From contig DXFW01000019.1 of assembly GCA_019114225.1 (NCBI GenBank), positions 1 through 64,000 on the forward strand: a stretch of 64,000 nucleotides of DNA, in the 5' to 3' direction. This document shows positions 1 through 64,000 of this stretch, in pieces. The position numbers and the translations under genes are program-made. Position 1 is the first letter of the stretch, and the number at the start of each line of letters is the position of its first letter. The notes beneath the pieces are model-generated. The model worked only from the letters and a program-made list of their open reading frames with translations, searched no databases and had not been told where the DNA came from. The DNA is from Candidatus Allofournierella pullicola (GTDB taxonomy: Bacteria; Bacillota; Clostridia; Oscillospirales; Ruminococcaceae).

Positions 1-713
1 ATGCGGAGGTTATTTCTGATTTTATCGTTAATCTCTTAACAGACAATAAACTGCTAGAAAATCCGGATATCCAGTTTATAATATCTGTGTGGGAAGTTCC
101 ATTTAAGAGAATCCTAAAAACTGTTCGTACACAAAAACATTATTGTCCATTATTATCATGGCCAACTCCATTCCTAGTTGCAGCCCTAAATAAGAGAATT
201 TCTGCTTTTAGCAACAATACATTACAGAATTTTCGCACCATGTTTGCTGAAGATGTTTGCGAAGAAACAATAAATGAGATACTCTATTTGAGTAATGGAA
301 ACCCTCGTGATTTATGGCATATACTCGATCATATTTTCCAGTCGCAATATTCAATAGATCCAAATTGTGCAAAGTTGAGTAGCAAAGCTGTGCATCAAGG
401 ATTGAGTGATTTTGTGGTTCATTTTAACTTTTATGAATATTATCCTAAAAAGCCAAAAGCAAAGGCAAATACTATGGATGTATATAGCTATATTAAACAT
501 TTGCAAAAGTTACCGTCTGAAACTTTTACAAAAAACCAATTGAACGAGCTAGCTAAAACGGGTAGTTCAACAAATAATTACGTTGTTGGAATGGAGGCTA
601 TCGGTTTAGTTGTTAATACAAATGAAAAACTGAGCGCTGGTGTCGTATATCAAATTAATGATCCGAAAGTAGTGTATGCAATAAAAAACAGGTTGGATAT
701 TTCCAGAATTTAA
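1..713 (+). CDS. C-terminal part of an AAA+/P-loop ATPase-like protein, 5' end outside window
   Basis: The reading frame is open from the first complete codon (base 3) to the stop at 711-713, so this is the 3' part of a longer gene. No Walker A is present in the visible part. The segment LSNGNPRDLW about 90 residues into the visible part resembles the sensor-2/lid helix of AAA+ or STAND ATPases, as in the Sll1717-type P-loop ATPases. The last 70 residues look like a winged-helix module (residues such as FTKNQLNELAKTG). AT-rich codon use differs sharply from genes to the right, suggesting acquired DNA. The GTG at 87 is only an internal start candidate. Family assignment is an inference from a short motif; function is unknown. 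Confidence 0.5.
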   Translation, partial: AEVISDFIVNLLTDNKLLENPDIQFIISVWEVPFKRILKTVRTQKHYCPLLSWPTPFLVAALNKRISAFSNNTLQNFRTMFAEDVCEETINEILYLSNGNPRDLWHILDHIFQSQYSIDPNCAKLSSKAVHQGLSDFVVHFNFYEYYPKKPKAKANTMDVYSYIKHLQKLPSETFTKNQLNELAKTGSSTNNYVVGMEAIGLVVNTNEKLSAGVVYQINDPKVVYAIKNRLDISRI

Positions 714-794
714 AACTGTTATAAACGAACAGACGCTTATCTTCCTAAAATTTTGACTACTTACAATAAACACGCTACTACTCCAGCCACATAT

Positions 795-839
795 GAAGCC
801 CGGAAAGACTGTCCACATCAGGCTTTCCGGGCTTCGTTT
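795..839 (+). terminator. Stem-loop downstream of the ATPase fragment
   Basis: A 13-bp perfect inverted repeat (arms 795-807 and 823-835, GAAGCCCGGAAAG / CTTTCCGGGCTTC) is followed by GTTTA. It lies 82 bases after the stop of the rightward ATPase gene. The T-tract is short, so termination strength is uncertain. Confidence 0.6.
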
Positions 840-871
840 ACATTAGCCGCGTCGCTATATATGACTCCTTA

Positions 872-919
872 CTATTTCCTTTTGAAATAGGTTGAATTCA
901 TCCTATTTATTGATATACT
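872..919 (+). promoter_or_regulatory. phd-doc promoter with upstream palindrome
   Basis: A promoter TTGAAT (892-897), 16-bp spacer, TATACT (914-919) precedes the antitoxin gene. Directly upstream is a perfect inverted repeat CTATTTC-N5-GAAATAG (872-890), placed as an operator would be. Phd-type antitoxins autorepress their operons with the toxin as co-repressor; that this palindrome is the site is inference. Confidence 0.6.
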
Positions 920-939
920 GTAAGAAAGGTGGTGTTCTT

Positions 940-1182
940 ATGATACTTGATACCCGTGAAATGATTTCTGTAACCGAGGCTAATCAGAATTTTTCCCGCG
1001 CAACGAGAATTGCCGACCAGCGGGGTAAGGCTGTGATTCTGAAAGGCAACAGGCCAAAGTATGTATTGCTGGACATTGAGGCCGATCCACGACTTCTTTT
1101 ATCTGACGATGAACTGATTGGGATTTCCGCCACCCGGATTTTCAAAAATCACCGGGCAGCGTTTGAGGAGTTGGCAAAATGA
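940..1182 (+). CDS. Type II antitoxin, Phd/YefM family
   Basis: An 80-residue protein. The start at 940 is chosen because AAAGGTGG lies just upstream and the product then begins MILDTREMISVTEANQNF, the usual N-terminus of Phd/YefM antitoxins (a DNA-binding dimer domain). The middle stretch GKAVILKGNRPKYVLLD matches the family's strand-turn-strand. The C-terminal 25 residues would be the disordered toxin-neutralising tail. The stop overlaps the toxin start by four bases (ATGA), so the two are translationally coupled. Expected role: neutralise the downstream Doc/Fic protein and repress the operon. Confidence 0.85.
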   Translation: MILDTREMISVTEANQNFSRATRIADQRGKAVILKGNRPKYVLLDIEADPRLLLSDDELIGISATRIFKNHRAAFEELAK

Positions 1183-1568
1183 TTGTATTGTCCACGCAAA
1201 AAGTGATGCAGCTTCACCGGTTCCTCATGCAGGAGACCGGTGGGCTGGATGGTCTTCGGGACGAAGGTTTGTTTGATTCTGCCGTGCAAGGCCCCTTTAC
1301 CACATTTGGAGGTCAGGAGCTTTATCCCAGTCTCGAAGAGAAAGCCGCAAAGCTGGGAGTTACCCTTACCAAGAATCACGCCTTTCTGGATGGAAACAAG
1401 CGCATTGGTACCTATGCGCTGCTCATCTTCCTGGATGTAAATGGCGTAGTCATGGAGTACTCCGATGCTGACCTGATTGCTCTGGGCCTTGGTATGGCCG
1501 ATGGTACGCTGGACTATGATGGCGTTCTGGACTGGATTCAGAAGCATAAAGTCGAGGCATTTGTTTGA
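1179..1568 (+). CDS. doc: Type II toxin, Doc (death-on-curing) subgroup of the Fic fold
   Basis: A 129-residue protein, the usual Doc length. The Fic-type motif is HAFLDGNKR at residues 67-75, with the catalytic/general-base His67 and the phosphate-anchoring GNKR. Classical phage P1 Doc has Ala where this protein has Gly (DANKR versus DGNKR); Gly is also the form in AMPylating Fic proteins. Doc enzymes phosphorylate elongation factor Tu on a conserved Thr, stopping translation; that this copy does so is inferred from family. It overlaps the antitoxin gene by ATGA. All expected motif residues are present, so the toxin appears intact. Confidence 0.85.
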   Translation: MIVLSTQKVMQLHRFLMQETGGLDGLRDEGLFDSAVQGPFTTFGGQELYPSLEEKAAKLGVTLTKNHAFLDGNKRIGTYALLIFLDVNGVVMEYSDADLIALGLGMADGTLDYDGVLDWIQKHKVEAFV

Positions 1569-1746
1569 CGCAGCCTGCCAGTAAGAGATTTGGCGATATG
1601 TATAAAGCCAGCAGTTCAAATTTTCCGTTTTGACGAACGAAAAAAGTCCAGGAATTTGTGCATTTTATGGATTTTTGATAACAAGTTTCTCTCTTGCTGC
1701 GCTACCTATGGAACTGATTCATTACGTATTCATTATGAAGCGCAAC

Positions 1747-1794
1747 AAGGGCCCCTTTCCAGGCGGTTTCCCCCGCCCGGAAAGGGGCCCTTTT
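1747..1794 (+). terminator. Strong GC-rich hairpin downstream of phd-doc
   Basis: A 14-bp perfect inverted repeat (arms 1747-1760 and 1779-1792) is followed by TTTT on the + strand. It lies about 180 bases after doc. It faces the tRNA transcription unit, so it may also block leftward readthrough. Confidence 0.7.
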
Positions 1795-1830
1795 ATCGTA
1801 CCGTTGTACCCGCAAACCCGCATAAACAAA

Positions 1831-1862
1831 AGAAAAATCCCCCAGCCTTTCGGCTGAGGGAT
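1831..1862 (-). terminator. Terminator of the tRNA-Pro unit
   Basis: On the minus strand, immediately after the tRNA 3' end, CCCTCAGCC-GAAA-GGCTGGGGG is followed by ATTTTTCTTTT. This is a classic intrinsic terminator with a GAAA tetraloop. Confidence 0.85.
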
Positions 1863-1863
1863 T

Positions 1864-1940
1864 TGGTCCGAGTGGCGAGAGTCGAACTCACGGCCTCTTG
1901 AACCCCATTCAAGCGCGCTACCAAACTGCGCTACACCCGG
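1864..1940 (-). tRNA. tRNA-Pro, anticodon GGG
   Basis: Read on the minus strand, a full cloverleaf is visible. The acceptor stem CCGGGTG (1940-1934) pairs with CACTCGG with one G-U pair. The D-arm contains GTAGCGCAGTTTGGTAGCGC. The anticodon arm CTTGA/TCAAG has a 7-base loop ATGGGGT, giving anticodon GGG. The T-loop is GTTCGACTC. The CCA end is encoded (1866-1864). GGG reads CCC and CCU proline codons. Confidence 0.95.
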
Positions 1941-1971
1941 ACATTGCCGCCGGTTATCAGCGGCAAATAAT

Positions 1972-2000
1972 ATTATAACCAGGGGGCGGTGGTTTGTCAA
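1972..2000 (-). promoter_or_regulatory. Perfect consensus sigma-A promoter for tRNA-Pro
   Basis: On the minus strand: TTGACA (2000-1995), exactly 17 bp, TATAAT (1977-1972). Both hexamers match consensus perfectly. The tRNA starts at 1940, leaving a short leader that contains a GCCGC/GCGGC hairpin (about 1946-1965). Confidence 0.9.
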
Positions 2001-2066
2001 CAACTTTTTTCCTTTTTCTTTCAAATAATCGAAACCAAGTCTTTTCGCCCCGCCGCAAAGCAAACC

Positions 2067-2120
2067 GCAGGCCCCGGATACACCGCGCAAAGGGTGTGTC
2101 CGGGGCCTGCTTTTTCTTTT
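2067..2120. terminator. 18-bp hairpin downstream of rubredoxin, T-tract on the + side
   Basis: Arms 2067-2084 and 2093-2110 are nearly perfect (GCAGGCCCCGGATACACC / GGGTGTGTCCGGGGCCTGC). The T-rich tail TTTTTCTTTT is on the + strand (2111-2120). On the minus strand, which carries rubredoxin, the tail is GGTTTGCTTTG. It probably ends the rubredoxin transcript and also stops any rightward transcription. Confidence 0.6.
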
Positions 2121-2123
2121 GCG

Positions 2124-2279
2124 TTACTCCTGCTCGAACATGTCCTTGCCTACGCCGCACAGGGGGCAGACGTAGTCTTCGGGCACGTCGGCCCAGGCAG
2201 TGCCGGGGGCCACGCCGTTGTCCGGGTCGCCAGCCGCCTCGTCGTAGATAAAGCCGCAGACAGTGCATACATACTTCAT
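2124..2279 (-). CDS. Rubredoxin
   Basis: A 51-residue protein starting [14 protein letters not shown] after the ribosome site AAGGAG. The four iron ligands form two CxxCG knuckles: CTVCGF near the N-terminus and CPLCGVGKD near the C-terminus. The family's conserved [10 protein letters not shown] and [10 protein letters not shown] segments are present. Rubredoxins are cytosolic one-iron electron carriers, in anaerobes often feeding oxygen- or peroxide-reducing enzymes such as flavodiiron proteins and rubrerythrin. No partner gene adjoins it. The length is standard and the gene is intact and monocistronic. Confidence 0.97.
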
Positions 2280-2564
2280 AGCGTATCGCTCCTTTTTCAA
2301 TTCACAGCCCGCCGGGCGGGCTCACGCCCTTATTGTATGTAAAAGCGCGGCGTTCTTCCGTTGCCTGGGCAACATTTTGTAGACAAGTAATTGTGTCCTT
2401 TTGTCTTCTAAACCCCTTTCAGCTGCACCGCCAATCCCTGCTATGCCAAGACATTATTGCCAATGACCTGCAGCAAACAATATCAATAGGGAAACAACTC
2501 TAGACAATATCTTTTGACCCCCACAGTTTTTCTGTATGATCATATTGGATTGCATGGGCGTATA
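2280..2564. other. Intergenic region, rubredoxin 5' side and MFS 3' side
   Basis: No convincing gene. A perfect palindrome GTTGCCTGGGCAAC lies at 2360-2373, about 80 bases upstream of the rubredoxin start, and could be a regulator site. I saw no clear terminator hairpin for the leftward MFS gene that ends at 2565. Confidence 0.4.
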
Positions 2565-3815
2565 TCAGCCACTTTCTTCAACCTTTGGACGAATACCGAA
2601 TGTAAACACGCAAAACACCAAGAATAGCGCTGTCACGGGGATGAACATCGCCACTGTATACAGTCCGTGATCTGCCATTGTCCCCACCACCGAGCTAATC
2701 ATCATGCTGCCCAGCGTACCACATACTCCGGTAATTGCAGTGACCGTGGCTGAGCAGCGGGGAAATGCCTTACATGCCAGCACGATTCGGGCCGTATAGC
2801 TTGCTCCGCTGAGGATACCGAACAGCAGCGTTCCCGCCATCCAAAACATCGGCTGCTGTACCAGCAGCATTGCCGCCACCAAAAGAGCCGACAGCAGACT
2901 GGACCATCGCAGATACACCTCTGGTGGGAGCCGGGATCCCAGAAACGCTAATCCCGAGCGGCTGAGAATCATCCCCACATAATTTGCTGTCATCAGCGTA
3001 GTGCAGAACGTTACTGTGTAAACCGTTTTATCAAACTGCTCCAAATATGTAGGCAGCCAGATGGTAAGATAGGTCACTCCAGAGAGAAGCATGCTGCTCA
3101 GGCAAAGCCATCGAATGAACGGGCTGGACAATATTTCTCTGTATGGAATATTCTCTTTTTCATGGGTGGCAGCGTTTGGTGTCCTGGTGGCATTGGTCTC
3201 CCTGTTCTTTTCATCATTCGCTAATGCACCTTCGGCCCTCGCACTTCCAATCAGCCGGCTCAAAGCCATAAACAGCAATGCTGCACCTGCCATAACGCCG
3301 CCGCTAACAAGATAACCTGTCTGCCACCCTTTTGTTTTGATACAAAAGGCTGCGAACGAAGGCGCTGCCATGCTGCCCGCCGCAAACAATGTGTGCAGGA
3401 TAGAAATATATCTTGCACGCTGCACTCCAAATAAATCGGAAATATACGCAGCACAGAGATTGTCTACCATTCCTCCAAACAGACCGATACACAATCGTAC
3501 CGCCAGTAGAACGATATAAGCCGGTGCCGCACCTGTTGCCAGCAGTGCTGTGCCATAGACCAACGCCATCCATGTGAGCAGGATACGTTTGTTCAGCCGA
3601 TCAGCCAGTAAAAGTGTAACCAACATGGCCAAAGACTGGCCAATATCCGCCGTTACTGTCAGTGCAGATGCCTGCTTTAGGCCCAGGGCATACTCTTCGA
3701 TCATGCGAGGCATCATCGTGCTGTACATACTATTGGATACTGCAAACCCTACCATAAAGACGCAGGTAAAAGCAGCAGCCAGCGCCACACAACGCCGAAC
3801 GGCAATCGTACTCAC
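2565..3815 (-). CDS. Major facilitator superfamily transporter
   Basis: A 416-residue, very hydrophobic protein with about 12 predicted membrane helices split by a charged central loop around residues 195-225 (RAEGALANDEKNRETNA), as in MFS carriers. The loop between helices 2 and 3 has ADRLNKR, a form of the MFS signature. The start is GTG, whose GTGA overlaps the stop of the upstream aldolase, so it is translationally coupled and last in the nucleoside operon. This suggests transport of a sugar or nucleoside-derived substrate or export of an end product; the direction and substrate cannot be read from the sequence. Confidence 0.85.
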   Translation of the reverse strand: MSTIAVRRCVALAAAFTCVFMVGFAVSNSMYSTMMPRMIEEYALGLKQASALTVTADIGQSLAMLVTLLLADRLNKRILLTWMALVYGTALLATGAAPAYIVLLAVRLCIGLFGGMVDNLCAAYISDLFGVQRARYISILHTLFAAGSMAAPSFAAFCIKTKGWQTGYLVSGGVMAGAALLFMALSRLIGSARAEGALANDEKNRETNATRTPNAATHEKENIPYREILSSPFIRWLCLSSMLLSGVTYLTIWLPTYLEQFDKTVYTVTFCTTLMTANYVGMILSRSGLAFLGSRLPPEVYLRWSSLLSALLVAAMLLVQQPMFWMAGTLLFGILSGASYTARIVLACKAFPRCSATVTAITGVCGTLGSMMISSVVGTMADHGLYTVAMFIPVTALFLVFCVFTFGIRPKVEESG

Positions 3816-4510
3816 GGGCGCACCCCGGCCGCTGTAGCCCAGGGGCCTTTTCCCCTGCTTTCTCCTTGTGCCAAACGCAGAGCGTCCAGTGCCGACAGCT
3901 CCTCAGGGCACAACAACTTTCCTGCACTGCCTGCCTGCTCATACAACGCGAGCACGCGGAAATAATGTTCCACCGCTTCTGCGCGGTCGAATGCCTGCCA
4001 CAGATCCTTTCCCCAAGCAGTGAGGCCATGATTCTGCAAAAGCACTGCACAGGAAGTATTTGCATGAAGTGCTACCGCTTGCGCCAGTTCTCTGCTTCCC
4101 AAAGGAAGGTACGGCACAACAGGGATATATCCCACCTGCAAGATAATATCCGCACACAATGCCGGCCAACGTGCACCCGGACCGCGTGCAGAAAAGCACA
4201 CGGCTCTGGGTGCATGCAAATGAATCACTGCGCCAATGGTGGGGTCGGCCTCATACAATGCTTTATGCATCTCCGTCTCACTGGAGGGTCCGGTACCCGA
4301 TACTATATACCCGCCATTCTCTGGCCGAAGGTTTACCATTTGTCCAGGCAACATTCTTCCCTTGCTCACACCGGAGGGCGTGATCAGGATACTTTTGTCC
4401 GGTAGCCGCACTGAGATATTTCCATCATTGGAAGCCACATATCCTTTTTGATACGCCAGCCGGCCCACCCTGCAAAGCAGTCGGGAATTCTCTTTCAGCG
4501 GGTCGCACAT
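3812..4510 (-). CDS. Class II aldolase (fuculose-phosphate aldolase / ribulose-1-phosphate aldolase type)
   Basis: A 232-residue protein from the ATG at 4510, which has GGAGG just upstream; a longer start at 4537 would overlap the preceding gene and has no ribosome site. Class II aldolase/adducin hallmarks are the glycine-rich SNDGNISVR near residue 30, the catalytic-Glu segment SSETEMHKALY, zinc ligands in HLHAPRAV, and the third His in LLQNHGLTAWG. These enzymes cleave 1-phosphorylated ketoses to DHAP and an aldehyde. With MtnA and a nucleoside phosphorylase in the same operon, the likely substrate is ribulose-1-phosphate or a 5-deoxy/5-methylthio analogue, as in the known DHAP shunt. Substrate choice is inference. 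Confidence 0.88.
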   Translation of the reverse strand: MCDPLKENSRLLCRVGRLAYQKGYVASNDGNISVRLPDKSILITPSGVSKGRMLPGQMVNLRPENGGYIVSGTGPSSETEMHKALYEADPTIGAVIHLHAPRAVCFSARGPGARWPALCADIILQVGYIPVVPYLPLGSRELAQAVALHANTSCAVLLQNHGLTAWGKDLWQAFDRAEAVEHYFRVLALYEQAGSAGKLLCPEELSALDALRLAQGESRGKGPWATAAGVRP

Positions 4511-4533
4511 AGTTCCTCCTTCAGCGCACAGGG

Positions 4534-5592
4534 TCATTTCATGATTTCTGCCAGACCTTGTTCAAACGGCGGATAGACAACGCCTTTTTCCGTAATAATC
4601 GCAGTGATAAATTCGTTGTCTGTAACATCAAAAGCAGGATTGTATGCCTTAATTCCGGCGGGCGCCTGCGGCGTTTTGTACCACAGAGTACTGATCTCAC
4701 TGTCTTGCCTGAGCTCGATCTGAATATCCTTGCCGGAAGTGCAATTCATATCAATGGTGGAAGTGGGCGCGCAAACATAAAACGGCACCCCGTAACGACT
4801 GGCCACAATAGACAGAGTAGACGTACCGATTTTATTCGCCGTATCGCCGTTGGCAGCCACGCGGTCGCAGCCCACCAGGCAGGCATCCACCCATCCATTT
4901 TTCATCACAATGGAGCACATGTCATCGCAGAGCAGAGTGACATCCACGCCGGCCTGCTGCAGTTCCCACGCGGTCAGTCGGGCACCCTGCAGCAACGGGC
5001 GGGTCTCATCAGCAAACACACGGAAGCCATAGCCCCTGTCTTGGCCCAGATAAATAGGTGCCAGCGCTGTGCCATATTTTGCCGTAGCAATGGTACCCGC
5101 GTTGCAATGTGTCAGCAGGCCCATTCCCGGCCTCAGCAGCGCCAACGCATTTTCGCCAATGGCTTTGCAGACCTGTTCATCTTCTTCGCGAATTGCATGG
5201 GCTTCCGCCAAAAGCGCGGCTTTGCAGCGGCTCACAGGCTGCCCCTCACAGGCGTCCAGGCATCGCTGCATACGATCCAGCGCCCAGAACAGGTTTACTG
5301 CGGTAGGACGTGCGCTCGCCAGAAATTTTCTTGCCTCGGTAAAATCCGCGTGTAAAGCAGCCCACTCCGTAGCAGAGGACTGCTTGGCGGCCAGGTACAC
5401 ACCATAGGCTGCCGCGATGCCGATGGCAGGCGCTCCCCGAACCTGCAGCCGATAGATTGCATCCCAAATCTGCTGTTGCGTCGTCAATGTCAGGTATTTT
5501 GTTTCACCCGGCAAAAGCGTCTGGTCCAGAATGATCAGTGCGTTTTTCTCGTCGTCCAGGCGGACGGATACCACATCATCCACAACACTCAT
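4534..5592 (-). CDS. mtnA: MtnA-family aldose-1-phosphate isomerase (methylthioribose-1-phosphate isomerase-like)
   Basis: A 352-residue protein, standard for MtnA of the eIF2B-like superfamily. Substrate-loop RGAPAIG is at 52-58. The catalytic Cys163 lies in THCNAG and the catalytic Asp243 in GCDRVAANGD. The family reaction converts 5-methylthioribose-1-phosphate to 5-methylthioribulose-1-phosphate; relatives use 5-deoxyribose-1-phosphate or ribose-1,5-bisphosphate. No methylthioribose kinase is present. The adjacent phosphorylase would yield the 1-phosphate directly, so this isomerase probably links phosphorolysis to the aldolase. RBS AAGGAGG is clear. The exact 5-substituent of the substrate is not decided by sequence. 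Confidence 0.9.
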   Translation of the reverse strand: MSVVDDVVSVRLDDEKNALIILDQTLLPGETKYLTLTTQQQIWDAIYRLQVRGAPAIGIAAAYGVYLAAKQSSATEWAALHADFTEARKFLASARPTAVNLFWALDRMQRCLDACEGQPVSRCKAALLAEAHAIREEDEQVCKAIGENALALLRPGMGLLTHCNAGTIATAKYGTALAPIYLGQDRGYGFRVFADETRPLLQGARLTAWELQQAGVDVTLLCDDMCSIVMKNGWVDACLVGCDRVAANGDTANKIGTSTLSIVASRYGVPFYVCAPTSTIDMNCTSGKDIQIELRQDSEISTLWYKTPQAPAGIKAYNPAFDVTDNEFITAIITEKGVVYPPFEQGLAEIMK

Positions 5593-5606
5593 GAAGCTCT
5601 CCTCCT

Positions 5607-6305
5607 TTATTCCGCCATCAACTCCAGTGCAAAACGGGCAATTGCATTATAGGCTTCCTCGCGTTGCCAAGCGTTGAGCGTTTCTTCAGTAACAGCATTT
5701 TCAAAGACACATAGCAGTCCTAACGCCGGCAAACCAAAGCGGGCCGCAACGGTATACACCTGGTTCATTTCCATATCCAGCCCCAGTGTGCCCCGGTCGG
5801 CAAACCGTGAAACCACAGGCAGCTCGTCCCTGATTTCCAGCGAAAGGACCGGCCCGACCCAGACACGCTGTCCCTGCTTATGCGCACGCTCCCACGCCTT
5901 GTTCAGAAGTTCAAAATCCGCCGCCGCCGGGAACGTGCGTCCTCCAAAGCGCAGGCGGTTTATGCGGGAGGTGGTGTGGGCAGTCTGTGCTAGCAACCAG
6001 TCGCCCGGTTTTAGTCGGGGATCGATTGCCGTGCAGCCTTCCAACTTCACGAAACACCTTGCCTCGAATTCGCCGGCAATCTCTGCCGCATACATCGCTG
6101 CGGACACCGGGCCAACACCGGTCCCTTGGACTGTGATTTCTTTGTTCTGGAACTTGCCGGTATAACCATGCATGTTGCGGATCTCGTTGTAGCAGACCGT
6201 ATCTTGCAAAAGGCGGGTGGCAATATACTGAACATTGCTGTCATCTTGTGTCAGCAGAACCACATTCGCAACATCTCCGGGAGAACCTGTCAGGCACAAC
6301 CCCAT
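5607..6305 (-). CDS. Divergent nucleoside phosphorylase-fold protein, likely altered active site
   Basis: A 232-residue member of the PNP/UDP phosphorylase fold, sharing the NEIRNMHGYTGKFQ and VQGTGVG segments with its upstream neighbour. Key positions differ. The phosphate-binding GDP of DeoD enzymes aligns with QDD (20-22), and the catalytic Asp of the CSDH motif aligns with Asn203 in FENA. The MEM motif (178-180) at the ribose site remains. It starts directly after the stop of the canonical phosphorylase. It may be a regulatory partner in a mixed oligomer, a hydrolase-like variant, or a phosphorylase for an unusual nucleoside. The alignment was made by eye. Confidence 0.72.
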   Translation of the reverse strand: MGLCLTGSPGDVANVVLLTQDDSNVQYIATRLLQDTVCYNEIRNMHGYTGKFQNKEITVQGTGVGPVSAAMYAAEIAGEFEARCFVKLEGCTAIDPRLKPGDWLLAQTAHTTSRINRLRFGGRTFPAAADFELLNKAWERAHKQGQRVWVGPVLSLEIRDELPVVSRFADRGTLGLDMEMNQVYTVAARFGLPALGLLCVFENAVTEETLNAWQREEAYNAIARFALELMAE

Positions 6306-7058
6306 TTATCTCCCCTCCTCTGCCAGTTTGTACGCCGTCTCCAGCGCCACTTTCATCATGTTGTTATACGCTGTTTCCCGCTGTGCCAAAGGGGTGTCCT
6401 CACTCTTATAAATCTGGTGATCACTGCAGGTGATTAGCAAAAGTGCCCGCACCTGGGGATAGCGTGAGGCCGCCACCAGCAGGCCTGTGCCCTCCATTTC
6501 GCTGGCCACCATTTTGTAGCCCTTCCATGGATCAAGATAACTCTGAGGCTGATCCGGTTCTTTATAGAGCACGTCCCCACAAGCACTCACTCCCACATGA
6601 ACCGGGATCCCGTTTTCTTTTGCGCAGTCATAGGCTGTTTTCAACAGCGTGAAATCACTGGTGGGAACGAAATCGTACTCTCCAAAATCCATCACTGTGT
6701 TGTTCGATTCGCTGGCGCTGGCCGTGGAAAGAATGGTATCTCCCACGTGGACATCCAGTTCCTTACTGCCCGCTGTGCCGATTCGGATAAGGTTACGACA
6801 GCCATGATCTTCGATCAGCTCATAGGCACACTCCATAATGGAGGAGGTCCCCATGCCTGTTCCCTGCACAGACACGCGCACACCCTTGTAAACACCTGTA
6901 TAACCGTACATGCCGCGATTGGTATTGTAGCACTTGACGTCTTCGAGATAGCGCTCTGCGAGGTAGCGTGCACGAAGCGGATCTCCGGGCAGGAGCACTG
7001 TTTCCGCAATGGAGCCTTTCGGCGCACGCAGCAAACCTGGTCCAAACAGGTTGATCAT
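6306..7058 (-). CDS. deoD: Purine nucleoside phosphorylase, DeoD-like hexameric type
   Basis: A 250-residue protein. Phosphate/ribose site motifs are LLPGDPLRARY (22-32), YNTNRGMYGYTG (44-54) and QGTGMG (65-70); the ribose-binding EME is at 187-189 and the catalytic Asp213 in CSDH. These enzymes cleave purine ribonucleosides with phosphate to free base and ribose-1-phosphate. The start ATG overlaps the stop of the permease gene (ATGA), tying catabolism to import. Products fit the operon: ribose-1-phosphate (or a 5-modified form) to MtnA, and adenine to the adenine deaminase encoded at 17.6 kb. Annotation as uridine phosphorylase is possible, since both belong to one family. Confidence 0.88.
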   Translation of the reverse strand: MINLFGPGLLRAPKGSIAETVLLPGDPLRARYLAERYLEDVKCYNTNRGMYGYTGVYKGVRVSVQGTGMGTSSIMECAYELIEDHGCRNLIRIGTAGSKELDVHVGDTILSTASASESNNTVMDFGEYDFVPTSDFTLLKTAYDCAKENGIPVHVGVSACGDVLYKEPDQPQSYLDPWKGYKMVASEMEGTGLLVAASRYPQVRALLLITCSDHQIYKSEDTPLAQRETAYNNMMKVALETAYKLAEEGR

Positions 7059-7981
7059 GGTTTGTCCACCTTCTTTCTTTTCATCTTGCCGGCACTTTTC
7101 GCCGCTGCAACCAGCCCGATCATAGTAACCAGATAGGGAAGCATCCGTACCAGCTCACTGGGGATATTCAATGTACTGGCAGTGTTGGCCACAGCATCCG
7201 CTGTGCCGAACAGCAAAGATGCCAGTGCACCGCCCAGCGGGTGATTCCCGCCCAAAGCTGCAGAAGCCATGCCAATAAATCCTCGGCCTGCAGTCATGTT
7301 CGTCTGGAACCAGGAAACATATCCCATAGACATAAAGCAGCCGCCCAGTGCCGCCATCACACCGGCGATGCACATCGCCAAAATCTTGATACGCACAGAA
7401 TTGATTCCCACAGATTCAGCCGCGCTGTCGTTTTGGCCTACCATTCGCAGCCGCAGACCCAGCTTGGTTTTAAAAAGGAAAACGTGCATCAGCACCGCCA
7501 TCAGCACCGCAATATAGGTCAGCACATTATGCCCGGACAAGACTTCTCCCAGCACAGGGATATCGCGGAGGAGCGGAATATCCACTGTGGGCAGTGTCAG
7601 GCTCATCACACCCGAGCTCATACCTTTGCTGCCCGTCACAACATAAAGGATGAAGGTGGTGCCGCCGGCCATCATCAAGTTGAAAGCAACACCGTTCATA
7701 AACATATCCGCTTTAAGCACCAGCGCTGCATAAGCGATCACAAAGGACATCAGCACGCCGATGGCCACTGCGATCAACAGACCCAACCAAGCGCTGTGTG
7801 TCCAGGCGCTGAAAAGCACCCCCATCAGTGCGGCGGTGAGCATTGTGCTCTCGATTGCCAGGTTCATCATTCCTACCTGGGCTACCACAATGCCCGCCAG
7901 GCTGGCATACAGCAGCGGAGTAGTCATTCGGATGATGGTTGCCAGGAACGTCGGGGAAAAGATCAACGAAGCGATATCCAT
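7055..7981 (-). CDS. Nucleoside ABC transporter permease, second subunit (NupQ/YufQ-like)
   Basis: A 308-residue membrane protein with about eight to ten predicted helices and the family segments GMMNLAIE near residue 37 and GFIGMASAALGGNHPLGG near residue 237. This is the inner-membrane permease family of BMP-type nucleoside importers (related to branched-chain amino acid and sugar permeases). It follows the first permease by three bases and overlaps the phosphorylase start. Together with the first permease and the ATPase it should form the translocation channel for nucleosides delivered by the lipoprotein at 10.8 kb. Confidence 0.92.
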   Translation of the reverse strand: MDIASLIFSPTFLATIIRMTTPLLYASLAGIVVAQVGMMNLAIESTMLTAALMGVLFSAWTHSAWLGLLIAVAIGVLMSFVIAYAALVLKADMFMNGVAFNLMMAGGTTFILYVVTGSKGMSSGVMSLTLPTVDIPLLRDIPVLGEVLSGHNVLTYIAVLMAVLMHVFLFKTKLGLRLRMVGQNDSAAESVGINSVRIKILAMCIAGVMAALGGCFMSMGYVSWFQTNMTAGRGFIGMASAALGGNHPLGGALASLLFGTADAVANTASTLNIPSELVRMLPYLVTMIGLVAAAKSAGKMKRKKVDKP

Positions 7982-7984
7982 GGT

Positions 7985-9067
7985 TTATTTTCCCCCTTCC
8001 AGTTTTATATTGGCCGTAGCCTGGGCAAACGTGCGTTTTTTCTCCCAACCGGCCAGGAAGTTTTCCGCCACAAGCAGGATAATGACTACACCCTGAATGA
8101 TGGACACGATTTCGTTAGGCACATCAGTCATTCGTGTCATAATATCCGCGCCCACACGCATATACGCAAGGAAAAACGCTCCAAGGGGCACCAGTGCCGG
8201 ATTGTTACGGGCAAGCGTGGCCACGATGATGCCATCCCAGCCAAAGCCGGGAAGGTCTTTCCACATGAAGGCGCTGTACATACCCAGCATCTCACTGGCA
8301 CCGCCAATGCCGCACACCGCTCCGGCAAGTCCCTGACCGATCAGGATCGCAGTGCCTGCGCTGATGCCGGAATAAACGGCAAACTTGTGATTGGATCCTA
8401 CCATGCGCATCTTGTATCCCCAACGGCTTTTGTACAGATAGAGCCACAGCGCCGCGACACACAGCACCGCGAGAATAAGGCCCGCATGGATACGGGTGCC
8501 GGGAATGATGCGCGGCAGAACCGCGTTCTCGTTGAAGGGAAGGGATTGCAGTGTTCCGGACGCGGGGTCCTTAACGAACGTGCGAATCAAAAAGCTGCCA
8601 AGATAGAACAGCACATAGTTGAACATCAGCGAGGCAACGATCTCGCTGGCATCATAGCGCAGCCGTATCACCACCGGCACCAGCATGGTAACAATGCCGC
8701 CCAGGGCAGCGATCAGAATACAAACTGCCGGCAGAATGACCGGCGGCAGATCGAGCTGCACAGCGGCCAGTGCCGCCAGTGCGCCGCTGAAATAGAAAGC
8801 GCCCTCACTGGCCAGATTGATGATGTTTGTGCGGGCTATCAGCGAGATTGCAAGCCCGGTGAACACCAGCGGCAGCGCCGCCTCCACAACGTTGGCCAAA
8901 CGGCTCATTTTTTTCAGCGGGCCGAAAATAAAATAGCCGATTGCCTCGCCCGGAGTTTCACTGACAGCCACAATGATCACCAGTGTCAGGCCCAGCGCAA
9001 TGCCCACAGCCAGCAGCGTGCGGATAAAGTTGAAACACATGCGGCTGCTCCAAATCTTTTTCAGCAT
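7985..9067 (-). CDS. Nucleoside ABC transporter permease, first subunit (NupP/YufP-like)
   Basis: A 360-residue polytopic membrane protein. An N-terminal helix (about 14-34) is followed by a periplasm-facing loop and multiple further helices. Family segments include TNIINLASEGAFYFSGA around 85-100, YDASEIVASLMFNYV and GFGWDGIIVATLARNNP near 280. It is a BMP-type nucleoside importer permease. The start overlaps the end of the ATPase gene by seven bases, so translation is coupled. If the ATPase frameshift is real, expression of this permease would depend on reinitiation. Confidence 0.92.
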   Translation of the reverse strand: MLKKIWSSRMCFNFIRTLLAVGIALGLTLVIIVAVSETPGEAIGYFIFGPLKKMSRLANVVEAALPLVFTGLAISLIARTNIINLASEGAFYFSGALAALAAVQLDLPPVILPAVCILIAALGGIVTMLVPVVIRLRYDASEIVASLMFNYVLFYLGSFLIRTFVKDPASGTLQSLPFNENAVLPRIIPGTRIHAGLILAVLCVAALWLYLYKSRWGYKMRMVGSNHKFAVYSGISAGTAILIGQGLAGAVCGIGGASEMLGMYSAFMWKDLPGFGWDGIIVATLARNNPALVPLGAFFLAYMRVGADIMTRMTDVPNEIVSIIQGVVIILLVAENFLAGWEKKRTFAQATANIKLEGGK

Positions 9068-10673
9068 GTGCAGGCGCCTCCTTTCCCGTCATCATACAGG
9101 CCCGTGAGTTCCTTTTCCGACTGCTGTGCCAGACCCAGCATGTACAAACCAAGTTCTTCCTCGGTCAGCTTTTTCACATCCGGGAAAAACCCGGTGATTC
9201 GTCCGCCATGCATCACGATGAGCCGGTCAGACAGTTCCAGTACTTCGTTCAGATCCGAACTCACCAGCAAAATAGCACATCCGCCTTGACGCGCCGCAAG
9301 CAGCGCTTTGTGGATAGTCTCTGCCGCCCCCACATCGATACCGCGGGTGGGCTGGCTTGCAATAAGCACTTTGGGATTGGTGGACATCTCACGGACCACC
9401 ACTACTTTTTGGATATTACCGCCCGAGAGCATCTTTACCGGAACCGACGGCGACTTACAGTGCACAGAAAACCTTTCTGTGAGCTGTGAAGCCAGCTGCG
9501 CTTCTTTCTTTCCGCTGAGAAGGAATCTGCCGCCCAGGTCCGGATCATCGCAACGGGTCGAAATGTAGTTCTCTGTAATGGATTCTTCACGGGCAACACC
9601 GTATGTCATTCGATCCTCATGGATGTAGGACATTCCCAAATCACGACGCTCCCGGATGGACAATTCATTACCGGGACGGCCCAACAATTCGAAGGTTCCC
9701 TCAGAAGGCTGCTGTAAGCCGCCTAGGATCTCCGCAAGCTCTTTTTGACCGCTGCCTTCCACACCGGCTACACCGAGGATACAACCGGCGTGCAGGTCCA
9801 GGCTGACATGATCCAGCACAGTGATGCCGTGGCGGTCCACACAGCTCAAGCCGCGTATCTTCAGCACCGTCCCACCTTCCTCCATCGGAGGTTTTTCAAT
9901 CGTCTGTACCGCGTCTCGGCCCACCATCAGTCGGGAGATATCCCGGGCGGTCAGTTCCTTCACTTCATAGGTTCCCATCACTCTGCCCGCACGCATAATG
10001 GTCAGCCGATCACAGATTGCCTGGACCTCATCGATTTTGTGAGAAATGAAAATAATGGTATAGCCACCCTCCTTCAAGAGGAGAAGCTGCTTAAAAAGTT
10101 CCTGTGTCTCCTGAGGGGTGAGTACAGCGGTGGGTTCGTCCAGAATAATCAGATGCGAGTTTCGGTAAAGGCTCTTCAGTATCTCCACTTTTTGCTTCTG
10201 ACTCACGGAAATGTTGCGAATCAATTCTTCCGCCTTGACATTGAACCCATATTTTTCCGCCAGACGGTCCACCACCTCAGCGGCGCCACGCTTGTCGAAA
10301 AAGATACCGCTGTTGGGTTCCATCCCCACCACAATGTTCTCTGCCACAGACAGCTCCTCGGCCAGATTGAAGTGCTGGTACACCATGCCAATTCCGAGGG
10401 ACACTGCCTTTTGGGGCGAATCGATCTGCCTGGGCTGCCCGTCATAAACGATGGTGCCCCGATCAGGCCGTTCGTTTCCGAACAGTACCTTCATCAGAGT
10501 GGACTTGCCGGCGCCGTTTCACCCATAAGGGCATGTATCTCTCCCCGACGCACGCTAAAATCGACATTTTCATTTGCCAGAACACCGTTGTCGTATACTT
10601 TGGTGATACTGCGCATCTCCAGCAGTATGCCGCCCATCGGGGTCTGCACGTTTTTTTCTGCTCGTTCCTGCAT
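9061..10673 (-). pseudogene. Nucleoside ABC transporter ATPase with a one-base frameshift in Walker A
   Basis: Two overlapping frames together encode a NupO/YufO-type ATPase of about 536 residues with two nucleotide-binding domains. The 5' frame starts at 10673 after AAAGGAG (MQERAEKNVQ...) and runs to RGEIHALMGE, then shifts to ETAPASPL and stops at 10496-10494. The other frame reads NGAGKSTLMKVLFG and is open to 9061. A run of AAA (minus strand, 10519-10517) where AAAA would restore GENGAGKST explains the shift. Everything downstream is intact: Q-loop YQHFN, signature ISVSQKQKVEIL, Walker B LIILDEPTA and a second domain with LSGGNIQKVVV. The second domain naturally lacks a standard Walker A. 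The cause may be true inactivation or an assembly/sequencing error in a homopolymer. Confidence 0.85.
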
Positions 10674-10715
10674 CGCGATTCGCTCCTTTGGGGCTGTGGT
10701 TGTCGGATGTATCCT

Positions 10716-10752
10716 GCGTCACCCCGCGCTTAAAGAAAGTGCGGGGTGACGC
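10716..10752 (-). other. Intercistronic stem-loop between binding protein and ATPase genes
   Basis: A perfect 12-bp inverted repeat (10716-10727 and 10741-10752, GCGTCACCCCGC / GCGGGGTGACGC) without a T-tract. Such hairpins after solute-binding-protein genes commonly stabilise the upstream mRNA or cause partial attenuation, giving excess binding protein over transporter. The role here is inferred. Confidence 0.6.
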
Positions 10753-10781
10753 TTGTCTATACAATCTTTCGCTTCAGGCTG

Positions 10782-11918
10782 TTACGGACGGGCATTGTTG
10801 ATAATTTCTTTCACCTGCGCTTCGTCCATGCCATAGGCTGTGTCCACCACGATCTCGCCGGACAGGATCTTTTCTTCCAGTTCGGTGATACGGTCGCGGA
10901 TATCCTGAGGAACATTCTTCTGGTAATACTCGTTGTTGGACAGGCAGATAATTCCTTCCGCCACACCCAGCGTCTCGCCAGTGCCGAACACTTCTTCACC
11001 GTTCATATAGCGTTCCACCACTTGCACGATGTTTTTGTCCAGGCTCTTCAACTGGGAGGTAAGGATCAGGTTGGCTTTTTCGGGATCATCCTCGTACAGC
11101 AGCGACTGGTCGGAATCGGTACCGATGGAATACTTCTGCGCTTCTTTGCCCGCGTCCAGTGCGCCCAGGCCGGCGCCGCCAGCACCGTTGTATACCACAT
11201 CGCAGCCCGCATCAAACATGGTCTTGGCGATTTCCTTGCCCTTGGCCGCGTCGGTCCAGGAAGCAGTGTAAGAAGTAATGACTTTCATCTCGGGGTCGAT
11301 GTACTGTGCCCCCTGGATAAACCCAAGCACAAAGTCATTGATCAGCGTAATGTCCATGCCGCCTACAAAGCCCACCAGTTTGGAAGCCGGATCCGCATTG
11401 GGCATTTCTTCAGAGGTGGAAACCATGGCAGCCAGCGCACCGGCCAGGAATGCACCCTCATTGCCCTTGTAATCGGCGGAGTAGATGTTGGGATTCGCAC
11501 CGTTTTCGTGATCCACCTGCGTATCCAGCAGGATATACTTCTGATCCGGGAACTTAGCTGCGACTTCTACCATGGGTTCTGCGCTCTGGAAGCCGATTGC
11601 CACAATGATATCCCATTCGCCGCCAGACACATCTTCCAGCGTGGGCAGGATTTTGGTGTCATCATTTCCGTATTCGATGACTTTTGTCTTTGCGCCATAT
11701 TGTTCGGTGAGCTGTTTCAGACCATTGGCCGCAGATTCGGAGAAGGATTTGTCGCTGGCGTTTCCTGTGATGAGCACCACACTGGGCACTTCTGCGCCTG
11801 TCTGCTCAGCGCCGGACGCGCCGCTTGTTGCAGGCTCGGAAGAAGGGCTGCCGCCGCAGCCGATCAAAAGGGATACCATAAGGGTCAGTGCAAGAACGAT
11901 CGCTGATAACTTTTTCAT
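10782..11918 (-). CDS. BMP-family nucleoside-binding lipoprotein (PnrA/BmpA-like)
   Basis: A 378-residue lipoprotein. The start at 11918 is supported by AGGAGG nine bases upstream and gives a classic lipoprotein signal: MKK, hydrophobic core, then LLIGCG with lipid-modified Cys21, followed by a Ser/Gly/Glu linker. The mature domain resembles the basic membrane protein family (VVLITGNASDKSFSESAANG near the N-terminus, IIVAIGFQSAEPMVEVA, and GFVGGMDITLINDFVLGF), which binds purine nucleosides. It is first in the transporter operon, preceded by a region with AACACAA repeats. It would capture nucleosides at the outer face of the membrane. Confidence 0.95.
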   Translation of the reverse strand: MKKLSAIVLALTLMVSLLIGCGGSPSSEPATSGASGAEQTGAEVPSVVLITGNASDKSFSESAANGLKQLTEQYGAKTKVIEYGNDDTKILPTLEDVSGGEWDIIVAIGFQSAEPMVEVAAKFPDQKYILLDTQVDHENGANPNIYSADYKGNEGAFLAGALAAMVSTSEEMPNADPASKLVGFVGGMDITLINDFVLGFIQGAQYIDPEMKVITSYTASWTDAAKGKEIAKTMFDAGCDVVYNGAGGAGLGALDAGKEAQKYSIGTDSDQSLLYEDDPEKANLILTSQLKSLDKNIVQVVERYMNGEEVFGTGETLGVAEGIICLSNNEYYQKNVPQDIRDRITELEEKILSGEIVVDTAYGMDEAQVKEIINNARP

Positions 11919-11940
11919 AATGTGCCTCCTTTGAAAATGA

Positions 11941-11979
11941 TTGTGTTTTCTCCCGAATCCAACACAAACTAACACAAAT
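11941..11979. promoter_or_regulatory. AACACAAA repeat cluster, likely DeoR operator
   Basis: Three copies of one heptamer lie between the divergent DeoR and transporter genes: TTGTGTT (11941-11947), AACACAA (11961-11967) and AACACAA (11972-11978). The first two form a perfect inverted repeat; the last two are direct repeats 11 bp apart, one helical turn. The same octamer recurs near the oxidoreductase promoter at 20438-20445. DeoR proteins typically bind such repeats and respond to phosphorylated sugars; assignment to this DeoR is inference. Confidence 0.6.
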
Positions 11980-11992
11980 TTTAAAACAGTCC

Positions 11993-12020
11993 TTGAAATT
12001 TTTTCTTTTTTGCCTAAAAT
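11993..12020 (+). promoter_or_regulatory. Promoter of the DeoR regulator gene
   Basis: TTGAAA (11993-11998), 16-bp spacer, TAAAAT (12015-12020) on the + strand, 43 bases before the start codon. The AACACAA repeats lie immediately upstream. Confidence 0.6.
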
Positions 12021-12062
12021 AGGAAAGAGAAAAGTTTTCCGGCAGATCAGGAGGGATCACCA

Positions 12063-12830
12063 ATGCTTGCGATTACTCGTCTGAACGCCATCAAAGAGAT
12101 CATCCGCCAGCAGAAAAGTGTGCTTGTCAGCGAACTGGCGCCCCGTTTCGATGTGACGGAGGAAACCATTCGCCGCGATTTGAAGAAACTGGAGGATGAA
12201 GGACTCGTCACCCGCGTATACGGCGGCGCATATAGCACCGGAGGCGTGCAAAACGATGTGAACATTTCTCTGCGGCAAACCATTCTCGTGGATGAAAAGC
12301 GGGCCATCGCATGCCGCTGTCTGTCTTCCATAACCAACGGCGACTGCATCTTTCTGGACTGTTCCACCACGGTTTTGGAACTGGCTCAGCTTTTGACTCA
12401 GTACAGCCTGACCGTGATCACCAACTCGTTGAAAGTCGCGGACTGTTTGGCCACATGCAACGATATCCGCCTGATTCTGGTAGGCGGCACCCTGCACCAC
12501 ACGTCCATGTCCTTTCTTGGGCAAAATGCCTGCTCCGCGCTGGCAAATTATTATGTAGACAAAGCTTTTGTTTCCTGCCGTTCACTATCCATTCGGCATG
12601 GCATCACGGACTCCAACGAGGAGCAAAGCCTTTTGCGGCGCGTAGCCATCCAGTCTTCCGACCAGGTGTTCTTACTGGCTGACCACACGAAGTTCGATAC
12701 AACTTCCTTCTCCAAAATCGCAACGCTGGATGAGATCAGCACCCTGGTGACAGACCGTCCTCTTTCGCCCGAGTGGAAGGAATACATGGACAGCAAGGGA
12801 TTTTGCTACATCGACACCGATTTGGTATAA
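12063..12830 (+). CDS. DeoR-family transcriptional regulator
   Basis: A 255-residue protein preceded by AGGAGGG. The N-terminal winged helix includes SELAPRFDVTEETIRRDLKKLEDEG (the usual DeoR recognition region). The C-terminal sensor domain is of the DeoRC/sugar-phosphate-isomerase type: DCSTTVLELAQLL near 100, ITNSLKVADCLA, VLVGGTLHHTSMSFLG and LADHTKFDTTSF. DeoR proteins usually repress catabolic operons until a phosphosugar binds. It is divergent from the transporter operon and convergent with the RLP gene, and shared AACACAAA motifs suggest it controls more than one unit. The effector may be a pentose-1-phosphate. Confidence 0.93.
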   Translation: MLAITRLNAIKEIIRQQKSVLVSELAPRFDVTEETIRRDLKKLEDEGLVTRVYGGAYSTGGVQNDVNISLRQTILVDEKRAIACRCLSSITNGDCIFLDCSTTVLELAQLLTQYSLTVITNSLKVADCLATCNDIRLILVGGTLHHTSMSFLGQNACSALANYYVDKAFVSCRSLSIRHGITDSNEEQSLLRRVAIQSSDQVFLLADHTKFDTTSFSKIATLDEISTLVTDRPLSPEWKEYMDSKGFCYIDTDLV

Positions 12831-12831
12831 C

Positions 12832-14043
12832 TCAGGCTCCCTCCGCCGCGCTTTTCTGCGCGGCGTTTTTTCTTTCCCACACGTCATACGCCTGTTCCAC
12901 TGCTGTTACAAAGCGTTTGCAGTTTCGTCTTACATCGCTGCCGCAGGTAAAAAGGCCTCCGCCAATCAGCACCAGTACGTCGGGACCATAGCTCGAAACG
13001 ATCTCCCCGATGTTTTCCAGCTGCATGCCTCCGGCAGGGCTTGGGAACACCGTCTTCAGGGTTCCCAGCGGGCTGCGTCCGGCTTCGGCAATGCCAAGGC
13101 ACTGCTCTCGGGACAAGGAAAATCTGCCTCCGTAGTTGGGAAAAATGACCGCGTCCGCTCCTGCCATGCGCATTAGCGTTCCAAACAGCACCGGGAACGA
13201 GATTCCCTGCGGATTGACCGCATAACTTCCGATAAACGCCGGATGCGAAAAAACCGGCAGGGCGAGTTCATCGTTTTCCGCCAGTGCACGCATTGCGTCC
13301 AGGCTGGTGAGTCCGGGAGCTACCATCACACCACCAGCGCCCCACTGCTTTGCCCGCAGTGCCCTTTCAAACATCTGCTCTGCTGGACCGGTGATGTTGG
13401 GCACATACATTGCCCTGCGTCCGGTTCGGATGTTTGCCTCTGCCACTGCTTCCGCGCAGCGGCGCACACGCTCGTCGAAAGGAGCAAACACCTGATCAGT
13501 CAGGCCATGGTCATCTTTGATGATGTCCACGCCGCTTTCCACAAAAGCCTCTGCCAAATCCGCCAACTCATGAGCGGACAGGCCCATGGGCTTGAGCGCC
13601 GTGAACACCGGTGGGCGCCTGGAGATTCCCAGTCGGGCACGCAAACCATCCGTACCAAAGCGCGGTCCTCTGACCATGGACAGCAGCGCCGGTGTAAGCT
13701 CCACCGCCTCTACACGAATCCCCGGCATAATGCTGATGTTTCCGAACAAAACATTCAGAAGCTGGGTGAACTCACCTGCGGCAATTTCCTCCGCATAACT
13801 GATACATGCCAGATATCCGCCATCGTTCGCCGGCTGCAGGCTTTCCAATTGTCCCACTACCCGATCCAGGATGATTCCCGGCGGGATAGCCTCCAGCGGA
13901 AATTCTACCGTCTGCTCCCGGCACACGGCCTCAGCCAATGCCCGTGCGGAATCAAGATCTCCCTGCAGCCGGTATGTGACCTGGAAGCGCTTTCCATGCA
14001 GCTGACCGCACAGACGCCGGTCATCGTATGTAACAAAACCCAT
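12832..14043 (-). CDS. RuBisCO-like protein (form IV, type not decided)
   Basis: A 403-residue RuBisCO large-chain homologue. Active-site positions by eye: Lys151 in LKPMG (equivalent to spinach K175), then KDDH at 176-179 where true RuBisCO has KxDE. The carbamylated Lys and the Asp metal ligand are kept, but the Glu ligand is His. His267 in FSHPAF is kept. Loop 6 reads PNYGGRF, without Lys334, and the S379 region reads PAGGM. It is therefore not a carboxylase. Known RLP reactions include methylthioribulose-1-phosphate isomerisation, diketo-phosphate enolisation and 3-oxo-isoapionate-4-phosphate conversions. It follows the transketolase genes by 24 bases. Given the nucleoside operon nearby, a ribulose-1-phosphate-type substrate is my preferred guess. 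Confidence 0.9.
   Translation of the reverse strand: MGFVTYDDRRLCGQLHGKRFQVTYRLQGDLDSARALAEAVCREQTVEFPLEAIPPGIILDRVVGQLESLQPANDGGYLACISYAEEIAAGEFTQLLNVLFGNISIMPGIRVEAVELTPALLSMVRGPRFGTDGLRARLGISRRPPVFTALKPMGLSAHELADLAEAFVESGVDIIKDDHGLTDQVFAPFDERVRRCAEAVAEANIRTGRRAMYVPNITGPAEQMFERALRAKQWGAGGVMVAPGLTSLDAMRALAENDELALPVFSHPAFIGSYAVNPQGISFPVLFGTLMRMAGADAVIFPNYGGRFSLSREQCLGIAEAGRSPLGTLKTVFPSPAGGMQLENIGEIVSSYGPDVLVLIGGGLFTCGSDVRRNCKRFVTAVEQAYDVWERKNAAQKSAAEGA
12844..12871 (+). terminator. DeoR terminator located inside the RLP 3' coding end
   Basis: CGCCGCGC (12844-12851), loop TTTTCT, GCGCGGCG (12858-12865), then TTTTTT. It serves the rightward DeoR gene ending at 12830, yet its bases encode the last residues of the convergent RLP. 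Confidence 0.85.
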
Positions 14044-14067
14044 AGCACACCTCTTTTTCTGCCCGTA

Positions 14068-15075
14068 TTAAAGAGCCTCAGGCTTTGCATCGCTGTGCAT
14101 TGCCGGGGTGTACGTTTCCATCAAATCCTGCTCCCGGATGCCAAACTTCCGGTCAAGGACCTTTTCCACTGTGCCAATCAATGCCATGGCATCCAACCCA
14201 TACTCGCGCATCAAGTATCGCCGGCTGGCACCGTGTACAAAGGTATCCTGAATCCCCAGTCGGTAAAGCGGCTTTGCCACACCATAGGAAGCCATGCACT
14301 CGGCCACGATGGTGCCCAGGCCGCCGATTACACTGTGATTTTCCAGTGTGATCGCTCCAAACCGGCTGCGGGCAATCTCGTCCATGAGTTCGGGATGTTT
14401 GAAGGGCTTCAGGGTGGAGATATGATAGTGGCTTACTGCAACATTGCAATCCCGCAGGGCGGCCACCGCCCGCATCCCTTCCTCTGTACAAATGCCACTG
14501 GTCAGCAGAACAAAGTCTCTGCCCTCTGACAATTTGCGGTATTGGCCCAGCCGCATCGGCTCGTTTGCCGGGAACAACCGGGGGACCTCGCCCCGCAGCT
14601 GGCGCACATAGACCGGTCCGTTCACATTGTAGGCCACATCCAGCACAGATTCAATGTCCGTCGCATCACCGCTCTCCAGGATAGTCATGTTCGGCAGCGC
14701 GCGCATCACTGCGATATCTTCGATTGCCTGGTGCGTGGCGCCGCCCGGCGTGAGTACACCGGGCAAAAAGCCGAACATTTTCACCGGCAAGTTTGGATAC
14801 GCCACCGACATAGCGATCTGGTCATAGGCACGGCGATAAATGAACACCGCAAACGTGTGCACCAGAGGGACCAGCCCTTCTCGGGCCATTCCTCCTGCAA
14901 AAGCGAGCATATTCTGCTCTGCAATGCCCATTGAGAGGAATCTCTCCGGATATGTGTCGCGGAAAAGATCCGCCTCGCTGGAGCCTGTCAGATCCGCGGA
15001 AAGCACATACACATCAGGCTTATCCTTCGCCCAAGTGGCCAGATTCCTGGCATGCACTTTTTTCAAGATCTCCAT
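14068..15075 (-). CDS. Transketolase, C-terminal (pyrimidine-binding plus C-terminal domain) subunit
   Basis: A 335-residue protein from the ATG at 15075, which has AGGAGG upstream and begins MEILKKVHARNLATWA. It holds the second half of transketolase: the thiamine-activating Glu53 in GIAEQNM, the PYR domain (to about 180) and the C-terminal domain. Together with the gene just upstream it forms one functional transketolase, the split arrangement common in Clostridia. Transketolase moves two-carbon ketol units between sugar phosphates. The stop of the N-terminal gene is one base before this start, so the subunits are co-translated. Co-transcription with RLP suggests a ketose-5-phosphate made or used locally. 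Confidence 0.92.
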   Translation of the reverse strand: MEILKKVHARNLATWAKDKPDVYVLSADLTGSSEADLFRDTYPERFLSMGIAEQNMLAFAGGMAREGLVPLVHTFAVFIYRRAYDQIAMSVAYPNLPVKMFGFLPGVLTPGGATHQAIEDIAVMRALPNMTILESGDATDIESVLDVAYNVNGPVYVRQLRGEVPRLFPANEPMRLGQYRKLSEGRDFVLLTSGICTEEGMRAVAALRDCNVAVSHYHISTLKPFKHPELMDEIARSRFGAITLENHSVIGGLGTIVAECMASYGVAKPLYRLGIQDTFVHGASRRYLMREYGLDAMALIGTVEKVLDRKFGIREQDLMETYTPAMHSDAKPEAL

Positions 15076-15076
15076 A

Positions 15077-15994
15077 TCAGCGCACCTCCTTTGCCATTTC
15101 TTGATACACAGCGGCATAGGCTGCCCGCTCATCCTCACTGGTAAAGCGCACATAGTGGAATTTCGGATAACGCCCCTTCAGAATTGGCAGACCACGGCAT
15201 GGATCTGTATCACACAAAACAAATGTCGGCACATCACATGCAGGCTGTAAGCCCAACTCCGCCAATTTAGACAGGTCGTGTCCATCAATCCGGTATACCC
15301 TCGCACCAAACGCCGTGAGTCGGTCGTGGAAAGGTTCCAGATTCATCACCGAAGTCATTTTTCCATCACACTGGTATCCGTTCACGTCCACATAAATCAG
15401 CATATTGCCAAGTTTGTGATAGCTCATCGCCTGCACGGCTTCCCAGAACTCACCGGACTGGCACTCACCGTCAGACATCAGAAGCACCACCCGGCCCTGA
15501 TCTCCCCGCTGCCGCCGGGCAAATGCTATTCCAGCAGCTTGGCTGATTCCCTGCCCCAACGACCCAGTGGTGACTTCCATCCCAGGGGAGTGCTCTGCGC
15601 CAATCATCTCCACAGCACTGCCATCCTGATCGTATCGCGCCATCCCGCGCAGGTCCATGCGACCGGTCTCCACCAGGGTTGCATAGAGCACCAGCGCATA
15701 CTGCGCGGGCGAAAGGATGAAATTGTCACAATCGGATCGTCCTGCGCCATTGAAGGCCGCTCCCGTGACCGCCGGGTGGTCGGGACCAGGCGTACCAGTA
15801 AAATCGCCTGGCATTAACGGCACATCCAATTCATTCAACCTCAGGATCCGTGTATACAAGGCGGAAAATATCTCTGCGGAAGAACAGGCCTGGCTGAGAT
15901 ACCCACCATTGCGGCTGACAGTATTTTGAAGGACCCGAAGTCGAATGCGGTCGGCAATGCGTTGTGCCTCGTCTCTCCATTGCTGCTCGTTCAT
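15077..15994 (-). CDS. Transketolase, N-terminal (thiamine pyrophosphate-binding) subunit
   Basis: A 305-residue protein matching the N-terminal half of transketolase. The thiamine diphosphate motif begins at SDGE (174-177) and ends at Asn205 in DVNGYQCDG, giving the GDG-X28-N pattern with Ser in place of the first Gly. GSLGQGIS is at 144-151. The usual phosphate- and thiamine-site HSPGMEVTTG also appears. It is first in its own unit with a strong promoter and is followed by the C-terminal subunit and RLP. Two-subunit apulose-4-phosphate transketolases are also known, so substrate is not assured. Confidence 0.92.
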   Translation of the reverse strand: MNEQQWRDEAQRIADRIRLRVLQNTVSRNGGYLSQACSSAEIFSALYTRILRLNELDVPLMPGDFTGTPGPDHPAVTGAAFNGAGRSDCDNFILSPAQYALVLYATLVETGRMDLRGMARYDQDGSAVEMIGAEHSPGMEVTTGSLGQGISQAAGIAFARRQRGDQGRVVLLMSDGECQSGEFWEAVQAMSYHKLGNMLIYVDVNGYQCDGKMTSVMNLEPFHDRLTAFGARVYRIDGHDLSKLAELGLQPACDVPTFVLCDTDPCRGLPILKGRYPKFHYVRFTSEDERAAYAAVYQEMAKEVR

Positions 15995-16039
15995 CGGGGA
16001 ACCCCTGCCTTTCTCGTTTGGTTTTGTTGTTTTTTCTTT

Positions 16040-16084
16040 ATTATACGGTCATTATTTTTGTATTTCAATTGGTTTTTTGACCAA
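16040..16084 (-). promoter_or_regulatory. Promoter of the transketolase-RLP unit
   Basis: Minus strand: TTGAAA (16068-16063), 17-bp spacer, TATAAT (16045-16040), 46 bases before the start codon. Directly upstream of the -35 is the inverted repeat TTGGT-N6-ACCAA (16069-16084), a candidate regulator site. Confidence 0.75.
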
Positions 16085-16177
16085 AATTACAGAATACATT
16101 TATATAAAACATAAATTTATAGTGTAATTTGTCTCTATCGGTCATAAAACAACATAATCAAAACGCTGTCGGAAACC

Positions 16178-16214
16178 AAAAAAACACACCGCGGGCTGCT
16201 CCGCGATGTGTTTT
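16178..16214 (-). terminator. Terminator of the oxidoreductase/adenine deaminase/M24 unit
   Basis: Minus-strand hairpin with arms 16201-16214 and 16181-16194 (AAAACACATCGCGG / CCGCGGTGTGTTTT) running into seven Ts. It lies just after the M24 stop and separates this unit from the transketolase promoter. Confidence 0.85.
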
Positions 16215-16222
16215 TATACGGT

Positions 16223-17629
16223 TCACTGATCCTGTTTTGCCAAAACGGTCCTGAGATCCAGCATAAATGGATAGTACACACCATTCAGGTTGCTCATAGG
16301 CAAAACATCATCCGAAATAGAAATGCCCAGCGTTTCGCGCATGGCCTGCTGACGAGCACAGATACGCTTCCAAACGTCTGGAAATTCTTCCGCAAGCTGA
16401 AGCCGGGTCTTTTCCGACGCAATCACTACTGCATCTTCACAAATGGAGGTTCGTACCGGATCGCTCTTGCTTGCGATGATGTCCACCTGAATGAATTCTC
16501 CATCCATCAGCGCGTGGTCAGAAGTGGCACTGAACGCACTGTTAATCCATTCCTCCGTACCGGTTCCGTGCCCCGGATTAAGGGTAATACCATGGCGCTC
16601 ATGGTCAATATGTGCATAGACAGCATCATACAAATCCGAGCAGCGCGCGCCGACCCGTGCAGCTTCATACCAGGCAACCATCGCAGCAAAATGCGCCTTG
16701 TAGAAATTTTCATAATAGGGTCGGAGTTCCTCGCTGTAAGAATCCGGATCACGTGCAGCTACAGCGATCTTGGAAGTGAGGTTTCCTCTTACGGAATAGC
16801 AAACCCCACACACCTGGCCAAGTTCCAAATACACGTCCGGGCGCGGGGACTTCAGCCCAAGACTCACGCTTTGCGGCCCGAAGTTAATCATCGGGTGTAC
16901 ATTATTTGCCTCCAGCCCGGCCCCGGAACAGGCACTGACTTCCCATTCGCTGCGCCCTGGCGCGAGCGCTTCAAGCATGTTCTGCACAGCGTTCGCCACC
17001 CTGCAGCCGGCATATTCAGCCCAAGCGATTTCCTTGGGAGTATGCAGCCGCAGGCGAATGCCGTCCGGATAGCCTGTGAGCTCGCGAGTGAAATTCACAA
17101 CACGTTCCGCCGGGCAAAGCCGATATACCGCCGCCAGAATATATGCCGGCAGGTCGAAGGTGTGTGTTGGGTCACCCTCTCTGCCATCCTCGAAATACTT
17201 CACTCCCACGAGTCCCACACGAGAGCATTCACAAATGCCGGTGCGGGACAAGATTTGATGAAGTGCCTCTGGCCGCTCTCTGGGCTGCCCCTGCAGGCTG
17301 AAGTTTTGATACACATACCGGTCCACCTTGAACGGAATCTGATAACTATAACTCAGCCCCTCGTTTCCCACGATCATGGACACCTTTCCTTCCCGGTCCA
17401 TCACCATGAGCGCTTCTTCAAAACGGCAGTCGTAGCTGGTGAAATACTCCATGTGAGAAAAATGTTCACGATCACCATAAATCACCACAAAGTCTACCTG
17501 TTTTTCCTCCATCCGCTGTTTCAGCAATCTGACACGAAGCAGATAGTCCTCTTTTTCCAAAAACACAGGGACCGCATTCACCCGCTGACGGAACAGCGGC
17601 ACCGCCGGTACAGTTTTGATCAAAGACAT
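16223..17629 (-). CDS. M24-fold (creatinase/aminopeptidase P-like) protein with eroded metal site
   Basis: A 468-residue protein with an N-terminal creatinase domain (about 1-180) and a C-terminal pita-bread domain. Metallopeptidases of family M24 use Asp, Asp, His, Glu, Glu. Here the corresponding segments read LELG (Glu for Asp), RGNLTS (no Asp), NPGHGTG (His kept), QVDIIA (Asp for Glu) and CEDAVV (Glu kept). At least three of five ligands differ, so ordinary dipeptidase activity is doubtful. Creatinase, a metal-free C-N hydrolase of the same fold, and DddP-type lyases show that other chemistry is possible. It follows adenine deaminase by 14 bases in a nucleoside-related unit. The alignment was made by eye. 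Confidence 0.75.
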   Translation of the reverse strand: MSLIKTVPAVPLFRQRVNAVPVFLEKEDYLLRVRLLKQRMEEKQVDFVVIYGDREHFSHMEYFTSYDCRFEEALMVMDREGKVSMIVGNEGLSYSYQIPFKVDRYVYQNFSLQGQPRERPEALHQILSRTGICECSRVGLVGVKYFEDGREGDPTHTFDLPAYILAAVYRLCPAERVVNFTRELTGYPDGIRLRLHTPKEIAWAEYAGCRVANAVQNMLEALAPGRSEWEVSACSGAGLEANNVHPMINFGPQSVSLGLKSPRPDVYLELGQVCGVCYSVRGNLTSKIAVAARDPDSYSEELRPYYENFYKAHFAAMVAWYEAARVGARCSDLYDAVYAHIDHERHGITLNPGHGTGTEEWINSAFSATSDHALMDGEFIQVDIIASKSDPVRTSICEDAVVIASEKTRLQLAEEFPDVWKRICARQQAMRETLGISISDDVLPMSNLNGVYYPFMLDLRTVLAKQDQ

Positions 17630-17643
17630 CGTTTTCTCCTTTC

Positions 17644-19350
17644 TCAGTCAGCATAGAGCGGGATCATTTCCTGCCGGATCGTATCCAGCAGACCCCGGTC
17701 TGTCAGCCGGACTGCCGGAATAACCGCCAGCGCAAAGGAAGACAGCATCATGTGCGGCGTATGACCAGGAAGGCCAAACCGGGAAAGCACTTCCTTCAGC
17801 TGTTCCAGCTTTTGCGCCATCACCTGAGGCGGCTCGTCGCACATCAGTCCTGCCAGGGGAAGTTCCAGCTGAAAAACGACACGGCCCTGTTCCACGCAAA
17901 CAATTCCACCGCCAGTGGCCGCCAACGTAGATGCCGCCAGATACATTTCCTGTGGGTCGCGGCCAGCCACAAAAAGGTTATGACAATCGTGTGAGATCGT
18001 GGTTGCAACCGCACCGGTAACGAGCCCCAGCCTGTGGACTGGAGCCAGCGCCCGGCTACCGTTGCGGCCGTGGCGTTCAAACACTGCAAATAGTGAAAAA
18101 TCCGCTTGATTTCCAATGCATGCACAGCCATTTTCCACTGGGAACTCGCAGGTCTCCAGTGACGTGACGAACTTATTGTCGTCATTGTAAGCAATGGTGT
18201 GCAGCTTCACACTGGGCCCATGCGCCGGCACCTGAAAGTCTTCCGGGCGGATGGGGGTTGTTAGCAGCATAGTATTGGGATAAGACTGTTTTTCTTCCTT
18301 GTCTTCCCGAATCATGTTACCTCCGCGTGCAATCAGCTCTCCACCCAGGAACACTTCATCAGGGCGGAAGTCATGCAGATCAGACACCAGCAAAAGATCC
18401 GCGAGATTTCCCGGGCGGAGACTTCCCCTGTCGCGCAGACGAATCAGCCGCGCCGCGTTGACCGTTGCCGCTTTGATCGCGTCGATCGGGTCCATCCCGC
18501 CTTTTACCGCAATACGGATCATTTCATCCAAATGCCCATGCTCCACCAAATCGCCCGGCTCGGTATCATCTGTACAGAATGTGATGTTTTCCAGGCAATC
18601 CAGCCTCAGCAGCAAAGGCAAAAGACGTTCCAAGTCATAGCAATTGGAGGCATGGCGCACCTCCAGCACCATGCCAGCACGGAGTTTTTCCAGTGCCTCC
18701 TCCACCCGATGGGTCTCATGGTCCGATTCACAACCCGCAGCTAAATATCGGGATAATTCCTCACCGGTCAGATCGGGCGCATGCCCCTGAATAAACACAC
18801 CAGCCTTCCGGCCAGCGCACAGCACCTCCTGCATACGAGGAGCGTCCGCCACCACGCCCGGGTAATCCATTACCTCGCCCAGGCCCGCTATCCGGGGCTG
18901 TTCCAGTATCCACTCAATTTCCTTGCCGCCAAATGGTTCCCGGCACGTTTCCACTTCCGGCACCGATGGCACACAGGAAGGTGCAAGGATGAGCACTCTC
19001 AAAGGAAGATTCTCCGTCGCCTGCAACATATACTGGATTCCTTTCAGGCCCATTACATTGGCGATCTCATGGGGATCGGCGCAGACGGTCGTCGTGCCCC
19101 GTGGCGCCAGCGCTCTTGCAAAATACCGCGGGGTCATCATGCTGCTTTCAATGTGCAGATGTGTATCAATGAGTCCCGGTACCGCGAACTTGTTTTTTGC
19201 GTCGTATTCCCACACTCCCGTCAACTCAGCTTCGCCCGGCTGGGTAACGTGCGCAATGCGTCCACTCTGCACCGCGATCTGCGCCGGATACATCTCATGG
19301 GTAAACAGATTCACATAAATAGTATTTTTTATCACAAGATCGTAGAGCAT
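17644..19350 (-). CDS. ade: Adenine deaminase
   Basis: A 568-residue amidohydrolase. The start at 19350 has AAGGAG upstream and gives MLYDLVIKNTIYVN. The metal-binding signature GLIDTHLHIESS, the ADPHEIANVMG segment and FCTDDTEPGDLVEHGHLDE are all characteristic of bacterial Ade (COG1001). The C-terminal adenine deaminase domain (THTISHDCHNLF-like, here TTISHDCHNLFVAG) is complete. The enzyme hydrolyses adenine to hypoxanthine and ammonia in the cytosol. This fits salvage of base released by the phosphorylase at 6.3 kb. It lies 16 bases after the oxidoreductase gene in one unit. Confidence 0.92.
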   Translation of the reverse strand: MLYDLVIKNTIYVNLFTHEMYPAQIAVQSGRIAHVTQPGEAELTGVWEYDAKNKFAVPGLIDTHLHIESSMMTPRYFARALAPRGTTTVCADPHEIANVMGLKGIQYMLQATENLPLRVLILAPSCVPSVPEVETCREPFGGKEIEWILEQPRIAGLGEVMDYPGVVADAPRMQEVLCAGRKAGVFIQGHAPDLTGEELSRYLAAGCESDHETHRVEEALEKLRAGMVLEVRHASNCYDLERLLPLLLRLDCLENITFCTDDTEPGDLVEHGHLDEMIRIAVKGGMDPIDAIKAATVNAARLIRLRDRGSLRPGNLADLLLVSDLHDFRPDEVFLGGELIARGGNMIREDKEEKQSYPNTMLLTTPIRPEDFQVPAHGPSVKLHTIAYNDDNKFVTSLETCEFPVENGCACIGNQADFSLFAVFERHGRNGSRALAPVHRLGLVTGAVATTISHDCHNLFVAGRDPQEMYLAASTLAATGGGIVCVEQGRVVFQLELPLAGLMCDEPPQVMAQKLEQLKEVLSRFGLPGHTPHMMLSSFALAVIPAVRLTDRGLLDTIRQEMIPLYAD

Positions 19351-19366
19351 GTGGCTTTCTCCTTTT

Positions 19367-20350
19367 TCAAAGCTGCACCAGGGTACCCGTCTCCAGCGAA
19401 CGGTTTGCAGCGAGAGTGAACGCAAGCGTTTTCACCGCATCGGCATAGCTGGACTTAATTTGGGACTGGTCGTGGTCTCTCACTGCCGACACGAACGCCT
19501 CCATAGCCAGCTTGTGATACACAGGTTCAAAGGGCACCTCCCGTGTGCCCGACTGGTCTATATATTTCACGCCTGTGAAAAAGCCGTATTCAATTTTTGA
19601 GTCTTCCAGATAAATATCGAAGCCAATATCTCCGACCGCCTTGGTCGTATCCAGATAGCAACCAGCCAAAATGGCCGCCATCTGGCCGTTTTTGAAAGCA
19701 ACCGTGCTGTAAGAACAGTCTTCGGTATCCGCCTCCGGCTGCGGAGGATTGAGTCCTTTGCAGCCCACTGTATAAATCGAGGCCGGCTCTCCAAAAAGAT
19801 AGCGGAACAGGTCAAACACATGGGTGCACTGCTCCACAAGCTGGCCGCCTGATTTGGCACGGGTGCGCCACCACGGTAGATCCGGCACACTATAGATCCA
19901 TTTTCCCACCACGAGGCCGGCCGTGTGGTTTTCCAGGATTTTTTTCACTTTGTCGATCTCGCCATTGTAACGCCCTTGGTACCCCACCGAAGTAATAATA
20001 CCCGCCTGCTCAATGGCTGCCAGGTTGCGCTCCGCCTCTTCCATGGTAACGCAAATAGGCTTTTCTATGTACAGTGCAACACCCCGCTTTGCGGCCATCA
20101 CTTCCAGGTCTCCGTGGCGATACGGCGTGATGCTCACCACAATCGCGTCCAGTTCCGGCTCCTGTTCCAGCATTTCTTTGTGGTCAGGATACAAACGCGC
20201 CGAGGGCACCCGTTTGCCTGTGGCCAGCAGCTTTTCCCTGTTGCCCGTAGCAAACGCGACCACCTCCACCCCCGGGATGGAGAGCAGATTGGTCAGATGA
20301 AAATTTCCAAAGTTTCCGCAGCCCACCATACCAACTTTGATTGTTTTCAT
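19367..20350 (-). CDS. Gfo/Idh/MocA-family NAD(P)-dependent sugar oxidoreductase
   Basis: A 327-residue protein from the ATG at 20350, which has AGGAGG immediately upstream (the upstream Met at 20365 lacks one). The Rossmann motif GMVGCGNFGNFH is near the N-terminus and the family signature EKPICVT, whose Lys is catalytic, near residue 95. The C-terminal substrate domain includes GGQLVEQCTHVFDLFRYLFG. The family oxidises or reduces sugars, inositols and related polyols. It is first in the unit with adenine deaminase and the M24 protein; its substrate may be a nucleoside-derived or branched sugar. The specific reaction cannot be read from sequence. Confidence 0.9.
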   Translation of the reverse strand: MKTIKVGMVGCGNFGNFHLTNLLSIPGVEVVAFATGNREKLLATGKRVPSARLYPDHKEMLEQEPELDAIVVSITPYRHGDLEVMAAKRGVALYIEKPICVTMEEAERNLAAIEQAGIITSVGYQGRYNGEIDKVKKILENHTAGLVVGKWIYSVPDLPWWRTRAKSGGQLVEQCTHVFDLFRYLFGEPASIYTVGCKGLNPPQPEADTEDCSYSTVAFKNGQMAAILAGCYLDTTKAVGDIGFDIYLEDSKIEYGFFTGVKYIDQSGTREVPFEPVYHKLAMEAFVSAVRDHDQSQIKSSYADAVKTLAFTLAANRSLETGTLVQL

Positions 20351-20394
20351 ATTTCCTCCTTTCATTTTGGGAAAAGTCTAGCTGTTTTCATCAT

Positions 20395-20445
20395 AATATA
20401 TCAATCATCAAATTTAAGTCAACATAATATTTTGATTTTTGTGTT
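20395..20445 (-). promoter_or_regulatory. Promoter of the oxidoreductase unit with upstream AACACAAA motif
   Basis: Minus strand: TTGACT (20422-20417), 16-bp spacer, TATATT (20400-20395). Upstream is AACACAAA (20445-20438), the same octamer as in the DeoR intergenic region, with further CACAAAA-like repeats to about 20475. This suggests common control. Confidence 0.65.
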
Positions 20446-20542
20446 GATTTATGAATATTTTTGTGCGTTTTGTGGGTAGTTCTTTCATCTGTATACACCT
20501 GCCCTCACAGTCGTTTGTCCTCTGCTGTTCCCGGCAGTTACG

Positions 20543-20577
20543 AAAAAAGGTCTTCTGGTTTATACCAGAAGACCTTT
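20543..20577 (-). terminator. Terminator of the nitroreductase gene
   Basis: Minus-strand hairpin AAAGGTCTTCTGG / CCAGAAGACCTTT (20577-20565 and 20558-20546) followed by a run of six Ts. Confidence 0.9.
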
Positions 20578-20589
20578 CATGTATTGATT

Positions 20590-21111
20590 TCACCGGATGT
20601 AGTGCACGTAGTTTGGCTTGCGGGGTGCGGCGGGCTTTGGCCCTCCGTCCGCATAGCCCAGAATGCAGTGGCCGATGCCTTCCCAGTCGCCTTCGATGCC
20701 CAGTTCCTTGAGGATGGCTTTGCCCTCTTCGCTCTCGAACTCTTCCTTGGCGCGGTGGATCCAGCAGCTGGCAAGGCCCTCGGCGTGGGCGGCCAGCATG
20801 AGGTTGCCCATCACCAGGCTGCCGTCATAGATATAGGTGGGGGCAGCTTTGTTCGCCAGCACCACCAGCACCACCGGCGCGCCATAGAAGGGGTCGCCGG
20901 AAGAGCCCATGATCTCGGCGTTCATGGCGGAGAGCTTGTCCCGCATGGCCTTGTTGGTGACGGCCAGGATGATAGGGCTCTGGCGGTTCATGCCGGTGGC
21001 GGCGTACTGCCCGGCGGTGAGAATGCGCTCCAGAGCCTCTTGGGGCACCGGGTCCGGCTTGTAGCTGCGCACACTGCGGCGGGTCAGAATGGCATTGAGG
21101 ACTTCGTTCAT
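20590..21111 (-). CDS. Nitroreductase-family flavoprotein
   Basis: A 173-residue protein with RBS GGGGGAG. The nitroreductase N-terminus ILTRRSVRSYKPDPVP carries the FMN-phosphate Arg/Ser residues. AGQYAATGMNRQSP and the C-terminal GIGHCILGYADGG are typical. It is FMN-dependent and uses NAD(P)H to reduce nitro groups, quinones or similar compounds; the physiological substrate in gut anaerobes is usually unknown. It is monocistronic with its own terminator and sits between the metabolic island and the giant surface protein gene. No residue loss is seen. Confidence 0.93.
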   Translation of the reverse strand: MNEVLNAILTRRSVRSYKPDPVPQEALERILTAGQYAATGMNRQSPIILAVTNKAMRDKLSAMNAEIMGSSGDPFYGAPVVLVVLANKAAPTYIYDGSLVMGNLMLAAHAEGLASCWIHRAKEEFESEEGKAILKELGIEGDWEGIGHCILGYADGGPKPAAPRKPNYVHYIR

Positions 21112-21162
21112 TGTATCTCCCCCTTTTCGTTTTCTTTATTATAGCGCAGCGCGCAGCAGCCT

Positions 21163-21209
21163 GCAAAGAAAAGTGCAGCCCCCAAAGCCCTTTTGGCTTC
21201 GGGGGCTGC
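21163..21209 (-). terminator. Terminator of the giant surface-protein gene
   Basis: Minus-strand hairpin (arms 21209-21195 and 21189-21175, GCAGCCCCCGAAGCC / GGCTTTGGGGGCTGC) followed by ACTTTTCTTTGC. It lies 22 bases beyond the stop codon. Confidence 0.8.
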
Positions 21210-21230
21210 GTTCGTCAGTCCGGTGTTTGC

Positions 21231-24200
21231 TCACCGGGAAGCCTGTTCTTCCTCTTCCTCCTTGCGGCGGCGCCACAGAAGCCAGAGCAGCCACAGCACC
21301 ACTGCCAGCAGGATGATCACCAGGATCAGCAGAAGCAGGCACAGCCAGCAGCACCAGCAGGTACCGCCGCTTGTTTGCTGCTCCGGCGGCGCCTTGGGCA
21401 CCTCGTCGTCGACGTTCTCGTCCTGAGGCTTCTCCGCCGGTTCAGGCTCGTCGTCCGCGGTCCAGCGGCGGCGGGTCTGCTCCACCACGGTTTGCAGCAC
21501 TTCCACCGGTTTCTCCGGCTCAGTCCATGGGCTTTCGTGATGGGTGTAAGAGTTGAGGACATAGATCCAGGGAATGCCGGCGGTCAGATCCACCTTGCCC
21601 CACACATGGATGTTCAGCGGGTTATCCTTGGTGCCGATGTGTCCGCCCGCTTCGATGGTGAGGTTTTCGGAGGTGATGGCGTCGGCGGTGCCCTTGTCGG
21701 TGACGGAACCGTCGGTGCGGATGGTCACGTCCTTGCCGGCCACGATGGTGTCCACCACCACGTCGCCTTCGCTTTCCAGATGGACGCTGCCGCCCTGGGC
21801 GCTGACTTCATCGGCCTCAATGCGGATGGGCGCGTCCTCGCTGCCCACGTCGCCTTTGGCTGTCAGCTCCGCGTCGCCCGCCACGACCTTGTCGTTGGGG
21901 CCGCTGCCGGCGGTGATGTTGCCGTCACTGACGATGTTCGCGGTCTCATCGGCCACGATCTCGCCCAGCTCGGTGTCCTTATGGTTGTGGATGTAGACGT
22001 TGTCACCCATGGCCGAAATGCGGTCCGCCATGGTCTCGATGGGCCGTTCCTTGGTGCCGGTGTCGCCGGCGGTGCTGTTGAGGGTGAGGTCCGGCGCGGT
22101 GAAGTCCAGGCCGTTCCAGTCAGGGTCGGTGCTGCCCGCAGGGGCAACGCCGCCCACCGTGTTGATGACGATGGTCTCCTCCGCCTCGAGGGGGGCGATA
22201 TTCAGCGGCTGGTCGGAGGGACTCTCCAGCCAGACGCCCTTCAGCGTTTCGTCCTCGCCGGCGGCGATGGTCAGCACGCCGCCCACGTCCACGCCGAGGG
22301 CGTTGCCGGCCTCGCCCACGCTGCCGCCGTTCTCCAGCAGGATATCCACGTTGCCGCCGGCGGTGATGGAGGCGTCCGGGGCGCCTTCCAGCGCCTTCTG
22401 CGCGTCCTCCAGCGCCTTGCGGGCCGCTTCGGCTTTCTGCTTCGCCTGGTCGAGGGCGGCCTCGATGGCCTGTTTTTCGGCCTCGTGAGACTGACGCTCT
22501 CCTTCCAGGTCGTTCAGCTGCTGCTGAATTTCGTCCATCTCGCCTTCCAGCTTCGCCAGCTCTTTTTCCAGCCGGGTCACTTCGGCCTGGTCGGGTTCGG
22601 GCTGCTGCAGAGCCTCCTGCAGCTGCTCTTCCAGCTCCTTGTGCTCCGCCTCAAGGTCCGCCAACTGCTGTTCCAGGTCCTTCTGCTGGCTTTCCAGCGC
22701 GTCCAGATACTCCTGCCGGGCGGCCAGCTGCTGCTCCAGCGCTTTCTGCGCCGCTTCGGCGCGGGCGGCCTCGGCCTGGGCTTCGGCCAGATCCTTCACC
22801 GGGTCGGCGGCCACGTCCTTCAGTTCGCCCTGGATGTTGAGGGAGATATCTCCCCCCGCCTTCACGGTTTTCACCGTTACGTCGCCCAGCGCTTCGTCCA
22901 CGGTGATGTTTTCGGCGGAATCCATCGAGAGGGTGCCGCCCGCTTTCAATTCGTTCACATGGGTGCTGCCCTTGGGGCTGGTCACCGAGAGGTCGCCGCC
23001 GGCGTGCAGCCGGGTGGCGTTGAGATCGCCCTCGGTGTTGCTCACCGTCAGGTCCTTGCCGCCCACCACGTCCAGCCGGGCGTTCTCGTCCAGCACGTCC
23101 GCGATGAGGGTGAGGTCTTCGGGTGTGATGAGCCAGGTGTTGCCCTGGGAGAGGGTGGTCAGCGTGTCGCCCACCGCCACGTTCAGCGGGGCTTCGGCGG
23201 CGCCGATGGTGCCTTCCCTGGCGGTGAGGCTGGCGCTGCCGGTGGTGACGAGGTTCAGCCCGTCGGGGCTGGCGTTCGTATCCAGCAGGCTGCCGCCGGT
23301 CACGGTCAGGTCGATGTTGCCGCCCTGAGTGCTTTCGGCCTTTGCCAGGCCCAGATCGCCCCGCACCTCGGTGATGGAGATATCACCGGCGGCGGTGGCG
23401 GTGAGGGTGGTGGCGATCTCGTGGTCGTCCACGCTGATGGTGGTGAAATCAATGAAGAAATTCATCTCCAGCAGGCCGGTGAGGGCATTGCGGGTGATGC
23501 GCCAGCTGCCGGCGGCGGGCATGGCGTCCGGGGCTTTTTGCAGCTCAGACACATCCACCACCGTGTGCTCCACCCAGTCGCGCTGGTCGATGGTCAGATC
23601 CCGGATACTGCCGGTGAGGGCAGTGAGCACCAGATCGGTGCCGGTGACGTTGGTGAGGCCTTCGGCACCGGCGATGTACGGGGCGGTGATGGTGACGTTC
23701 TCGTAGCCGGAGACCACCTCTCGGGCAGTAAAGGTGCCTTCGTTTTGGGTGATGGTGATACTGCCCTTGTTGGTGACGCTGCTCTCGCCGGTGGATTCGC
23801 CAATGGCCAGGGTGAGGTCGCGGAAGTCCCGGTCATCCTCGGCGGGTTCGGGGTATTCCACCTTCTCCCAGAGTTTTTCCTCCACCAGAGCCAGCTTTTC
23901 CTCGTCGGTGAGGGCCGCCCAGTAGAGCGGGATGAGGTCCTCGTCCGCCATCAGAGCCTTGAGGGGTTCGTCCTGGCCGGGCTCGTCTCCCGGCTGGCCT
24001 TCGTCTTCATCAGCCTCAGGCACACGCAGGGTCAGCACCAGCAGTTCGTCCAGCAGCTGGCGGAGCCGTTTTCTGTTCTGCTCCTGCTGGGCGGCGTCGG
24101 CCGGGTCTTCCGGTTCGTCCGGGTCCTTGGCCTCTTCCAGCGCCTGGAGCAGTTCATCCAGCTCTTTCAGCGCCTTTTCGATGGTTTCGGGGGTGGTGTC

Positions 24201-27200
24201 CAGTTTTTCCAGCGCTTCTTCAAAGGCTTCCTCTGTGCCGAGGGCGGGGGTGAGGGTCTTTTCCAGCGCCGCGGTGATGTCCTTCAGAAGCTGTTCGGCC
24301 TTGCCGGTGGCGTCGGCTTCGTCCAGCGCCCGCTCCAGCAGCAGGGCGGCGATCGCCTCGGGAGTCTGGGCGTTCAGCTCCACGCCCACGATGGTGTCGT
24401 CACCTTCCATGGCGTCGATCACGTCGCCGGTGAGCATGGTGCCGTCCTCGCCGCGGCCGGTAAACTGTTCGGCGTCCTTTTCGCCCTCCACAATGCCGTC
24501 GATCCAGATGTCGCCGGCCTTGGGGATCTGCACGGTCAGCGTTTCGGGGATGTCCAGCTGCAGGCAGCTGTCGGCCTCGCCCACGCTCTTTTCGCCGCTC
24601 ACCGAGAGGGTGGCGTTGGAACCGTTGGCGCCTTCGCCGAAGGAGATGACGGCGTCCTTGCCGTCCGGCAGCAGGCGGCCCACCACGCCTTTGGCGTAGA
24701 TGGTCACGTTGGTATTTTTGCCGTCGCCGCTCACGCCCGTGATACGCTCAAAGCGGAAGTCGTCGCCCGTTTGGGCGGTGAGGGTGCTGTCGTCCACCGT
24801 GGCGGTGGGGATGGTGGCGCTGCCGCCGGCGGTGACGTCCATTTCGGAACCGCCGGTCAGCTCCAGGCCGCCGCCGGTGTAGTCTTCGCCCGCGTCGATG
24901 TCCACGGTGCTGCCGTCGGCGGTGACGTCGCCGGTCTCCACCGAGCCCTCGGCGTCGAAGTCCACAGTGCTGCCGCCGTCGGCGGTGATGTCGCCGGTCT
25001 CCACCGAACCCTCGGCGTCGAAGTCCACAGTGCTGCCGCCGTCGGCGGTGATGTCGCCCATGGAAATGCTGCCGCCGGCGTCCAGGTCGGCGGTGCCGCC
25101 GTTCACCACGTCCAGGGTCTCGCCGGTGATGTTGCCTTCGGTGTCCACATGGAACTCGGCTCCGTCCACCACGGTGGGCTTCAGGGTCACGTCCTCACTG
25201 GAGCTAATAAAGGTATCCACCACGATCTCGTCCACCGGCTGCTGGCCCTCGGTGTAGCTCTGGATCACCAGCGCGCCGCCGTTCATGTCGATCTCCAGCG
25301 CGTCCAGCTCGGTGCCGATGGTGCCGGCAGCGCTCTTGGGCACCAGGATGATCACATTGCCGCCGTTGGTGCGGATGTCGGTGTCGTCCTCGTGCTTGGT
25401 CGCAGTGTCGCCGTCCACCAGGGAGCCCTTTTCGTTGCTCAGCTGGATGGTGACGCTCTTTTTGTTTGCGGGGTCGGCGCCGTCCAGGTCTTCGCCGGCG
25501 CTCACATAGCCGAACAGATACTCCACCTCGGCGTTGGGCTCCAGTTTCAGGGTGCGGCTGTTTTCACCCAGCAGGGTGACGCTGCCGTCGGAACCCACCA
25601 AAATTTCCTTCTGGTCCAGCTCGTAGTAGAGGATGGTCTGGCCATAGGTGGCGCTGGTTTCGCTGGTGTCCGCCGCCTGGGAGATGGTGAGGTAGACGGT
25701 GCCGCCCACACTCACGGTGCCCGTCAGCTGGTGGTCGTGGATGGCCCCGCCGTACTCGTAGGGCTTGCTGTCGGTCTGGGGCGTAAATTCGGCGTTGAAC
25801 CAGTAATTTTCGCCGTCTTCGGAATAGTAGTAGTTGCCCGCCAGGTCTTTGGCGATCTGGTCGGTGAGGCGTTCGAGATACACTTCCTCGCCGGCCTTGA
25901 TGGTGAATGTGGCGTCGTTGGCCTTGGGCATTTCCTCATAGAGGATCGCCATGCTTTCTTCGGGGGTGAGCACCACCAGCTGGCCGTTCTCGTCGATGGT
26001 GGAGAGCTGATCGCCGTTGAGGGTGTAGGCGGTGGTCTTGCCGTTCACGGTGTAGACCCGCTTGCCTTCCTCGTTGAGGGTGTACTCCCGCAGGGTGCCC
26101 AGGTCGCCCAAATCGGTGGCCACGATCTTGTCAGAGGTGTAGGTGACGCCGTCGAACTTGGCGCTGAAGGTCACCTGACCGTCCGCGTTCAGCACCAGAG
26201 TCAGCACCAGGCCGCTCTTGGTGAGGTAGAGGGTGTCGGTGACGCGGTAGCCGCTGCCATTCACCCGGTTGTTTTGAGGCAGGGCGATCTCCTTGACGGG
26301 GATGTCCGCCAGGGGGCCGGTGATGAGCACGGTGGGCTCCTCGTCGTCGCCCACGGGGCTGCCGGGCCGCAGGATGAGCAGGCCGCCGGAGACGTCCTCC
26401 GCGGTGCTGTAGCTGCCCTTTTCCATCTGGTTCAGATACACCGTGTCGCCTGTGGCGTTTTTGAACACCGCGCCGTCTTTGGTCTTCAGCAGGGTGTTGC
26501 CGGTGGCCTCCTTGTTTTCCACCAGCTCCGCCTCAAGGCCGCCGGTTTCGGTGCCGTAGGCCTCGAACATGGCGGTCGGGTCCATCAGCAGGTAGGCTTT
26601 GCCGTCCCAGACCACATACAGGCCCGCTGTGTTTGCCACCAGCGTTCCGCTGGCGTCCAGGGTGCCGATCTGGTAGTTGACGCCGGTCTCTTTCCTGCCG
26701 GGTGCAACGTCGATGTAGGCCTGGGCGCCGTCCAGGAGATACCTGGTGGTCTCATCGGTGGGGTTGCCGTTTTCATCGTAGTCATAGCGGTTCAGCACCG
26801 CGTAGCTGGTGCTCTCCAGCACCTTGACGGGGTCGGCCAGCGCGGTGTCGTTGGTGGTGGTCACCGCATCGTCGCCCTCGCCGGTGGTGGTCGTGGTGCG
26901 CAGATACCAGCCCGCCTCGGTGTTGTCGGTGGCGGCCTTGTAGACGATGGTGTACTTCTTGCCGTCGCTGCCGGTCTGGTCCTCATACTCGGTCTCGCCG
27001 GTGGCGGCGTTGTTCGGGGTAAGGGTGATGGTGACGTCCTTGTTGTCCACCTTGAAGGTGAAGGTCACCTTGCCGGTGTCGTGCTGGTAGTTTTCGTCTT
27101 CCGGCAGCACCGTTTCGGGGGCGCTCATGCTCTGGCTCACCAGGGTGTAAACGGTGACGCCGTTCTGGTCGGCGGCCTCCAGGTAGAGCCCGCTGCCGGG

Positions 27201-30200
27201 GTGACTGTCCACCACGTAATAGTGCTTGCCGTTCACCGTCCGGGCCGTGGCCTCGCTCAGGTAGGACCAGATCTCCTGGCCGTCCACCGTGACGCGGCTG
27301 CCGGCGGCGTTCTGCATGTAGTACACCTGGCTGATGAGGCGGTATTCGGCCTCGGGGGTGAGCTTGCCGGTGTATTCGTCCTTGGTCACGTCGTAATGCT
27401 CGTACAGCGTGCCGTCAGGTTTCTCGTAGACCTCTTCGCCAAAGCCGGTGTACTTCACGCCGCTGGTGTAGTACTCGGTGGAGAGGCTGGAGGTCACCGG
27501 CTGCATCTTCACGTAGGTGAAGCGCAGCGAGTAGCTGTACATGGTGTAGGTGCGGGTCTGATACTTCTGGGTGGTGGGCTTATCCTTGTTGTCGTTGCGC
27601 CGCGTCCAGGCAAATTCAGCGAAGTTGAACACGTCCCTGCCGTTCTTCTTGCCGTTGGCGGTGTAGGTGATGCCGTCCACCTCCACGCTGCTCTCCACCG
27701 TCCACTCCACGTCGGGCATCCAGTAGACGCCGCTGAGCGCCTGATAGAGACCCGCCGCGTCGCCGCTGAGGTTCTGGCCGGGGGCCACGGTGTAGCCAAG
27801 GCCCGAGATGTACACAAGGCCCACGGCGGCGCCGCCGATGGTCATGGTGTTGTCGTAGTTCCAGACCACCTCGTAGCCGGTGCCCAGGAAGTTCGGCACG
27901 GTGAAGGGGTCGGTGGACGCGCCGTCCCGGACCTTGCCCACATGGGTGGCTCCGCGCCACTCATGGGTGGTCCTCGCCTCCTCATCAAACTTCGCTTCAT
28001 AATAGGTCACGCCGTCGCTGAGGGTGTTGGTCACCGGTCTGCCATCGGAGATGTTGAGGTGCTCCCTGTTGAAGGTGTCCTTGTTCTCCTGCTCCACATC
28101 CTGTGTCTCGGTGCTGCCGCCGGTGAAGGCGTAGAACCGCAGGCTGTCGCTCCCCTTGTCGTGGAGCAGGAAGTAGTAGTAAGTCTTGTCGGAGGCGCCG
28201 GCAATGGCGTCCATGGTGGGCTGCAGGCCGCTGAGGTAGTAGTAGTCGATGTCGGCGGTGCTCAGCGCCAGGATCAGCCGCACGTCCATCTCCTGCAGGG
28301 TGTCCCCGTCGGTGAGGGTGGTATCGCCGTCCTTGTAGGTGGAGGCGGTGACCAGGCGGATGCGGGCCTCCCCGCCGCCGGTGAGCAGCCCCTTGGAGGT
28401 GAACCAGCTGGCGCTGACAGCCTCCAGCAGCACCTCGTAGGAGGCGTCCGCCTCCACGGTGAGGTCGCCGGTGGAAAGGTCGATGGAGATGCCCTCGCTG
28501 AGCCTGATCTCCACCACGTTGCCGCTGGTGTCTTTTACAAATTCGAAGTCGCCCACCGCCGTCTCGGCGCCGCCCTCTTCGATGCGGGAGACATTGCCCC
28601 AGGCGTCCATGTAGAGCAGGGTGCCGTTGGGCAGCAGGTAGCGGTAGAGCCGCTCGGCCGCGTCGTAGCCCTGGAGGTAGTAGTCCAGCACATCCTTGCC
28701 GGTGAGGGTGTAGGCTTTGGCCAGCTCCACGGTGGCGCTGGTGATGTAGCTCAGGGTGCCGGGCACAGGGATGGTGACGGTGGTGGTGCCGGCGATCATG
28801 GTGGCCTGCACGCCTTCCTGGAGGTCCATCTCCACGTTGCCGTTCAGGGAGACCACCCGCTCGATGTAGACCGGGTCGTCGTGGCGCTCCAGCTCCTTGT
28901 TGTCTTGATCCACGATGATGAGGGTCACCGGCACGATGTTCACGAACACGTCGCCGCTGGCCTCGATGTTCACCACGCCGTTCGAGCCGGAGAACACATA
29001 GGCGTTGAAGGCCTGGCTCGCCGTGCCCACACTGGCCGCGCCCTTGACCAGCAGGTCATGGGCCCACACCGGCGACACGGTGGTGCCGGAGGAGATGTTG
29101 GTGACGCTGTCCACGCCGGTGAGGGCGCCGCCCTCTTCGCCGGTCCAGACGAACTCCACATGGCCGTCGGTGTTGGACACAAAGCCGCTGACCTGCACGC
29201 CGCCGGTGCCGCTGAACTCGGTGCGCACTTCGGGCTTGTCGTAGGCCACATTGTTGATGGTGTGGCTGATGCCGAACACGGAGGGCTGGATGAAGCCGCT
29301 GTTGGAAACGTAGATGCCGTTCAGCTGCACGTCAAAGCCCGAGCTGTTGGTGATGATGACCCGGGGCAACACCGCCTGGTTGTAGACGATGACGCTGCCG
29401 GAGGCGTTTTTGCCGTCGTGGGTGAAGTCCGCCACGCCGGGCAGGTTGTTGCTGATGTCCCGCAGGATCACGGTGTTGCCCGCGGTGGTGTAGAAGCTGT
29501 CCGGCTCCTTGACGCCCACTTCGCGCACTGTCAGCTGGCCCTTGTGCTCGGAGATGTCGATGTAGACGCCGCCCGCCGCGTCGCCCAGATAGAGGGCGGT
29601 GCCGCCGTTCACCGCGACGGTGCCGCCGCTCTCGAAGGGGTGGCTGGTGCTGGTCTCCTTGATGATGAAGCCGCCTTTGCGGGCGTCCCGCCGGATGCGG
29701 CCACCGTCGAAGCCGTAGCGGGTGACCGCCACGGTGGCGCCCCGCAGGATGACGCCGCTGCCCAGCACGGTGTTGGAGTGGGCGGTGGTGGAGCCGCCGG
29801 CCCTGGCCAGGGCCTCGCCCGCCGCGTTCAGCTGGATGGTGGCGCGCACGTCGATGTTGGCGTCCCGGTAGGCGGGCTGGGTGGAGGCGTAGATGTGCAG
29901 GCTGTCGTGGCCGGTGATGTCGGCCCCGGCGATGTTCACGTCCGCCGTCAGGGTAGTCTTGGGGTTGCTGATGGCGTTCACCGCCGCGCCCAGGGCCGAG
30001 CCCTTGGCGTAGGTGTAGGTGTAGATATCCACTTCGCCGTTGCGGGCGATGATCTCCACGTCCCGCCCTTCGATGATTGCGGGCTCGCCGGCGGTGCCGG
30101 CGATGACCACGTCGGCGTTTAGGCTGGTGTTCACGTTGGCGGTGGAGTTGGGGGCCACCCCCAGGCCGGAGGCGTCCGCGCTGACGTTGGTCTCCACGCC

Positions 30201-33200
30201 CGCCTGGGAGGCGTCGGCGTAGATGTTCACCGCGCTGAAGCGGGCCCGGATGAGGGCGTTTTTGCCGATCTGGACCTTCACGTCGCTGTCGATGTTCACC
30301 AGGGCGGTGGCGGTGCCCAGGGCGACCACGCCGCCGGAGGACACCTCGGAGCGGGTGAGGATTCTGTCCCGCGAGCCGCCCACGGCGTTGACGATCAGAT
30401 CGCCGTAGTTGGCCAGCAGGGCGCTGTTCTCGCCGATGAGGATGGACACCGCCCGGTTCAGGGTGTTCTTGGACCACAGGGTGGTGCCGCTAAAGAACCC
30501 GCCGCCGTCGGCGTAGGTGGCGGCGTTCAGCTGGGCCGCGGAGACGGCCTCCACATTGAGGGCCTCGCTGGAGTCCAGGGTGCCGTTCACGGTGATGGTG
30601 TTGGCGGTGTCGGCGGTGTTCTCGCCGTAGGTGACGCTGGCGTTCACGCCGATGCCGATGGTGGTGCCCCGGGCTTCGCTGTGGCCCTTGGGGGCGTCCT
30701 CGCTGAGCACGCTCACGCTGCCGGTGGTGGAGCGCACCACAGCGTCCTCCAGCACGTCCACGCCGGTGTCGTACCAGGCGTTGGTGGGCAGCACGCTCAC
30801 GGTCAGGCTGCCGGCGGCCACGTTCAGGCCCTTTTCGATGTTGGCCCGGGCGTCGCCGGTGTTGTAGGCCCGCAGGGTCACATCCCGGGCGGCCTCGATG
30901 AAGCTGCGTTTCACGGTGACGCGCACGGTCTGGGGCGCTGCGTCGGAGCCGCCCACCTTCGCGGTGGCGGTGTTCACGCCGGCGGTCACCAGGCCGCCGC
31001 CGCCCTCGCTGGCGGCCACAGCCTCGGACACGGTGTTGCCCACCGCCTCGGCGGTGAAGGCGCCGGAGGATTTGACGGTAATGCCTTCCACCAGCACATC
31101 CACCTTGTCGTGGGTGGAGGAGGAGGCGTTCAGGCTGCCCAGCAGCACCAGCCCCACGCTGACGCCGGACTTGGCGGTGGCCTCGGCCTCGGTGAGGCTC
31201 TTGGCCCGCACGCTGACGCTGCCCGCGTTCAGGGTGCCCGCGCCGGTGAGGGAGGCGGTGTTGACGGTGGCGCTCTGGGCGGACACGTCGTTGACGCCCG
31301 CGCCCACCAGGCTCACGTCCGCGCCGCCGGAGCCGCCCGCCTGGGCGGTGGCGATACCGTAGCCGCCGGAGCGCACGATCTCGGAGTTCACGTTCAGCTG
31401 CCCGCCGATGACGGCCTCGCCGTCAAACTGCGCGTCGGCGGTCTGGCCGCCCTTCAGCACCGCGTCCACCACGGTGACGGCAATGCTCACGCCGGAAACG
31501 TTCACCTTGCGGGTGCGGCCCAGGGCCTCGGCCAGCAGGTAGCCGGTGTTCGCGATGTTCACGGAATTGGTCACGCTGGCGCTGCCGGTCACCTTCAGGG
31601 AGGCGTCGGCAGTGGCGCTGGTCTCAGCGTCGGCGCGGTTGGCGTCGGTGTTGACCAGATTGACCCCCACGCCGCCGGCGGGGCCGGTGGCGGAATGGGA
31701 CTCGGCGTAGTAGGTGTTGGCGATGTCCACACTGCCGGCGGTCAGGGCGCCGGCCTGGGCCAGGGCCTTGAAGGTGCCGCTGGCCAGGGCGTCGGTGAGC
31801 ACCAGGCTGGCGTTCACCAGAGTCACCTCCACGGCGGCGTCGTCGATGTTCGCCATGGCCCAGCTGCGGGCCGCGTTGCGCAGCGCCAGCTGCCCGGTGG
31901 TGACGATGCTGCCGGTGGTGCGGATGTGGGCGGTGGACAGGCCGTTCATCTCGGCGCTGGCCCGGGAGGCCTTGCCGCCGATGATGGACACGCTCACGCC
32001 GGAGTCGGAGCCGTTGCTGCCCACGATGGCCTTTGCGCCGGTGTCGGCGCTGTCGTTCAGGCTGGCCCGGATGCTGATGCCGCCCAGGGCGGTGACGTTC
32101 ACCGCGCTGGCGCTGCCGCCCTCCGGCTGGCCGATGTAGGCCTGCTGGCGGGCGCTGACGATGGCGTCCACCACGTTCACGGCCAGTTCCGCGCCCTGCA
32201 CGTTCACCTTGGTGCCGGCAATGCGGGCATCGGCGGTGGCGGTGCCGTTCAGGGTGATGGTCACGCTGTTGGTGGTAACGCTGCCGTTGCCGGTGATGGC
32301 CGCTTCGGCCAGGGCGCCCGCGTTGGCATAGGCCACGTTGGTGCCCGCGTCCAGCAGGCCCACGCCCTGGTTGGGCTGGCGGGACACCGCCTCGGCCCGG
32401 GCGTTGTAGGTGTTGGTGACAGTGACGGAGGCGGCGGAGACGGGCCGGTCTTCCGCCATGTTGATGTAGGCGGCGAAGGTGCCGTCCGCCCGGGCGATGA
32501 TCACGTTCACGCCCAGAGAGAGCAGCTCCACGCTGGTGCCCGGGTCCGCCGCGCTGGCGCTGGCCAGGCTGTTTGCGGTGGCGGTGACCGAAAGGGCCGC
32601 GCCGGCGGTGACCTTCACGGAGTCCATGAAAGCCTTGTTGACGCTGCGGTTCAGCGCCACTGCCGTGTTGCTGCGGGCGGAGGCGAGGCTCACGCTCACG
32701 CCGCTGCCCTTGATGTTGTTGGCCAGCAGGGCGCTGACGCCCTGGCCGTCGGCGGCGTTCAGCCGCGCGTTCACGGTGATGGCCGCGTTTTCCACTTCCA
32801 CGCCCTGAATGTAGGCCAGGTTTTCGGCGTCCAGCAGGGCCACCAGCACGTTGGCGGCGATCTTGACGGCGGTGAGGCTGGCCACAGGGGTCACGCTGTA
32901 GACGCGGGAGGTGGCGACGCCCTGGCCGGTGACGGAGAGCGCGCCCGCGGAAAGCAGGCCCGCACCGGTGACGGCGGCTGTGCCGCGGCTGTCGGCGTTG
33001 GCCACGCCCACGTTCACCTGCAGCGCCGCGCCGCTCAGATCCGCGCCGCCGGCGCTGGGAGCCAGAGCCGCCACGGCGCTGGCGGTGTAGTCGGTGGCAA
33101 CGGATACGCTGTCCGCCGTCACGCTGCTGCCCGCCGGGATGTCCAGAATGGCAACGAATTCGCTCTGGGAATAGGCTGTGTTCACGATGACCGCGGCGGT

Positions 33201-36200
33201 GATGGCCCCGGCGCTCTGGTTGAAGCTCTGGGCCAGCACGTTGGCGGTGCCGCCGGCGAACACGTCCGCCTTGCCGGAAAGGGCCAGGCTGAAGGGCGCG
33301 ACCACGGCCTGGGTGAGGGCCCGGCCATAGGCCGCGGCCACGTTGACCACGGCGGAGACGGCCCCGCCGCTGCCGGTGATGAGGCCGGCAAAGACGGCCG
33401 CGTTCTCCTCGCTGGCGTCCACATCCTCGGCGGGGGCTGCCACGATGTTGCCGCCGGGCAATTTGTCAAGGTCCACATACTTCATGTGGTCCAGGCCTTC
33501 GTTCAGCCCGCTGCGGGCAGACAGGCTGCCGGCGGTGATGTTGCCGCCGTCCACATTCGCCTGCTGCTCGGCCCGCAGCAGCGCCACGGCGGCAGAGCCC
33601 AGCACGCTGATGGCGCCGGCATTCACGCCCCAGACCTGGGCGTTGGCGGTGGCCTGGCCGTAGGAGCCCAGGTTCAGCGCGCCGGAGACGTTCAGCCGGT
33701 GGCTGCCCGCCTCTTTGCCGCCCAGGATGCGGGCGATGTTCTTGGTGTTGTTGTCCGCCACGGCGGCGTTGAGCCCTGCGCTCACCGCGCCCGCCCCGGC
33801 GGCAAGAGCCAGCGCCTCGGCGCTGGAGGTGTTCCGGTCGCTCTCGCGCCCGGTATAGAGGTTCAGGTTCGCGGCGTTCATCTCCACGCCGCTCACGTCC
33901 ACCTGGGCGATGTTCTCGGCCTGCAGCAGCACGGTGCTGACCACCATGCCCACCGCCACCGCGCCGCCGGTGAGGCTGGCCACATAGGCCCGGCCGCTGG
34001 CGTGGAGCGCACTGCCGATATCCACATTGCCGGCGTTCACGTTGACCCGGTCAAGGCCCGCGAACAGGTTTGCGGTGTTGAACACCAGCAGCACCTGCGC
34101 GGTGACGCCCACCGCGCCGCCGGTGACATTGGCGGCGTAGCTTTCGGCGGTGGTGCTCACGTCGTTTCGAATGGTAATGCTGCCCGCGTTCACGGTGCCG
34201 GGAGCCGCGAACTGGTCAGCGTCCGGGGCCGCGCCGATGTAGGTGTGGACGGTGGGAGCCGTCTTGGCCAGAGCCACCGCCGCGCCCACGGCCACTGCGC
34301 CGCCGGCCACGCCGAGGGTGAAGGCCTTCGCGCCGCTGTTCACCAGCGCGTTCAGGGTGATGTCCGGCGTGCGGACGCCGCCGATGGACACGCCCTGGGC
34401 GATGAAGGTCTCCACCAGGCTCTTGTTGATGGCCACTGCCGCGCCCGCGTTCACCGCGCCCATGCCGGCGGCGATACCCGCCGCGGCGCTGACTGCAGTG
34501 TTGTTCACCTGGGTCTCGACCCGGATGTCGGCCACGTCCCGCAGGGAACCAGTGCCCTCCACGGAGGCCCGGGTATTGCCGTCAAAGACGGTGGCGGCCG
34601 CGCTGGCGGAAACGCCAGCCATGCCTCCGCCCAGGCCCAGGGTGGCGGCCACAATGTGCTGATAGTCGCTGACGGCGCGGATGGTGAGGGCATTCGCCTC
34701 TTCCACGCTGCCCAGCAGGCGGGCGCTGACGGTGCTGCCCAGGTGCACCACGGCCAGGGCCACGCCCACGCCGGCGGTGCCCGACACCCCGCCGCTCACC
34801 GAGAGGGCGTGGATGGTCAGGTCTTGCACGTCAAAGCCGTTGTCCTGCTTGTTCAAATAGTCGTTGCTGGCCTCGTCCTGCCCGGAGAGGTCACTGCCGA
34901 TCAGCAGCGGGCTTTCGGCAACGGCTTCGATGGTGACGCCGCCCTTGGCGGAGAGGACGGAGCCCTCCCCTGCCCAGGCTTCCACGGTGCCGTTGAGGAT
35001 GGCCACGGCCATGCCCACACCCACGCCCACGGCGCCGGAAGCCCCGAAGGCCACGGTGCCGAGGCTGGCGTTCAGCTGGTCGGTGGCGCGGACGGTGATG
35101 TCGTCCGCGCTGGTCACGGTGGTATTCGCGCCGATGAAGGCACGGGTGAAGGCGGCGCTGGCCACGTTCTTGAAGCCTTCGTAGATCTTGTAGGCTTCGT
35201 CCGCGTCGGAACTGCCCTCGCCCACCGGGTCGACGGTGAGGTCTGCGCCGGGCTCGCCGGCGGTCACGGTGCCGTCCTGGTCCTGGGTCACCGTGTAATC
35301 CTTGTTGAAATCTTCGCTCACATACTGGTCCGCGCCGTCGTACTCATCGTCCACCGGCACGTCGCTGTAGCTGTTGCCGCTGCCCGCAAGAGCCTCGCTC
35401 AGCCAGGCCGCGTCGTGCTCGTCGTAGACGCCTTTCGCCCCGGCGGGGGTCTTGGCCTTCATGCCGGCCAGCAGGTCGGCGGGGTGGAAGTGCTCGGCCA
35501 GAGCCTTGGCGGAATCGTCGTCCAGCTTGCCGCCCACCACCAGCGCCATGATGACCGCGCCGATCCCTGCGGTGGCGCCGCCGCCCACGCTGCCCGCGTA
35601 GGTGCGGATATCCCGCTTGCTGAGGGCGTTCACCAGCACGTCGCCGGCGGAGGTCTGCACCGCATAGTTCGCGCCGATCCCGGCGGCCACGGTGTTGTCG
35701 GCCAGGGTGATGATGGCGGTGACGCCCGCGCCTGCGGTGCCGCCAAAGGCCGCGGAGGCCGCCACGCCGATGAGCTGGTAGTCGTCCAGCGCGTCCAGGG
35801 TGATGGAGCTGGCCCGGATGAGAGGCTTTGTGCCGTCGGCATTGTCCTGCACGATGGCCAGCACGGTGTTTTCGCTGAGGATGACGTCCACAGTGCCGGA
35901 CACGCCCGCGGTGCCGCCGCCGGACACGCCCGCGCCGTCGGCGGTGATGAACTCTTTGGAATTCGCCAGGATGTTCAGCTTGCCCGGGGTGTTGACGCTG
36001 GCGCCCGCCAGCAGCACGGCCTCGGTGAGGCCCTTGAAGCTGGTGACCACCGCCGCGCCGGAAACGCCGGCGGTGGAGGCCCCGGCCACGCTGAGAGCCA
36101 CGTTGTAAAGGTCGATGAGGGTGTCGGCGGTGACCTTCACATCGCCGCCGCTGGTGATCTGCCCGCCCAGATGGGCCTGCACGGCGTTTTCAAACAGCAG

Positions 36201-39200
36201 GATGTTGCCTGCCCCACCCGCGGCCACAGTGCCGCCGGTGACGCCGAAGGTGGCGGCCAGCAGGAACATCTCGTCGGTGCTGTCGGCGTCCACGGTGATG
36301 GACTTTTCGGCGTGGATCTCGTTTTCGCCGCCGTCCAGAATGGCGGAGACCTGCTTTTCAAAGAGGATGGTGACCACCGTGCCGCCCAGGGACGCGGTGG
36401 CGCTGCCGGAGGCGGAAAGGGCTCCGCCGAAGTTCACCACAAAGGTGTCGTCCTTTGCTTCAACGAGTATCTCGCCTTCTCCGTGAGAGTCGTCGGACTG
36501 ACCGTCGCCGTCCACGTCCTTGTTCGCGGCGCTGTTCAATCCGGCGCTGACCCGGCTGTTGTTGCCCACATGGGCGTTCACGATGTTCTGCACCAGCAGG
36601 GTGTCGGCCACGCCCACCAGGTTCGCGGTGGAGGAGCCGGTCACCGAACCGGCCACCGCCGCCATGTAAATTTCTTCCGCGGAATAGGCATGGACCACCA
36701 CGCCCCGCCGCCGGTCCTGACGGTTGGCCGTCTGAATCCCCGCGGTGGAGCCATTGTCCAGCGCCCAGGCGGTGAGGTCGCAATGTTCGCCCGCCAGAGC
36801 CTGCACGACGTTTTTGAAGATGACGGTGGTGGCGCTGCCGCCCAGGGCCGCGGTGGTGCTGCCGGAACCGGCCACCGCGCCCGCGCCGCTGACCACCAGA
36901 TTGTCGGCGTCGGCCAGAATGCCAATGCTGTCCCAGGCTTCCGCCTTGGTGTTGTCGCCCAGGCGGGAGACCGCCTCGCTGGCGAACTCGTTGTGGACAT
37001 AGGCGCCCGCCAGGTCCAGGGTGGTGCTGCCGGTGGGGGCCAGAGCCGCGCCCGCGGCCAGCGAGCGGTTGTTCGCCTTGGATTCCACCAGCACCTTGCC
37101 CTTGCGGGCGAGGAGAGTGGCCTTCTGCGCCGTAACGGCGCTGTTCTCGCTGACGCCCGCGCCGGCGTGGGCCTTCTGATTGAACTGCTGCACCAGCACG
37201 GTGGCGCCCGCCGCGGCAGTGGAACTGCCGGAAGCGGAGAGGCTCACGAGAGCCGCCAGCAGGTCGCTTTCGTTGAAGGCGTGGAGCAGCACGTCGCCGG
37301 AAAGGGCTTCCAGGTGCGCGCCGCTGCCCGCCAGGGCCATGGTCTCGGAGGAGGTGGCAAACCAGGCCAGGGTGGCCGCCGCGTTCGCGGTGCCGGAGGG
37401 CGCGCCGGAGACGGAGGCCAAAATCTCCATCACCCGGTCCGCGCTGTCGGCGGTGAGGGCCACGCCGGCGGCCTTGACCACGGCATTGTCGCCCACCCGG
37501 GCGCCCGTCTCGTTGTGGATGTCGGTCCAGGCCACGGTGCCGCCCGCTGCCACGTTGGCGCTGCCGGCGGCAAGGCCCATGTTGGCGGCGATGAGGGCCA
37601 GCTCAAAGTCGTTGTCCGCGTCCACGGCAAAGCGGCCGGCGGCATTGACGGTCACGCCGTCGCCCACCGAGGCCAGCGCCGCGGTGCTGCTCTCCACCAG
37701 ATTGAACCCGCCGCCCAGGGTGAGCAGGGCGGAACCGGTGACCGCGTCGGCGGAGGTCACGTCCCATACGATATTTTTGGCGGTGGCGGCAACGGTCACA
37801 TCGCCTGCCGCGTTGATGGCGCGGCCCGCCTGGCCGCCGCCCACTTTGGCCTCGGCCTTGTCGTTCATCTGCGCCAGGGAAACCACGGCCCCCGCGCCCG
37901 CCTTGGCGGTGCCCAGGCTGGCGGAACCGGCGATGACCCGGCTTTCGGCGGAGGAATCCGCCCGCACGGTGAGGCTCTCGCCCTGGCCGTTCTTGCCCAG
38001 GGTGAGGGCGGCGTTGCCGCCGATGGAGGCCAGCACGCTGTTCTCGGTCAGCAGCTGGGCCACGGTGCCCGCCACGTTGGCGGCGCCCGCCGCGCCGTGG
38101 TGCAGGCTGCCGGAAATGGCCTCCACATAGTAGTTCACGGTGGCCAGATAGTTGATCATATCCAGCACGTCCAGCAGATCGTCGGTGCCGAGGGTGCATT
38201 CCACCTTGATCTGGCGGATGTGGTCCAGGTCGTCGGGCAGGGTGATGTGCATGAGGCCCTTGTCGGTCTCGCCCACGGTGGCGTCCTGGTTGGAAACGGT
38301 GAGCAGGTCGCTCCAGTCAAAGGGGAACTGATACATGCTCTCGTCCACCAGCGGCCGGTGGGCGGTGACGGTGAGGCTGTTTGCCTGGGCGGTGAGGTTA
38401 TCGCCCATCTGCGCGTGGATGTTGCTGAAGGAATGCAGCATGGCAAAGGCCGCGCCAACGCCCACCGTCTGCGCGCCGATGTTGGCGCCCAGGGCGCGGA
38501 TGGCCAGCTTGCTCAGATCTTTGGCGGCGACGCGCACGTCGCCCCCTGCGTTGATGGTCACGTTGCCGCCCACCAGAGCCAGGGTGTCGGCCTTGTCGGT
38601 GAGCACGGCCACCGCGCCGGCCACGCCCAGCTTGCCCAGCATGCCGGTGGCGATGGAGGCCGCCACGGCCTGGGCGCTCATGTAGCCGGGGTAGTTGCCG
38701 GTGAGGTTCTGGGTGGTGTCGGCGGTGACGGAAACGTCCTTTGCAGCGTTCAGGGTCACGCCGCTTGCCACGCTGGCCTCGGCGGTGTTCTCATTGAGAG
38801 TCACGGCCACGGCGGCCGCCACGGTGTTGGCCCCGGCGGGCGCGGTGGTCACGGTGGCGCCGGTGGCCCGGTTGCGGAAGTTGACCACGTTTTCGGCCTT
38901 GGCCTGCACGTCGCCCGTCTGAGAGGTGACATTGCCCAGAATGCGGGCCAGGGTGTGGTGCTCGGTGAAAGCCAGGGCAATGGCCGCCGCCACGTTGAGG
39001 CTGGAGGTCTGGGGCTGCACGCCCGCCACCTGCGCGCCGGAACCGGACACGGAAGCGTCCAGGCCGCTGGTTTTGGAGGTGGCCTTGGTCAGGTCCAGCC
39101 CGAAGGCCTTGAGCAGATTGGAGGAATAGGGCACCGCGTCCAGCTTGCCGCCGATGCTGCCGCTGACCTGGTTGGCCTTTTCCTGCAGCTTCACCGCGCC

Positions 39201-42200
39201 CATCTTGTTGGTAGCCGCCACGATCTTGTTACGGATGGTGCTGGTCTCGGCGGCGCCGGGGCTGATGTAGTTCAGCCCCTCGCGGAACTTCTCCAGCAGG
39301 CGGTCCAGGTCCGCGCCGATGGAGGTGGCCATGGCGTAGCTTTCGTCGGTGACGTCGGTGGCGCTGTGCACCCGCACACTGCCGGCCGCGGTGGTGTCCG
39401 CTTCCAGGGATGCGGTGATGTCGCTGTCCACCAGGCTCACGCCCACCGCCGCGCCCACGGCGGCCCGGCTGCCCGCCGCGAAGGCAGACACGCCGGTGTA
39501 GCTGTCGCCGCCGTAAAGGGCCTGCACCAGCACGTTGGCCATGGCGAAAATGTCCTCGCCCTGGGCGTTCTGCCCGGTGACGATGGCGGTCTTGAGGGTG
39601 TCCACGGAGTTGGAGGTCGTGAGGCTGCCGCCGGAGAGCAGCGCCGCCTTGACGATGTTGTTCACCACCGCCACGGCCACGCCCGCGTCAAAGGAGATCC
39701 CCTTGGTGTTGGTGCCGCTGGCGGCGGCCTGGGCCAGCTGCTTGTTGGTGGCGGAGCCCAGGGTGGGAATGTACTCAAAGGCTTTGTCCCGCCGGGCAAT
39801 GGGGTCGCTGCCCGCCACGGAGACGGTGTCCACATCGTCGCGGAAGTTGGCCAGAATGGCCAGGGACGCGGCGCGGATGACCCGGTTGCCCAGGGTGGTG
39901 ACGGCCTCGCCGGCGGTGGTCTCAGTGCCGATCATGGCGGTGACCACCGCGTCGATGAGGTTGGTGGCGAAGGAGGCGCCCACGCCCACCGAGCTGCCGG
40001 GCTTGCGGGCGGTGGCCGCCTTGGCAGCCATGCCCAGCGACTTGTCGGCGCTGGCGGAGGCGGTGGTGTAGACCTTCTGAGCCTCGTTGGCTTCCACGCG
40101 GATGTCGCCGCCGGCGGTGATGTCCGGCTCGGAGGAGGCGGCGTCCCGCCCGGCGATGGTGGCGCTGGACACAGCGTTGATGATGGTGATGGCGGCGGAA
40201 CCCGCCACGCCCACGCTGGAAGCGCCCACGCCGGAGACGGCCTGGGTGGAGATGGTGTGGCCCACGCCGTCCAGCTCGCTGCCGGTGGCGAATTTGGTGG
40301 TGAGCAGGGCGGCAAAGGCCTCGTAGAGGTCGTTCACCGCGAAGCTCAGCTGGGTCATTTCGGCGCTGATCTTATCCAGCACCGGCACCTGCAGGCGGTT
40401 GCCATCGCCCAGGTAGGGGATCCAGTTGCTCTCTTCGCCCATCACGGCAAAGACGTCCTCGATGTAGGCCGTCAGCGCGTCGGAATAGAGTTTGGCGTTC
40501 TGGTCGGCGGTGTTGGTGTCGCCGGTGAGGCTGGCCTTGATCTGTTCGGTGAGAACGGCCTGGTATTCCTTGGCCGCCTCGGCCCGCTGTTCATCGGTGG
40601 GGTCCTCCAGGCCCAGCAGTTCGTCCACCGCCTGCTTCTGCTCTTCGGTGAGGGCGGGGCTGCCGCCCTGGGCCAGCTGGAGCAAAATGGACATGAGTTC
40701 ATAGCCCAGCACCCGCTTTTCGGCGGCGTAGGCCATCATGGCCTGCAATTCACTTACCAGGTCCGCGGTGAGGGCCTCGTAGCCCCACTGCGCGCCGTAT
40801 TCCGCATAGGGATTCTCCGCGCCGGTGTAGCTTGCGATCACCTGCGCGATGACATACTGCTCCAGACCATAGACGTGGTCCATGGTCAACGGGGTGTTAT
40901 TGTCCGCCTGGTAGGCGGCGAAAATGAGTTCTTCCAGAAGTTCGGTGAGGGTGCGCTGGCCCGCGCCGTCCACCACCACGTCGTCCACCTTGACCCAGTC
41001 TTCCTCTTTCAGGTCCTGCTGCCACAGGGCGATGGCGATCATCTCTTCGATGGCTTTGGCCAGGGTCTGCTTATCCTCGTCGGTGAGGTCCTCTTTATCC
41101 TTCAGGGACAGGAAGATGTACTCGGTGCTGGTCTTGAGGGCATTGTCGCCCACCGCGCCCAGCAGTTCTTCCAGATGACCCGTCTGGAGCATATAGTCCA
41201 CCAGCAGGTCGTAGGCTTTGTCCAGCAGGTCGGCCTGGGCCTTCTCGTAAATTTCGGCAGCCACGGTGATGTTACCGCCGGCGGTCAGTTTGCCCTTGCC
41301 CACCTGGGCGATGTTCTGGTGGTCCACCATGTTCACAGCCACCGCCGCGCCCACGCCCACATAGCTGTTGGTGGTGCCGGCGTTGGAGGTGATCTTGGCG
41401 TCGGTGTCGTTGCGGGAGATGACGGAGATGTCCTCGCCGGCGGACGCGTCCACATCGGCGATGAGGGCACGGGAGAGGTTGGTCTGCAGGTTCACGGCGA
41501 TGGCCGCCGCCACCTGAATGCTGCCTTCCATGGTCTCAAAGGGGCTGCGTCCGGCAGCGGCCTTTTCCACAGAAGAGGTGTTGACGTTTTTGGTGTTGAC
41601 GCGGCCCGCCAGGGCCTTGCCGTTGTTCAGTTTCTGGTCGGCGGTCTGGTCCGCCTGGCTTAGGTGTGAGCCGTCGGAGGAGGTGCTGCCGCCGGGGGTG
41701 ATGGTGCCTCCCACCAGGCCCTCGGTGCCCGACGCGCCGGCGCTGCCGGCGTCCTGCCCGGCGCCGCCGCCCGCCGCCGGAGCGCCCTTCACGGAGGCTT
41801 TGACGGTCTGGGTGACGCGGCTCACCGACTGGGCGGCCACAGAGATGTTTTTGCCCGCCTTGGCCCGCCGTTTGAGCAGGCTCTCGGCGCTGTCGTTGAA
41901 CACGTCCACGGCCACAGCCGCGCCCAGGCCCACATTGGTGCCCGCGCTGGCGGCGTCCGCGGTGAGGAAGCGGATCATGCGGTTTTGAGCCGTGAGGGCC
42001 ACGTCGCCCGCAACATCCACGCCCTGGCCGGCGGATTCACCCAGCTCGGAAAGGACGTACACGCCGGAAACGCTGGTGGCGGACACGGGGGTGACGGAGG
42101 TGCCGCCGGCGGAGCCTGCCGCCGCGAACACCCGCTCGCTGCCCATATAATAGGAATCCACGGTCACGCTGCCCAAGGCCGCGTCGGTGGGCTTGGTGCC

Positions 42201-45200
42201 GTCCAGCGCCAGGAACACCACTCCGTCGGGCACAGAGGCGATGACGTCGATACCGGTGACGGCCACGGCAATGCCAGCCCCCACGCCAACGCTGGAGCGG
42301 CTGTAGGATTTTTCATCTTCCAGGGGCAGCATGCCCAGAGAGCGGCGGGCCCGCTTGCCGCTGGCGTCCGCCACGGTCTCCAGGCGGCTGTCGGCCACGC
42401 GGGAGACCACGGTCAGATCGGCGCCTTCGCCCAGCCGGTATTCGGCGGCGGGCGCAAGCTCGGCCTTGGAGTTCAGGGTGATCACATGCACGGTGATCGC
42501 GCCGCCCAGCATAGCGGTCTCGGCCGGCGGGATGTGGCCGGACTTGGCGATGGCGGAGGAATCCACACGGCGGTTCTCCACGGTCGCGGCCAGGGCCTTG
42601 CCCGCGGTGATGACGCCCTGCTCGATCCGGGCAGCGGCGTTGTGGGTGAACGAAGTGACGTTCACGGCGATCCCCGCGGCGGTGTTGGTGGGGTCCTTGG
42701 TGATCTGCACCTTGCCGAAGCCGGGGATGACGGCGATGGTGGAATTGTTGTAGAGAGAGCCGTCCGCCCGGGTCTGGGAGGTGGTCTCGCCAAAGGCATG
42801 CAGCTGCACGCCGTTTGCGGCGCTCACCACACCGGCGGTGTCGATGAGGGCCTGGATGTCGTTGTCGATGACGGCCAGCGCCAGCGCGCCCATGGCCTGG
42901 GTGCGGGCCACATCCTGGTTCGGGTCAGTCTCGGCCACGCCTTTGTTGAACAGGCTGCCCAGGGTGTTGCTGCCGGTGATCTTGCTCAGCGCCCAGGCGG
43001 GGGTGCCGGAGGTGCCGGTGCGCATGCCCAGCACCGACTCGGTCAAGCTGACCATGGAGCGCAGCGACTGCTTCTGGGTGGGCTGCTGGGTGAAGGTGGG
43101 GTTGCCGTACTCGTCCACATACACACTGATGGGCGAAGAGATGGCGTAGGTGCGGTTGCGGATGAGGCTGTCGGCCTCGGCGCGGACGGTGCCGCCGGTG
43201 CTGACCACCGAGGCGGTGCTGCCCGTTCCGTCGCCGTAGTTGCCCACATACACCCCGGTGCGGCCCAGGGCAATGCTCACCGCCACGAACACGCCGCTCT
43301 TTGGTTTCATGCGGGCGATGTCGGTGGGGCCGGCAACGCTGGCGGCCTCGGTCTCCAGGCGGCTGCGGGCGTCCAGCAGGACGTCGCCGCCGGCGGTGAT
43401 GGAGGAAGCGTCGGTGACGATGGTCTCAGTCTCAGCGATGGCCACCGCGCTGGAAAGGGAGAGCAGCGCCTTGGGGAAGCTGCCCTTATCCACCGCGCTG
43501 ATGTACACTTCGCTGTCGGTGCGCAGGGCAGTGCCCGCGCCGCTGGAAAGCCTGGCCTCGCCGTCCACCAGAACGGTGGTGCGCGCCTGGCCCCAGGCAA
43601 AGGACAGGGGGATGTAGCTGAGCAGCTCGGCACAGTCAAAATCCACCAGGGTGGAGGCCAGGGCGTGGATGGGGCCCTGGGCGGCATTGATACTGCCGTG
43701 GAGCAAAATCTCCGCGGTGGGCTGCTTGACGATGACAAAGTTGGGGAAATTGGAAGCCACGCCCGCCATCACGTCCACCATGCCGGAGGTCTGGCGGATG
43801 GAGGCGATGAGGTCCACCGCGCCGGCGGCGTTGAGGGACGCGCCCTCGGCCACCACGATACGGACGGTGGGAGAAGCTTCGTAGAGGCCCACGCCGTATT
43901 CCATCGTGGTCCCGCTGAGCTCATCTTCCGCCACGGTGATGGTCAGTGCGTCTTCGGCCAGAACGTCCGGGTCCTCGGCTTCGGCCAGGACGAGGATGTG
44001 TTCGCCGGACACCGGGCCCAAAATCTCCACTTCGGGCGCCTGAAGGACGACGGTGAGGCCGTCCGCCAGCAGCTTTTCAACGGCGATCTTGCCGGAGGCT
44101 TCCACCAGCAGGTTGGACAGATAGGTGGCCATGCCATGCACGGCGGCGGCCAGATTGACCGTGACGTCCACGGTGGGGTCCAGCGAGCGGCACACCACAT
44201 AGTCGGTGAAATCCTGCGCGGTGAACTCGGCGGTGGGCACATTGCCCAAATGGACGGTGCGCTTGTTTTCCAGGCGGTCGGTCACGGCGTCGAGGCCGCT
44301 GCCGAAGTGGATGTCCATGCCCTGCCGCAGGGCCACCGTGTTCAGAAGTTCCTCCACGATGTCGATGGACAAATCGGGCAGCAGCCAGATAACGCTCTGG
44401 GCGTTCAGGTGCAGGCCGTCCCCGGTCTTGTAAATGCGCTCTTCAAAGTGCACGTCGCCCAGGATGTCCTCGCCGTTGAAGATATACTTCGCGGCGAGGT
44501 TGCCGGTGAGGTGCAGGCGGTCGTAGCCGCCGTTTTCTTCCTCGTTGATGGTCACGTCCAGGCCGAACACATCGTGGAAGGCGCTGGTGGTGTCCAGCGT
44601 GATGACGTCGTCGCCGTCGCCGCCGGAAATGACGTACTTGCTGCGGTACTGCAGCTGGTCCTCTTCCAGCCCGTATTTGGAAATCAGCTGGGAGAACTCC
44701 TGGTAAAGGTTGCGGCCGTTGACCATGGTGAGGCCGCCGGTGACGGACATGGTGTCGGCCCCGGCGCCCAGGTCCACCGTGAGCTCGGTGCCGCCCAGGT
44801 CGATGTCAAAATTGTAGAGGGCCATGAACTTGCCGGTGCGGGGGTCGATGCCGCTGCCAGCGTAGACGTTGGTGGAGTTCACCAGCCGGACCAGGAGGTC
44901 GTCGGTGCCGTCGCCGGTGTTCACGTTCACCTTGGTCATGGTGCGGTTTTCAATGTCCTCGATGAGTTCTTCCATACGCTGCTTGATGGCCAGGGCGAAC
45001 TGGTTGGCGGTGTCCTGGATGACGTCGCCGGTGGAGGAGGTCTGGGAGGCGTTGTAGATGTCCTTCACCGCGTTGAAGATGGCCAGCGGATCGGAGTTGC
45101 CCACGCCCACCGTGGCGCTGGGCGCCTGGGTCACCTGCAGATCGATGCGGTCATCGCCGCCGCCGCTGCTCACATTCACCACGGCCACGTTCTCGGTGTG

Positions 45201-46331
45201 GATGACCACATTGTCATCCAGTTCGGTGCCCTCGTATGTAAACTCCAGGGCGTTTTTGATCTGCACCTGCTCTTTGGAGGAAAAATACAGCCCGGCCAGC
45301 AGCACGTCGAAGCCGTCCGACATGAAGTTGCCCTGCATGTTGGCGCTGCCGTCTGACGGCTGGCCGTTTTTATACTGTTCGGAGACGATGGAAATGGTTG
45401 CGTAGGGGTAAACGCGGTCATTCTCGGTGAAGATGACCGAACTGACGGAATTGTCGTTGTCCGCCGGGTCGCTGGGGTCGGGGGCGTCGCCGCCGGTGAG
45501 GTGATAGCCGATGGCGTCCAGCAGGTCGTTGTAGAGCTGGCTGCCGGCGGAGAGGTCCACGTCGCCCTCGTAGGTGCCTGCGGTGACCACGATCTCAATG
45601 TTGACCTTTTCCCCTTCCAGCGAAGGCAGGTTGGTCTTGAGGTAGTCCACCGCGCCGTTCAGGGCATTGACGATGGCGCTGTTGGCCGTGTCGTTCTTGA
45701 AGGCTTCGGAATCCAGCGTTTTGCCGTTCACCGACAAAGTGGCGCTGCCCTCCGGCACCATGAAGTCCTCTTCCACTTCGGAGCCGCCGTTGTCTTCCAG
45801 AACGCTGCCGTCGGTGGGGGGCGTGGTGTCTTCCGGCGCGTCCGGATCCACCACGGAGCCGCCCGCGTCTTCCAGTCCATCCCCGCCGTCGGGTTCCGTG
45901 CCATCGGTGGGCTCGGTGCCGCCCGTGGGTTCCGTGCCGCCGGTGGGCTCGGTGCCACCCGTGGGCTCCGTGCCGCCCGTGGGCTCGGTGCCACCGGTGG
46001 GCTCGGTGCCACCGGTGGGCTCGGTGCCGCCCGTAGGCTCGGTGCCGCCCGTGGGCTCGGTGCCGCCCGTGGGCTCGGTGCCGCCCGTGGGCTCCGTGCT
46101 GTCCGTGGGTTCCGTGCCGGTCGGCGCAGCCGGGGGCGTATCCATCGGTTCCGTGCCAGACGGCTCCGCGGCCTGCGTTGCAGGCGCGGCAAGGCCGCCG
46201 CCCGGTTGGGCAGCGGCGTCTTCGGCATGAACGCTGACGGTCAGGAACAAAGCTGCCACCAGTGCAGCCAGCAGCGCAAGAATGCGCTGTGTCCCCTTCT
46301 TTGCATTTTTCGCTGTCAAAGAGTCTCTCAT
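21231..46331 (-). CDS. Giant 8366-residue beta-strand-repeat surface protein, membrane anchored
   Basis: An uninterrupted 25.1-kb gene with RBS AAGGAGG. In order: a signal peptide (about 1-36, ending SVHA); a TEPTGG linker (45901-46116); a region with acidic Gly-Asp turns ([18 protein letters not shown]; about 44.6-45.2 kb); thousands of residues of repeats of the form G-x-V-x-V-x-A plus VGAAVAV-type strands, like filamentous haemagglutinin or Fusobacterium LktA-family adhesins; a helical insert (about 40.25-41.27 kb); Tyr/Asn-rich domains (about 25.5-28.5 kb); acidic helical segments (about 23.9-24.4 kb); a heptad coiled coil (about 22.4-22.85 kb); and a C-terminal CWCCWLC-plus-Leu membrane helix ending [13 protein letters not shown]. 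There is no LPxTG. The likely role is a very long surface filament for adhesion or biofilm, secreted by Sec. Function is inferred from architecture only. Confidence 0.93.
24928..25053 (-). repeat. 63-bp tandem repeat inside the giant gene
   Basis: Two adjacent 63-bp copies (24928-24990 and 24991-25053) differ at one synonymous base, with partial copies on both sides. The unit encodes 21 residues including [17 protein letters not shown]. Near identity at the DNA level implies recent duplication. Confidence 0.9.
45901..46116 (-). repeat. 18-bp tandem repeat encoding TEPTGG
   Basis: Twelve consecutive 18-bp units encode ten TEPTGG hexapeptides flanked by TEPTDG and TEPTDS. Third-position variants (ACC/ACG, GGC/GGA) show moderate age. 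The array forms a Thr/Pro linker just behind the signal peptide, likely surface-exposed and prone to copy-number change. Confidence 0.9.
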
Positions 46332-46395
46332 GGAAACGCCTCCTTCGCCCCCGGCGCGCCCCGCGCCGCTTTATTCTCTCGTTCGGTTTTCCCGT

Positions 46396-47430
46396 TTATT
46401 CCGTGATGGTGTTCAGCAGGTCTTCGGCCTGCGCGCTGATGACCGGGTCGGCGTCCGCCCCGTCATATCCGGCGGCAAAGGCAAGATCCCCGGCGGCCTG
46501 CTCCATGTCCGGCTCGCCGCGCATCAGCTCCGCCGCGCCCCGGCCGTAATGGCTCATCTGCAACGTGCTTTGCAGCTGGATGGAGCGGCTGTAGTAGTCC
46601 ACCGCTTCGTCGTAGCGTTCCAGCAGCAGGCAGCACAGCCCGGCGTAGTAGCAAAGGGAATCGACGGTGTCGTCCAGCGAAAGGGCCGTCTCAAAAAGCT
46701 CCAGGGCTCCGGCGGTGTCCTCCCTTTGCAGCTTTGCCAGCCCCAGGCCGGTGAACAGCCCCGCCACATCGGTGTTCTGCGCGCCGCCGTTGGCCTGCAG
46801 CCAGACGGCGTGTTTCATCGCCTCGTCGCCCTGGCCCTGGGCCAGATAAAGCTGGGCCAGCAGCAGCCGCATGTCTGCCGCGGCGGGCTGCAGTTCCAGA
46901 TAGCTTTCCAGGTCGGCGGCCAGGGCCTGGGTGTCGCCGCTGCCCGCGTGGAGCTGGGCCAGCACCAGATAGGCGTCTGCCAGGCCGGGGGCCAGCTGCA
47001 CCACCTGTTCCATGGCTTCTTCCGCTTCGTCTGCCCGGTCCAGGATGGTGAGCAGGCAGCCCTCCTTGAGCAGCAGTTCCGCCTGCAGGGTCGTGCCGTA
47101 TTCCGGCTCGTAAAGTTCAAGGCAGCGCTGAATGCATTCCAGCGCCTCGGTATATTCCTCGGCGGCGATGTGTGTCTCGGCCAGCCGGTAGTAATCCTTC
47201 AGGCCGTCGGGCTGGGTGAGGGTCTGCAGCTTGGTGCGCAGCCGCTCCAGCCGGGAGGCGTTGACATAATCGGTCTGCTGGGCCAGATAGGTCTTGGCGG
47301 CGTTGCTCTCTTCCGCCGAAATTTTCACCGTGATCCAGCTTTGGGCGCCGAAGGTGAACACGAAGGCCAGCGCCAGAAAGGCTGCGGTCCAGCGGGCCCA
47401 CGGCTTTATCCTGCGTTTTTCCTGCTTCAT
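46396..47430 (-). CDS. Membrane-anchored TPR protein
   Basis: A 344-residue protein from the ATG at 47430 (RBS GGAAGGAGG; the more upstream Met lacks one). It begins with a basic N-terminus and one membrane helix (about 13-31), then an outward domain of tetratricopeptide repeats: recurring patterns such as YYRLAETHIAAEEYTEALECIQRCLEL, DAYLVLAQLHAGSGD, LLLAQLYLAQGQGDEAM and LCYYAGLCCLLLERYDEAVDYYSRSIQL. TPRs mediate protein contacts. It ends 65 bases before the giant surface-protein start on the same strand, with no terminator between, so the two are probably co-transcribed. A role in secretion, folding or assembly of the giant protein is plausible but unproven. Confidence 0.85.
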   Translation of the reverse strand: MKQEKRRIKPWARWTAAFLALAFVFTFGAQSWITVKISAEESNAAKTYLAQQTDYVNASRLERLRTKLQTLTQPDGLKDYYRLAETHIAAEEYTEALECIQRCLELYEPEYGTTLQAELLLKEGCLLTILDRADEAEEAMEQVVQLAPGLADAYLVLAQLHAGSGDTQALAADLESYLELQPAAADMRLLLAQLYLAQGQGDEAMKHAVWLQANGGAQNTDVAGLFTGLGLAKLQREDTAGALELFETALSLDDTVDSLCYYAGLCCLLLERYDEAVDYYSRSIQLQSTLQMSHYGRGAAELMRGEPDMEQAAGDLAFAAGYDGADADPVISAQAEDLLNTITE

Positions 47431-47497
47431 CCTTCGGCCTCCTTCCGCCCCCTGCGGGGGCATACGTCTCCGTTTTTATCTTACCAATTAGAAAGTT

Positions 47498-47535
47498 AAA
47501 AAAGGAGAGCCTTACAAAATTGCAAGGCCCTCCTT
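47498..47535 (-). terminator. Terminator of the two-component operon
   Basis: Minus-strand hairpin AAGGAGGGCCTTGC ... GTAAGGCTCTCCTT (47535-47502) running into TTTTTT. It lies 11 bases after the response-regulator stop. Confidence 0.85.
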
Positions 47536-47546
47536 GAAAAAAACTA

Positions 47547-48212
47547 TCACAATTGTTCAAGCAGGTATCCGCCCCGGAGGGAGGCGATCTCCAGCCGGGA
47601 TTCATCGCTCCTCAGTTTTTTGCGCAGGCGGGAAACAAGGGTCCAAAGGGCGTTGTTCTCCTGCTCCGCCCCAGCCCCCCAAACTTCCCGCGCCAGCTCG
47701 CTGCTGGGCACCCGCCGCTCGGCGTTTTGCGCCAGCAGCAACAGCACGGTGAATTCTTTTTGGGTGAGCTGAATGTCCCGCCCGTTCACGAACCCTGTCA
47801 GAGACACGGTGTCCAGCCGCAGGCAGCCGTAGGTAACATAACGGCGGCTGTCGCTGCTTCCCCGCAGGCGGGCCTCCACCCGGGCCACAAACACCTCCAG
47901 ATCGTAGGGCTTGGTCAGATAGTCGTCGCCCCCGGCGCGAAGGCCCTCCACCACGTCCCGGTTTTCTCCCAAGGCGGTGAGGAACAGGATGGGAATGTGA
48001 TACTGGCTTTTCAGTTCGCGGCACAAGTCCAGGCCGTTTGCGTCGGGAAGCATGATGTCCAGCACGATGAGGTCCACCGGGTGCCACTGAAGCTGCCCGC
48101 GCGCCTCGGCGGCGCTGGCCGCTTTCAGCACCTCGTAGCCCCGCAGGCCAAGCACTTCGGCGTTGATCCGCAGGATGTGAGGGTTATCCTCCACCAGCAG
48201 GATGGTGCTCAT
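47547..48212 (-). CDS. OmpR/PhoB-family response regulator
   Basis: A 221-residue protein. The receiver domain (1-115) has acidic residues Glu8-Asp9, phospho-acceptor Asp52 in VLDIMLP, Thr in FLTAL and Lys in TKPYDL. The C-terminal winged-helix domain (about 125-221) has LTQKEFTVLLLLAQN and ALWTLVSRLRKKL, as in OmpR/PhoB regulators. The start ATG overlaps the kinase stop (ATGA), so the pair is a coupled two-component system. It is encoded immediately upstream of the TPR/giant-protein unit but separated by a terminator; control of that unit is a guess from position. Confidence 0.95.
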   Translation of the reverse strand: MSTILLVEDNPHILRINAEVLGLRGYEVLKAASAAEARGQLQWHPVDLIVLDIMLPDANGLDLCRELKSQYHIPILFLTALGENRDVVEGLRAGGDDYLTKPYDLEVFVARVEARLRGSSDSRRYVTYGCLRLDTVSLTGFVNGRDIQLTQKEFTVLLLLAQNAERRVPSSELAREVWGAGAEQENNALWTLVSRLRKKLRSDESRLEIASLRGGYLLEQL

Positions 48213-50158
48213 TGCTCACTCGCCTCCTTCAAAACCGTAAATGCCATCGTGGTGCCTTCGGTTCCGGTGCGCTCCACCCAGATCTCGCCGCCGTGGGCCT
48301 CCACCGCCTCCCGGCAGATCGTCAGCCCCAGGCCGCTTCCGCCGCCGCCGCTGACCCCCTGCTCAAAGATATGGGGCAAAAGCGCCGGGTCAATGCCGCA
48401 GCCGGTGTCCGCCACACGGAACAGAACGCAGTTCCCCTGCCCAAAGTCCCCGGCGCTGATGGTGATCTGGCCGTTTTGGGTGTTTTTGCTGGCGTTCACC
48501 ACAAGGTTGATGAAAATTTGCAGCAGCATTTCAAAATTGCCGTGCACCCGCCATGGCCCGCAGGGCAGCACATGCACCGTGTTGTTGTTTTTCACGCACA
48601 TGGGCACCGCAATGGCGCCCACGCTTTCCAGCAGTTCCTCCACCGCCACCGGGCCAAAGGTCAGCTCGTTTCTGTGCCCGTAGGAATACTCCATCAGCCG
48701 GGTCACCATGTTTGCCAGGCGCTGGGCTTCCCGCTGGATGGTCTGGAGGTTGGCGGGCGCTTCGTCGGTGATACGGTCGGCCGCCAGCTGCATGCCGGTG
48801 AGCTGGGCGTAGCCGGAGATGACCGTGAGGGGTGTTTTCAGCTCATGGGCCACCTTGTGCAAAAAGTCCATGTTCAGCTGGTTCATTTTTTTCAGCATTT
48901 CGCTGCGGCTGCGGCTGGCGATCAGTTCCGCTTCCTGGCGCTGGCCCCACAGATTCATGGCCGCCGCATTGAAGAACACGAAGCCCAGCATGCCCAAAGC
49001 GGTGGCGCCGTAGCGGGTGATCTGGGCGTTGCGTCCGGTCATAAGCGCTTCATAGGCCAGCCCCACCAGCAGCAGAACAAAGCCCAAAAGCACCAGCACG
49101 TCCGCCGTTTCCAGTTTTTTGCGCCGCAGGTAGCTGCGCGCGACGCCGAACGCCAGATAAACGAGATAAGGAATGGACAGATAGTACACCAAGGTGGAAA
49201 TGGTGACCAGCTCCCGCGTGGGCAGCAGGCAGATGAGCACGCCCGCCGCCGCGGCCATTCCCAAATAGGCCCACAGCGGGCCCTGGGCGCTGGCCTTCCA
49301 GTACTGGCACTTCAACATCAGCAGAATGGAGACCGGCATGAGCATGACGATGAGGATCAGCGCCCGGTAGGCCAGATACCAGGACGTATCCGGCGCCAGC
49401 AGGTGGATCACAAAAAAGTTCTGGTCCCGCAGAGCCGTCAGCACACAGCAGAAGGCAAGACAGAGGAAATACAGTTTGTTCCGTACCGCCGCGCTGAGCA
49501 GGAAATAGGCCGCCAGCAGCAACAGGCCGCCGCTGAGGGTCAGGGACACAAGATCGCCCGCCGCCTTGAACTCCTCGATGTTTTGTGGGGTGGAGATTTG
49601 GAAAGGCGGGATGTGGCCGCCGTCCTTGTGGACGTAGTTGGAATACTGGACGACGATTTCTATCTCGCCGCCGGGGCCGGAAAACAGAGGAACGGTCATG
49701 TAGCCCACCCGGGGCACAAAGCCTTCCTCCGTTTCGGACACGCGGCCGTACTCCGCCGCCTGCACCCCGTTCACAAAGATACGGGTGGCATAGTCCAGCG
49801 AGAAGCCGCAGATGGAGTAATACCGGTCAGGTGGGGCCTGAATAAGCAGGCGATGGGTGCCGTACGCCCAGTCCGACGGGGAGACGTCCTGACCGGCCTT
49901 TTCTCCCACTGTTCCCGCGGCAAAGTCCGACGGGTCATACAGTGCGCCGGGGTAAAAATCCCACCGGCCGGTGACCTCGAACACGGTGGAGGACATATCC
50001 AGCCGGCGGAGGTCCAGAACACCGTTCTCCACGGTTATATCCTTTGCGGAGGCCGTGCGCCCGAAGAAGGCCGCCGCCAGAGCCAGCAGGCTGCAAGCGA
50101 CCACCACGACCGGCAAAAGCCAGTGGGCCGTTTTGCGCACAACGTCCTTGAAGCCCAT
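48209..50158 (-). CDS. Sensor histidine kinase with extracellular 7TMR-DISM-type sensor and seven membrane helices
   Basis: A 649-residue protein. A signal-anchor helix (about 12-32) is followed by an outside beta-sandwich sensor (about 38-195, with GRWDFYPGALYDPSDFA, the DISM/7TMR-DISMED2 look), then seven helices (about 203-405). The kinase core has an H-box HKVAHELKTPLT with His438, N-box NLVVNASKNT, G1 DTGCGID and G2 GGGGSGLGL. Asn in the N-box is present, so it appears catalytically competent. DISM-type extracellular domains are thought to bind carbohydrates or other small ligands. Partner: the overlapping response-regulator gene. RBS AAAGGAGG precedes the ATG. Confidence 0.93.
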   Translation of the reverse strand: MGFKDVVRKTAHWLLPVVVVACSLLALAAAFFGRTASAKDITVENGVLDLRRLDMSSTVFEVTGRWDFYPGALYDPSDFAAGTVGEKAGQDVSPSDWAYGTHRLLIQAPPDRYYSICGFSLDYATRIFVNGVQAAEYGRVSETEEGFVPRVGYMTVPLFSGPGGEIEIVVQYSNYVHKDGGHIPPFQISTPQNIEEFKAAGDLVSLTLSGGLLLLAAYFLLSAAVRNKLYFLCLAFCCVLTALRDQNFFVIHLLAPDTSWYLAYRALILIVMLMPVSILLMLKCQYWKASAQGPLWAYLGMAAAAGVLICLLPTRELVTISTLVYYLSIPYLVYLAFGVARSYLRRKKLETADVLVLLGFVLLLVGLAYEALMTGRNAQITRYGATALGMLGFVFFNAAAMNLWGQRQEAELIASRSRSEMLKKMNQLNMDFLHKVAHELKTPLTVISGYAQLTGMQLAADRITDEAPANLQTIQREAQRLANMVTRLMEYSYGHRNELTFGPVAVEELLESVGAIAVPMCVKNNNTVHVLPCGPWRVHGNFEMLLQIFINLVVNASKNTQNGQITISAGDFGQGNCVLFRVADTGCGIDPALLPHIFEQGVSGGGGSGLGLTICREAVEAHGGEIWVERTGTEGTTMAFTVLKEASEQ

Positions 50159-50187
50159 GGAACGTCCTCCTTTCCGCCTTTATAAAT

Positions 50188-50196
50188 ATTGTATCA
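50188..50196 (-). promoter_or_regulatory. Extended -10 promoter for the two-component operon
   Basis: Minus strand TGATACAAT (50196-50188) matches an extended -10 (TGnTACAAT). No good -35 lies at the proper spacing. It sits 30 bases upstream of the kinase start, after the GntR stop. Confidence 0.5.
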
Positions 50197-50237
50197 CATT
50201 CGCCGCACCGCGCCGGAATCATTGCAAAACTGCAAAG

Positions 50238-50945
50238 TCACTCGTTGTAAATTTGCTGGCAGCCCTCGATGGCCTCCCCCAGATAGGTCTCGATCCAGCG
50301 GCGCAGCTGGTGCTCGTCCCGGTTTTTCAGATGGGTGTAGAGAAGCTCGGTGTTGCGGCAGAGCGCCTCAATGCCGTAGCGGCGGCAAAAGCGCACCCAC
50401 AACACGATGACCGGCGCGCGGAAGGAGTAGTAGAACAGGGGCAGAATGCTGTTGCCGCTGATGAGGGCCAGCTCGTGCTGGAACTCAAAGGCCCGCTCCG
50501 CCGCCTGCTGGGGCGTCTGGGCCCCGGCGATATGGGCCACAAGGTCGCCCAGGCGTTCGATGTCCTCGTCGGTGGCGTTGCGCAAAATCAGCCCCACCGC
50601 CAGCTGTTCCAGCGCCCGGCGCACCTCCAGGATGGAGCGTATCTCCTCCCGCCCCAGGGTGCCGCCGTTGTATTCCATGATGGCGATGAGGGTGCTCAGA
50701 TTGCCGTTGCGCCGGTAGTCCGCCACAAAGGTGCCCTGGCGGGGGCGTATCTCCACAAACCCTTGCGCCGCAAGCTCCGCCAGGCCGCCGTTCACCACCG
50801 CCCGGCTCACCTGCATTTGACGGGCCAGTTCCCGCTCGGGAGGCAGCGCCGTGCCCTGGGCCAGCTCCCCCGAAAGGATCATCCCCTGTATTTGCTTGAC
50901 GAACAGATCCTTCAGACTGGGGGCCGAGAGTTTTTCAAATTCCAC
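50238..50945 (-). CDS. GntR-family regulator, FadR subfamily
   Basis: A 235-residue protein with GTG start after AGGAGG. The N-terminal winged helix (about 8-75) includes LPPERELARQMQVSRAVVNGGLAEL and the wing RPRQGTFVADY. The C-terminal all-helical FCD-type domain (about 90-230) contains EFQHELALISGNSILPLFYYS. FadR-type regulators sense organic acids, acyl compounds or sugars acids. It is divergent from the hypB-oxidoreductase-hypA-membrane protein operon, and a FadR-like palindrome lies in its own leader at 50965-50975. It likely controls that operon and itself; the ligand is unknown. Confidence 0.92.
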   Translation of the reverse strand: MEFEKLSAPSLKDLFVKQIQGMILSGELAQGTALPPERELARQMQVSRAVVNGGLAELAAQGFVEIRPRQGTFVADYRRNGNLSTLIAIMEYNGGTLGREEIRSILEVRRALEQLAVGLILRNATDEDIERLGDLVAHIAGAQTPQQAAERAFEFQHELALISGNSILPLFYYSFRAPVIVLWVRFCRRYGIEALCRNTELLYTHLKNRDEHQLRRWIETYLGEAIEGCQQIYNE

Positions 50946-50964
50946 TGTGTCTTCCTCCTCGTAT

Positions 50965-50975
50965 TGGTCATACCA
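50965..50975. promoter_or_regulatory. FadR-like operator TGGTCATACCA
   Basis: A palindrome TGGT-CAT-ACCA within the longer symmetry GTAT...ATAC, 20 bases upstream of the GntR start codon. It matches the TNGTnnnACNA core recognised by FadR-subfamily GntR proteins, suggesting autoregulation. Confidence 0.7.
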
Positions 50976-51058
50976 GATACCACACCCTTATTTTACCATG
51001 CAAATGGCTGAACGCCAAGGCTGAATTTTGCGCAGAACTCCGAAAAAATCGGCATGTA

Positions 51059-51088
51059 TTGACCTTTTTGAGCAAATAATGTTATTCT
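51059..51088 (+). promoter_or_regulatory. Promoter of the hypB operon
   Basis: TTGACC (51059-51064), 18-bp spacer, TATTCT (51083-51088), about 60-70 bases upstream of hypB. The -35 is near consensus; the -10 is weaker. Confidence 0.5.
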
Positions 51089-51149
51089 TTTAACGTTCGG
51101 CCGGGGCCGGCATTTATTTCTGGCCCGACCACTGATACGACCATGGAGT

Positions 51150-51857
51150 GTGAGAGAATTGGAATCCTTTAAAATTCTTGAGATTCGCCAGAGCGTGTTT
51201 GCCTCCAACGACGAAGAGGCGGCGAAACTGCGGGCGGAACTGAAGGAGAAGGGCGTGTTCCTTCTGAACCTGATGTCCAGCCCCGGCTCGGGCAAGACCA
51301 CCACCCTGACCCGCACCATCGAGGCGCTGAAAGACGAAATGAAAATCGGCGTGATGGAGGCGGACATCGACTCGGACGTGGACGCCCGCACCATCTCGGC
51401 GGCGGGGGCGAAGGCCATCCAGCTGCACACCGGCGGCATGTGCCATCTGGACGCGGGCATGACCCGCCAGGGCCTGGAGGGCCTGGGCACCGGGGACGTG
51501 GAACTGGCCATTCTGGAGAACGTGGGCAACCTGGTCTGCCCTGCCGAGTTCGACACCGGCGCGGTGAAGAACGCCATGATTTTGTCCGTACCCGAAGGAC
51601 ACGACAAACCTCTGAAATACCCGCTGATGTTCCAGGTGTGCGACGTGGTGCTGGTGAACAAGATGGACGTTCTGCCCTACTTCAATTTTGACCTGGAAAA
51701 ATGCACCGAGTACGTGAAAATGCGCAATCCCAAGGCCCAGGTCATCCCCATCTGCGCCGCCACCGGCGAGGGGATGGGTGCCTGGTACGACTGGCTGCGC
51801 CGGGAAGTGCGCGCCTGGCGGGGTGAAGAAACGGAAAAGGAGAACGGCCATGAGTGA
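51150..51857 (+). CDS. hypB: HypB-like nickel-insertion GTPase
   Basis: A 235-residue G3E GTPase. The P-loop SSPGSGKTT is near residue 45, the Ni/Zn-site Cys-His in GGMCHLDAGM near 97, Asp/Glu switch EADIDSDVDA and the guanine motif NKMD. There is no His-rich N-terminal tail, so it is not a nickel-storage variant. HypB hydrolyses GTP to help load Ni into hydrogenase or other Ni enzymes with HypA. The start is uncertain: GTG 51150 has GGAG only one base upstream, while an in-frame TTG at 51159 has it ten bases upstream. It overlaps the next gene by eight bases. No hydrogenase genes are visible. Confidence 0.93.
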   Translation: MRELESFKILEIRQSVFASNDEEAAKLRAELKEKGVFLLNLMSSPGSGKTTTLTRTIEALKDEMKIGVMEADIDSDVDARTISAAGAKAIQLHTGGMCHLDAGMTRQGLEGLGTGDVELAILENVGNLVCPAEFDTGAVKNAMILSVPEGHDKPLKYPLMFQVCDVVLVNKMDVLPYFNFDLEKCTEYVKMRNPKAQVIPICAATGEGMGAWYDWLRREVRAWRGEETEKENGHE

Positions 51858-54606
51858 GACCCATTTTCCCCTGGACGAGAGCAAGCTGTCCTTTGAGATC
51901 CCCCGGGACGAGCAGCCCCGGGAAAAAATTCTGAAGCTGGGCCGGAAGATCACCGACCGCATTCCCGCCAAACTGAAGGGCGTGACCGGCGACGACCCGG
52001 AATACTGGGGCCTGGCGGGCCTTGTGACCGACGAGATGGCGGACGTGGCCCTCAAGATGGAGGTCCGCAAGCCCATGACGCTGCCCCAGCTGGTGAAGGC
52101 CACCGGCAAGAGCGCCGAGGAGCTGGAGCCGCTGCTCTATCAGATGAGCTACATCGGCCTGCTGGAATACAACTGGGAGAACGAGCGGCACGAAAAGCAG
52201 TATGTTCTGCCCATGTTCGTGCCGGGCAGCGCCGAATTCTTCAACATGCAGAAGCACCAGATCGACGAGCACCCGGAGGTGACCGCCTTCTTTGAGCGGA
52301 TGACCTTCCTGCCGCTGGAGCACATCCCCGCCATGGTGCCGCCGGGAGGCGCCGGGATCGGCATGCACGTCATCCCGGTGGAGAAGGCCATCGAGACCGA
52401 GAACCAGTCGGTGGACATCGAGCACATCAGCCACTGGCTGAAAAAGTACGACGGCAAGTATGCCGCCAGCCCTTGCAGCTGCCGCATGAGCCGGGCAAAG
52501 CTGGGCGAAGGCTGCGGCGACGACCCGGAGGACTGGTGCATTGGCGTGGGCGACATGGCGGACTACCTGGTGGAGACCCACAAGGGCCACTATGTGGACT
52601 ACGACGAGGTGCTGCGCATTCTGAAGCGGGCCGAGGACAACGGCTTCGTGCACCAGATCACCAACATCGACGGCGAGAACAAGATTTTCGCCATCTGCAA
52701 CTGCAACGTGAACGTCTGCAACGCGCTGCGGCTGAGCCAGATGTTCAACACCCCCAACCTGGGCCGCTCGGCCTATGTGGCTCACGTGACCACCGAAAAC
52801 TGCGTGGCCTGCGGCCGCTGCGTGGAGTTCTGCCCCGCGGGCGCGGTGAAGCTGGGCCAGAAGCTGTGCACTAAGGACGGGCCGGTGGAGTATCCCCGGA
52901 TGGAGGACCCCGCCGTGACCCCCTGGGGCCCGGAGAAGTGGACGGTGGACTACCGGGACAAGAACCGGGTCAACTGCCACGACACCGGCACCGCTCCCTG
53001 CAAGACCGCCTGCCCCGCCCACATCGCGGTGCAGGGCTATCTGAAGATGGCGGCCCAAGGCCGCTACACCGAGGCGCTGGCCCTCATTAAAAAGGAGAAC
53101 CCCTTCCCCGCCGTCTGCGGCCGGGTGTGCAACCGCCGCTGTGAGGACGCCTGCACCCGCGGCAACGTGGACTCCGCCGTGGCCATCGACGCGGTGAAGA
53201 AGTTCATCGCCCAGAAGGACCTGGACGCCGCCACCCGCTACATCCCGCCCATCGTGCCCGCCAGCACCGGCGAGGGCTTCAGCGAAAAAATCGCCATCAT
53301 CGGCGCGGGCCCCGCGGGCCTTTCCTGCGCCTTCTACCTGGCGGAAAAGGGTTACAAACCCACCGTGTTCGAGAAGAACGCCCGGCCCGGCGGCATGCTG
53401 GTGTACGGCATCCCCTCCTACAAGCTGGAAAAGGACGTGGTGGACGCGGAAATCGACGTTATCCGCGCCATGGGCGTGGACATCCGCTGCGGCGTGGAAG
53501 TGGGCAAGGACGTGACCCTGGACCAGCTTCGCGCCGAAGGCTACAAGGCCTTCTACATCGCCATCGGCTGCCAGGGCGGCCGCAAGGCCGGCGTGCCCGG
53601 CGAGGACGCCGAGGGCGTGTTCACCGCGGTGGACTTTTTGCACGCGGTGGCGGAGAACGAGCACACCCCGGCGGCAAAGCGCACCGTGGTCATCGGCGGC
53701 GGCAACGTTGCCATCGACGCGGCCCGCAGCGCCCGCCGCTGCGGCGCCGAGGAAGTTTCCATGGTCTGCCTGGAGGCCAAAGACGCCATGCCCGCCGACC
53801 CGGAGGAAGTGGCCGAAGCCCAGGCCGAGCAGGTGCAGCTGCACTGCGGCTGGGGCCCCAAGGAAATTCTCACCGGGAACGGCAAGGTCACCGGCGTGGT
53901 GTTCAAGCGGTGTGTTTCGGTGCTGAACGCCGAGGGCCGCTTCGCCCCCGTCTACGACGAAAACGACACCATGACCGTGGCCTGCGGGCAGGTCATCCTG
54001 AGCATTGGCCAGAGCATTCTCTGGGGCGATTTGCTGGAGGGCAGCAAGGTGGAACTGGCCGGCGGCGGGCGCGCCGCGGCGGACGCCCTCACCTACCAGA
54101 CCGCCCAGCCCGACGTGTTCGTGGGCGGCGACGTGTACACCGGCCCCGGCTTTGCCATCGAGGCCATTGCCGCCGGCAAGGAAGGCGCGGTGTCCATCCA
54201 CCGCTTCGTCCAGCCGGACACCAGCCTCACCATCGGCCGCAACCGGCGGGACTTCATCCAGCTGGACAAGGACAACCTGTTCCTGAACGGCTACGACAGC
54301 GCCGCCCGCCAGGAGGCCGCGGCCCCCGCGCCGGGCCTCTCCTTCCGGGACACCCACGGCACCCTCACCGAGGAGCAGGTGAAGACCGAGACCGCCCGCT
54401 GCCTTGGCTGCGGCGCGTCGGTGGTGGACCCGAACAAGTGCATTGGCTGCGGTATCTGCACCACAAAGTGCGAGTTTGACGCCATCCATCTCTCCCGCGA
54501 TCTGCCCGAGTGCAGCACCATGGTGCGCACCGAGGACAAGTTCAAGGCCATCCTGCCCTACATGGTCAAGCGGGGCCTGCGGCTGAAATTCGGCAAGAAA
54601 GGCTGA
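51850..54606 (+). CDS. Multi-domain Fe-S/FAD NAD(P)H oxidoreductase, GltD/NfnB-related
   Basis: A 918-residue protein; start ATG 51850 follows AAAAGGAG. Residues 1-300 form an uncommon N-terminal region with a winged-helix look and Cys groups CSCRMS (209-213) and CNCNVNVC (283-290). A 4Fe-4S motif CVACGRCVEFCP is at 318-329. A GltD-type Fe-S domain follows (CHDTG...CPAHI...CGRVCNRRCEDAC, about 376-435). The FAD Rossmann motif GAGPAG is at 485-490 and the NAD(P)H motif GGGNVAIDAA at 616-625. Two further Cys groups (CLGCG, CIGCGICTTKC) lie near 855-880. Such proteins pass electrons between NAD(P)H and ferredoxin-like or bound acceptors in the cytosol. Insertion between hypB and hypA suggests a linked Ni-enzyme redox role. 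Confidence 0.9.
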   Translation: MSETHFPLDESKLSFEIPRDEQPREKILKLGRKITDRIPAKLKGVTGDDPEYWGLAGLVTDEMADVALKMEVRKPMTLPQLVKATGKSAEELEPLLYQMSYIGLLEYNWENERHEKQYVLPMFVPGSAEFFNMQKHQIDEHPEVTAFFERMTFLPLEHIPAMVPPGGAGIGMHVIPVEKAIETENQSVDIEHISHWLKKYDGKYAASPCSCRMSRAKLGEGCGDDPEDWCIGVGDMADYLVETHKGHYVDYDEVLRILKRAEDNGFVHQITNIDGENKIFAICNCNVNVCNALRLSQMFNTPNLGRSAYVAHVTTENCVACGRCVEFCPAGAVKLGQKLCTKDGPVEYPRMEDPAVTPWGPEKWTVDYRDKNRVNCHDTGTAPCKTACPAHIAVQGYLKMAAQGRYTEALALIKKENPFPAVCGRVCNRRCEDACTRGNVDSAVAIDAVKKFIAQKDLDAATRYIPPIVPASTGEGFSEKIAIIGAGPAGLSCAFYLAEKGYKPTVFEKNARPGGMLVYGIPSYKLEKDVVDAEIDVIRAMGVDIRCGVEVGKDVTLDQLRAEGYKAFYIAIGCQGGRKAGVPGEDAEGVFTAVDFLHAVAENEHTPAAKRTVVIGGGNVAIDAARSARRCGAEEVSMVCLEAKDAMPADPEEVAEAQAEQVQLHCGWGPKEILTGNGKVTGVVFKRCVSVLNAEGRFAPVYDENDTMTVACGQVILSIGQSILWGDLLEGSKVELAGGGRAAADALTYQTAQPDVFVGGDVYTGPGFAIEAIAAGKEGAVSIHRFVQPDTSLTIGRNRRDFIQLDKDNLFLNGYDSAARQEAAAPAPGLSFRDTHGTLTEEQVKTETARCLGCGASVVDPNKCIGCGICTTKCEFDAIHLSRDLPECSTMVRTEDKFKAILPYMVKRGLRLKFGKKG

Positions 54607-54611
54607 GCGCC

Positions 54612-54971
54612 ATGCACGAACTGGGCATTGTTTTCCACATCATCAAAACGGTGGAGGCCGCCGGGCGGGAAAACGGCGTCAAGCGGGTGAAAGCCGTGAC
54701 GCTGGAGCTGGGCGAAGTGTCCGGCGTGGTGGGCGACTATCTCCAGGACTGCTGGAAATGGGCCGCCGCCCGCTCGGACATGCTGGACGGGGCGGAGCTG
54801 CGGGTGGCGACCATCCCCGCCCGCACCCTGTGCGAAGCCTGCGGCCATGTGTACGCCACCCTGGAGCACGGGCGCACCTGCCCCGCCTGCGGCAGCGGAC
54901 AGACCCACCTTGTGCAGGGCAGCGAAATGCTCATCCGGGACATCGCGGTGCCCGATGAGCCGCCTCTTTGA
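54612..54971 (+). CDS. hypA: HypA-like nickel metallochaperone
   Basis: A 119-residue protein starting MHELGIV, the Met-His-Glu nickel-binding N-terminus of HypA. The zinc domain has two CxxC pairs, CEACGHVY and CPACGSG, separated by about 17 residues. The central VKAVTLELGEVSGVV is conserved. HypA passes Ni to HypB-assisted maturation of NiFe-hydrogenase and sometimes urease. It starts five bases after the oxidoreductase stop, in the same operon as hypB. Other maturation genes (hypCDEF) are not in the window. Confidence 0.95.
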   Translation: MHELGIVFHIIKTVEAAGRENGVKRVKAVTLELGEVSGVVGDYLQDCWKWAAARSDMLDGAELRVATIPARTLCEACGHVYATLEHGRTCPACGSGQTHLVQGSEMLIRDIAVPDEPPL

Positions 54972-55030
54972 GGGGAAAATTCAATTACAATTCGTAAATT
55001 TATGTCGTTTATCGACAAGGAGGAATCATC

Positions 55031-56068
55031 ATGTTGTTTCAAATCTACGGCGAGACCGCCGGCTGGCAGCTGCTGGGCTGGCTGCTGGTGTTCGCAGGGC
55101 TGGTGCTGGCCAATGAGGTGGCCCGCCGCACGCCCCAGGGCGGAATTTTCTGCTTTCTCATCCTGCCCGCCGGGCTGACGGTCTACTTCATTTCCATCTA
55201 TGTGGGCGCGGCCATGGGGGCCGAGTGGGCGCTGAACAATCCCACCTACACCCACATGAACAGCTGGTTCCACTACGCCAAGCTCTACGCCGCCACCGCC
55301 GGGTGCATTGGCTTCATGCTGCTGAAATACAAGTGGGGCGTGGGCAAGACCCATTGGTTCAAGGCCTTCCCCTTTGTCATCGTGGCCATCAACATCCTCA
55401 TCGCCGTGGGCAGCGACTTTGAGTCCGGCATTCGGGGCGCCATGGCCCTGGCCGCCACCGGCGAGCGGTGGTGGCTGTCCAGCGAGAACGTCTGGCTCTA
55501 CGGCGGCTGGTGGAACTGGGTCAACGGCATTGCCGGCATTCTGAACATTCTGTGCATGACCGGCTGGTGGGGGATCTACACCTCCAAAAAGCGGGACGAC
55601 ATGCTCTGGCCGGACATGACCCTCCTCTACATCATCGCCTACGACCTTTGGAACTTCGAGTACACCTACAATAACCTGCCCACCCATGCCTGGTACTGCG
55701 GCCTGGCCCTGCTGCTGGCCCCCACCTTTGCCAACGCGCTGTGGAACAAGGGCGGCTGGATCCAGAACCGGGCCAACACCCTGGCGCTGTGGTGCATGTT
55801 TGCCCAGGTGTTCCCCCTGTTCCAGGACGCCAGCGTGTTCAGCACCCTGCCGGTGCTCTACGCCGACGGCGTGATGGATCCCACCGTGCGGCCCACCGTC
55901 GCCGACCCCACCATGCAGGGCGTGATCGCCATTCTGGCGCTGGCCGCCAACGTCATCGTGCTGGCCATCATCACGAGGCGCGCCGTGCAGCAGAAAAAGA
56001 ACCCCTACAAAAACGAGATCTTCTCCGACACCCGCGACTTCCGCCAAGCCATGGCGCGCGCGGAGTGA
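55031..56068 (+). CDS. Polytopic membrane protein, DUF5692-like
   Basis: A 345-residue protein with about eight to nine membrane helices and many Trp (for example WWNWVNGIAGILNI, MTGWWGIYTSKK, DMLWPDM and AYDLWNFEYTYNN). I recognise the pattern of the uncharacterised DUF5692 family from Clostridia, by memory only. RBS AAGGAGG is clear, 60 bases after hypA, and no terminator intervenes, so it is likely the last gene of the hypB operon. Function is unknown. Its place next to nickel chaperones and a redox enzyme could indicate metal transport or a membrane partner, but nothing in the sequence shows metal ligands clearly. Confidence 0.75.
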   Translation: MLFQIYGETAGWQLLGWLLVFAGLVLANEVARRTPQGGIFCFLILPAGLTVYFISIYVGAAMGAEWALNNPTYTHMNSWFHYAKLYAATAGCIGFMLLKYKWGVGKTHWFKAFPFVIVAINILIAVGSDFESGIRGAMALAATGERWWLSSENVWLYGGWWNWVNGIAGILNILCMTGWWGIYTSKKRDDMLWPDMTLLYIIAYDLWNFEYTYNNLPTHAWYCGLALLLAPTFANALWNKGGWIQNRANTLALWCMFAQVFPLFQDASVFSTLPVLYADGVMDPTVRPTVADPTMQGVIAILALAANVIVLAIITRRAVQQKKNPYKNEIFSDTRDFRQAMARAE

Positions 56069-56091
56069 TATATTCTTCTCCCCCATTCTGG

Positions 56092-56138
56092 AAAACGCCC
56101 CGCGAAGTCCGCTTTTTGGCGGCTTCGCGGGGCGTTTT
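56092..56138. terminator. Bidirectional terminator between DUF5692-like and TetR genes
   Basis: A long hairpin with arms 56092-56112 and 56119-56138 (AAAACGCCCCGCGAAG / CTTCGCGGGGCGTTTT). A/T flanks on both sides fit termination of the two convergent genes. Confidence 0.9.
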
Positions 56139-56150
56139 CCCCTTGTGTGC

Positions 56151-56741
56151 TCAGCCCTCGCCCACGGGCCGGGCAAGGCCATGGGTCATCATGTTGTGGA
56201 TCATGCGATAGGTCAGCCGTGCCATCTCCCGGGGCGGCTCGGCGCAGCCGCCCGCCAGCCAGTGCTTGATGAGGCCCACCGCGCCGGTGGTGCAGAAGGC
56301 AAAGCCGTAATCTATGCTGCTGCGCCGCTCGGGGAAATCCTCCCGCAGCTTTTGCAGCACGTTCTCCTCCATCATCTCTTCAATGCGGTGCAGAAAGGCC
56401 ATGTCCCCGTGAGGGCCCACCAGGGCGGCGCAGATCTCCCGGTTATCATAAAGGATGGAAAAGACCTCCTCGATGAAAGCAAGGCCCTCCTGCTCAAAGG
56501 AGCTCACCGGGTGGATGTGCACCGCCGCGTATATCTCGTCGAACAGTTCCTGTTCCACCGCCGCCAGCAAGTCGAAGATGTCGTTGTAGTGCAGATAAAA
56601 GGTGGAGCGGTTGATGTCCGCCAGGTCCACCAGTTCCTTCACCGTTATCTCGCTGGCGCTCTTTTGCTGCATGAGCTGCGCCAGCGCCCGCCTTATTTGT
56701 CGGCGGGTGCGCCGGATACGCCGGTCCCGCGTCTGGTCCAT
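56151..56741 (-). CDS. TetR-family transcriptional regulator
   Basis: A 196-residue protein from the ATG at 56741 (RBS AAGGAG). The N-terminal helix-turn-helix (about 8-55) has IRRALAQLMQQKSASEITVKELVDLADINRSTFYLHY, the TetR hallmark. The C-terminal ligand domain is all-helical. It is divergent from the YhgE/Pip-type gene, with CAACG-type palindromes between them, so it most likely represses that gene and itself. The inducing ligand is unknown. Confidence 0.92.
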   Translation of the reverse strand: MDQTRDRRIRRTRRQIRRALAQLMQQKSASEITVKELVDLADINRSTFYLHYNDIFDLLAAVEQELFDEIYAAVHIHPVSSFEQEGLAFIEEVFSILYDNREICAALVGPHGDMAFLHRIEEMMEENVLQKLREDFPERRSSIDYGFAFCTTGAVGLIKHWLAGGCAEPPREMARLTYRMIHNMMTHGLARPVGEG

Positions 56742-56770
56742 GGTCTCTCTCCTTTTTGCCCGCAAGGCCA

Positions 56771-56818
56771 ATTGTAAATCTTTTTTGAATGTTCAACAAT
56801 TTATCGTCATCGTGTTGA
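56771..56818 (-). promoter_or_regulatory. TetR promoter with spaced palindrome
   Basis: Minus strand TTGTTG (56799-56794), 17-bp spacer, TACAAT (56776-56771). TCAACA (56793-56798) and TGTTGA (56813-56818) form an inverted repeat 14 bases apart covering the -35, fitting autoregulation. Confidence 0.55.
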
Positions 56819-56841
56819 TTAAACGCCATTTGGACGAAAAA

Positions 56842-56877
56842 TCAACGGTTGAGTGTTTATCTCCCTTTCAGTATAAT
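56842..56877 (+). promoter_or_regulatory. YhgE/Pip gene promoter with operator over the -35
   Basis: TTGAGT (56849-56854), 17-bp spacer, TATAAT (56872-56877) on the + strand. The palindrome TCAACGGTTGA (56842-56852) overlaps the -35, an ideal place for TetR repression. Confidence 0.75.
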
Positions 56878-56913
56878 TCTCCTCACAGAAAAAGCAATAC
56901 CGCGACGAAAATT

Positions 56914-56926
56914 CAACGCCGCGTTG
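56914..56926. promoter_or_regulatory. Second CAACG palindrome downstream of the promoter
   Basis: CAACG-CCG-CGTTG, a perfect 5-bp inverted repeat sharing the CAACG half-site with the upstream operator. It lies about 40 bases beyond the -10, inside the leader. Confidence 0.5.
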
Positions 56927-56955
56927 CTTTTTGCAAGACTGCACAGGAGGAAAGG

Positions 56956-56979
56956 GTGCGAAATTTCAGGTCATGCTGA
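56956..56979 (+). other. Possible seven-codon leader minicistron
   Basis: GTG at 56956 has AGGAGG (56945-56950) at ideal spacing and encodes seven residues (VRNFRSC, first read as Met) before TGA 56977-56979, which overlaps the main ATG at 56973. It may couple or limit translation of the large gene. Confidence 0.4.
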
Positions 56980-59549
56980 AAAACGAATGGAAGGCTCTGC
57001 GGAGCAACTGGATCATGCTGGTGGTGATGGTGGCCGTGGTGGCCATCCCCACCATCTACACCACGCTGTTTCTCGGGTCCATGTGGGACCCCTACGGCAG
57101 CGTGGACCGTCTGCCGGTGGCGGTGGTGAACGAAGACCAGCCGGTGGAATACAACGGCGAGACGCTGTCCATTGGCAGCGAACTGGCCGACAATCTGCGG
57201 GAGGACGGCTCCCTGGATTTTTATTTTGTGGACGCGGACGCCGCCCAAAAGGGCCTTGCGGAGGGGACCTATTACATGGTCATCACCATCCCCAAGGACT
57301 TTTCGGCCAACGCGGCCACCGTCACCGGCCCGTCGCCCAAGGCCATGGAGCTGGGCTATGAGACCAATCCCGGCACCAACTACATCGCCTCCAAGCTGGG
57401 CGAAAGCGCCATGGCACAAATCGAGGCCGAAGTGCGGGAGAGCGTGACCCAGACCTACGCCGAGACCATGCTGGAACAGCTGGCGGACATCGGCGACGGG
57501 CTGCAGGAAGGGGCCGACGGCGCGGCCGAACTGGAACAGGGCGCGGCCGATCTGGCCGAGGGCGGTCAGACCATCCGGGATAACCTCAAACTCCTGGCGG
57601 ACAGCACCCTCACCTTCCGCAGCGGCAGCACCCAGCTCACCGAGGGCCTTGCCAAGTACACCGCCGGTGTGGACGCGGCGGCCCAGGGCGCGGCCAAACT
57701 GAAAGAGGGCGTCGGGCAGCTGGCCCAGGGCGCCGGGCAGCTGGGCGACGCGGCCCCCGCTTTGGCGGAGGGCGCGGGCAAACTGAGCAAAGGCGTTCAG
57801 GACCTGACCACCGGCGTGGACAACGCCAAGACGGGCGGCGACACGCTGGCCGCCGGGGCCGCCCAGGTGGACGACAAACTCACCGAACTGAACGGCGGCC
57901 TCGCCCAATTGCAATCCCAGACCGCCGCCCTGCCGGACAGCGCTGCGGCGCTGGACGCGGGCGCGCAGCTGGCCCAGTCGGGCGCGGCGGCCCTGCAAAC
58001 CGGGCTGGAAAGCGCCTGTGCCGGGGCGGCGGCCGCCCGGGAGGGCGCGGCCCAGCTGAACAGCGGCCTGCAGGTCCTGACGGCCAATTCCGCCGCCCTG
58101 AACGAGGGGGCCGCGGCCCTGGCCCAGGGGCTGGAAGCCCTTACGGCCCAGGCCCAGAGCCTTCCCCCGGAGACCGCCGCTGTGTTGGCCCAGCTGCAGC
58201 AGGCCGCGGCCGGTTTGCAGCAGAACCTGGGCACCTACACCGCTGGGGTGGACACGGCAGCCGCCGGGGCCGCGGCGCTGAATGAGGCGAGCACCGGCCT
58301 GCCCGCCCTTGCAGACGGCCTTAGCCAGATGGCAGGCAAGTCCGCCGAGCTGACTGGCGGCCTTACCACCTTGCAGCAGGGCACTGCCACCCTGGCCCAG
58401 CAGGCTCCCCAGCTGGTGCAGGGCATTGACCTGGCGGTCCAGGGCGGCCAGAAGCTGCAGCAGGAGGGCACCAGCGTGGTGCGCCAGGGCGCGCAGGATT
58501 TGAGCGGCGGCCTGGAAAAGCTGGCCGGAGGCAGCGCGGCGCTGCAGACCGGGCTGGGCGACCTTTCCGCCAAGCTGCCCGCCCTCACCGACGGGCTGAC
58601 CCGCCTGCAGACCGGCGTGGACGAACTGCAAAAGGGCGCGGGCCAGCTGGCGGACGGCACCGGCGAGCTGCAAAAGAACAGCGCGGCGCTGAACAGCGGC
58701 GCGGCGGCTCTGGCCAGCGGCGCGGCCCAGATCGGCGACGGCGCTTCCAAACTCTATGAGGGCAGCGGCGAACTGACCGATGGCTTGGACAAGATGAAAG
58801 ACGGCTCCGCCACGCTGGGCGCTTCCCTTTCGGACGGTGCGCAGCAAATTGCCGAGACCAACACCGGCGAAGCGGTGGCCGAGATGATCGCCGCCCCGGT
58901 GAGCGCCCGGGAAGCCAAACTCACCGAAGTGCCGGACAACGGCCACGCCATGGCCCCCTACATGATGTCGGTGGCGCTGTGGGTGGGGTGCATTGCCTTC
59001 AGTCTGATGTATCCCCTCACCGAGTATCAGGGCGAGATGAAGAGCGGCACGGCCTGGTGGCTGAGCAAGGCCTCTGTGCTCTACCCTGTGGCGCTGCTGC
59101 AGGCGGTGGTGATGGTGGGCGCGCTGCACGCGCTGGACGGTTTTGCCCCCGCCCGGATGGGCCAGACGCTGCTCATCGCCTGCCTCGCCTCGGTCACCTT
59201 CATGTCGGTGATGTACTTCTTCACCAGCCTGCTGGGCCGTATCGGCAGCTTTTTGATGTTGGTGTTCATGGTGGTGCAGCTTGCCGGCTCGGTGGGCACC
59301 TATCCGCTGGAAATTTCCGGCTCCTTCGTAAAGTATCTCCACGACTGGGTGCCCTTCACCTACACCGTCAAAGCCTTCCGCAGCGCCATCTGCGCCGGGC
59401 AGGACGTGAGCGGCTGTGCTTTGTATCTTGCGCTGTGGGCGGCGGTGTTCACCCTGCTCACGCTGGTGGTGTTCGCGGTGCGGGCAAAGCACATCCGTGC
59501 CGGCAAACCCACCCTCACTCCCTGGCTGGAGCGCCACCGGCTGGCGTGA
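56973..59549 (+). CDS. YhgE/Pip-type ABC-2 membrane protein
   Basis: An 858-residue protein if started at ATG 56973. One N-terminal membrane helix (about 10-35), an external N-domain containing VAVVNEDQPVEYNGETLSIGSELADNL, a long central region (about 165-630) of repeated LxxGAxxLxxG units typical of YhgE/Pip proteins and likely coiled, then five to six C-terminal helices. YhgE is the Bacillus relative, Pip the lactococcal phage infection protein; some act as export or type VII-associated proteins. The only strong ribosome site is 22 bases upstream and fits a minicistron instead, so start and coupling deserve care (an upstream in-frame TTG at 56931 exists). It is divergent from TetR, its likely repressor. 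Confidence 0.88.
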   Translation: MLKNEWKALRSNWIMLVVMVAVVAIPTIYTTLFLGSMWDPYGSVDRLPVAVVNEDQPVEYNGETLSIGSELADNLREDGSLDFYFVDADAAQKGLAEGTYYMVITIPKDFSANAATVTGPSPKAMELGYETNPGTNYIASKLGESAMAQIEAEVRESVTQTYAETMLEQLADIGDGLQEGADGAAELEQGAADLAEGGQTIRDNLKLLADSTLTFRSGSTQLTEGLAKYTAGVDAAAQGAAKLKEGVGQLAQGAGQLGDAAPALAEGAGKLSKGVQDLTTGVDNAKTGGDTLAAGAAQVDDKLTELNGGLAQLQSQTAALPDSAAALDAGAQLAQSGAAALQTGLESACAGAAAAREGAAQLNSGLQVLTANSAALNEGAAALAQGLEALTAQAQSLPPETAAVLAQLQQAAAGLQQNLGTYTAGVDTAAAGAAALNEASTGLPALADGLSQMAGKSAELTGGLTTLQQGTATLAQQAPQLVQGIDLAVQGGQKLQQEGTSVVRQGAQDLSGGLEKLAGGSAALQTGLGDLSAKLPALTDGLTRLQTGVDELQKGAGQLADGTGELQKNSAALNSGAAALASGAAQIGDGASKLYEGSGELTDGLDKMKDGSATLGASLSDGAQQIAETNTGEAVAEMIAAPVSAREAKLTEVPDNGHAMAPYMMSVALWVGCIAFSLMYPLTEYQGEMKSGTAWWLSKASVLYPVALLQAVVMVGALHALDGFAPARMGQTLLIACLASVTFMSVMYFFTSLLGRIGSFLMLVFMVVQLAGSVGTYPLEISGSFVKYLHDWVPFTYTVKAFRSAICAGQDVSGCALYLALWAAVFTLLTLVVFAVRAKHIRAGKPTLTPWLERHRLA

Positions 59550-59563
59550 GATCTCCGGACAAA

Positions 59564-59615
59564 CAAAACACCGCGCCCCCGTTCGGCTTCCTTGCCGAAC
59601 GGGGGCGCGGTTTGT
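59564..59615. terminator. Bidirectional terminator between convergent YhgE/Pip and surface-protein genes
   Basis: A 17-bp perfect GC-rich stem (59571-59587 with 59594-59610, CCGCGCCCCCGTTCGGC) with loop TTCCTT. A/T-rich flanks on both sides suit both strands. Confidence 0.9.
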
Positions 59616-59631
59616 CGTTTTGCTGCGGGAG

Positions 59632-62600
59632 TTATTCCCCGCGGCGGCGGGCGATGAAGAACACCGCCGCGGCCACGGCCGCCAGCACCAGACCGCCAAG
59701 GGTCAGGGGGATGGCCGGGGCGCCGCCCTTCGCCGGGGCAGTTTCTTCCGGCTCCGCGGGCGCGGACTCCGCCGGAGCGGACTCCGCGGCTTCGCTGTCG
59801 GGGGCAGCGGGCAGAGTTTCCTCCACCACCAGATAGTAGATGGAGCAGTGTTCCAGCGGCAGCTTCACCAGGCCGTTGGCCCCCACCTCCACGGTGGCCA
59901 CCCGCTCGGGGTCGCCCGTCTCGGGCAGGTAGAACAGGCCGCAACGGGTGTTGCCGAAGAGGGCCGCGTCCACGGTGAGTTCCAGAATGGCTTTTCCGGG
60001 CAGCTTGCCGGAGAAGGCGGTGTCCAGTGCGGCCATGGGCGCGTCGCCGGTGTAGGAGCGGATCCGCTCCAGCACCGCCTCGCTCAGCTGCATGCTCACA
60101 GCGGCGTCGAACACGCCGCCGGGCACCTCGGTGTCCGTCAGGTCCGCCCGGTCAAAGGACCAGGCATAGCCGTTGCCCTCCAGGCGCAGCACGCCCTCGT
60201 CCCGCTCCATCAGCAGCGCGAAGGCCGTCTGGCTGACCTTGGTCTGGCCGTTCAGCCGCAGGGTCACATCCCCCGGCTGAGCCTCAAAGGAGTCCATCAC
60301 CTGCTGGGCGCTGAACAGCTTTTCCTGGGTGTTGCTGCTGGCAGGGTCCTCCGGGTCCTGTCCGCCGCCGGGCTGCCCGGGCGCAGGGGTCGCGGAGGGT
60401 GCCGCGGTGGGCGCGGGAGTGGCAGAACCGCCGCCGGTGGAACCGCCGGAAGAACCGCCGTCCGGGGTGGAGGTGGGCTTGGGCGTGGGATCGGGCCCGG
60501 AGACATCCACCAGCTCACCGCTGGTGATGACGTATTCCGAGCAATGGTCCACCGTGATGATGTACTCGTTCGTCTTGGCGTCGTACTGCACGTCCACCAC
60601 TTCGGCGGGCACGATGGTGCCGTCCTCCTTGACCCAGTAGAGGAACAGGTTGCTCACATCGCCGCCGGGCACATCGGTGGCCTTGATCCGGATGGTGGCC
60701 CGGCCGGGCAGGGTGCCGTTGTGGCTGAGGTTCACTTCCTGCAGGATCTTGGCCTGGTCACTCTCGGGCAGTTTGTCCACGGTGTTCTGGGCCTTGTCAG
60801 ACAGCTGGTCGGAAATGTTCAGGTTGGTCTCGATGGTGCTGTCGGTGATGGAGGCAAAGGCCCAGGAGGCAAAGTCCTTGCCCTCGCTGTTCTTGATGGG
60901 GGCGCTGACCGCGAGGCCCTCTTTCTGCAGGGTTGCAAACGCCTCGGCGGTGAGCACCAGAGAGTCGTTCTCGCCGCTTTCCGGCTGCTGCAGGGGCAGA
61001 ACAGCAGTCTTGCCCTGCAGTTCCGTTTTGGCCAGGTCCACGTTCAATTTGCTGTGGGTCTGGTCCAGGTAGTAGGGAGAGGAGAAGACCTCGGCGGTCC
61101 GGCCCTCGAGGATGTTGTTATACTTTCCGTCGTTTGCCACAACGCCCACGACGGGACCGGTCTTCAGCTTGCCGGAATCATCGGTCCCCCAATAGTTCTG
61201 AGGCACCGACTGCTCAATGTACGCGCCGCCCTCGCCGTCATCAATGCCGATGAGGTCGTACTGGTTGCCGACAAAGTCGCAGAACCGCGGCACGCCCGGG
61301 TGATGATAGGCCATGGTGTTGGCATTGAACAGGGTGTTGAAGCTGGTGGCGGTCATCACACCAACCTGGCATTTTTCCACGGTGCAGCCACGCAGGACAA
61401 TGCTGTTGGCATTGCTGTTGGCGCCCATCACGCCGGTAATGCAGTTTTTGATGGTGCAGTTCCGCAGGGTGAAGGGCGTGGGCAGCTGGCCCGGGGTAAT
61501 GGAAGTGAAGGTGTGGAGCACACCGCCGCGCTTGTCGCCGCCGTCAATGACGATATTCTCCAGCGAGAGGCCCGCGTTGGCCGGATTGACCCGCACGATG
61601 TAAGCCTGCCAGGGAAGGTTCGGGCCCTCCAGCGGCTCGGAGGGTTCATAGCTGGGGTCGCCGGTGAAGATGGCCGGGTCAGAGGGGTCCTTGCTGCGCA
61701 GGATGACGTTCAGGCCTTCCAGTTCCAGATCCATGGCGTATTTGCCGCCCCCCAGCTCGATGATGGTGGGCACGGCGGTGGTCTCCAGCCGGTCAAGGAT
61801 CGCCTGCAGCTCCTGGGCGTTCTTGGCGCTCTCGGCGGGAAGGCTCTCGTTGCTGTGCACCCGGAAGGTGTAGCCAATGGTCACCGTATCCGGGGTCTTG
61901 TCCGTATTGCAATACGAATCCCGGTTCAGCTTGATGGTAGCGGTCACATCGCAGGTGCCGGTGCCCACCGGGGTGAGCTGAATGCCATAAGCTTTGTCGG
62001 AATTGTTGATCGTATCGCGCACATCCGCCTTGTCGAGGTTGGCGGTGATCTTCAGAACGCTTTCATCGGAGCTGGCAAAGGTGATCTCTTTAATGAGATC
62101 GCTGCCGAAGGTGCATGCTCCGTCCTCCCGCAGGCCGTAGAAGAACAGCTCAAAGGTTCCGTCCTGCACCATGCGGTCACGGGCAACGCTGACCTGCTCG
62201 AAGTTGAGGTTGCCGTTTTCGAGCGCCACTTCCAGAGAGTCCACCATCTTGAAGTCCACGCTCCGGTTCGGCATGATAGATTCGTAACGGCCGGCGCCGG
62301 CATACTTGGCAAAATTGATGATCAGTTTCACCGAGGACTCGCCGCCGCCGTTTTTCAGACGGGTGGGAATGGTGACCACTGCCTGGCCCTCCACCTGCTC
62401 GGCCAGATACACAATGCCAAAGGTGGACTTGCCCTCGGCCCAAAGGATCTTGAAGTTATCTTTCGCGGCGCCGGTCACCACAGGCTCACCGGCCACCACC
62501 GGGGCGGTGGGGTCGGTCCAGGGGTTGTCCCGGTCTTCGCCCACCAGCTCAAAGCTGCGCATCTCTTCAAAATCCACCTGCTGCTCCACAGCACGGTCGA

Positions 62601-64000
62601 TGACGCGGCCTTTCTGGATCTTGTCGTTATAGCCGGCCCAGCTGGTGGTCGCTTCAACGGTGATCTTATCCAGCAGCTCACCGCCGCGCAGCACATCAAA
62701 GGTGATGGGGTCCGCGGCGCTGGAGGAGCTGTCCCGCAGGGGGAACATCACATAGGCCCAGACATCCAGCGTCTGGCCGCCCTCAAAATATTTCACCGGC
62801 GCGATCATGCTGAACATATCCGCCTCGTCATAGGTGACGGTGATACCGCTTTCCTTCAGCTGCTGCTCGCTGGCGGCATATCCGCCGCCGGGCATACGGG
62901 GGATCACCTGATAGCAGCCCGCGAAGGCAGGCGTGCCGTCCACAGTGCTGTAGGTAGCCAGTTTGTAGTCGTTGTTTTCGCCGATATTCACGGTGAAGGC
63001 TTTGTCGGGGTTGTCTTTTTCGAAGGCATAGCGGTCTCCAATGAAACGCACCTGTATCGAATGTCCCACCATAATGTTCTTGGTGTTATAGCTCACCTCG
63101 ACCGTCTTGTTGTCGGACATCACATTGTTCGTCAGCCAATAGTCACCATAGGAAATATCGCCATTGAAAACATCGTAAGTCTCGGCTTCGGCGGACAGCT
63201 CTCCCTGGCCGGGCGCGGCCAGGCGCAGATGGAGTTTGCCGGAGGTGTTGACACGCACGGTGGTGGAATCCGCCTCCACCAGCTTGTCCCCCTCCACCAG
63301 ATACCAGGCAGCCACCGGCCGCGTTTCCTTATAGGTGAAGGCGATGTGGGCGGTGTGCTCGGTCCCGGTGAAAGCGTCGGTAAAAACCACGGTGCCGGTC
63401 ACCGTCTGGCCATCCTCAAGCTCATACACCTTTGAGTCCTTGTACAGCTCCACACGCTGCCCGGCGGGATTTTTCCATTCCCCACCTGCCAGAGAGAAAT
63501 ACTGCGTGATGTCACCCTCAAGGCGAATATTCTCCGCCAGGGGAAGAATGCTGTTTCCCGAGCCACCCATAAGCTCCGGTTCATCCCAGGCCGGGGCGGT
63601 GAAATTGTAAAGGCCATATTCGCCGGCAGTGATCATCGCAGGGGCGTCTTTCCCGGGGATGGAGTCTTCCAGCACGCCCGTAGGCTGATACACCTTCTTG
63701 GTCACGGTGATGGTCCCGCTCGCCTCGGTGCTGCTGATCTCCACCTTGAAACTCATGTCATCTTTATGGCTGTTCCAGAAGGCTTCCGACTGTTCACCAT
63801 CAAGATAATAAAAGATGAGCGCCGGGATAGAAACGCCTTCGAAATCCATGTTCATGACGGAAGCGCCCATCACTTCACGGGGGATCTCTTCGCCATTCAT
63901 GGTGAGGCATTTGGTCGTTACGGAGAACTGGTCATCCACAGGCACCTTTTCTCCATTGTCCACGTACAGCGCAAACATGTTCTGTCTTTCCGGCAGCGTT
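59632..64000 (-). CDS. Large membrane-anchored surface protein, N-terminus beyond the window
   Basis: The frame is open from the stop at 59632 to the window edge, giving 1455 visible residues; codons continue upstream of Met at 63978 (LPERQN), so the gene is 5' truncated here. The first two thirds are beta-rich Ig-like segments. Around 61.0-61.8 kb lies a right-handed parallel beta-helix of pectate-lyase/NosD type (VILRSKDPSD, SLENIVIDGG, RNCTIKNCITGV, RGCTVEKCQVGV). A Thr/Pro/Gly linker (about 60.3-60.5 kb), a beta-domain and an Ala/Glu/Pro stalk follow. The C-terminus is a membrane helix with tail ARRRGE and no LPxTG. It is likely surface-exposed and may bind or process glycans; catalytic residues are not recognised. 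Confidence 0.88.
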   Translation of the reverse strand, partial: TLPERQNMFALYVDNGEKVPVDDQFSVTTKCLTMNGEEIPREVMGASVMNMDFEGVSIPALIFYYLDGEQSEAFWNSHKDDMSFKVEISSTEASGTITVTKKVYQPTGVLEDSIPGKDAPAMITAGEYGLYNFTAPAWDEPELMGGSGNSILPLAENIRLEGDITQYFSLAGGEWKNPAGQRVELYKDSKVYELEDGQTVTGTVVFTDAFTGTEHTAHIAFTYKETRPVAAWYLVEGDKLVEADSTTVRVNTSGKLHLRLAAPGQGELSAEAETYDVFNGDISYGDYWLTNNVMSDNKTVEVSYNTKNIMVGHSIQVRFIGDRYAFEKDNPDKAFTVNIGENNDYKLATYSTVDGTPAFAGCYQVIPRMPGGGYAASEQQLKESGITVTYDEADMFSMIAPVKYFEGGQTLDVWAYVMFPLRDSSSSAADPITFDVLRGGELLDKITVEATTSWAGYNDKIQKGRVIDRAVEQQVDFEEMRSFELVGEDRDNPWTDPTAPVVAGEPVVTGAAKDNFKILWAEGKSTFGIVYLAEQVEGQAVVTIPTRLKNGGGESSVKLIINFAKYAGAGRYESIMPNRSVDFKMVDSLEVALENGNLNFEQVSVARDRMVQDGTFELFFYGLREDGACTFGSDLIKEITFASSDESVLKITANLDKADVRDTINNSDKAYGIQLTPVGTGTCDVTATIKLNRDSYCNTDKTPDTVTIGYTFRVHSNESLPAESAKNAQELQAILDRLETTAVPTIIELGGGKYAMDLELEGLNVILRSKDPSDPAIFTGDPSYEPSEPLEGPNLPWQAYIVRVNPANAGLSLENIVIDGGDKRGGVLHTFTSITPGQLPTPFTLRNCTIKNCITGVMGANSNANSIVLRGCTVEKCQVGVMTATSFNTLFNANTMAYHHPGVPRFCDFVGNQYDLIGIDDGEGGAYIEQSVPQNYWGTDDSGKLKTGPVVGVVANDGKYNNILEGRTAEVFSSPYYLDQTHSKLNVDLAKTELQGKTAVLPLQQPESGENDSLVLTAEAFATLQKEGLAVSAPIKNSEGKDFASWAFASITDSTIETNLNISDQLSDKAQNTVDKLPESDQAKILQEVNLSHNGTLPGRATIRIKATDVPGGDVSNLFLYWVKEDGTIVPAEVVDVQYDAKTNEYIITVDHCSEYVITSGELVDVSGPDPTPKPTSTPDGGSSGGSTGGGSATPAPTAAPSATPAPGQPGGGQDPEDPASSNTQEKLFSAQQVMDSFEAQPGDVTLRLNGQTKVSQTAFALLMERDEGVLRLEGNGYAWSFDRADLTDTEVPGGVFDAAVSMQLSEAVLERIRSYTGDAPMAALDTAFSGKLPGKAILELTVDAALFGNTRCGLFYLPETGDPERVATVEVGANGLVKLPLEHCSIYYLVVEETLPAAPDSEAAESAPAESAPAEPEETAPAKGGAPAIPLTLGGLVLAAVAAAVFFIARRRGE

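Follow-up and report, generated by a model that had tools for sequence, protein, structure and literature searches.

A conserved pair of DeoD-type phosphorylase paralogues, one with a dismantled active site, in an MtnA- and aldolase-containing operon of Candidatus Allofournierella pullicola

Introduction

What is a DeoD-type purine nucleoside phosphorylase subunit kept for once its own active site has been taken apart? Two adjacent genes of Candidatus Allofournierella pullicola, here called PNPA and PNPB, raise this question. They lie in a stretch of 64,000 nucleotides (contig DXFW01000019.1), the whole of which was analysed and is referred to as the window. According to the available portion of PMC6193948, hexameric DeoD enzymes are homo-oligomers whose subunits complete each other's sites, with each subunit of a dimer lending His4 and Arg43 to the other. 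Phosphate is bound by R24, R87, S90 and the R43 of the neighbour, while D204 acts with R217 to protonate N7; cleavage of 7-methylguanosine by E. coli PNP nevertheless survives loss of Asp204/Arg217 (PMC6193948, same portion). The accessible parts of two further papers describe bonding of the sugar hydroxyls by the lent His4 (His4*; PMC3434127) and argue that the dimers within the DeoD hexamer are not functionally equivalent (PMC8160210).

A sequence-only reading of the window had proposed that the two paralogues, one of them with altered phosphate-binding and catalytic residues, could form a mixed oligomer or divide labour between phosphorolysis and sensing or hydrolysis within a nucleoside operon. 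We examined the pair by alignment, structure prediction, comparative genomics and analysis of selection.

Results

The two paralogues lie in an operon with MtnA and a class II aldolase

PNPA (250 residues, 6306–7058) and PNPB (232 residues, 5607–6305) together fill 5607–7058 on the minus strand exactly as first read. Both belong to PF01048 (114.2 and 85.9 bits, respectively, above the 25.1 cut-off) and they are 29% identical. They form part of a compact series of minus-strand genes that begins with a BMP/PnrA-type substrate-binding protein (10782–11975; PF02608, 201.5 bits), an ABC ATPase (9061–10494; PF00005, 108.3 bits in two stretches) and two permeases (7985–9067, NF047929, 126.2 bits, under its cut-off; 7055–7981, PF02653, 117 bits). 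Downstream of the pair come an MtnA-type sugar 1-phosphate isomerase (4534–5592; TIGR00512, 414.4 bits against a cut-off of 279), a class II aldolase-family protein (3812–4537) and an MFS transporter (2565–3815; PF07690, 139.4 bits). The aldolase, a candidate for the Ald2 type, matches PF00596 (157.2 bits) and stays below the cut-offs of all the NCBIfam models shown. The operon is therefore more than the plain nucleoside operon first described, since it also holds MtnA and the aldolase. A DeoR-family regulator (12063–12830, plus strand; PF00455, 168.5 bits; PF08220, 61.9 bits) is divergent from it, and an adenine deaminase-like gene (17644–19425, minus strand; TIGR01178, 459.7 bits, just under the 472.5 cut-off) stands apart from the operon in the window.

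The start of PNPB is translationally coupled to the stop of PNPA. At the junction (6305–6308, minus strand), the PNPA stop TAA (6306–6308) abuts the PNPB start ATG (6303–6305), and the upstream stretch reads AGGAGGGG.

Other features of the window were recorded alongside the operon. At 12832–15994, a gene for a RuBisCO-like protein (PF00016, 90 bits; six NCBIfam matches, all under cut-off) adjoins a transketolase encoded in two overlapping genes, with M24-like, adenine deaminase-like and oxidoreductase genes nearby. A single repetitive open reading frame of 8366 residues spans 21231–46331 on the minus strand, and giant frames run antisense to it on the plus strand. At 892–1568, two small overlapping frames with an HAFLDGNKR motif presumably resemble a Phd/Doc-type toxin–antitoxin pair.

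PNPA retains the DeoD phosphate site and acid, and PNPB has lost its own

Aligned to B. cereus DeoD, PNPA keeps G20, R24, R43, R87, T90, E179-M180-E181, D204 (Asp213 in its own numbering) and R217, and so has a full phosphate site together with the catalytic acid and its arginine. It scores above the cut-off of NF004489 (254.4 against 230 bits) and below that of TIGR00107 (214.1 against 232.25). In PNPB, the phosphate loop (residues 20–24; 6234–6248, minus strand) reads QDDSN in place of GDPLR, and residues 87–90 (6036–6047, minus strand) read KLEG in place of RVGT/RIGT, so that the phosphate residues G20, R24, R87 and S/T90 have become Q, N, K and G. The QDD at residues 20–22, opposite a GDP retained in PNPA, had been recognised correctly from the sequence. 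G89E, G92T, S203F, D204E and deletion of F159/Y160 complete the set of changes; D21, R43 (6177–6179, minus strand), M180, E181 and R217 are kept. Arg43 is the equivalent of the DeoD residue lent to the neighbour's phosphate site (PMC6193948, available portion). PNPB falls below the cut-offs of the DeoD families (TIGR00107, 161.8 against 232.25 bits; NF004489, 175.8 against 230) and of the MTA/SAH nucleosidase model NF004079 (24.1 against 169 bits).

The catalytic position of PNPB had originally been assigned to Asn203, which proved to be off by one. The alignment to B. cereus DeoD, free of gaps at this point, places Glu202 (5700–5702, minus strand) under Asp204 and Asn203 under His205. PNPB reads D-M-E at 179–181, and its F201, E202 and N203 correspond to DeoD positions 203–205. 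The predicted structure gives the same register. The model (pLDDT 92.3, pTM 0.90) has the DeoD fold (Foldseek TM 0.92–0.94 to the top DeoD chains; Z 35.6 to 5mx4) and superposes on 3uaw and 3uay over 231 residues, 2–232 on 2–234; combined with the two-residue deletion at 159–160, these aligned ranges imply that PNPB 202 is DeoD 204. Asn as the catalytic residue of PNPB is thus rejected by both alignment and superposition. The sequence-only reading had named another acid at this position in a structural alignment as evidence that would refute it; Glu202 supplies one in the PNPB of the window, whereas both orthologues described below carry Ser.

His4, which acts in trans in DeoD, is absent from both proteins. 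Position 4 is Leu in all three PNPAs now known and Cys, Ser and Ser in the corresponding PNPBs, compared with His in 94 of 96 canonical rows (the 97-row set defined below minus B. cereus DeoD). Otherwise the pocket set is whole in the PNPA of all three genomes apart from F159L, and four conserved positions (67, 71, 72 and 159) are lost by PNPA in all three.

The pair is conserved in a second genus

PNPB could have been a singleton or an artefact, and this is rejected by two orthologues found among 396 family genomes, in G923 (46% identity, 215 bits) and G844 (44%, 208 bits); among the matches listed under strict E-values, the third best in the family (160 bits) is canonical. G923 and G844 are both of the two genomes of genus g452 in the set, a genus different from that of the window. 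The BMP-type ABC importer, PNPA, PNPB and MtnA, plus an aldolase, form a core operon common to the three loci. In G923 and G844, the adenine deaminase and DeoR genes adjoin each other on one strand, and the aldolase, binding protein, ATPase, two permeases, PNPA, PNPB and MtnA follow on the other; the PNPA stop and PNPB start overlap as ATGA. The aldolase comes first in these operons and after MtnA in the window, and the best NCBIfam models differ, so the last step may not be performed by the same enzyme. The G923 binding-protein gene (L171, 8791–10038) is in two pieces of one frame with an in-frame stop in the assembly; it is whole in G844.

The orthologous PNPBs have Q20, D24, R43, K87, E89, M or T at 90, Q92, D-M-E, Ser at 204 and R217. 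Q20, K87 and E89 are therefore fixed in all three PNPBs, and the acid position reads Glu, Ser and Ser. Between genera, PNPB is 44–46% identical and PNPA 47–49%.

Beyond the family, no PNPB orthologue was found in 149 relatives, 394 order genomes, 391 class genomes or the other four genomes of the genus (overlapping sets; for order and class, among matches listed under strict E-values), nor in a contig scan of GTDB species with exact 8-residue patterns. The family and phylum searches likewise list matches under strict E-values from overlapping genome sets. The phylum search covered 398 genomes and listed 62 places; 20 of these were examined as loci, the window's own included, and the other 19 were canonical or repeats already counted. 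Plasmid records gave 74 with matches, all below 60% identity.

Losses in PNPB are concentrated in the pocket

Among 105 aligned rows, including the window's two and B. cereus DeoD, G20, R24 and R87 are missing only in the three PNPBs, and Arg43 is present in all 105; the other 102 rows include one uridine phosphorylase. A full active site is likewise present in all 63 distinct DeoD rows of at least 190 residues obtained from 80 loci on IMG/VR viral contigs (L209–L288). For conservation, 97 canonical rows were used, which include B. cereus DeoD and exclude gene repeats, L002 (a uridine phosphorylase) and L127 (long branch). At least 90% of these rows agree at 59 positions, of which the three PNPBs keep 30, lose 16 and are mixed at 13. 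None of the seven same-subunit pocket positions in this set (20, 24, 87, 92, 159, 203 and 204) survives in any of the three PNPBs, whereas 9 of the 52 other positions are lost throughout (Fisher 3e-5, the three PNPBs being one lineage). As the three come from one lineage in three genomes of two genera, the shared losses represent one evolutionary event and not three independent ones. The pocket list was fixed before counting, largely from papers; positions 64, 89 and 179 also changed but lie outside it, and K87 was counted as lost though conservative. G20 is included as what we take to be a pocket position.

Rows that lack Asp204 but still have an intact phosphate site are also seen elsewhere: four have Asn and one each has Ser, Val, Glu and Gly at this position, some of these alignments being unsure and the Gly row being a uridine phosphorylase. 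The DeoD-type genes at L047, L051, L053 and L054 (G242, G267, G458 and G165) have Asn at 204 and an intact phosphate site, and three of them group with the fourth in one small clade. Tandem DeoD arrays of up to four genes were also seen, at L036 6753–8242 (G054:C31), L176 8591–11689 (G870:C13), L037 6182–7646 (G021) and L179 6360–7835 (G850); in one member of the L036 array, positions 204 and 217 are Ser and Lys and the phosphate site is intact. We abandoned a fused-pair model after its alignment had divided rows between the two halves.

PNPB is under purifying selection and is not a recent duplicate

PNPB is under purifying selection. Between G923 and G844, dN/dS is 0.186 for PNPB, 0.120 for PNPA and 0.122 for MtnA (Nei–Gojobori, dS 0.72–0.93), the G923/G844 MtnA, permease and ATPase genes having been taken from stop to stop, with some upstream codons included, and PNPA and PNPB from their starts. 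Between genera, synonymous sites are near saturation and the corresponding ratios mean little.

In the phylogeny, PNPA and PNPB fall into two clades of their own, each supported at 100/100 and distinct from the housekeeping DeoD that these genomes also encode. The stems are long (0.81 and 1.45) and the tree program issued a long-branch warning, so the deeper placing of both clades is unsure. Recent duplication is rejected by these separate, long-branched clades and by PNPB being nearer to canonical DeoDs of the class's other families (best 36–38%) than to PNPA (29%).

The genomic context points to a possible kinase-free sugar phosphate route

The core of the DHAP shunt consists of MtnA and a class II aldolase, fed either by a nucleosidase and a kinase or by MtnP (PMC10986504, PMC6079011, accessible parts). 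The MTR kinase model has no match in the genome of the window (97.6% complete), the same search being positive in two of 14 control genomes, and the sugar 1-phosphate would thus be best supplied by a phosphorylase. The genome's five PF01048 matches are PNPA, PNPB, a uridine phosphorylase, the housekeeping DeoD and a protein that by eye resembles a class I PNP; no MTA/SAH nucleosidase was recognised among them. Taken with the lack of an MTR kinase match, this makes PNPA, and not PNPB, the likely source of the sugar 1-phosphate.

MtnA occurs in 31 of 237 family genomes. In the 23 of these 31 neighbourhoods that were examined, some of them cut by contig ends, a strong PNPA-like gene stands by MtnA only in the window, G844 and G923, each time with PNPB. 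Elsewhere, 80 of 109 close MtnA loci were kept, and a DeoD-like gene is near MtnA in one: L127, from a gammaproteobacterium, with a canonical active site, on the other strand and about 3 kb from MtnA and an aldolase. PNP-like genes beside MtnA in L326 and L327 score 53 and 46 bits to PNPA and are uridine-phosphorylase-like by eye. L057 is a methylthioribose kinase operon (MTRK 466.6 bits, cut-off 275). In L063 (182–11785), an ABC ATPase and permeases resembling those of the window accompany MtnA, an aldolase, a PfkB kinase and a nucleoside hydrolase, which suggests a variant of the same route that uses a hydrolase and a kinase.

Discussion

The locus is best explained, with about an even chance that the explanation is right as a whole, by a PNPA-fed route in which PNPB is a non-catalytic and probably heteromeric partner. 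The BMP-type ABC transporter would import a purine nucleoside, which PNPA and phosphate would split into the base and (5-deoxy)ribose 1-phosphate. MtnA would then isomerise the sugar phosphate and the class II aldolase would cleave it to DHAP and an aldehyde, giving a kinase-free route like the DHAP shunt. Since His4* bonds the sugar hydroxyls and His4 is lost in both PNPA and PNPB, a 5′-deoxy or 5′-thio nucleoside would suit as the substrate. PNPB would be a pseudo-phosphorylase retained as PNPA's partner. The likeliest arrangement is a mixed oligomer, where PNPB would complete, stabilise or tune the sites of PNPA.

In its own pocket PNPB no longer has the residues for phosphate, base and acid; it still has a predicted DeoD fold, Met180/Glu181 for ribose and the Arg43 that it would lend, a combination that suits a mixed dimer. 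Loss of the phosphate site, retention of the pair in three genomes of two genera and the coupled start would likewise suit either a mixed oligomer or divided labour. However, PNPA also keeps Arg43 and could form a complete homohexamer, and its constant Leu4, a residue that acts only in the partner's pocket, suits PNPA–PNPA dimers too. The Glu at the acid position in the window's PNPB, and the 7-methylguanosine cleavage that E. coli PNP retains without Asp204/Arg217 (PMC6193948), also weigh against a non-catalytic PNPB. A bolder version of the heteromeric reading is advanced only tentatively, as conceivable yet rather doubtful: an obligate heteromeric DeoD acting as a 5′-deoxyadenosine or methylthioadenosine phosphorylase, in which the pseudo-subunit lends Arg43 and shapes or gates the partner's pocket, in the manner of a prozyme and as the entry step of a kinase-free DHAP shunt.

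PNPB might instead act by itself in binding or sensing: its homo-oligomer would hold a nucleoside or (5-deoxy)ribose species by way of Met180/Glu181, Arg43* and Lys87, carry out no catalysis and, for instance, signal pathway flux. The kept Met180, Glu181, Arg43 and Arg217, the newly fixed Q20, K87 and E89, and an orderly fold common to the three PNPBs (modelled for one) are consistent with such a role. Its place between PNPA and MtnA with a coupled start nevertheless suggests a stoichiometric enzyme partner over a regulator, and the operon already has a DeoR-type regulator; we consider this role unlikely. We are similarly sceptical of a novel enzymatic activity for PNPB, whether as a nucleosidase whose acid comes from what was the phosphate loop (Asp22 in the window, Asp24 in the orthologues) or with a sugar phosphate as its substrate. 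Acidic loop residues in all three PNPBs, PNPB-specific residues fixed across genera and the Glu at 204 in the window would fit, but position 204 varies among the three, and positions 92, 159 and 203, which contact the base in DeoD, have been lost or differ between them. The score to NF004079 is far under its cut-off, and a nucleosidase product would need a kinase in a genome where the MTR kinase model, the only kinase model searched, has no match. The three PNPBs have no general acid in common, which speaks against the hydrolysis by PNPB that the sequence-only reading had entertained.

Decay of a functionless duplicate would account for the lost pocket residues, the modest identity of PNPB between genera and the unstable acid position. 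Yet the frame is open and in the same place in three genomes, dN/dS is low in the less saturated pair (G923/G844), the fold is predicted with confidence and PNPA is hardly better conserved between genera; decay is accordingly very improbable.

With the non-catalytic partner as the preferred reading, the locus can be set against three known systems. PNPB resembles the hexameric DeoD PNPs of E. coli, B. subtilis and B. cereus in fold (Z about 35, rmsd 1.7–1.8), length, ribose residues, Arg43 and Arg217, and PNPA shares their full phosphate site and acid. In contrast to those enzymes, PNPB is without the phosphate, base and acid residues, neither protein has His4, and two different genes form a conserved pair. 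The DHAP shunt and 5-deoxyribose salvage systems comprise MtnN with MtnK, or MtnP, followed by MtnA and Ald2, or else DrdK, DrdI and DrdA, and entry through a phosphorylase is already known there (PMC10986504, PMC6079011, accessible parts). The phosphorylase of the window differs in being of DeoD type rather than MtnP and in having a paralogue that is probably dead, in an operon with no kinase; PNPA would take the place of MtnP, or of MtnN with MtnK. In the trypanosomatid prozyme pairs of AdoMetDC and deoxyhypusine synthase, a dead paralogue is kept beside an active one (PMC5201418, PMC3663545, available portions), as appears from the residues to be the case in the three genomes of two genera here. 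Complex formation and activation are reported for the prozymes and are a proposal for the present pair; the folds also differ, and here the pair shares one bacterial operon.

Partners derived from dead paralogues are thus already known as a kind, and the DeoD case would be new as far as searches of the open PMC library go, which brought up no DeoD pseudoenzyme or heteromer. If the preferred reading is true, a natural, pocket-stripped type of subunit would provide a direct test of the asymmetry of DeoD dimers. The disposal of 5′-deoxynucleosides would also gain an entry step of DeoD type, in a genome with no recognised MTA/SAH nucleosidase among its five PF01048 matches.

Follow-up and report, generated by a model that had tools for sequence, protein, structure and literature searches.

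The RuBisCO-like protein (RLP) encoded in the window, the whole stretch of 64,000 nucleotides of Candidatus Allofournierella pullicola analysed here, belongs to a clade in which His replaces the Glu metal ligand of RuBisCO. On the balance of the evidence we favour a reading in which this RLP is a DeepYkr-type isomerase that feeds a nucleoside-derived sugar phosphate to a split transketolase. The His substitution is not new, as it is already present in a solved Rhodopseudomonas palustris protein; the part that looks new is the transketolase partner.

Features of the window are collected in Table 1. A regulator gene lies between the run with MtnA and the phosphorylases and the run with the RLP; the two are near each other but do not form one operon. 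At the RLP locus, no cupin methylsulfurylase gene was found beside the RLP gene; the split transketolase stands there instead. The listed open reading frame of the importer ATPase lacks its N-terminus because the frame is broken at Walker A, the N-terminal part lying in another frame (10494-10640, minus); the break is either genuine or a fault of the assembly. The second phosphorylase-family gene is 30% identical to the first, with SDH changed to FEN at the catalytic Asp, and its product is possibly a partner or a diverged paralogue. The M24-like protein had a marginal Pfam score and no sequence match in the PDB. A giant surface protein is encoded as a single ORF of 8366 aa (21231-46331); a TGGTEP repeat lies close to its N-terminus, and its C-terminus carries a membrane anchor.

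Table 1. Features of the window, with positions in the whole stretch
Feature	Position	Strand	Remarks
RuBisCO-like protein (RLP)	12832..14043	minus	403 aa; DeepYkr-type clade (predicted); KxDH signature
KDDH, residues 176-179 of RLP	13507..13518	minus	metal-site positions Lys176 and Asp178 retained; His179 replaces Glu
Lys151 codon of RLP	13591..13593	minus	presumed RuBisCO Lys175 column
Arg307 codon of RLP	13123..13125	minus	loop-6 Lys column
TKC, C-terminal half of split transketolase	14068..15075	minus	335 aa from ATG behind AAGGAGG
TKN, N-terminal half of split transketolase	15077..15994	minus	305 aa
Peptidase M24-like protein	16223..17629	minus	in RLP gene run
Adenine deaminase	17644..19350	minus	
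Gfo/Idh/MocA-type oxidoreductase	19367..20365	minus	first gene of RLP run
DeoR/AgaR-type regulator	12063..12830	plus	separates the two gene runs
BMP/PnrA-type binding lipoprotein	10782..11975	minus	of nucleoside ABC importer
ABC importer ATPase	9061..10494	minus	ORF listed without N-terminus
Two importer permeases	7985-9067 and 7055-7981	minus	homologous to importer genes of locus L096
DeoD-type purine nucleoside phosphorylase	6306..7058	minus	
Second, diverged phosphorylase-family protein	5607..6305	minus	without catalytic Asp
MtnA, 5-methylthioribose-1-phosphate isomerase	4534..5592	minus	TIGR00512, 414 bits against a cut-off of 279

The RLP ORF matches RuBisCO_large in Pfam. The minus-strand letters at its metal-site motif, AAAGATGACCAT, translate to KDDH, exactly as an earlier note on this DNA had read it. 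RLPs were aligned in 149 rows, some genes being present twice since they were fetched via two tools; the motif was KDDH in 100 rows, KEDH in 3, RDDH in 2, KDDE in 43 and KNDE in 1. All 105 clade rows had His in the His179 column, and Glu was found there in the counted MtnW, clostridial KDDE, OiaX-like, Photo and form I rows. Pairwise HMMER alignments likewise place His179 opposite the Glu of KDDE in the MtnW-type chains 2oek, 2oej, 4nas and 3fk4; both kinds of alignment thus put it at the Glu204 position, a point on which the earlier note had made its claim depend. The Lys151 column, which we take to be that of RuBisCO Lys175, held Lys in every row counted, and the loop-6 Lys column held Arg in 102 of the 105 clade rows and in the window RLP (Arg307); elsewhere it was Ser in MtnW and Lys in form I, OiaX-like and most clostridial KDDE proteins. 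The alignment columns agree with the note that Lys176, Asp178 and Lys151 are retained and the loop-6 Lys is missing. Because His179 is invariant across many phyla, chance or a sequencing error is excluded. His179 in place of the Glu ligand, together with Arg307 in place of the loop-6 Lys, speaks against a carboxylating RuBisCO, and the window RLP probably fixes no CO2. Both RDDH rows are one gene, from genome G015 (L008/L028), with Arg for Lys176, an altered loop-6 stretch and neither partner gene nearby; this clade member has probably undergone a further change of function.

For the phylogeny, relatives were gathered from the window's class, from 84,980 species genomes (80 kept of 213 relatives) and from Pseudomonadota, and a tree of 82 rows was built by a quick IQ-TREE run with SH-aLRT support. 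A single branch, with a support of 100, parted 57 rows with His from 25 with Glu, and all 57 clade rows have His at position 179. This means that His179 is a signature of the clade. The earlier note had stated that KDDHGL marks form IV RLPs outside MtnW, and had taken the motif to argue against an enolase; both points are supported, the His rows forming one clade apart from MtnW, with the window RLP inside it and scoring far under the MtnW cut-offs. The OiaX-like (3-oxo-isoapionate) proteins form a clade of their own, in which Glu is retained. The 3-oxo-isoapionate-4-phosphate decarboxylase OiaX itself was rejected, with 76 bits against an NCBIfam equivalog cut-off of 700, and the tree also speaks against it. 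The tree neighbours of the window RLP are Treponema, Planctomycetaceae, Spirochaetia and Synergistales records, and the sampled family and order of the window genome lack this gene; this grouping suggests that the gene was acquired horizontally.

Which reaction goes with the His clade can be read from the R. palustris structure 3qfw, which falls inside it and also has the KDDHGL motif. Of the two RLPs that R. palustris carries, RLP1 belongs to the DeepYkr clade and RLP2 to the Photo clade (PMC5893883). The record title of 3qfw gives only an R. palustris RLP; the structure of rlp2, the second RLP of this species, is 2qyg, which is close to the Photo-type L126, itself outside the KxDH clade in the tree. 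By elimination, 3qfw should then be RLP1. This identification is strengthened by locus L158 and a Terrarubrum plasmid, where 3qfw-like RLPs adjoin a cupin, as the cupin gene is next to RLP1 in locus number in R. palustris (RPA2169/RPA2170, PMC5893883). RLP1 was assayed as a 5-(methylthio)ribulose-1-phosphate 1,3-isomerase with a kcat of 1.3 per s, and the studied DeepYkr members are 5-methylthioribulose-1-phosphate (MTRu-1P) 1,3-isomerases (PMC5893883). The AlphaFold model of the window RLP (mean pLDDT 95.1) had 3qfw as its top structural match (Foldseek 5.4e-39; Z 46.4, rmsd 1.7, 351 residues), and Bacillus subtilis MtnW was tied with it at a Z of 46.1, so that the fold does not separate isomerase from enolase and the decision falls to sequence and tree. 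Judged by homology, the RLP is a predicted DeepYkr-type isomerase, neither enolase nor carboxylase, and its reaction is probably a known one. The earlier note had expected a different reaction: it was right that this is not the enolase, but the reaction is already named in the clade (PMC5893883), so that His marks a known group and not an unknown one.

We then looked at the gene neighbourhoods of relatives, taking the 70 loci whose upstream sequence reached 3 kb or more; some genomes are counted twice. A transketolase was found near the RLP gene in 49 of them, a cupin in 8, both in none and neither in 13; MtnA was near in 13 and MtnK in 10. In all 61 cases transketolase and RLP shared a strand, and in 53 of these they were at most 200 bases apart; none of the 8 cupin genes was more than about 700 bases away from the RLP gene. 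The split transketolase precedes the RLP gene in most relatives, in many phyla, and the pairing spans Clostridia, Spirochaetes, Chloroflexota, Rhizobiaceae and one Lokiarchaeota bin. Such loci often include MtnA, either with MtnK and a sugar importer, as on a Rhizobium rosettiformans plasmid (mtnK-mtnA-TKN-TKC-RLP beside a divergent sugar importer), or with a nucleoside importer and phosphorylases, which is the version found in the window. In one Anaerolineae locus (L096) the same inventory as in the window forms a single run, importer BMP-ABC-two permeases-MtnA-TKN-TKC-RLP-PNP. On the tree the members with a cupin are interspersed with those that have a transketolase, with 3 to 5 partner changes, and the simplest reading would be that the RLP reaction is shared and that either of two enzymes follows it. 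Among the other operon neighbours, a Pfam scan found nothing recurrent that would name the fate of a two-carbon unit. Two Chloroflexota loci, L070 (8415-11140) and L104 (3149-5919), have a sugar importer and an FGGY kinase followed by a clade RLP, with neither transketolase nor cupin within the stretch. No description of the RLP-split transketolase pair was found in the searchable literature, an absence that is weak evidence; as far as searchable papers go, this conserved module is undescribed.

Both TKN and TKC come closest to the split-gene enzyme of Carboxydothermus hydrogenoformans, and the TKN model (pLDDT 88) had 6yak as its best fold match; NCBIfam scores of both halves are far below cut-off. 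In the window TKN, Tyr32 stands at the His26 position and Gln at the His66 position, His100 is lost and the DGE..N ThDP motif is kept; TKC has the FLPG..TPGGATHQ fingerprint and keeps the catalytic-Glu motif GIAEQN. Positions are given in what we take to be E. coli numbering. The RLP-linked copies behave alike: TKN has Tyr at the His26 position and a residue other than His at the His100 position in 42 of 42, with Gln (23) or His (19) at the His66 position, and TKC has Leu at the His461 position and Gly at the Asp469 position in 47 of 47. The DGE..N cofactor motif, the catalytic Glu and the His473 position are kept throughout this family, whose fingerprint GGYLSQACS / EMIGAEHSPG / FLPG..TPGG.THQ was seen in Proteobacteria, Chloroflexota and Spirochaetes alike. 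In ordinary transketolases the replaced residues contact hydroxyls of the donor; their loss would fit a donor that differs in its C1 group. This transketolase type was present in 6 of 391 genomes of the window's class, all 6 being among the 7 with a clade RLP (Fisher p 1.5e-12, unadjusted for kinship), and in 6 of 398 Pseudomonadota, 5 of them with an RLP. In the sixth, G739, no RLP match was found in the search of the 398; its transketolase (L184 8706-10648, L185), of the same split type, lies beside a sugar importer and an FGGY kinase, with two zinc polyol dehydrogenases and a SorC regulator, a locus that may hint at the substrate class of the enzyme. The window genome also encodes a complete Dxs (625 bits) and another split transketolase, which makes TKN/TKC an additional, dedicated one.

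SAM chemistry leaves 5'-deoxyadenosine and MTA behind as toxic by-products. Known routes for their salvage finish with a step that needs oxygen, with a cupin or with an aldolase. In the route we propose, the nucleoside importer and phosphorylase would supply the 1-phosphate of a 5-modified ribose, either 5-deoxyribose (from 5'-deoxyadenosine) or 5-methylthioribose (from MTA), while adenine deaminase would consume the adenine freed by phosphorolysis. MtnA would convert this 5-substituted ribose-1-phosphate to the 5-substituted ribulose-1-phosphate. At a Mg site made of Lys176, Asp178 and, we infer, His179, the RLP would carry out two successive enolisations that shift the carbonyl: the C2 ketone would be enolised and re-ketonised stepwise to C4, giving a 1-substituted pentulose-5-phosphate in reversed numbering. 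The product would be a 1-substituted xylulose-5-phosphate, or 1-deoxyxylulose-5-phosphate when the substituent is H. This isomerase step is known for relatives, and is predicted here by homology. TKN and TKC would cut between C2 and C3, releasing glyceraldehyde-3-phosphate and holding a two-carbon unit on thiamine diphosphate; this unit might leave as acetaldehyde, be transferred to an acceptor or, with the methylthio substrate, eliminate methanethiol to give an acetyl unit. Such an elimination from the thiamine-bound intermediate would resemble a phosphoketolase reaction, which to our knowledge is known for no transketolase.

As to the substrate in the window organism, the genome had no match to the spermidine synthase family, which 11 of 14 control genomes have, and no MTA/SAH nucleosidase above cut-off, so that MTA made by the spermidine route is not expected. 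Likelier inputs are nucleosides taken up from the surroundings or the 5'-deoxyadenosine that radical SAM enzymes form. The R. rubrum phosphorylase accepts both MTA and 5-deoxyadenosine (PMC4958253). Taken as a whole, an undescribed anaerobic route in which the RLP isomerase passes 1-methylthio- or 1-deoxy-xylulose-5-phosphate to a two-subunit thiamine enzyme, giving glyceraldehyde-3-phosphate, is a possibility that we put forward tentatively. If true, RLP isomerase and specialised transketolase would make up a further salvage route, one independent of oxygen, a large gene class now labelled just 'RuBisCO-like' and 'transketolase' would gain a function, and KxDH with Arg307 would be a testable sequence mark of the isomerase type.

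We consider it unlikely that RLP and transketolase act on some other imported deoxy- or branched sugar, as its ketose phosphate, and that the nucleoside genes are there by coincidence. The FGGY kinase-RLP loci without transketolase and the RLP-less G739, with its kinase and polyol dehydrogenases, make other substrates possible, and the Gfo/Idh oxidoreductase and M24-like gene in the window's RLP run have no assigned role; but RLP and transketolase repeatedly have MtnA and MtnK as neighbours, the Anaerolineae run unites importer, MtnA, phosphorylase, RLP and transketolase, and the scattering of members of the cupin, MTA-isoprenoid type among transketolase-linked ones suggests a shared reaction. 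That the RLP makes 1-deoxyxylulose-5-phosphate for isoprenoids, with the transketolase as a substitute Dxs and both feeding the MEP pathway, we hold to be quite improbable. TKC does resemble Dxs, next after split transketolase, the N half is annotated Dxs-like on one plasmid, and R. rubrum RLP and cupin supply isoprenoids (PMC4958253), yet the window genome has its full Dxs, the clusters hold importers and kinases typical of catabolism, and the substrate-binding histidines of transketolase are replaced. Finally, a DK-MTP-1-P enolase (MtnW) of aerobic methionine salvage with a harmless Glu-to-His change is hardly credible, for although MtnW models are the best NCBIfam matches, the KDDE group nearest in the tree is MtnW and MtnA is encoded nearby, the scores are 207 and 157 bits against equivalog cut-offs of 409 and 513.6, the RLP sits in a separate, fully supported clade, several further columns differ besides His for the Glu of KDDE and Arg for Ser at loop 6, and the annotated neighbours included no recognised mtnB, mtnX or mtnD.

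Compared with known systems, the isomerase reading brings the window RLP closest to the DeepYkr RLPs of R. palustris (RLP1) and R. rubrum, which belong to the MTA-isoprenoid shunt: 3qfw shares its clade and motif and is its best match in sequence as well as fold. Sequence identity with the window RLP, a predicted isomerase, is only about 40%, and the partner in the shunt is the cupin methylsulfurylase instead of a split transketolase. MtnW (B. subtilis, Geobacillus kaustophilus) has in common with the window the fold, the Lys176, Asp178 and Lys151 positions and the upstream MtnA step, and differs by Glu and Ser at the places of His179 and Arg307, by its clade and by the cut-offs that the window RLP does not reach. 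The OiaX-like RLPs (and 3nwr) share the form IV fold, but keep KDDE and the loop-6 Lys, both absent from the window RLP, and stand in their own clade. The C. hydrogenoformans split transketolase (6yaj/6yak) shares the two-subunit layout, the ThDP motif, the catalytic Glu and the His473 position with the RLP-linked family, in which His26, His100, His461 and Asp469 are uniformly replaced or lost, and His66 is often Gln. The DHAP shunt for 5'-deoxynucleosides, made of MtnK or a phosphorylase, MtnA and an aldolase (PMC6079011, PMC10986504), has the same entry steps as the route proposed for the window and probably the same substrates; its aldolase yields DHAP, whereas RLP and transketolase would, in our proposal, yield glyceraldehyde-3-phosphate.
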